Below, piece after piece: positions 1 through 16,953 of a DNA stretch of 16,953 nt. The notes below the pieces were generated by a model. The model saw nothing but the letters and a program-made list of their open reading frames with translations, searched no databases and was not told the DNA's origin. The stretch lies in NCBI GenBank assembly GCA_020216655.1, contig JAIWNU010000131.1:1-16953 (forward strand), read 5' to 3'. Each line of letters begins with the position of its first letter. The first letter of the stretch is position 1. The stretch comes from Treponema sp. (GTDB taxonomy: Bacteria > Spirochaetota > Spirochaetia > Treponematales > Breznakiellaceae). The translations under genes and the position numbers were made by a program.

Positions 1-738
1 AAGCTGGGGTTCCCAGAGGCTAAAAGAACGCTGTGTTTTTACCGGCGGCCCCGCATACCAGCCCGTTCCCACTAACGTAGGACCTGCCCCTGGGCCTTCA
101 ATTTCCCGGCTGATTTCTTCTACCAATCGGTCTGTAAGGCCTGCCCATCCATACATAATGCCGGCCCTAATGGATTCGGCGGTATTTTTTCTTTTTGCTT
201 GTTCAGGTTCTTCCAGCTTTACCTGGGGAATCTGGGCGGCCCGGAGCCGAAGGTCCGATGCAGCCGCTTCGAGTCCTGGGGCCAGGGCCACGCCGACCAG
301 ATCTCCCCGGCTGTCCAGGGCGGTAAAGGAAAGGGTAGTAGCAAAATCGATAATGATACAGGGGACCTGTACCAAGGTGCTGGCTGCCACCGCATTGCAG
401 ACCAGATCTGAACCCACTTCTGCGGGGTTATCTGTCCTGATTCTAAGCCCCGTCTTTATGCCTGGGCCGACTACAAGACAAGCTGTCCCCTGGGGAAGAA
501 AGCGTTCCAGCACCTCAGTAAAAATACCAGTCCAGGCAGGCACCACCGATGATAGTATACCCTGGGTAATTCCTTTTAAGGGGATACCCCGTTCAGCAAA
601 AAGGGACCGGATTAAAAACGCCCATTCATCAGCCGAACGGTCCGCTGCGGATAGCCGGATAATTGCCTGCCATTGGCCATCCGCGGAAACAAGTCCCACA
701 GAGACTCCGCCATTCCGTACATCCGCAGCAAGTATCAT
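1..738 (-). CDS. coaX: CoaX-family protein (type III pantothenate kinase-like), 3' end cut by window
   Basis: Type III pantothenate kinase phosphorylates pantothenate, the first step of coenzyme A synthesis, in the cytoplasm. I translated this frame by hand: 246 residues without a stop, running off the left edge; the family is about 250-265 residues, so little is missing. Family landmarks are visible: an N-terminal MILAADVRNGG in the phosphate-loop position, NPAEVGSDLVCNAVAA (about 104-119), IIIDFATTLSF (128-138), ALAPGLE (151-157) and NTAESIRAGIMYGWAGLTD. The three acidic residues D6, D111 and D131 are kept. However, DxGNT is DVRNG, GxDR is GSDL, DFGTA is DFATT, and the late TGG is TGW. It may therefore be a weak or repurposed CoaX (Baf-like regulators exist in this family). 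The ATG at 738 has GGAGGAA (745-751) six bases upstream, inside the end of ecfS, so translation is probably coupled. Confidence 0.85.
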   Translation of the reverse strand, partial: MILAADVRNGGVSVGLVSADGQWQAIIRLSAADRSADEWAFLIRSLFAERGIPLKGITQGILSSVVPAWTGIFTEVLERFLPQGTACLVVGPGIKTGLRIRTDNPAEVGSDLVCNAVAASTLVQVPCIIIDFATTLSFTALDSRGDLVGVALAPGLEAAASDLRLRAAQIPQVKLEEPEQAKRKNTAESIRAGIMYGWAGLTDRLVEEISREIEGPGAGPTLVGTGWYAGPPVKTQRSFSLWEPQL

Positions 739-741
739 TCC

Positions 742-1362
742 CTATTCCTCCAATTTAGAAAGCTTTGCCTTTCCCAAACTATTGCCGATACCGGTATACA
801 CCGAGACTACAATCAAGGTAATGACCGCAGACACAGCCGCTTCTACCGGACCGTTGCCGATAGCCACCGTAAAAATGAGGGACCAGGGGAAAAATCCGAA
901 GATCCCAAGGGCCGAAAGCACAAGAATCGTATTGGTAAGACTGCCTCCGAGACCCGCAGCAATAAGAGATGCGGAATAGCGAACCGGGTGTATCTTTGGC
1001 TTATCTAGACCAGCGGAAGAGGTGGCAAAACGCCCTGCTATCAGTCGATACAAGAGCCATGAGACGGGTCCAATAAGAAGGCGGGGAACCACCGAGATAA
1101 ATGGATTAGTAAAGGCCACATCCACTGGCCCCGTAGGAGCTATCGCAGCCTGCAAGAGGCTGGAGAGTCCAAACAAGAGACCAATCACAAAACCAACCAG
1201 GGGCCCTTCCAAAACAGCGCCGACAATGACGGGCACCTGGAGAATTGTCACTGAGGCCCCAGAAAACCAAGGGATAAACCCGAGCCGGGTAACCCCCAAC
1301 ACAATAGCAATTGCGGATAGAACTCCTGCTACCGCAATTTTACGAACCGGTAGGACTGCCAT
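742..1362 (-). CDS. ECF transporter S component (vitamin-binding membrane subunit, possibly pantothenate)
   Basis: 206-residue, very hydrophobic protein with about six membrane segments and the layout of small ECF S subunits (PF12822-like): a first helix AVAGVLSAIAIVLGVTRLGFIPW, then ASVTILQVPVIVGAVLEGPLVG and a glycine-rich FVIGLLFGLSSLL. S subunits bind a vitamin or metal and dock on the ECF A/A'/T module, which is encoded just upstream on the same strand. I chose the ATG at 1362 because GGAGG (1370-1374) lies seven bases upstream; the longer reading from 1425 has no ribosome site. The stop at 742-744 is three bases before the coaX start. Substrate is inferred only from this linkage: pantothenate (PanT-like) is the first guess, with other vitamins possible. 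Confidence 0.85.
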   Translation of the reverse strand: MAVLPVRKIAVAGVLSAIAIVLGVTRLGFIPWFSGASVTILQVPVIVGAVLEGPLVGFVIGLLFGLSSLLQAAIAPTGPVDVAFTNPFISVVPRLLIGPVSWLLYRLIAGRFATSSAGLDKPKIHPVRYSASLIAAGLGGSLTNTILVLSALGIFGFFPWSLIFTVAIGNGPVEAAVSAVITLIVVSVYTGIGNSLGKAKLSKLEE

Positions 1363-1369
1363 AGGCTTG

Positions 1370-1374
1370 CCTCC
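1370..1374 (-). promoter_or_regulatory. Ribosome binding site of the ecfS gene
   Basis: GGAGG on the minus strand, seven bases before the ATG at 1362. It decides the start against the upstream in-frame ATG at 1425, which would add 21 residues and has no such site. Confidence 0.8.
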
Positions 1375-1436
1375 AAAATAAAAAATAAAAGCTCCACAAA
1401 GAAGCCTTGTTTTCTCAAAAAACATCGGTCCGAAAT

Positions 1437-4112
1437 TTATTTCCGCAGCATATCGGTACGGCGGGCCGAAAAGAGCCGCAGCTCCATAGCGGTTGCCAGT
1501 ACTTCGGAGCGTTCGAGCGCCCTGAGGAACAATGGAACCACCAACACAATGCCGGCCCGCATCTTGTTCTGGCCATGGTATCCGCCACCTCGAGATAGCT
1601 GGCCTATTACAATCCGTTCAGCCTCTTCCACTAAAAGAGGAACAAAGCGCAGGGCAATACCAAAGATGAGCATGAAGTCCTGAATGGGAAGCCCCCGCTT
1701 TCCTAATGGGGCCAGCAGCCCTTTGACCGCTCTAATGCTTTCTACCATGGGAGTAACCGCAGAGTACAAAGCCAAAAGAGCCATAAGAGCAGCAAGCCGG
1801 CTTATCAACATCAACACATTGGTCATTTTTTGGACCGAAAGTACAATAAAGCCCCATTGCCACAGAACCTGGCTCGTATCCTGGGACCAGGGAAACAATA
1901 CCTGGACCAGCACCATAAATAAAATATAGAGAGCCGCAGGCACAAGGCCCCGGAGCAAATGTTTGGGACCGACATTGCCGAGTGTCTTTCCGACCAGCAA
2001 TATTACTCCGAGCATAACCAGCGAAAAATGCCAGGCAGGCACGAGAATTACCGCAAACAGAATGATAATCGTTGCAGCCAGCTTGAGTCCCGCACTCAGG
2101 TTCCGAAGAACGGAAGGTATATCGATAAAGAGACCCAGATTTACATTGCGGAAAAACTCTATCCCCGTGGTTCTACGCTGTCTCTGGGGCTGGCAGAGCG
2201 GCTTCATATTGATGAGTTGTGCTGGAGAGGTGGAACTGCTTGCTGTCTCTGCGGTGGAAAGGGACCCAAGTACCGAATCAATACCGGAAGCAGTAAGGGC
2301 TGTCTTGCCCGGGAAAAGGCCAGGCATTCCCAAAGCTGTCTCCAGCCCACGGCAAAAACGGACAGTCCAGGGCTGAAACAATTTCCATTCAGGGCTCCAC
2401 TGATGAATAAATACCTCTTCCGGACTGCCCAGGGCGACTAATTTCCCTTCGTATAAAACACCCACAAGATCATGGGTACAGGCGTCTTCCATAGAATGGG
2501 TACTGGAAATGACGGTCTTTCCCTGCTGCTTTAACTGGCTAATAAGTTCCGCAACCCGGGCCTGCCCTTCACCGTCCAGTGCAGCCACAGGCTCATCAAG
2601 CAGGAAAAGCTCTCCTTCCAGGGCCAGGACACCGGCTAAGGCAAGCCGGCGTTTTTCCCCGCCCGAAAGCTGCCGCACCAGCCTGTCCCGGTACTTATCG
2701 TAGGGGAGCCCCACCATTTCCATGGCCCGGCGTACCCGTTCCACCAAAGCTTTACCCGTTAGTCCCGAATTCCTCGGACCATAGGCAACCTCGTCGGCCA
2801 CATAGGTCTCGAATTGGGCACTTTCTGGGTTTTGGACCGCCAGAACGGCCCGACGCCGGAGGGTGCGCAGATCAATGGTTGCATCGCGGGTATTCTGCCC
2901 TAAGACTGCAACCTGTCCGCTTGTCGGGAGGAGAATAGCGTTGAGGTGTCTGAGCAGGGTCGACTTGCCCGATCCAGAGGGGCCAATGAGGGCCAGATTG
3001 CACCCCCGGGGGAGGGCAAAGGTAATGTCCTCGAGGCCGGCGGCTGCAAAAGCTGTACCGGCTAAGTAGGTATGATGCACATTCTGGCACTGCACGGCAC
3101 AATCATGGTCCATAGTGCCGTACGCCATCTGAGGAGTCACAGCCTGATGACTTGCCGGCCCCGTTCCCGTCTCATCATCGGCAGCTGCTCTGCGCTGAGA
3201 AATAGCAGCAAGATCAGGTTTCTTTTGGGCAGTAAGATAGGCTGCAAAAGATGCAGCTACAGCCTCAGCCTGCAACGTAAGGGGCTCAAAATCAGGGAAA
3301 CGCCGGCGCAAGCGTCGGACCGTTTCCAAAGCTGAGTTAATGCGGAAGCCCCAGCGTTCAAGTTCCGGATGAACAAAAAGCTCCTGGGGGCTACCGTTAA
3401 ACACAAGCCGGCCCTGATGCAATACGATGCAGCGCTGGGCCCGGCTCGCTTCCTCAATATTATGGGTAATATGCAGTATCGTCTTGCCCTGCCGCCAGAG
3501 CTCGTCCAGCAAATCCATCAGCGCATGACGGCTTCCTTCGTCGAGCATAGAGGCAGCCTCATCCAGGGCAAGCACAGGCGTCTCCATGGCGAGTACCCCC
3601 GCCAATGCAAGGCGCTGCCGCTCGCCGCCTGAAAGAAACTGGGGCGGCCGGGCCCTGAGCCTCTGGAGCCCCGTATCCTGAAGAGCCTTATTCAAGCGAC
3701 GGTTCCGTTCCTCTGGGGGAAGGCCCTGATTTTCAGGACCAAAGGCAACATCCTCTTCCACCACAGTGCCGACTATCTGATCGTCTGGATTCTGGAGCAG
3801 GGTACCAATTATTTGTCGAATGGGGTAAATATCCTCAGGCCGGGCTGGGTCCAGCGGACCATCACCATAAATCGTAACCTGTCCCGCTTCGGGAATACAG
3901 AGACCATTAATACATTTTATGAGGGTACTTTTACCGGAACCATTAGCTCCAAGAATGGCTACATATTCACCATCCAAAATTGTAAAGGACACATGTTGTA
4001 GTGCTGCCGCAGATTCGGCTGGCACATACGCATATTGATAGGAGAGGTCTCGCAGAACGATACGGGCCTTGCCGTTCTCTGCCAAACAATCCAGGGGGCT
4101 CAGTGTATTCAT
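1437..4112 (-). CDS. Fused ECF transporter energising module: ABC ATPase - ABC ATPase - EcfT
   Basis: 891 residues combining the three parts that are usually separate (EcfA, EcfA', EcfT). First ATPase (about 17-255): Walker A GANGSGKST 55-63, Q-loop Q107, LSGGE 160-164, Walker B with D184/E185, switch H217. A linker of about 80 residues follows. Second ATPase (about 342-575): Walker A GPSGSGKST 377-385, Q427, LSGGE 482-486, LFLLDEP 502-508, H539. A low-complexity Ser/Thr linker leads to an EcfT/CbiQ-type membrane domain (about 650-891) with several membrane helices and coupling motifs SRGG (840-843) and AMELRLF (875-881). The second motif lacks the usual Ala-Arg-Gly core. ATP hydrolysis here would drive vitamin uptake by the S subunit encoded next. 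GGAG precedes the ATG at 4112. It is the first gene of the minus-strand operon; 74 bases separate it from ecfS. Confidence 0.92.
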   Translation of the reverse strand: MNTLSPLDCLAENGKARIVLRDLSYQYAYVPAESAAALQHVSFTILDGEYVAILGANGSGKSTLIKCINGLCIPEAGQVTIYGDGPLDPARPEDIYPIRQIIGTLLQNPDDQIVGTVVEEDVAFGPENQGLPPEERNRRLNKALQDTGLQRLRARPPQFLSGGERQRLALAGVLAMETPVLALDEAASMLDEGSRHALMDLLDELWRQGKTILHITHNIEEASRAQRCIVLHQGRLVFNGSPQELFVHPELERWGFRINSALETVRRLRRRFPDFEPLTLQAEAVAASFAAYLTAQKKPDLAAISQRRAAADDETGTGPASHQAVTPQMAYGTMDHDCAVQCQNVHHTYLAGTAFAAAGLEDITFALPRGCNLALIGPSGSGKSTLLRHLNAILLPTSGQVAVLGQNTRDATIDLRTLRRRAVLAVQNPESAQFETYVADEVAYGPRNSGLTGKALVERVRRAMEMVGLPYDKYRDRLVRQLSGGEKRRLALAGVLALEGELFLLDEPVAALDGEGQARVAELISQLKQQGKTVISSTHSMEDACTHDLVGVLYEGKLVALGSPEEVFIHQWSPEWKLFQPWTVRFCRGLETALGMPGLFPGKTALTASGIDSVLGSLSTAETASSSTSPAQLINMKPLCQPQRQRRTTGIEFFRNVNLGLFIDIPSVLRNLSAGLKLAATIIILFAVILVPAWHFSLVMLGVILLVGKTLGNVGPKHLLRGLVPAALYILFMVLVQVLFPWSQDTSQVLWQWGFIVLSVQKMTNVLMLISRLAALMALLALYSAVTPMVESIRAVKGLLAPLGKRGLPIQDFMLIFGIALRFVPLLVEEAERIVIGQLSRGGGYHGQNKMRAGIVLVVPLFLRALERSEVLATAMELRLFSARRTDMLRK

Positions 4113-4155
4113 AGGACTCCACGTCCCGGTCCATTATGGATCCAGGCGCAATATA

Positions 4156-4184
4156 AGGTTAAACAAAAGGCGTAATTGTGTCAA
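4156..4184 (-). promoter_or_regulatory. Candidate promoter of the ECF/coaX operon
   Basis: On the minus strand a perfect -35 box TTGACA (4184-4179) is followed after 17 bases by TAACCT (4161-4156), a weak -10 (three of six consensus bases). It would give a leader of about 35-40 bases before the ATG at 4112. A TATATT lies closer to the gene but at a spacing of 23. The intergenic region (4113-4245) is too short and unstructured to suggest a riboswitch. Confidence 0.45.
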
Positions 4185-4245
4185 CAAAAGTACCCTTGAA
4201 ACACCATTGACCAGATTTCACATTATATGAAAAATATCAACTATT

Positions 4246-5436
4246 ATGGCCCTTGTTGAATCCCGCTTCCGCAGGCTCTATGCGGTACTCTTTTCTATTT
4301 TTGTACTCTTCGGTATCTCCATGACTATTATCGGAGCAACACTGCCCAAAATCCTCACAGACTTTGGCTGGAGCTACACTTCTGCAGGAGCGGTCATCGC
4401 TGCAGGAGCGGTGAGCTACTTTGCAGCCACCTATGGGGCGGGCTTTCTTATTTCCGCCATAGGCGCAAAACCGACCATGCTTATTGGCCTTGTATTGGAG
4501 GTTTTAGGCCTTCTCTTTTTTGCAAAATCACCTTCGGTGCTTATCAACCTGCTTCTGAACACCGGCATTGGGGTTGGCCAGGGCTTCCTTGAACTCACTG
4601 TAAACTGGTCCACCCTCAGGATGGAAAAATCCTCCCATGGCCGAGCCATGAATTTGATGCACGGCGCTTTCGCTGCCGGAGCTTTTATCGGCCCCTTCGT
4701 TATCGGCATCCTTATGCAGCAGCACCTGTCCTGGACCTTGGTATACCGGCTCATCGCGGTTCTCTTTGCCGGCATCTTTGTGCTCATCACCTCTCTTTCT
4801 TTTTCCAGCCTTGGCAAAGACCCTGGCCATAACACCACTTCGGGCCGCCGGGATTTATTGAAGCATCCGGCCTATTGGCTTGGATTTTTTACCCTACTGC
4901 TTTATGTAGGAGTTGAACTCGGCATCTCTAACTGGATCGCCGAATATTTTGTAGTTACCTACAAGGCAAGCCCCGCAAGCGGTTCCTTTATGGTATCCCT
5001 TTTCTGGGTCGGCCTCCTTGCGGGACGCTTCGGCGTTCCTCTCCTCTACCGGGGTAACCGCCAGGGATTTGTACTTGTGTTTATGTCCCTGTTGATGAGC
5101 CTTTCAGTGATCCTGCTGTCGGCCCTGGGCTTTGCAGCACCCAATGGGCTGACATTACACCTGGCCCGGGGCCTCGCCTTTTTAGCCGGCCTTGGCTGTT
5201 CGATTATTTACCCCATGGTAGTTACCCGGATCGGGGCCGCCTTCCCGGACACCCAGAGCGAAGCTGTCGCATTTTCTACCATGGGCGGCGGCGTGGGGGC
5301 CTTTGCCTTTCCCTTCCTCATGGCGGCCCTTTCCTCAGCATTTGGAATCCGCCTTGGTTTTGCATCCTACGGACTTTTTTCCCTGGCTGTTGTAGCATCG
5401 AATATCACGCTTGTAAGGCTGACCCTGGGGAAATGA
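4246..5436 (+). CDS. Major facilitator superfamily transporter
   Basis: 396 residues with about 12 hydrophobic segments in two halves separated by a polar loop around residues 190-210 (SSLGKDPGHNTTSGRRDLLKH), the usual MFS fold of a 12-helix secondary transporter in the inner membrane. The first helix pair and the GFLISAIGAKPTMLIG stretch occupy the loop 2-3 region, though the classic GxLaDrxGrr signature is not well kept; RFGVPLLYRGNRQG is the matching loop in the second half. The general look is of the sugar-permease (FHS-like) branch, but no substrate can be named. No clear Shine-Dalgarno sequence precedes the ATG at 4246. It is divergent from the ECF operon and followed after 47 bases by the HDOD gene, which has its own promoter. 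Confidence 0.85.
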   Translation: MALVESRFRRLYAVLFSIFVLFGISMTIIGATLPKILTDFGWSYTSAGAVIAAGAVSYFAATYGAGFLISAIGAKPTMLIGLVLEVLGLLFFAKSPSVLINLLLNTGIGVGQGFLELTVNWSTLRMEKSSHGRAMNLMHGAFAAGAFIGPFVIGILMQQHLSWTLVYRLIAVLFAGIFVLITSLSFSSLGKDPGHNTTSGRRDLLKHPAYWLGFFTLLLYVGVELGISNWIAEYFVVTYKASPASGSFMVSLFWVGLLAGRFGVPLLYRGNRQGFVLVFMSLLMSLSVILLSALGFAAPNGLTLHLARGLAFLAGLGCSIIYPMVVTRIGAAFPDTQSEAVAFSTMGGGVGAFAFPFLMAALSSAFGIRLGFASYGLFSLAVVASNITLVRLTLGK

Positions 5437-5447
5437 ACGGAGTTTTA

Positions 5448-5476
5448 CTGACAATATTGTAGATTTTGGATATAAT
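5448..5476 (+). promoter_or_regulatory. Near-consensus sigma-70-type promoter of the HDOD gene
   Basis: CTGACA (5448-5453), a 17-base spacer, then a perfect TATAAT (5471-5476). The expected transcription start, about seven bases after the -10 box, falls at 5483-5484, on or next to the A of the ATG at 5484. This implies a leaderless or nearly leaderless message and rules out the in-frame TTG at 5466, which lies upstream of the -10 box. Confidence 0.75.
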
Positions 5477-5483
5477 TAAAAGC

Positions 5484-6338
5484 ATGGAACAAGTTGATTA
5501 CCTGAAGGGACTTAAAAATCTGCCCATCAATCCTGCTATTTCATCTAAAGTTCTAGAAATGATAGAAAAGCAGGAATTCAGTTTTAAACACCTCGAAAGC
5601 TTAATCAGTGCGGATCCCGGACTGACCACAAAGATACTGCGTATTGCTAATTCGGCCCTCTATGCCCGGCAAAACAAAATTACTAAACTGCAAACCGCCA
5701 TCAGCATGCTGGGGCTTACTACAATTAAAAATCTGGTTATTCTCGTTACCGGTACGAGTCTTTTTAAGCAATATACTGGTTCTTGGTTCTATAAGTTGTT
5801 CTGGCACCATTCTTTGGACACAGCCTTTATAGCAAAAGACATGGCCAACACCTGCGGTCTGCAAGACCAGACAGAAGAACTATTTATTGCTGGACTTCTG
5901 CATAATGTGGGACAGATTCCCCTCTATCTTCACAAGCCAGAAACCTATGATAGTCTGGTAAAACAGGTTATTCAGGAAGGCCGGCGGTTCAGCGAACTTG
6001 AACAGCAGGTCTACAGGACTAATCACCGAGAATTGGGGGGCTTATTGCTCACCCAATGGAGTTTTCCATCCCTATTCTGCGATTGCGCTCGTGAGCATGG
6101 AAACATTAATATTACGTCGAGCTGGAAAAAACAGATTCTTATTGTTTCCAATGCATCCTTTATTGCATCCAACTGGTCTTATTTCGAAAAAAATCCTAAG
6201 GATTATCAACTGCTCGAAGGCCAGCTCCGCCAGCTGGGCCGGGACATCCAGCATATCCGCATGTATGAAGCGCAATACAGGACTGTCCTCGCCCAGGATC
6301 CTTTCTACAAGGAATGCAAAGAGCTTATTAGGGAATAA
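5484..6338 (+). CDS. HDOD domain protein
   Basis: 284 residues. The HDOD domain fills most of the chain: LKGLKNLPINPAISSKVLEMIEK at the start, ISADPGLTTKILRIANSALYARQNKITKLQTAISMLG, then WHHSLDTAFIAKDMA and the degenerate HD site GLLHNVGQIPL, where the metal-binding Asp is Asn. HDOD proteins are thought to be non-enzymatic signalling or scaffold modules, often tied to cyclic-nucleotide signalling and motility; no partner domain is fused here. I chose the ATG at 5484 rather than the TTG at 5466 because a strong promoter lies between and upstream of them. No Shine-Dalgarno sequence is visible. The 3' end overlaps the convergent pelB-like gene by 11 bases, with no terminator in between. Confidence 0.88.
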   Translation: MEQVDYLKGLKNLPINPAISSKVLEMIEKQEFSFKHLESLISADPGLTTKILRIANSALYARQNKITKLQTAISMLGLTTIKNLVILVTGTSLFKQYTGSWFYKLFWHHSLDTAFIAKDMANTCGLQDQTEELFIAGLLHNVGQIPLYLHKPETYDSLVKQVIQEGRRFSELEQQVYRTNHRELGGLLLTQWSFPSLFCDCAREHGNINITSSWKKQILIVSNASFIASNWSYFEKNPKDYQLLEGQLRQLGRDIQHIRMYEAQYRTVLAQDPFYKECKELIRE

Positions 6339-9300
6339 TATAATCTGCCAAACGAATGGCTCCGCCTATCTCAAGGGAATAGGCCCAATAGGTCTCACCA
6401 GTTCTGTTTCCACCCACAGCAAGGTAGAGGCTAAGATTCTTTCGAACCCCTTCCAGACGGACAGCCCCATCAAAAAGTACTGCGCCTGTTGAGCCTACCG
6501 AGGCAAACCATCCCGACCAAAGACGGCCAGCCCCCGTTACAATCCAATTAGTACCGTTTACCAGTTGTACTGAAAGATTTAATCCACCCTTCAGCATAAG
6601 AGCCTGATCTGGAGCATAGTAATCTGTTATATTTTTGCTTTTTTCAGAATTTTCCCATGATCCAAAGGCACCGACATCCAGTAAAATCTGCGGTTTTGCC
6701 ATAAGCAGATTCTGAATATGCAGTTCGCCCTTTCCGCTATAAATCATGTTGGTTTGATCAGCGAAATAGGGACAAAAGATATACCGGTAAGATCCATCGG
6801 TCTGTACACTAAAACTTCTAAAAAACTGCCGGTTCGGATAATCAAGGAATAGCTGTATCGAAGCTCCTGCCTGGTGTTCATACTGGGCAAGACGATCTGC
6901 AAAAAAGGTATCTTTAATCTGATGAAATCCATAGGTGGTCCCCATATTGATTGGTCCAGCTTGCCATAAGAGACCGCCGCCAAGCTGTGGAGCTACTGCT
7001 GCATAATCAGAGATAAGATCCATATTAAAATCAGCTACTGCGGGAGGAATAATATTGTCCAATTTGTTCTGTAAATTACCACCAAGTTCTCCGTATACAG
7101 TAAGCCCCAGAGGTGCGATTTTCACCGGCAATCTAAAGGACAAACTATGCAAGGTAAGAGATTGGGTGGCTGCTTGGGGAGCATGTATTTTTATATGATC
7201 CAGTGTATACACGCTCGACAATTCAGCAAAACTGGAAAGAGGGGCTTGGTATGCCATACGAACAGTATGAGCAGATCGGTTTGAATCGATTAGACTCGAA
7301 ATTCCAGTTTGAAACAGCTGCCCATGTTGGGCGGAAAGGGTATTGTAACTGCCAGCAGCATTTTCATAGCGGGGATTCATTTCATAAACCCGCTTATACA
7401 TGGCAAGGGCTCCCATCCAGTCCCCGCTCTGTTCTTTTGCCCTGGCCAAGGCAAAGAGGGATGCAATATCACTGGGATTCAGTACAAGAACCCTTTCCAA
7501 GATCTTTGCGGCTTGTACAGGCTGGCCAAGACGCAGGTACAGATCTGCGAGAGCCTGGCGGTCCCATTGTGTTTCGGTATCATATTGATACATGCGTACC
7601 CGCAGACGCAGTGCGGCCTGTCGCAATAGAACATTTTGGGCGGTCTGAATTTGACCTGCCAGCTGCCCTCCCTGTATTTTAACATCCTGCAATTTTCGAA
7701 TCGTATCTTCCGCATCTGTGGTAGTAAAATCAGTAAACACTACATCCGTTGGTTCCTGCGGAGACAAGCCTTTGTATACATTTTGAAGTTCTATTCCGTA
7801 GGGATAATATGTATCCGAAGAAAAAAGAGTTTCATCAATAAGCTGTTGTTTCCACAACAGAGCTTGGCGTACGACCTTTTTAGTGTTTTCGAGCTGGATA
7901 TCATTCAACGAAGGAATAACAAGGGGCATACCTTCCAAAAGCTGAATCCGGAGGATCCCATGCTGTGCCAGAGGATTGGTTTTTGCAAGGCTAGTTAAAA
8001 ATGCTAAATCGTCTGCGATAGGCCAAGCCCAAGGTTTAACTGAATTGAGCACTTCCGCATCCTGTGAAATCTGAGCTGCGCTGGCGTTAACCTGTTCTGT
8101 ATATCCTTGCACACGGGGAATCAAAAAAGTATCTGCCCATTTTACAACCGCTGTGGAAAGAGCGACCTCACGGGCTAGCTGTGTCCGTGCATCCTGCAAG
8201 ACAGCCTGTGCCTTTTCACGTTTTGAGACGTCGGTGCTTTTCTGTGCTTGAACATCCTGAACCATTGCCTGTTTCAGGTTTTCCTGAGCCTTTTTTATTG
8301 CCCCTATCCGGCTGTCCGCCAAAGCCGGGAGACTAGTTGCAGTAGGCTTGAGCAGTTGGAGCAAATCCATAAGTCTATACACATCTTTTAAATCCGCATC
8401 TAAACCGAGCAGTATGGAATACAGTTTATTAACCAATATATTCTGGTTCTCTAAGAGGGCATCATTAAGTTTTCCGTTCCAGCTGTAGGCCCGAACCAAT
8501 TCCATCCGCAAATCCAAGTTATCTGGTTCTTTAGCCAATCTTTGCCGGTATTGCTCAAGCACCTGTTCTTTAAGGACAGATTCCTGATCTAGAAGGGTTA
8601 AAACAGCAGAAAGAGCATCCGAAGGTTCATACAGTTCTGAAATTTGCTTACGGATTTCTGCAGCCTTGTCATTTTGGTTGGTTTTATTATACGTGCGAAC
8701 AAGCCTAAGGTACATTTCTATCTGTTCAGGATGCTCCTTAGCCCCTTCCAAATAAGCGCTGATCGCCTTATCTGGATACCCGCTGATATCATAAATCGAT
8801 CCCAAACTAAGTATCTGTTGCGGTTCTGTTTTTACACTCTGCCAAAGCTCTGCAAGCTTACGTTCCCCCTCCCGAACCTTACTCTCCCAGAGAAGGGTGA
8901 GAGCATAATTAACTTTTAGATTTAAGTCATCGGGATACTTAGCAATCGCTTGACGGTATAAATCTTCTGCATCCTGGTATTTCATAAGCCAGGCGCAAAT
9001 TTTGGCTGCCTCAGCCCAGACTTCCCGGTCAGCATCAGGAGATTTAAGATATTCCTTATAAAGTCGAATACCTTCATCAATTTCACCGCTCCAGATCCTG
9101 CTTTTCGCTGCAAGCAGAGTAAAACGGCTATCCTCTCCAGCCATCACCCTTCCACGGGACAAGGTTTTAATCGCACTACCATGATCGCCAATGAGGCTGT
9201 ATACCTGGGCGAGCAATAGATAACCATCTTTATTTTTAGGATTTTGCTGAATGGCATATTCATATTGAGGAATTGTTAAGTATGGATTGTCAATTTTACG

Positions 9301-9930
9301 ATTTGCGAGATCTATCGGAAACTTGTTTGGAACCAGGGTGCGCTCAACAGGTCCTTTTGCAAGCGGTGAATCCTTGCTTAACAGAAAAAAAGCATCTAAA
9401 AAGAAATAATAGCGAGAGTCATAGCGACGCTGTTCAGAAACCTCAAAGCGTATGGTATGAATGCCTGCAGATAAAGTGAGTGCCTGTTTAAGTACAAACC
9501 AGTGGTTAGTATTGGAATATTTTTCTACTACTTCCACCTGTTCTCGGTGTATAGAAAGGGGACTGCCTCCGTCTACTCTAATGTTTAAAGGAGATACAAA
9601 GGATGCCAACAAATCACTTTCCGGCCCAGGAGGGGTACCCCCAATCCACAAGTTCCAGGTACCGGCTTTAGGTACCACAAAGGTATACTCGGCGTAAAAA
9701 GGTGCCCCTTTAGCAGTCCCCTCGCGATTGAGCTGCAGCATACGGTAGCCGCTCGAAGCATAATCCAACGTAGCCTGGTCGGTCATATTCGTGGTAACCG
9801 CGTCTTCCGCCTCCATCCAGACAAGACCTTCTGGCTGAGGAACAAAGACTGGCTTTAGCTTTTGGGAAGTTTCCGCAAATGCATTTAATCCTAGCAATCC
9901 AGCGAAGATGGATACAAAAATACGCTTCAT
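6328..9930 (-). CDS. PelB-like exopolysaccharide export protein with N-terminal carbohydrate-binding-like domain
   Basis: 1200 residues, close to the length of Pseudomonas PelB, the TPR plus beta-barrel protein that exports Pel across the outer membrane. A signal peptide (MKRIFVSIFAGLLGLNAFA, cleavage near 19) is followed by a jelly-roll-like domain at about 30-190, beginning VWMEAEDAV and ending YYFFLDAFFLL, that resembles CBM6/CBM35-type sugar-binding modules. TPR-like repeats fill about 215-500 (for example DAEDLYRQAIAKYPDDLNLK), a long helical, partly coiled-coil insert spans 505-780, one more TPR group lies at 785-865, and the last 320 residues are rich in alternating beta strands, fitting an outer-membrane barrel. 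The ATG at 9930 is chosen for AAGGAGA (9937-9943) six bases upstream and because it starts the signal peptide. It is divergent from pelD by 32 bases. The assignment rests on architecture and neighbours, not on close sequence recognition. The C-terminus ends in YIIP rather than a typical terminal aromatic. Confidence 0.75.
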   Translation of the reverse strand: MKRIFVSIFAGLLGLNAFAETSQKLKPVFVPQPEGLVWMEAEDAVTTNMTDQATLDYASSGYRMLQLNREGTAKGAPFYAEYTFVVPKAGTWNLWIGGTPPGPESDLLASFVSPLNIRVDGGSPLSIHREQVEVVEKYSNTNHWFVLKQALTLSAGIHTIRFEVSEQRRYDSRYYFFLDAFFLLSKDSPLAKGPVERTLVPNKFPIDLANRKIDNPYLTIPQYEYAIQQNPKNKDGYLLLAQVYSLIGDHGSAIKTLSRGRVMAGEDSRFTLLAAKSRIWSGEIDEGIRLYKEYLKSPDADREVWAEAAKICAWLMKYQDAEDLYRQAIAKYPDDLNLKVNYALTLLWESKVREGERKLAELWQSVKTEPQQILSLGSIYDISGYPDKAISAYLEGAKEHPEQIEMYLRLVRTYNKTNQNDKAAEIRKQISELYEPSDALSAVLTLLDQESVLKEQVLEQYRQRLAKEPDNLDLRMELVRAYSWNGKLNDALLENQNILVNKLYSILLGLDADLKDVYRLMDLLQLLKPTATSLPALADSRIGAIKKAQENLKQAMVQDVQAQKSTDVSKREKAQAVLQDARTQLAREVALSTAVVKWADTFLIPRVQGYTEQVNASAAQISQDAEVLNSVKPWAWPIADDLAFLTSLAKTNPLAQHGILRIQLLEGMPLVIPSLNDIQLENTKKVVRQALLWKQQLIDETLFSSDTYYPYGIELQNVYKGLSPQEPTDVVFTDFTTTDAEDTIRKLQDVKIQGGQLAGQIQTAQNVLLRQAALRLRVRMYQYDTETQWDRQALADLYLRLGQPVQAAKILERVLVLNPSDIASLFALARAKEQSGDWMGALAMYKRVYEMNPRYENAAGSYNTLSAQHGQLFQTGISSLIDSNRSAHTVRMAYQAPLSSFAELSSVYTLDHIKIHAPQAATQSLTLHSLSFRLPVKIAPLGLTVYGELGGNLQNKLDNIIPPAVADFNMDLISDYAAVAPQLGGGLLWQAGPINMGTTYGFHQIKDTFFADRLAQYEHQAGASIQLFLDYPNRQFFRSFSVQTDGSYRYIFCPYFADQTNMIYSGKGELHIQNLLMAKPQILLDVGAFGSWENSEKSKNITDYYAPDQALMLKGGLNLSVQLVNGTNWIVTGAGRLWSGWFASVGSTGAVLFDGAVRLEGVRKNLSLYLAVGGNRTGETYWAYSLEIGGAIRLADYIIP

Positions 9931-9962
9931 GGATTTTCTCCTTGTTTCCGAATATAGTATAT
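9931..9962. promoter_or_regulatory. Very short divergent intergenic region between pelB-like and pelD-like genes
   Basis: Only 32 bases separate the two divergent starts. It holds the ribosome site of the pelB-like gene (AAGGAGA on the minus strand, 9937-9943) and an AT-rich block reading TATAGT (9953-9958) on the plus strand and TATACT/TATATT on the minus strand, possible -10 boxes for both directions. No convincing -35 boxes are seen, and promoter parts must extend into the coding ends. No Shine-Dalgarno sequence precedes the pelD ATG. Confidence 0.4.
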
Positions 9963-11387
9963 ATGAATTCTGCAAAAAAGAGACCTATTAAAATAAGAGT
10001 TTTTGTAGAAATTACACTTTTTTCATCCATACCGGTACTCATTGATCTGGCATTACAGGGGGAACTGCTTCGCCAGGCTTTATTTGTACCCTTTTATTCG
10101 ATTATATTTGTTCTCTTTTTTAGTTTTTATAATTTTATACCCGCCTTTATAGGGGTAATTTTAGCGACAACAGAAGGAGTCGCCCTTTCCCTTTATTATA
10201 TCAAAACTGCGAACATTACTAAGGAAACTGTATTTACCGCATCAACCTTCCATGTTCTGCTTGCGGGACTTATTTTCTGCATACTGGCAGCTTTTGTCCG
10301 TAACCGGGTTCTTATAGGAAGGAAACGTTTTTTAGAACGTTACAAACAGGCAGTACATCGGGTGGCAATCCTTGAAAAACGAATTAGTATTCTAGAGCGT
10401 GTACATGAGGTTCTAGAAAACCGGGTATCGAGTCAAAAGGATTCTATTACGCTGCTCCACGACCGGGTAAAAAAACTAGCATCTCTGAACCTGGATGAAG
10501 CATTAAATACCATTCTAGACACTATTGCCCTATTTACCGAAATGAGCGTCGGTGAAATTTGGCGTCTCAACGAAGAACAGAATCTGCTGGTGCCCGCAGC
10601 GGTATATGGGTGGTCTACTGAAACAACTCAATCCGCAAGCCGTTCACTGGAAGGAACCATAGAAGGCTATGTTTTCCGTAACAAACAGCCTTTTTCAGTA
10701 CGGATGCTTTTGAACAGCGCTGAATTTGACCGCTTTGATACACGACTGAACATACTTACCATTCCGATTACGATAAGCGGAAAGGCATGGGGAGTTTTGA
10801 ATATACAAAAGCTCCCCTTTGAACATTATTCCCAATACACCGAATCAATCTTAGAGATTCTATTAAGTCTTGCGGAACCTTATCTGCGGCATATCGTAGA
10901 GTACGAACAGCTGCAAAACCAGCAGGAGCTAGATTCCATTACTGGATACCCTCTTTTTACCCTTTTATATAAAAATTTGGAAGACGACATCGAAAGAACC
11001 AAATACGAGGGTGGCAGCGTTTCGCTTATCATTATGGAAATAGTAAATTTTGATGAATTAGAACTCCACATAGACCGTAACCAGTTACGAAGACTGCCAT
11101 TTGAACTTAAGGAGATGATTGATCAGACAAAACGGATTAAATCTAAAGCTTTTCATTATAAAGATGACAACCAGATTGCCCTGCTTGTATACGGGCTCGA
11201 TCATGACGGCGCGTCTTTCTTCTGCCTCGATGTCCTTGCTCTTCTTTCCGGTTATACTTTTTCGGCTAATTCACAGAACTATCCTGTGGAGCTTATTCTG
11301 GGTTTCAGCACCGCCACCAATGCAAATGTTTCAGTAGACAGCATGGTAGCCGAAGCGGAGCATCTCCTTTCGGTACAGCGTTTGTAG
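9963..11387 (+). CDS. pelD: PelD-like inner-membrane regulator (4 TM, coiled coil, GAF, degenerate GGDEF)
   Basis: 474 residues in the order known for PelD, the c-di-GMP receptor of the Pel synthase complex: about four membrane helices (about 12-113), a coiled-coil stalk (about 125-172), a GAF domain (about 175-310) and a degenerate GGDEF domain (about 322-470, starting DSITGYPLF). The GGDEF signature position reads KDDNQ (400-404), so no cyclase activity is expected. In my alignment the inhibitory-site RxxD lies at R391-S394 (RIKS): the Arg is kept but the Asp is lost, so c-di-GMP binding is doubtful. The ATG at 9963 is preferred; an in-frame ATG at 9879 would lie inside the divergent gene. 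No ribosome site precedes it. It is the first gene of the pelDEFG operon; the next gene starts nine bases after its stop. Confidence 0.85.
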   Translation: MNSAKKRPIKIRVFVEITLFSSIPVLIDLALQGELLRQALFVPFYSIIFVLFFSFYNFIPAFIGVILATTEGVALSLYYIKTANITKETVFTASTFHVLLAGLIFCILAAFVRNRVLIGRKRFLERYKQAVHRVAILEKRISILERVHEVLENRVSSQKDSITLLHDRVKKLASLNLDEALNTILDTIALFTEMSVGEIWRLNEEQNLLVPAAVYGWSTETTQSASRSLEGTIEGYVFRNKQPFSVRMLLNSAEFDRFDTRLNILTIPITISGKAWGVLNIQKLPFEHYSQYTESILEILLSLAEPYLRHIVEYEQLQNQQELDSITGYPLFTLLYKNLEDDIERTKYEGGSVSLIIMEIVNFDELELHIDRNQLRRLPFELKEMIDQTKRIKSKAFHYKDDNQIALLVYGLDHDGASFFCLDVLALLSGYTFSANSQNYPVELILGFSTATNANVSVDSMVAEAEHLLSVQRL

Positions 11388-11396
11388 GAGTACCTT

Positions 11397-12146
11397 ATGC
11401 AGAATTTCCGGAACCTGTTTATCTCCAAAACTGGTTTTGTCCCCCGGACTCAAGCCCAAGCGCTCAAAGCTTACATGGAAGATATTATAGGACCTGAATA
11501 TTATATTTATCGGGCCGTTAATGTGCATCCGCTGCTCGAAGAACCCTGGGATTTTTCGGAAATTGACCGTTTGCTCGCCAAAAAAGACTTAGACCTAGAG
11601 ACCATTACTATCCTGGTAACCATCTTTGATAAAATGCTTCAGCTCCCCGATAAAGAACAGGCGTTATTTGCAGCAGAAAGTATTAATGCCCTGGAACAGC
11701 GGTACCTCAGCACTATCATAGCGATGCATAAAGAATTGGAAATGGAGGAAAAGACCGAATCGGTACGGACTATTATGCAGGCATACCTGAGCCTTGCCGC
11801 CATTAGTAAAAAACGGCCGCTTTTAAGAACCTTTTATCTCGGCGAAGCAAAAGCAACTTTTAAAAAATTGAGGCACATCCTCATCGATCCAGATAAAGAT
11901 CTTGCCTTATATATAAAAATACTGTTTGATCTGAACCAGTTAGCGGAAGCAAGACAAGAAATTGTAATGAGCATAGAACAATACCCAAGAAACACCACCC
12001 TGCACTTGCTTGCTGCAGAATATAACTTTAAAATCGGTTCTTATAAAAATATCGGTAAATATTTGAACCAAATCACGCATCTTTTCAAGAACAGCAAAGA
12101 TGCTGAACTCATAAAGTTCTGGGGAATAGGAGTTCAGAATGGATAA
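11397..12146 (+). CDS. pelE: PelE-like helical repeat protein
   Basis: 249 residues, mainly alpha-helical with TPR-like segments (for example LNQLAEARQEIVMSIEQYPRNTTLHLLAAEYNFKIGSYKN near 180-225). I see no signal peptide and no membrane segment, unlike Pseudomonas PelE, which has N-terminal membrane helices, so this would be a cytoplasmic or peripheral partner. The name rests mainly on position between pelD and pelF and on TPR character; sequence recognition alone would not support it. AGGAG (11386-11390) lies six bases before the ATG. Its end overlaps the pelF start by eight bases (ATGGATAA), so translation is probably coupled. Confidence 0.65.
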   Translation: MQNFRNLFISKTGFVPRTQAQALKAYMEDIIGPEYYIYRAVNVHPLLEEPWDFSEIDRLLAKKDLDLETITILVTIFDKMLQLPDKEQALFAAESINALEQRYLSTIIAMHKELEMEEKTESVRTIMQAYLSLAAISKKRPLLRTFYLGEAKATFKKLRHILIDPDKDLALYIKILFDLNQLAEARQEIVMSIEQYPRNTTLHLLAAEYNFKIGSYKNIGKYLNQITHLFKNSKDAELIKFWGIGVQNG

Positions 12147-13563
12147 GCCCATCCGGGTGTGCATGGTACTGGAAGGTTCCTATCCGTTCATTACCGGCGG
12201 GGTCGCAGCCTGGGTTCAGGATATTATCCAAGGCTTGCCGGAGATCGAGTTTTCCCTCCTGACCTTTTCTCCCCAGGCGAACCAGAAACTCCGTTACACC
12301 TTACCGCCAAATGTAAAAGAACATGTGGATTTAGTCTTAAGCGATGCCCCCCGTAAAAATGCAGGAAAGCGGCCAAAAAAACGTTCTATAGCAGCGGTCC
12401 TGCAATTTCACCAGCATATGTTCGAAAATAAGGTAGTCGATTTTAACGCTCTTATCGGAGCTCCCAAGAGATTAGAAGAGTTTGATAATGGGCTACTCAG
12501 AGATAAGAACCTCTGGAACCTTCTGGTACAATCCAACCTGCGTAAAAATCCTGCCTACCCATTTTCCGACTATTTCTGGGCATGGCAGTCTTCCCACCGG
12601 CTGCTTTTTAACACCCTGCAAGCCAAGGCTCCCGAAGCAGATATTTACCATGCTATATCAACTGGTTTTGCAGGTCTTGCAAGTTTAGTAGCAAGCCGGA
12701 AACGCAATAAGCCCTTTTTACTTACCGAACATGGCCTTTATCATAAGGAACGGGAAATCGAGATTAGAAAGGCCGACTTTGTCCGCGGCTACCAGCGGGA
12801 TATGTGGATAAACATTTATAATAACCTGAGCAAAATTTGCTACCAATCCGCCGACGTCGTTACCGCTCTTTTTGAAGAGAACCGCCAGAAACAAATAGAA
12901 CTGGGAGCAGACCCTACAAAATGTCTTGTCATACCGAATGGCATTGATATTGAACGATTCTCGTCGGTGGAACGCAAAAAGAAGCCAGGTTTTCATGTAG
13001 GACTCGTTGGCCGGATTGTCTCTATAAAGGATGTAAAAACCTACATTGCGGTAGCTAAAATTGTGCTCGAACAAATTCCCGAAGCCACATTCTATGCAAT
13101 AGGCCCAACCGACGAGGAACCAGAATATTACCGGGAATGCGTAGCCATGGTGGAAAGTTTTCATATCCAGGATCGCTTTATCTTTACCGGCAGGCAGAAT
13201 GTCTTAGAATATTATGCATTCCTAGATCTCATGCTCCTTACCAGCGTACGGGAAGCCCAGCCCTTAGTCATTTTGGAAGGCTGGGTAGCCGGTGTCCCCT
13301 GCATTAGCACCAAGGTTGGAAACGCTCCGGAAATGCTCGATTACGACGAACGTTTTTTAGCACCATCTAAAGATCCTGAGAAATTGGCAAAAAACGTCAT
13401 GTATGTGTATCAGCATCCAGAACTTATGAAAGAGATAAACGAACGGAACAAACAAAAGGCTATCAGACTCTATAATAAAAAGGATCTAATTCAGCGGTAC
13501 CGGGATCTATATGCTCAATTGGGCCCTGAAAAATGGAAATCTCGTGCCGGAGAGGTAACCTGA
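12139..13563 (+). CDS. pelF: PelF-like GT4 glycosyltransferase, Pel polysaccharide polymerase
   Basis: 474 residues; PelF is the cytoplasmic GT4 enzyme that builds the Pel chain (UDP-N-acetylhexosamine donor in Pseudomonas). The N-terminal half matches the PelF-specific DUF3492 look: VCMVLEGSYPFITGGVAAWVQDII (8-31), then HAISTGFAGL and LLTEHGLYHKEREIEI (195-210). The C-terminal Rossmann half has VIPNGIDIERF, GLVGRIVSIKD (288-298) with R292 and K297 placed to bind the nucleotide sugar, and the catalytic E-x7-E pair E372/E380 in REAQPLVILEG. All expected key residues are present. AGGAG (12128-12132) precedes the ATG. The stop TGA shares its last base with the pelG start. Confidence 0.95.
   Translation: MDKPIRVCMVLEGSYPFITGGVAAWVQDIIQGLPEIEFSLLTFSPQANQKLRYTLPPNVKEHVDLVLSDAPRKNAGKRPKKRSIAAVLQFHQHMFENKVVDFNALIGAPKRLEEFDNGLLRDKNLWNLLVQSNLRKNPAYPFSDYFWAWQSSHRLLFNTLQAKAPEADIYHAISTGFAGLASLVASRKRNKPFLLTEHGLYHKEREIEIRKADFVRGYQRDMWINIYNNLSKICYQSADVVTALFEENRQKQIELGADPTKCLVIPNGIDIERFSSVERKKKPGFHVGLVGRIVSIKDVKTYIAVAKIVLEQIPEATFYAIGPTDEEPEYYRECVAMVESFHIQDRFIFTGRQNVLEYYAFLDLMLLTSVREAQPLVILEGWVAGVPCISTKVGNAPEMLDYDERFLAPSKDPEKLAKNVMYVYQHPELMKEINERNKQKAIRLYNKKDLIQRYRDLYAQLGPEKWKSRAGEVT
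13549..13555 (+). promoter_or_regulatory. Ribosome binding site of pelG
   Basis: GGAGAGG, seven bases before the ATG at 13563. It decides the start against an in-frame ATG at 13533 inside pelF, which would add ten residues ahead of the conserved MAGIGF beginning. Confidence 0.8.
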
Positions 13564-14951
13564 TGGCAGGCATAGGATTCCAGCTGCGTAAAATTATAAG
13601 CCGGGGCAATTTATACGAAACAATCGGCGCCCTTGTTTCAGGGGTCTTTATCGTTGCAGGGCCCTGGCTTATTTCTGTGGTCGCCATGGCCTTGCTTCAG
13701 GGTTTATTTACCACATTAAAGGTGGAGCATCTCGTTGTTTTTCAGGTCGTCGTTGTCTATAGCTATGCGTTTTCTTTAAGCCTTTTTTCCGCCCTGCACC
13801 ATCATTTTACCCGCATTATCGCTGACCTTGTATGGGAAGGCAGGCATGGTGAGGCTGCCGCATGGATGCTCCGCTTTATTCTCCTTACTGTAGGACTATC
13901 TCTAGTAATTGCAGTCCCCGTTTCGCATATCATACCCCTCCAGATCGGAGAAGCAGAAAACCTGTTTCGCATTGGGATAGCAGCGCTTTTTACGGTCATT
14001 AATATCCTATGGATCATCATGCTGTTTATCTCTTTGCTTAAACAGTATGTGGTTATTCTTATCGTATTTCTGGGCGGTATGGGCATTTCTGTATTCACTG
14101 CTCCCCTTTTAGCTCACCAGTACGGGGTTGCAGGAGCCCTTTTCGGCTATACAGGGGGACTTGCGGTTATTGATATTGTATTTTTAGCCATTGCACTTGT
14201 TAAATACCCACCCCGGAAACCAGAACAGGGTTGGAGAACGTTCTGGCACTACCTTGGCAGATATGGAGCACTTATCGCTTCTGGATTCTTCTTTTATACT
14301 GGACAATGGCTTGATAAAATGTTCTTCTGGTTTTTTCAGGGACAGGCCATACCAGGTATAGGCCTCAAGGTATTTCCTGAATATGACTATGCAGTGTATA
14401 TCGCCGGTCTTTCCATCATTCCAGGACTAGTTTATTTTGTCATCATTGCCGAAACTCAAATATACATTGATACACGGCATTTCCTGTATACCTTGACCCA
14501 TACGCCCTGGACTAAAATACAAATTGCTAAACAACAGCTTCTAAGAAGCCTGAAAGATGAACTGAGAGATCAGAGCCTCCTCCAAGGATTTTGTACTCTA
14601 GGATTCGGTTTTCTCCTGTATATGTACGGTCCAGCATCGATTAAGAATCCGGTCATGGCACTAGCCTTGGCTGCGGCATTTTTCCAATTCACCCTTATGA
14701 CGGTCCTGGTATATCTGTATTATTTTGAATTATACCAGCAAGCCATGATAACAGCCTTGTTCTATTTTCTGCTGAACGGTCCTATTGCAGGAATCATTTA
14801 CTGGTTTATGCCTTTACTACTGCCCGGCGCGGGACACCTTGCAGCCGGCCTACTAGCCTCTTGGCTAGGATACACACTTTTAAAAACAAATACCCGAAAG
14901 ATAGAAAAGATTCTCTTCCTTAGGTCCTTGGGAATGAAAAAAAGCTCTTAA
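13563..14951 (+). CDS. pelG: PelG-like inner-membrane transport protein
   Basis: 462 residues, polytopic with about 12 membrane segments. The start MAGIGFQLRKIISRGNLYETIGALVSGVFIVAGPWLIS is the characteristic PelG opening (MAGIGFxLRK, then a xxSGPWxxS-like helix). PelG is related to MATE/MOP flippases and forms the inner-membrane Pel synthase and transport complex with PelD, PelE and PelF. The conserved middle segment GLKVFPEYDYAVYIAGLSIIPGLVYF (about 269-294) and the charged helix near 310-340 are seen. The start overlaps the pelF stop by one base (TGATG), fitting tight co-translation. It is the last gene of the operon and is followed by a strong hairpin. Confidence 0.93.
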   Translation: MAGIGFQLRKIISRGNLYETIGALVSGVFIVAGPWLISVVAMALLQGLFTTLKVEHLVVFQVVVVYSYAFSLSLFSALHHHFTRIIADLVWEGRHGEAAAWMLRFILLTVGLSLVIAVPVSHIIPLQIGEAENLFRIGIAALFTVINILWIIMLFISLLKQYVVILIVFLGGMGISVFTAPLLAHQYGVAGALFGYTGGLAVIDIVFLAIALVKYPPRKPEQGWRTFWHYLGRYGALIASGFFFYTGQWLDKMFFWFFQGQAIPGIGLKVFPEYDYAVYIAGLSIIPGLVYFVIIAETQIYIDTRHFLYTLTHTPWTKIQIAKQQLLRSLKDELRDQSLLQGFCTLGFGFLLYMYGPASIKNPVMALALAAAFFQFTLMTVLVYLYYFELYQQAMITALFYFLLNGPIAGIIYWFMPLLLPGAGHLAAGLLASWLGYTLLKTNTRKIEKILFLRSLGMKKSS

Positions 14952-14962
14952 TAATTAAATTG

Positions 14963-14986
14963 CCCCTGGGACAAAGGTCCCAGGGG
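14963..14986. terminator. Hairpin between convergent pelG and LamG-lipoprotein genes
   Basis: A perfect 10-bp stem, CCCCTGGGAC and GTCCCAGGGG, with a four-base AAAG loop, starts 12 bases after the pelG stop and ends 8 bases before the stop of the convergent gene. Neither side has a clean run of T, only AT-rich flanks, so it may end transcription in both directions or mainly protect mRNA 3' ends. Confidence 0.65.
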
Positions 14987-14993
14987 ATTAAAA

Positions 14994-16953
14994 CTACCAG
15001 GCTGCGGTTTTTGCCTTATTAGCCTCGTAGAAATTCTTTATTTCCACATCACTCCAGACCCGGTTCTCTATAAGGACGCCGTTAATCTTCCCGTTAAAAC
15101 CGTAGTAGTTATTAAGAAGCTGCGTACTATCAAAGAATTGGGAACCAACTACCACAGGAACCGGTGGGTTTGCAGGGCCTGCAAAGGTGGAGGTCGTCTT
15201 TACATTCTTAAAGCTTCCGCTGTTATTTAAGACCCCGTTAATATAGATTTTCATCTGTTTAGCCGCTAGATCCCAGGTAGCCACGAGGTAATACCAAAGT
15301 CCTGTGTTTAATTTTGTTTTAGCGATAACTAAATCATAGGTATATGGGTTTTGTGCAGCTAGCCCAAAGCCAGGATCATTACCATTGCTCATGAATTGAA
15401 GGGTCCAAATCTCGTCAGAAAAGTTTGTCTTTACCCCCGCATGAACTATACCAGCATATTTAGCAGGTTTTGTAATGTATACCCATGCTTGAATGGTACC
15501 CTTGTTGTAAAAATCGTATACAGTTCCAGTACTCGGAAGCGTCATACCTTGGGCGCCGTTAAAGACCTTAACATCTCCGGTTCCTACAAGGTCACCGGGA
15601 ATATCGTTTGTACTACCAGTGCCGACACTATCTGGAGCTTTTAAAGCACGATAAAATTGCCCCAAGTCTCCAGTTGGATTAACGGTTGTTATACTAAGCG
15701 GCGCAGAATCGCTGGTGGTAACAACCTGGTTGGCAGATTTGTCAAACACAGTACCGCTCGACAGGTTTACAATTGCCGGATCGTTCCCGGAGGGAATCCA
15801 GAACGTGTCATAAGCGCTGGTAATTTGAGCGGCCTCGTTGTTAATGAGGGTTACGTAGTTATCCTGCTGGGTAGCAATGTTTACTACCCTCGTTTTTGCC
15901 CGGGTGTCCCGGGTAGCGGAGTTATAATCTACCGTATAGGTTGAGGGTCCCGAATAAGAGGAAAGTTTATAAGTCGTCTGCTGGCGAACCACCGTGAGGG
16001 CAAGGAAAGCATTGTCTGTGTTCGCGGCTAAATCCGGAAGGAAGAGGGACGAATAGGTATTCAAGAAGTTGCCACTTTCATTTTTAGTACTTGTAATAGC
16101 TTTCTCGAACACAAGGGTCGTTCCTACGAGCTGACTATGGTCAGCGCTTACCTTTTCCGTATAGTACCGGATACCGACAATTGCCTGGGCGCGGTTCCCT
16201 TTCCAGAAGCTGTAAGAGGGAGTATCGTTAAAGTTGCGGGTATACACAACCACCGAGGCATAGGCTGCGTTGGTGTCGGTCTGGGGTACAAAGGCACCGG
16301 GGTAATCAAGACTGCCATTAATGTCAAAGGGAGCAAAGGCATTATGGCCATCATACCGCTTTACATCCACAATAACTTCGTCCTGGTAGCTCCCATCCCG
16401 GTAATAGAGCCGATTCCGGTTTCTGAACTTGGAATCAGCAGTACCGTCAGCTTTTACAACAATATCCGCATTAGTCCACCTACCTAAAGCAGCGGGAGAA
16501 CCGTCGGGATTATCGAGTATATAATACCATTCTTCTTGTTTTTCCCGGGGATCATAGGTGGGAAAGGTAGTAAGAACCTGAACGTAATACACGTTAGGTG
16601 TAACTGTCTTGGTAATCGTCCAGGAGCTGGTTTGCCCTACCTCGGGGTAATTGGACTGGGACCCGGTAACCGTTGCACCAACCGTGGTTGGAAGCGTGAT
16701 CGCAGTACTTGAGTCTACCGGAACCGTAGCTCGGGCAAGAGTGGAATCGACACCTTTATTAAAGGGAACTAAAGCCTTGCCCGATTGGGCAAAGGAATTA
16801 TTCAACACATCAAAGGTGGTCATATAGCTGGATCGGAAACTGCCAAGTTCTCCCGACAAATTGAACGTACTCGCGGTTAATGTACAGGACGCAAAGCCGG
16901 ATGCAAGAATCAAGGTTGCAATCACTGCCTGTCCGATCATTAAGCTCGATATA
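14994..16953 (-). CDS. Probable surface lipoprotein with C-terminal LamG-like domain, 5' end cut by window
   Basis: At least 648 residues. The first ATG in the window (16940) gives MIGQAVIATLILASGFASC, a hydrophobic signal with a loose spirochaete lipobox (FASC, Cys19), but the frame stays open upstream (I S S L before this Met) and there is no positive N-terminus, so the true start probably lies beyond the window. The middle is Thr/Ser/Asn-rich and beta-like with no domain I recognise. Residues about 455-640 form a laminin-G-3/concanavalin-like jelly roll: GTIQAWVYITKPAKYAGIV, LNTGLWYYLVATWD, KQMKIYINGVLNNSG and FNGKINGVLIENRVWSDVEIKNFYE. Such domains bind sugars or proteins outside the cell. 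It is convergent with pelG, so a link to the Pel polymer is only suggested by position. Confidence 0.85.
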   Translation of the reverse strand, partial: ISSLMIGQAVIATLILASGFASCTLTASTFNLSGELGSFRSSYMTTFDVLNNSFAQSGKALVPFNKGVDSTLARATVPVDSSTAITLPTTVGATVTGSQSNYPEVGQTSSWTITKTVTPNVYYVQVLTTFPTYDPREKQEEWYYILDNPDGSPAALGRWTNADIVVKADGTADSKFRNRNRLYYRDGSYQDEVIVDVKRYDGHNAFAPFDINGSLDYPGAFVPQTDTNAAYASVVVYTRNFNDTPSYSFWKGNRAQAIVGIRYYTEKVSADHSQLVGTTLVFEKAITSTKNESGNFLNTYSSLFLPDLAANTDNAFLALTVVRQQTTYKLSSYSGPSTYTVDYNSATRDTRAKTRVVNIATQQDNYVTLINNEAAQITSAYDTFWIPSGNDPAIVNLSSGTVFDKSANQVVTTSDSAPLSITTVNPTGDLGQFYRALKAPDSVGTGSTNDIPGDLVGTGDVKVFNGAQGMTLPSTGTVYDFYNKGTIQAWVYITKPAKYAGIVHAGVKTNFSDEIWTLQFMSNGNDPGFGLAAQNPYTYDLVIAKTKLNTGLWYYLVATWDLAAKQMKIYINGVLNNSGSFKNVKTTSTFAGPANPPVPVVVGSQFFDSTQLLNNYYGFNGKINGVLIENRVWSDVEIKNFYEANKAKTAAW

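Follow-up and report, generated by a model that had tools for sequence, protein, structure and literature searches.

Does a spirochaete possess a Pel exopolysaccharide system with an outer-membrane arm of its own, and how closely does such a system follow that of Pseudomonas? The question arises from contig C151 of a Treponema sp. MAG (2.66 Mb, 89.6% complete), analysed here over its whole length of 16,953 nucleotides (the window), in which a sequence-only reading had recognised a Pel-like locus. The observation holds and its interpretation was largely right, yet the locus stands further from Pseudomonas Pel than was then thought; the account was also incomplete, as the locus has no PelA or PelC gene and its PelD has no c-di-GMP I-site. 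It is a genuine Pel variant, found repeatedly in Spirochaetota and equipped with an exporter of its own, and it probably secretes an N-acetylated, neutral polymer under a control other than that of PelD, a reading to which we give a probability of about 0.7. The surprise lies less in the occurrence of Pel in another phylum than in the finding that PelA seems to have been lost naturally, along with changes in PelD and PelE and the linkage of further genes.

The range assigned to Pel in the sequence-only reading (Proteobacteria and some Gram-positive bacteria) was too narrow, since the lineages named in a 2020 survey include Thermotogae, Actinobacteria and Rubrobacteria (PMC7112194), and Fusobacterium nucleatum has genes annotated as pelF/pelG (PMC9848294). 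As for spirochaetes, the main text of PMC7112194 and PMC7112168 contains neither 'spirochaet' nor 'Treponema' (their supplements may hold such a row), and the accessible text of PMC10745434 and PMC9848294 reports no spirochaete Pel. No report of such a system was found among the matches listed in a search covering the titles and abstract starts of open-access papers.

The PelDEFG core and its distribution

All five ORFs proposed earlier are present and intact, with PelD (9963..11387), a PelE-position protein of 249 aa (11397..12146), PelF (12139..13563) and PelG (13563..14951) in canonical order on the forward strand and the exporter (6328..9930) on the reverse strand. The overlap of starts and stops then described applies to two of the three junctions: the PelE and PelF genes overlap by 8 nt and the PelF stop shares one base with the PelG ATG (TGATG), whereas a 9-nt gap separates PelD from PelE. 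There is no room inside the locus for a PelC gene.

Membership of PelF and PelG in the Pel families is supported by profile scores far above curated cut-offs. PelF, a GT4 glycosyltransferase, matches equivalog NF038011 at 340.5 bits (cut-off 100) over profile positions 2–489 of 489; PelG, a membrane transporter that does open with MAGIGF, matches PF16933 at 260.2 bits (cut-off 29) over positions 1–452 of 452. The E-x7-E pair and R/K donor residues attributed to PelF are E372-x7-E380 and R292/K297, identical in 41/41 aligned PelF sequences. In a PelF tree, the one built of the two proposed for PelF and PelG, the spirochaete PelDEFG-type proteins form one clade (100/100 with 26 rows, 100/99 with 30 rows); L067, with only PelF and PelG encoded on its contig, is counted as PelDEFG-type by its place in this tree. 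The spirochaete host, the identity of PelD and the position of PelE are likewise supported. The closest named record is Gracilinema caldarium isolate bin74 (L001), with a PelF 94% identical to that of the window and other genes 83–86% identical, which puts the host close to Gracilinema. Identity to the non-spirochaete PelF of 11 fetched loci is 30–37%.

The set of genes recurs. All 14 named spirochaete loci in which a PelF relative was found also encode PelD, PelE and the exporter, and PelG is absent from L014 alone, where the contig ends. Of 296 spirochaete genomes sampled, 18 gave a PelG match, 17 of these above the cut-off; the match in G250 is weak and falls below it. The distribution is patchy, for G194, a complete genome in one contig from the same genus (3,239,340 bases), gives no PelG match; it has parts of the left flank of the window at 68–79% DNA identity. 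To the left of the cassette, window positions 1–4112 hold a CoaX-like gene and a fused double-ATPase/T-component-like ECF protein of 891 aa, both recognised by eye, and an ECF-transporter S component.

A second, separate PelFG pair, lacking PelD and PelE, is found in some distant spirochaetes (L049–L051, L053 and L055) with an HDOD gene nearby; the HDODs of four of these five loci form a separate clade, and the PelF of L049 carries an in-frame stop.

Exporter, HDOD protein and LamG lipoprotein

The 1,200-aa exporter combines a putative signal peptide (by eye) with three regions in its AlphaFold2 model (pLDDT 86), namely an N-terminal beta-sandwich (9376..9825, mature residues 17–166), a TPR superhelix (7327..9273, residues 201–849, delimited by Pfam TPR families and modelled helices) and a 16-strand beta-barrel (6349..7320, residues 852–1175), all encoded on the reverse strand. 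The barrel expected of this large protein is thus predicted, and TPR repeats plus a 16-strand barrel make up a PelB-like architecture. The closest structural matches are the PgaA, BcsC and PelB exporters; the barrel matches that of PelB (9h80_M), with a likeness to PgaA at least equal to that to PelB. The divergent, PelB-sized exported protein of the sequence-only reading thus has a PelB-type barrel, but direct PelB membership is not supported by sequence: there is no match to the PelB barrel family PF24604, either with the whole exporter at E<=0.01 or with the barrel alone at E<=10. The reach of this profile is itself limited, since it matches the PelB of L023 but misses the PelB-position proteins of L020, L021 and L024.

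The beta-sandwich, with its conserved E-x-E, Trp and Asp, is shared by 12 of 13 further spirochaete exporters (the thirteenth is a fragment) and found in none of three non-spirochaete ones tested. No confident family, CBM included, could be assigned to it: Pfam gives only weak CBM_6 and GH115_C matches (CBM_6 at E 0.024 and 15.4 bits, under the cut-off of 28.9, with 3/19 members matching at E<=0.1), a PDB profile search returned nothing significant, and the structural comparison (VIA rows) barely covers this part of the model. This candidate sugar-binding-like domain caps the exporter. No earlier description of such an architecture was met.

The exporter gene was found in 22 of 29 PelDEFG-type loci, the other seven being five f22-family loci (L057–L061), without an exporter gene found beside pel, and two short contigs. 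Its strand is that of pelDEFG in L063 and L006, and opposite in the window. The whole barrel is net acidic (-2 to -34) in all rows of a 36-row alignment and in 15 spirochaete locus rows. The net charge of the barrel strands is 0 in the window, -10 and -2 in the PelADA-bearing L063 and L012, and -8 to +3 in PelADA-free loci; as a marker of a neutral polymer, barrel charge thus fails to separate the two groups. The exporter relatives of L048 and L050 do not end at the barrel but in FlgD-like/CHU_C-like and OmpA-like domains.

In the window, the exporter gene and pelD point away from each other and their likely start codons lie about 32 bp apart (9931–9962), a tight spacing also seen in several relatives, so any promoters of the two genes must overlap coding sequence. 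The exporter ORF extends to a TTG at 9975, the ATG at 9930 having a good Shine-Dalgarno, and an in-frame ATG at 9879 is a possible upstream start for PelD. Promoter-like and terminator-like sites number 18 and 11 against shuffle means of 17.8 and 10.3, and no claim is made for either kind for that reason; the terminator-like sites include a hairpin of 10 pairs (14963..14986, reverse strand) between the convergent pelG and LamG genes.

The genes flanking this core on either side belong to the same recurring cassette. On the left, convergent with the exporter gene and overlapping it by 11 nt, lies the gene of a 290-aa HDOD protein (5466..6338, forward strand; PF08668, E 3.7e-52), a putative dedicated regulator. 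An HDOD gene is present in the fetched stretch of 22 of the 29 PelDEFG-type loci, although the genome of the window has just four HDOD matches. A single clade (99/98), of 20 rows plus one duplicate, unites the HDODs linked to PelDEFG-type loci and stands apart from the other paralogues sampled in six genomes, two 'other' rows (L085 and L101) being the same genes as pel-linked rows; the pel-less G194 has the two other full-length HDODs and none of the pel type. The gene is missing from the fetched stretch of L001, L006, L013, L014, L054, L056 and L062. In five of these a contig end lies at or inside the cassette; the exceptions are L013 and L056, which have no HDOD beside pel despite sufficient room. 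For L006, L013 and L014, HDOD relatives are found elsewhere in the genome, on separate contigs, and the genome of L001 has only paralogue-like ones. HDOD proteins can bind c-di-GMP, as described for SadB (Kd 0.23 uM), a protein that also has a second candidate domain (PMC6543031). The HDOD protein may have taken over c-di-GMP control from PelD.

On the right, a putative surface lipoprotein (14994..16940, reverse strand) displays a lipobox-type Cys, an N-terminal beta region of unknown type and a C-terminal LamG/pentraxin-like lectin fold. Of 18 other loci, 11 have a linked relative; none was found in L004, L005, L010, L012, L014, L063 and L064.

PelADA, PelD and PelE

The deacetylase of spirochaetal Pel is of the DUF2194 (PF09960) type. 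DUF2194 can be equated by sequence with the PelADA family: at the PelADA position, a Clostridium pel locus encodes a DUF2194 protein (481.7 bits) that resembles the L063 protein (27% identity, E 8e-37). The latter also matches PDB 9zau (E 5.6e-48), whose length leads us to take it for the PelADA of B. cereus described in PMC13254593, the structure title not saying so. Outside the clade of the window, DUF2194 is present in 13 of 14 pel-bearing spirochaete genomes (11 distant ones, G256 and that of L012), the 14th, G047, being a PelG carrier without PF09960 at 88% completeness; in L063, L048, L051 and L012 the protein lies in or near the pel cluster. A weaker PF09960 match occurs in G225, a genome without PelG.

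Within the clade, DUF2194 was detected in none of 17 genomes (L001–L011, L013 and L014, which are 13 of the 14 spirochaete genomes searched, plus G000, G063, G169 and G271), and the genome of the window yields neither PF09960 nor PF03537, GH114 being absent. The 17 PelADA-free PelF sequences are united in a single clade (94/97; 92% of 200 bootstrap trees). PelADA was thus likely lost once, which falls short of proof because the uniting branch lies just under the starred level. With PelADA lost, the exported polymer would probably be mostly N-acetylated and neutral. Deacetylase activity is described as necessary for Pel in P. aeruginosa (PMC10269871) and in B. cereus (PMC13254593), so a PelADA-free system may work differently or use another esterase. 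As presented in PMC12345266, Pel of S. intermedius, which like that of B. cereus has a PelADA, is suggested to be predominantly GalNAc and neutral even though its locus holds the enzyme.

PelD retains its domain order of four TM helices predicted by hydropathy, a GAF domain (E 7e-8) and a degenerate GGDEF domain. A 25-row PelD profile reaches the PelD crystal structures 4euv/4dmz (E 2e-4 to 4.5e-4), ranked below many GGDEF/GAF structures, whereas a single-sequence PDB search matched no PelD structure. The RxxD c-di-GMP I-site is found in register in 0/27 spirochaete sequences (RIKS in the window), two having it out of register. Its loss is not unique to spirochaetes: RxxD stands at or within one residue of the site in outgroup L018, L021 and L024 and is missing from the near-identical L016 and L020, two of five outgroup PelD in an alignment that omits L022 and L025 as not PelD and takes L018 and L021 by position only. 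The host likely contains c-di-GMP, given 13 GGDEF matches in its genome, none on the contig of the window.

PelE of the window is identified by position, with no PelE family match and no predicted TM helix. Hydropathy likewise gives no TM helix in 10/10 spirochaete PelE tested, against two to three in all three PelE-position proteins of the outgroup, although two of these three belong to near-identical loci.

Proposed route, rival explanations and known systems

In the mechanism favoured here, PelF would polymerise a nucleotide-activated N-acetylhexosamine, UDP-GalNAc by analogy, and PelG would carry the chain across the inner membrane, while the membrane-anchored PelD and soluble PelE would keep the synthase assembled. 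Once in the periplasm, the chain would be caught by the sugar-binding-like domain of the exporter, guided along the TPR superhelix and released through the barrel. The HDOD protein would probably supply the regulation no longer provided by PelD, and surface retention of the polymer would probably fall to the LamG lipoprotein. A sugar-epimerase-family gene flanks pel in L048 (2240–3187, PF01370), L050 and L052 (both by BLAST), consistent with a supply of UDP-GalNAc. The strictest form of this scheme, in which a spirochaete branch runs Pel without any PelA, exports a fully N-acetylated polymer and has replaced the PelD I-site by a dedicated HDOD protein as the point of c-di-GMP control, is speculative and rather unlikely as a whole.

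Among the alternatives, it is possible, though less likely than not, that a working Pel here still yields a partly deacetylated, cationic polymer, through another carbohydrate esterase encoded elsewhere or a PelADA missed in an incomplete genome. The need for deacetylation in both studied models (PMC13254593, PMC10269871), the 89.6% completeness of the MAG and the acidic barrels speak for it. It fits poorly with a PF09960 that escapes detection in all 17 clade genomes, G063, G169 and G271 being 98–99% complete, and with the absence of GH114 from the genome of the window. Unlikely too is that PelDEFG makes a different, non-Pel polysaccharide or glycoconjugate on a PelF/PelG scaffold, an idea suggested by the low PelF identity to non-spirochaete proteins, the missing PelA and PelC, the altered PelD and PelE and the second PelFG set of some spirochaetes. 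Against it stand a PelF equivalog score 3.4 times the cut-off, the four catalytic/donor residues kept, and relatives outside the clade with PelADA or a flanking epimerase-family gene.

That the TPR/barrel protein is an unrelated porin or adhesin merely neighbouring pel is very improbable: it lies outside the operon in divergent orientation, escapes PF24604 and went undetected next to pel in five loci of the f22 family, but its recurrence in 22/29 loci, its co-orientation with pelDEFG in L063 and L006 and the exopolysaccharide exporters heading its structural matches speak against this reading. Decay of the locus into a remnant is the least credible reading, since the patchy presence, the pel-free G194 and the G296 MFS gene that leads into other genes are set against intact ORFs, a PelF active site constant in 41/41 sequences and a PelF more alike between L001 and the window than their other genes, as expected under purifying selection.

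Seen as a spirochaetal Pel variant, the locus shares with P. aeruginosa pelABCDEFG the PelD-E-F-G order, the PelF GT4 and PelG families, the TM-GAF-GGDEF order of PelD and a TPR plus 16-strand barrel exporter. It departs from it in having no PelA or PelC gene, no RxxD in PelD and no predicted TM helix in PelE, in the divergent exporter with its beta-sandwich, and in the added HDOD and LamG genes; the signal peptide of the exporter appears short, whereas P. aeruginosa PelB may have a TM anchor (PMC12141448). With the Gram-positive pelDEADAFG (Bacillus cereus, Clostridium, Streptococcus), spirochaetes share the PelDEFG core and, where they still have one, the same DUF2194-type deacetylase; they differ by an added outer-membrane exporter and, in the clade of the window, by the undetected PelADA. 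A precedent for divergent PelD control is the streptococcal PelD described as lacking GGDEF (PMC7112168). Thermotogota pel loci (Marinitoga, Thermosipho) are also diderm and non-proteobacterial, with a DUF2194-type protein beside PelG (L018 by Pfam, L022 by alignment), and BLAST of their fetched stretches detected no counterpart of the exporter, HDOD and LamG genes of spirochaetes. The secretins PgaA and BcsC have other synthase partners (PgaCD and BcsA, in place of PelFG) and no N-terminal beta-sandwich.

If the favoured reading is right, Pel is placed across Spirochaetota and its machinery shows more variety among bacteria than has been described; loci that have PelADA and loci that lack it form a natural set for testing the need for deacetylation in export, and two unstudied linked genes, pel-HDOD and the LamG lipoprotein, are named.

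A last observation concerns a near relative, G296 (L113, G296:C40), where the MFS gene that precedes the cassette sits in a block 94.6% identical to the window. The similarity ends directly after the MFS stop codon (window 5437–5465), and genes resembling STAS/anti-sigma modules (by eye) follow instead of the HDOD-pel cassette, a pattern that suggests insertion or relocation of the cassette as one block.
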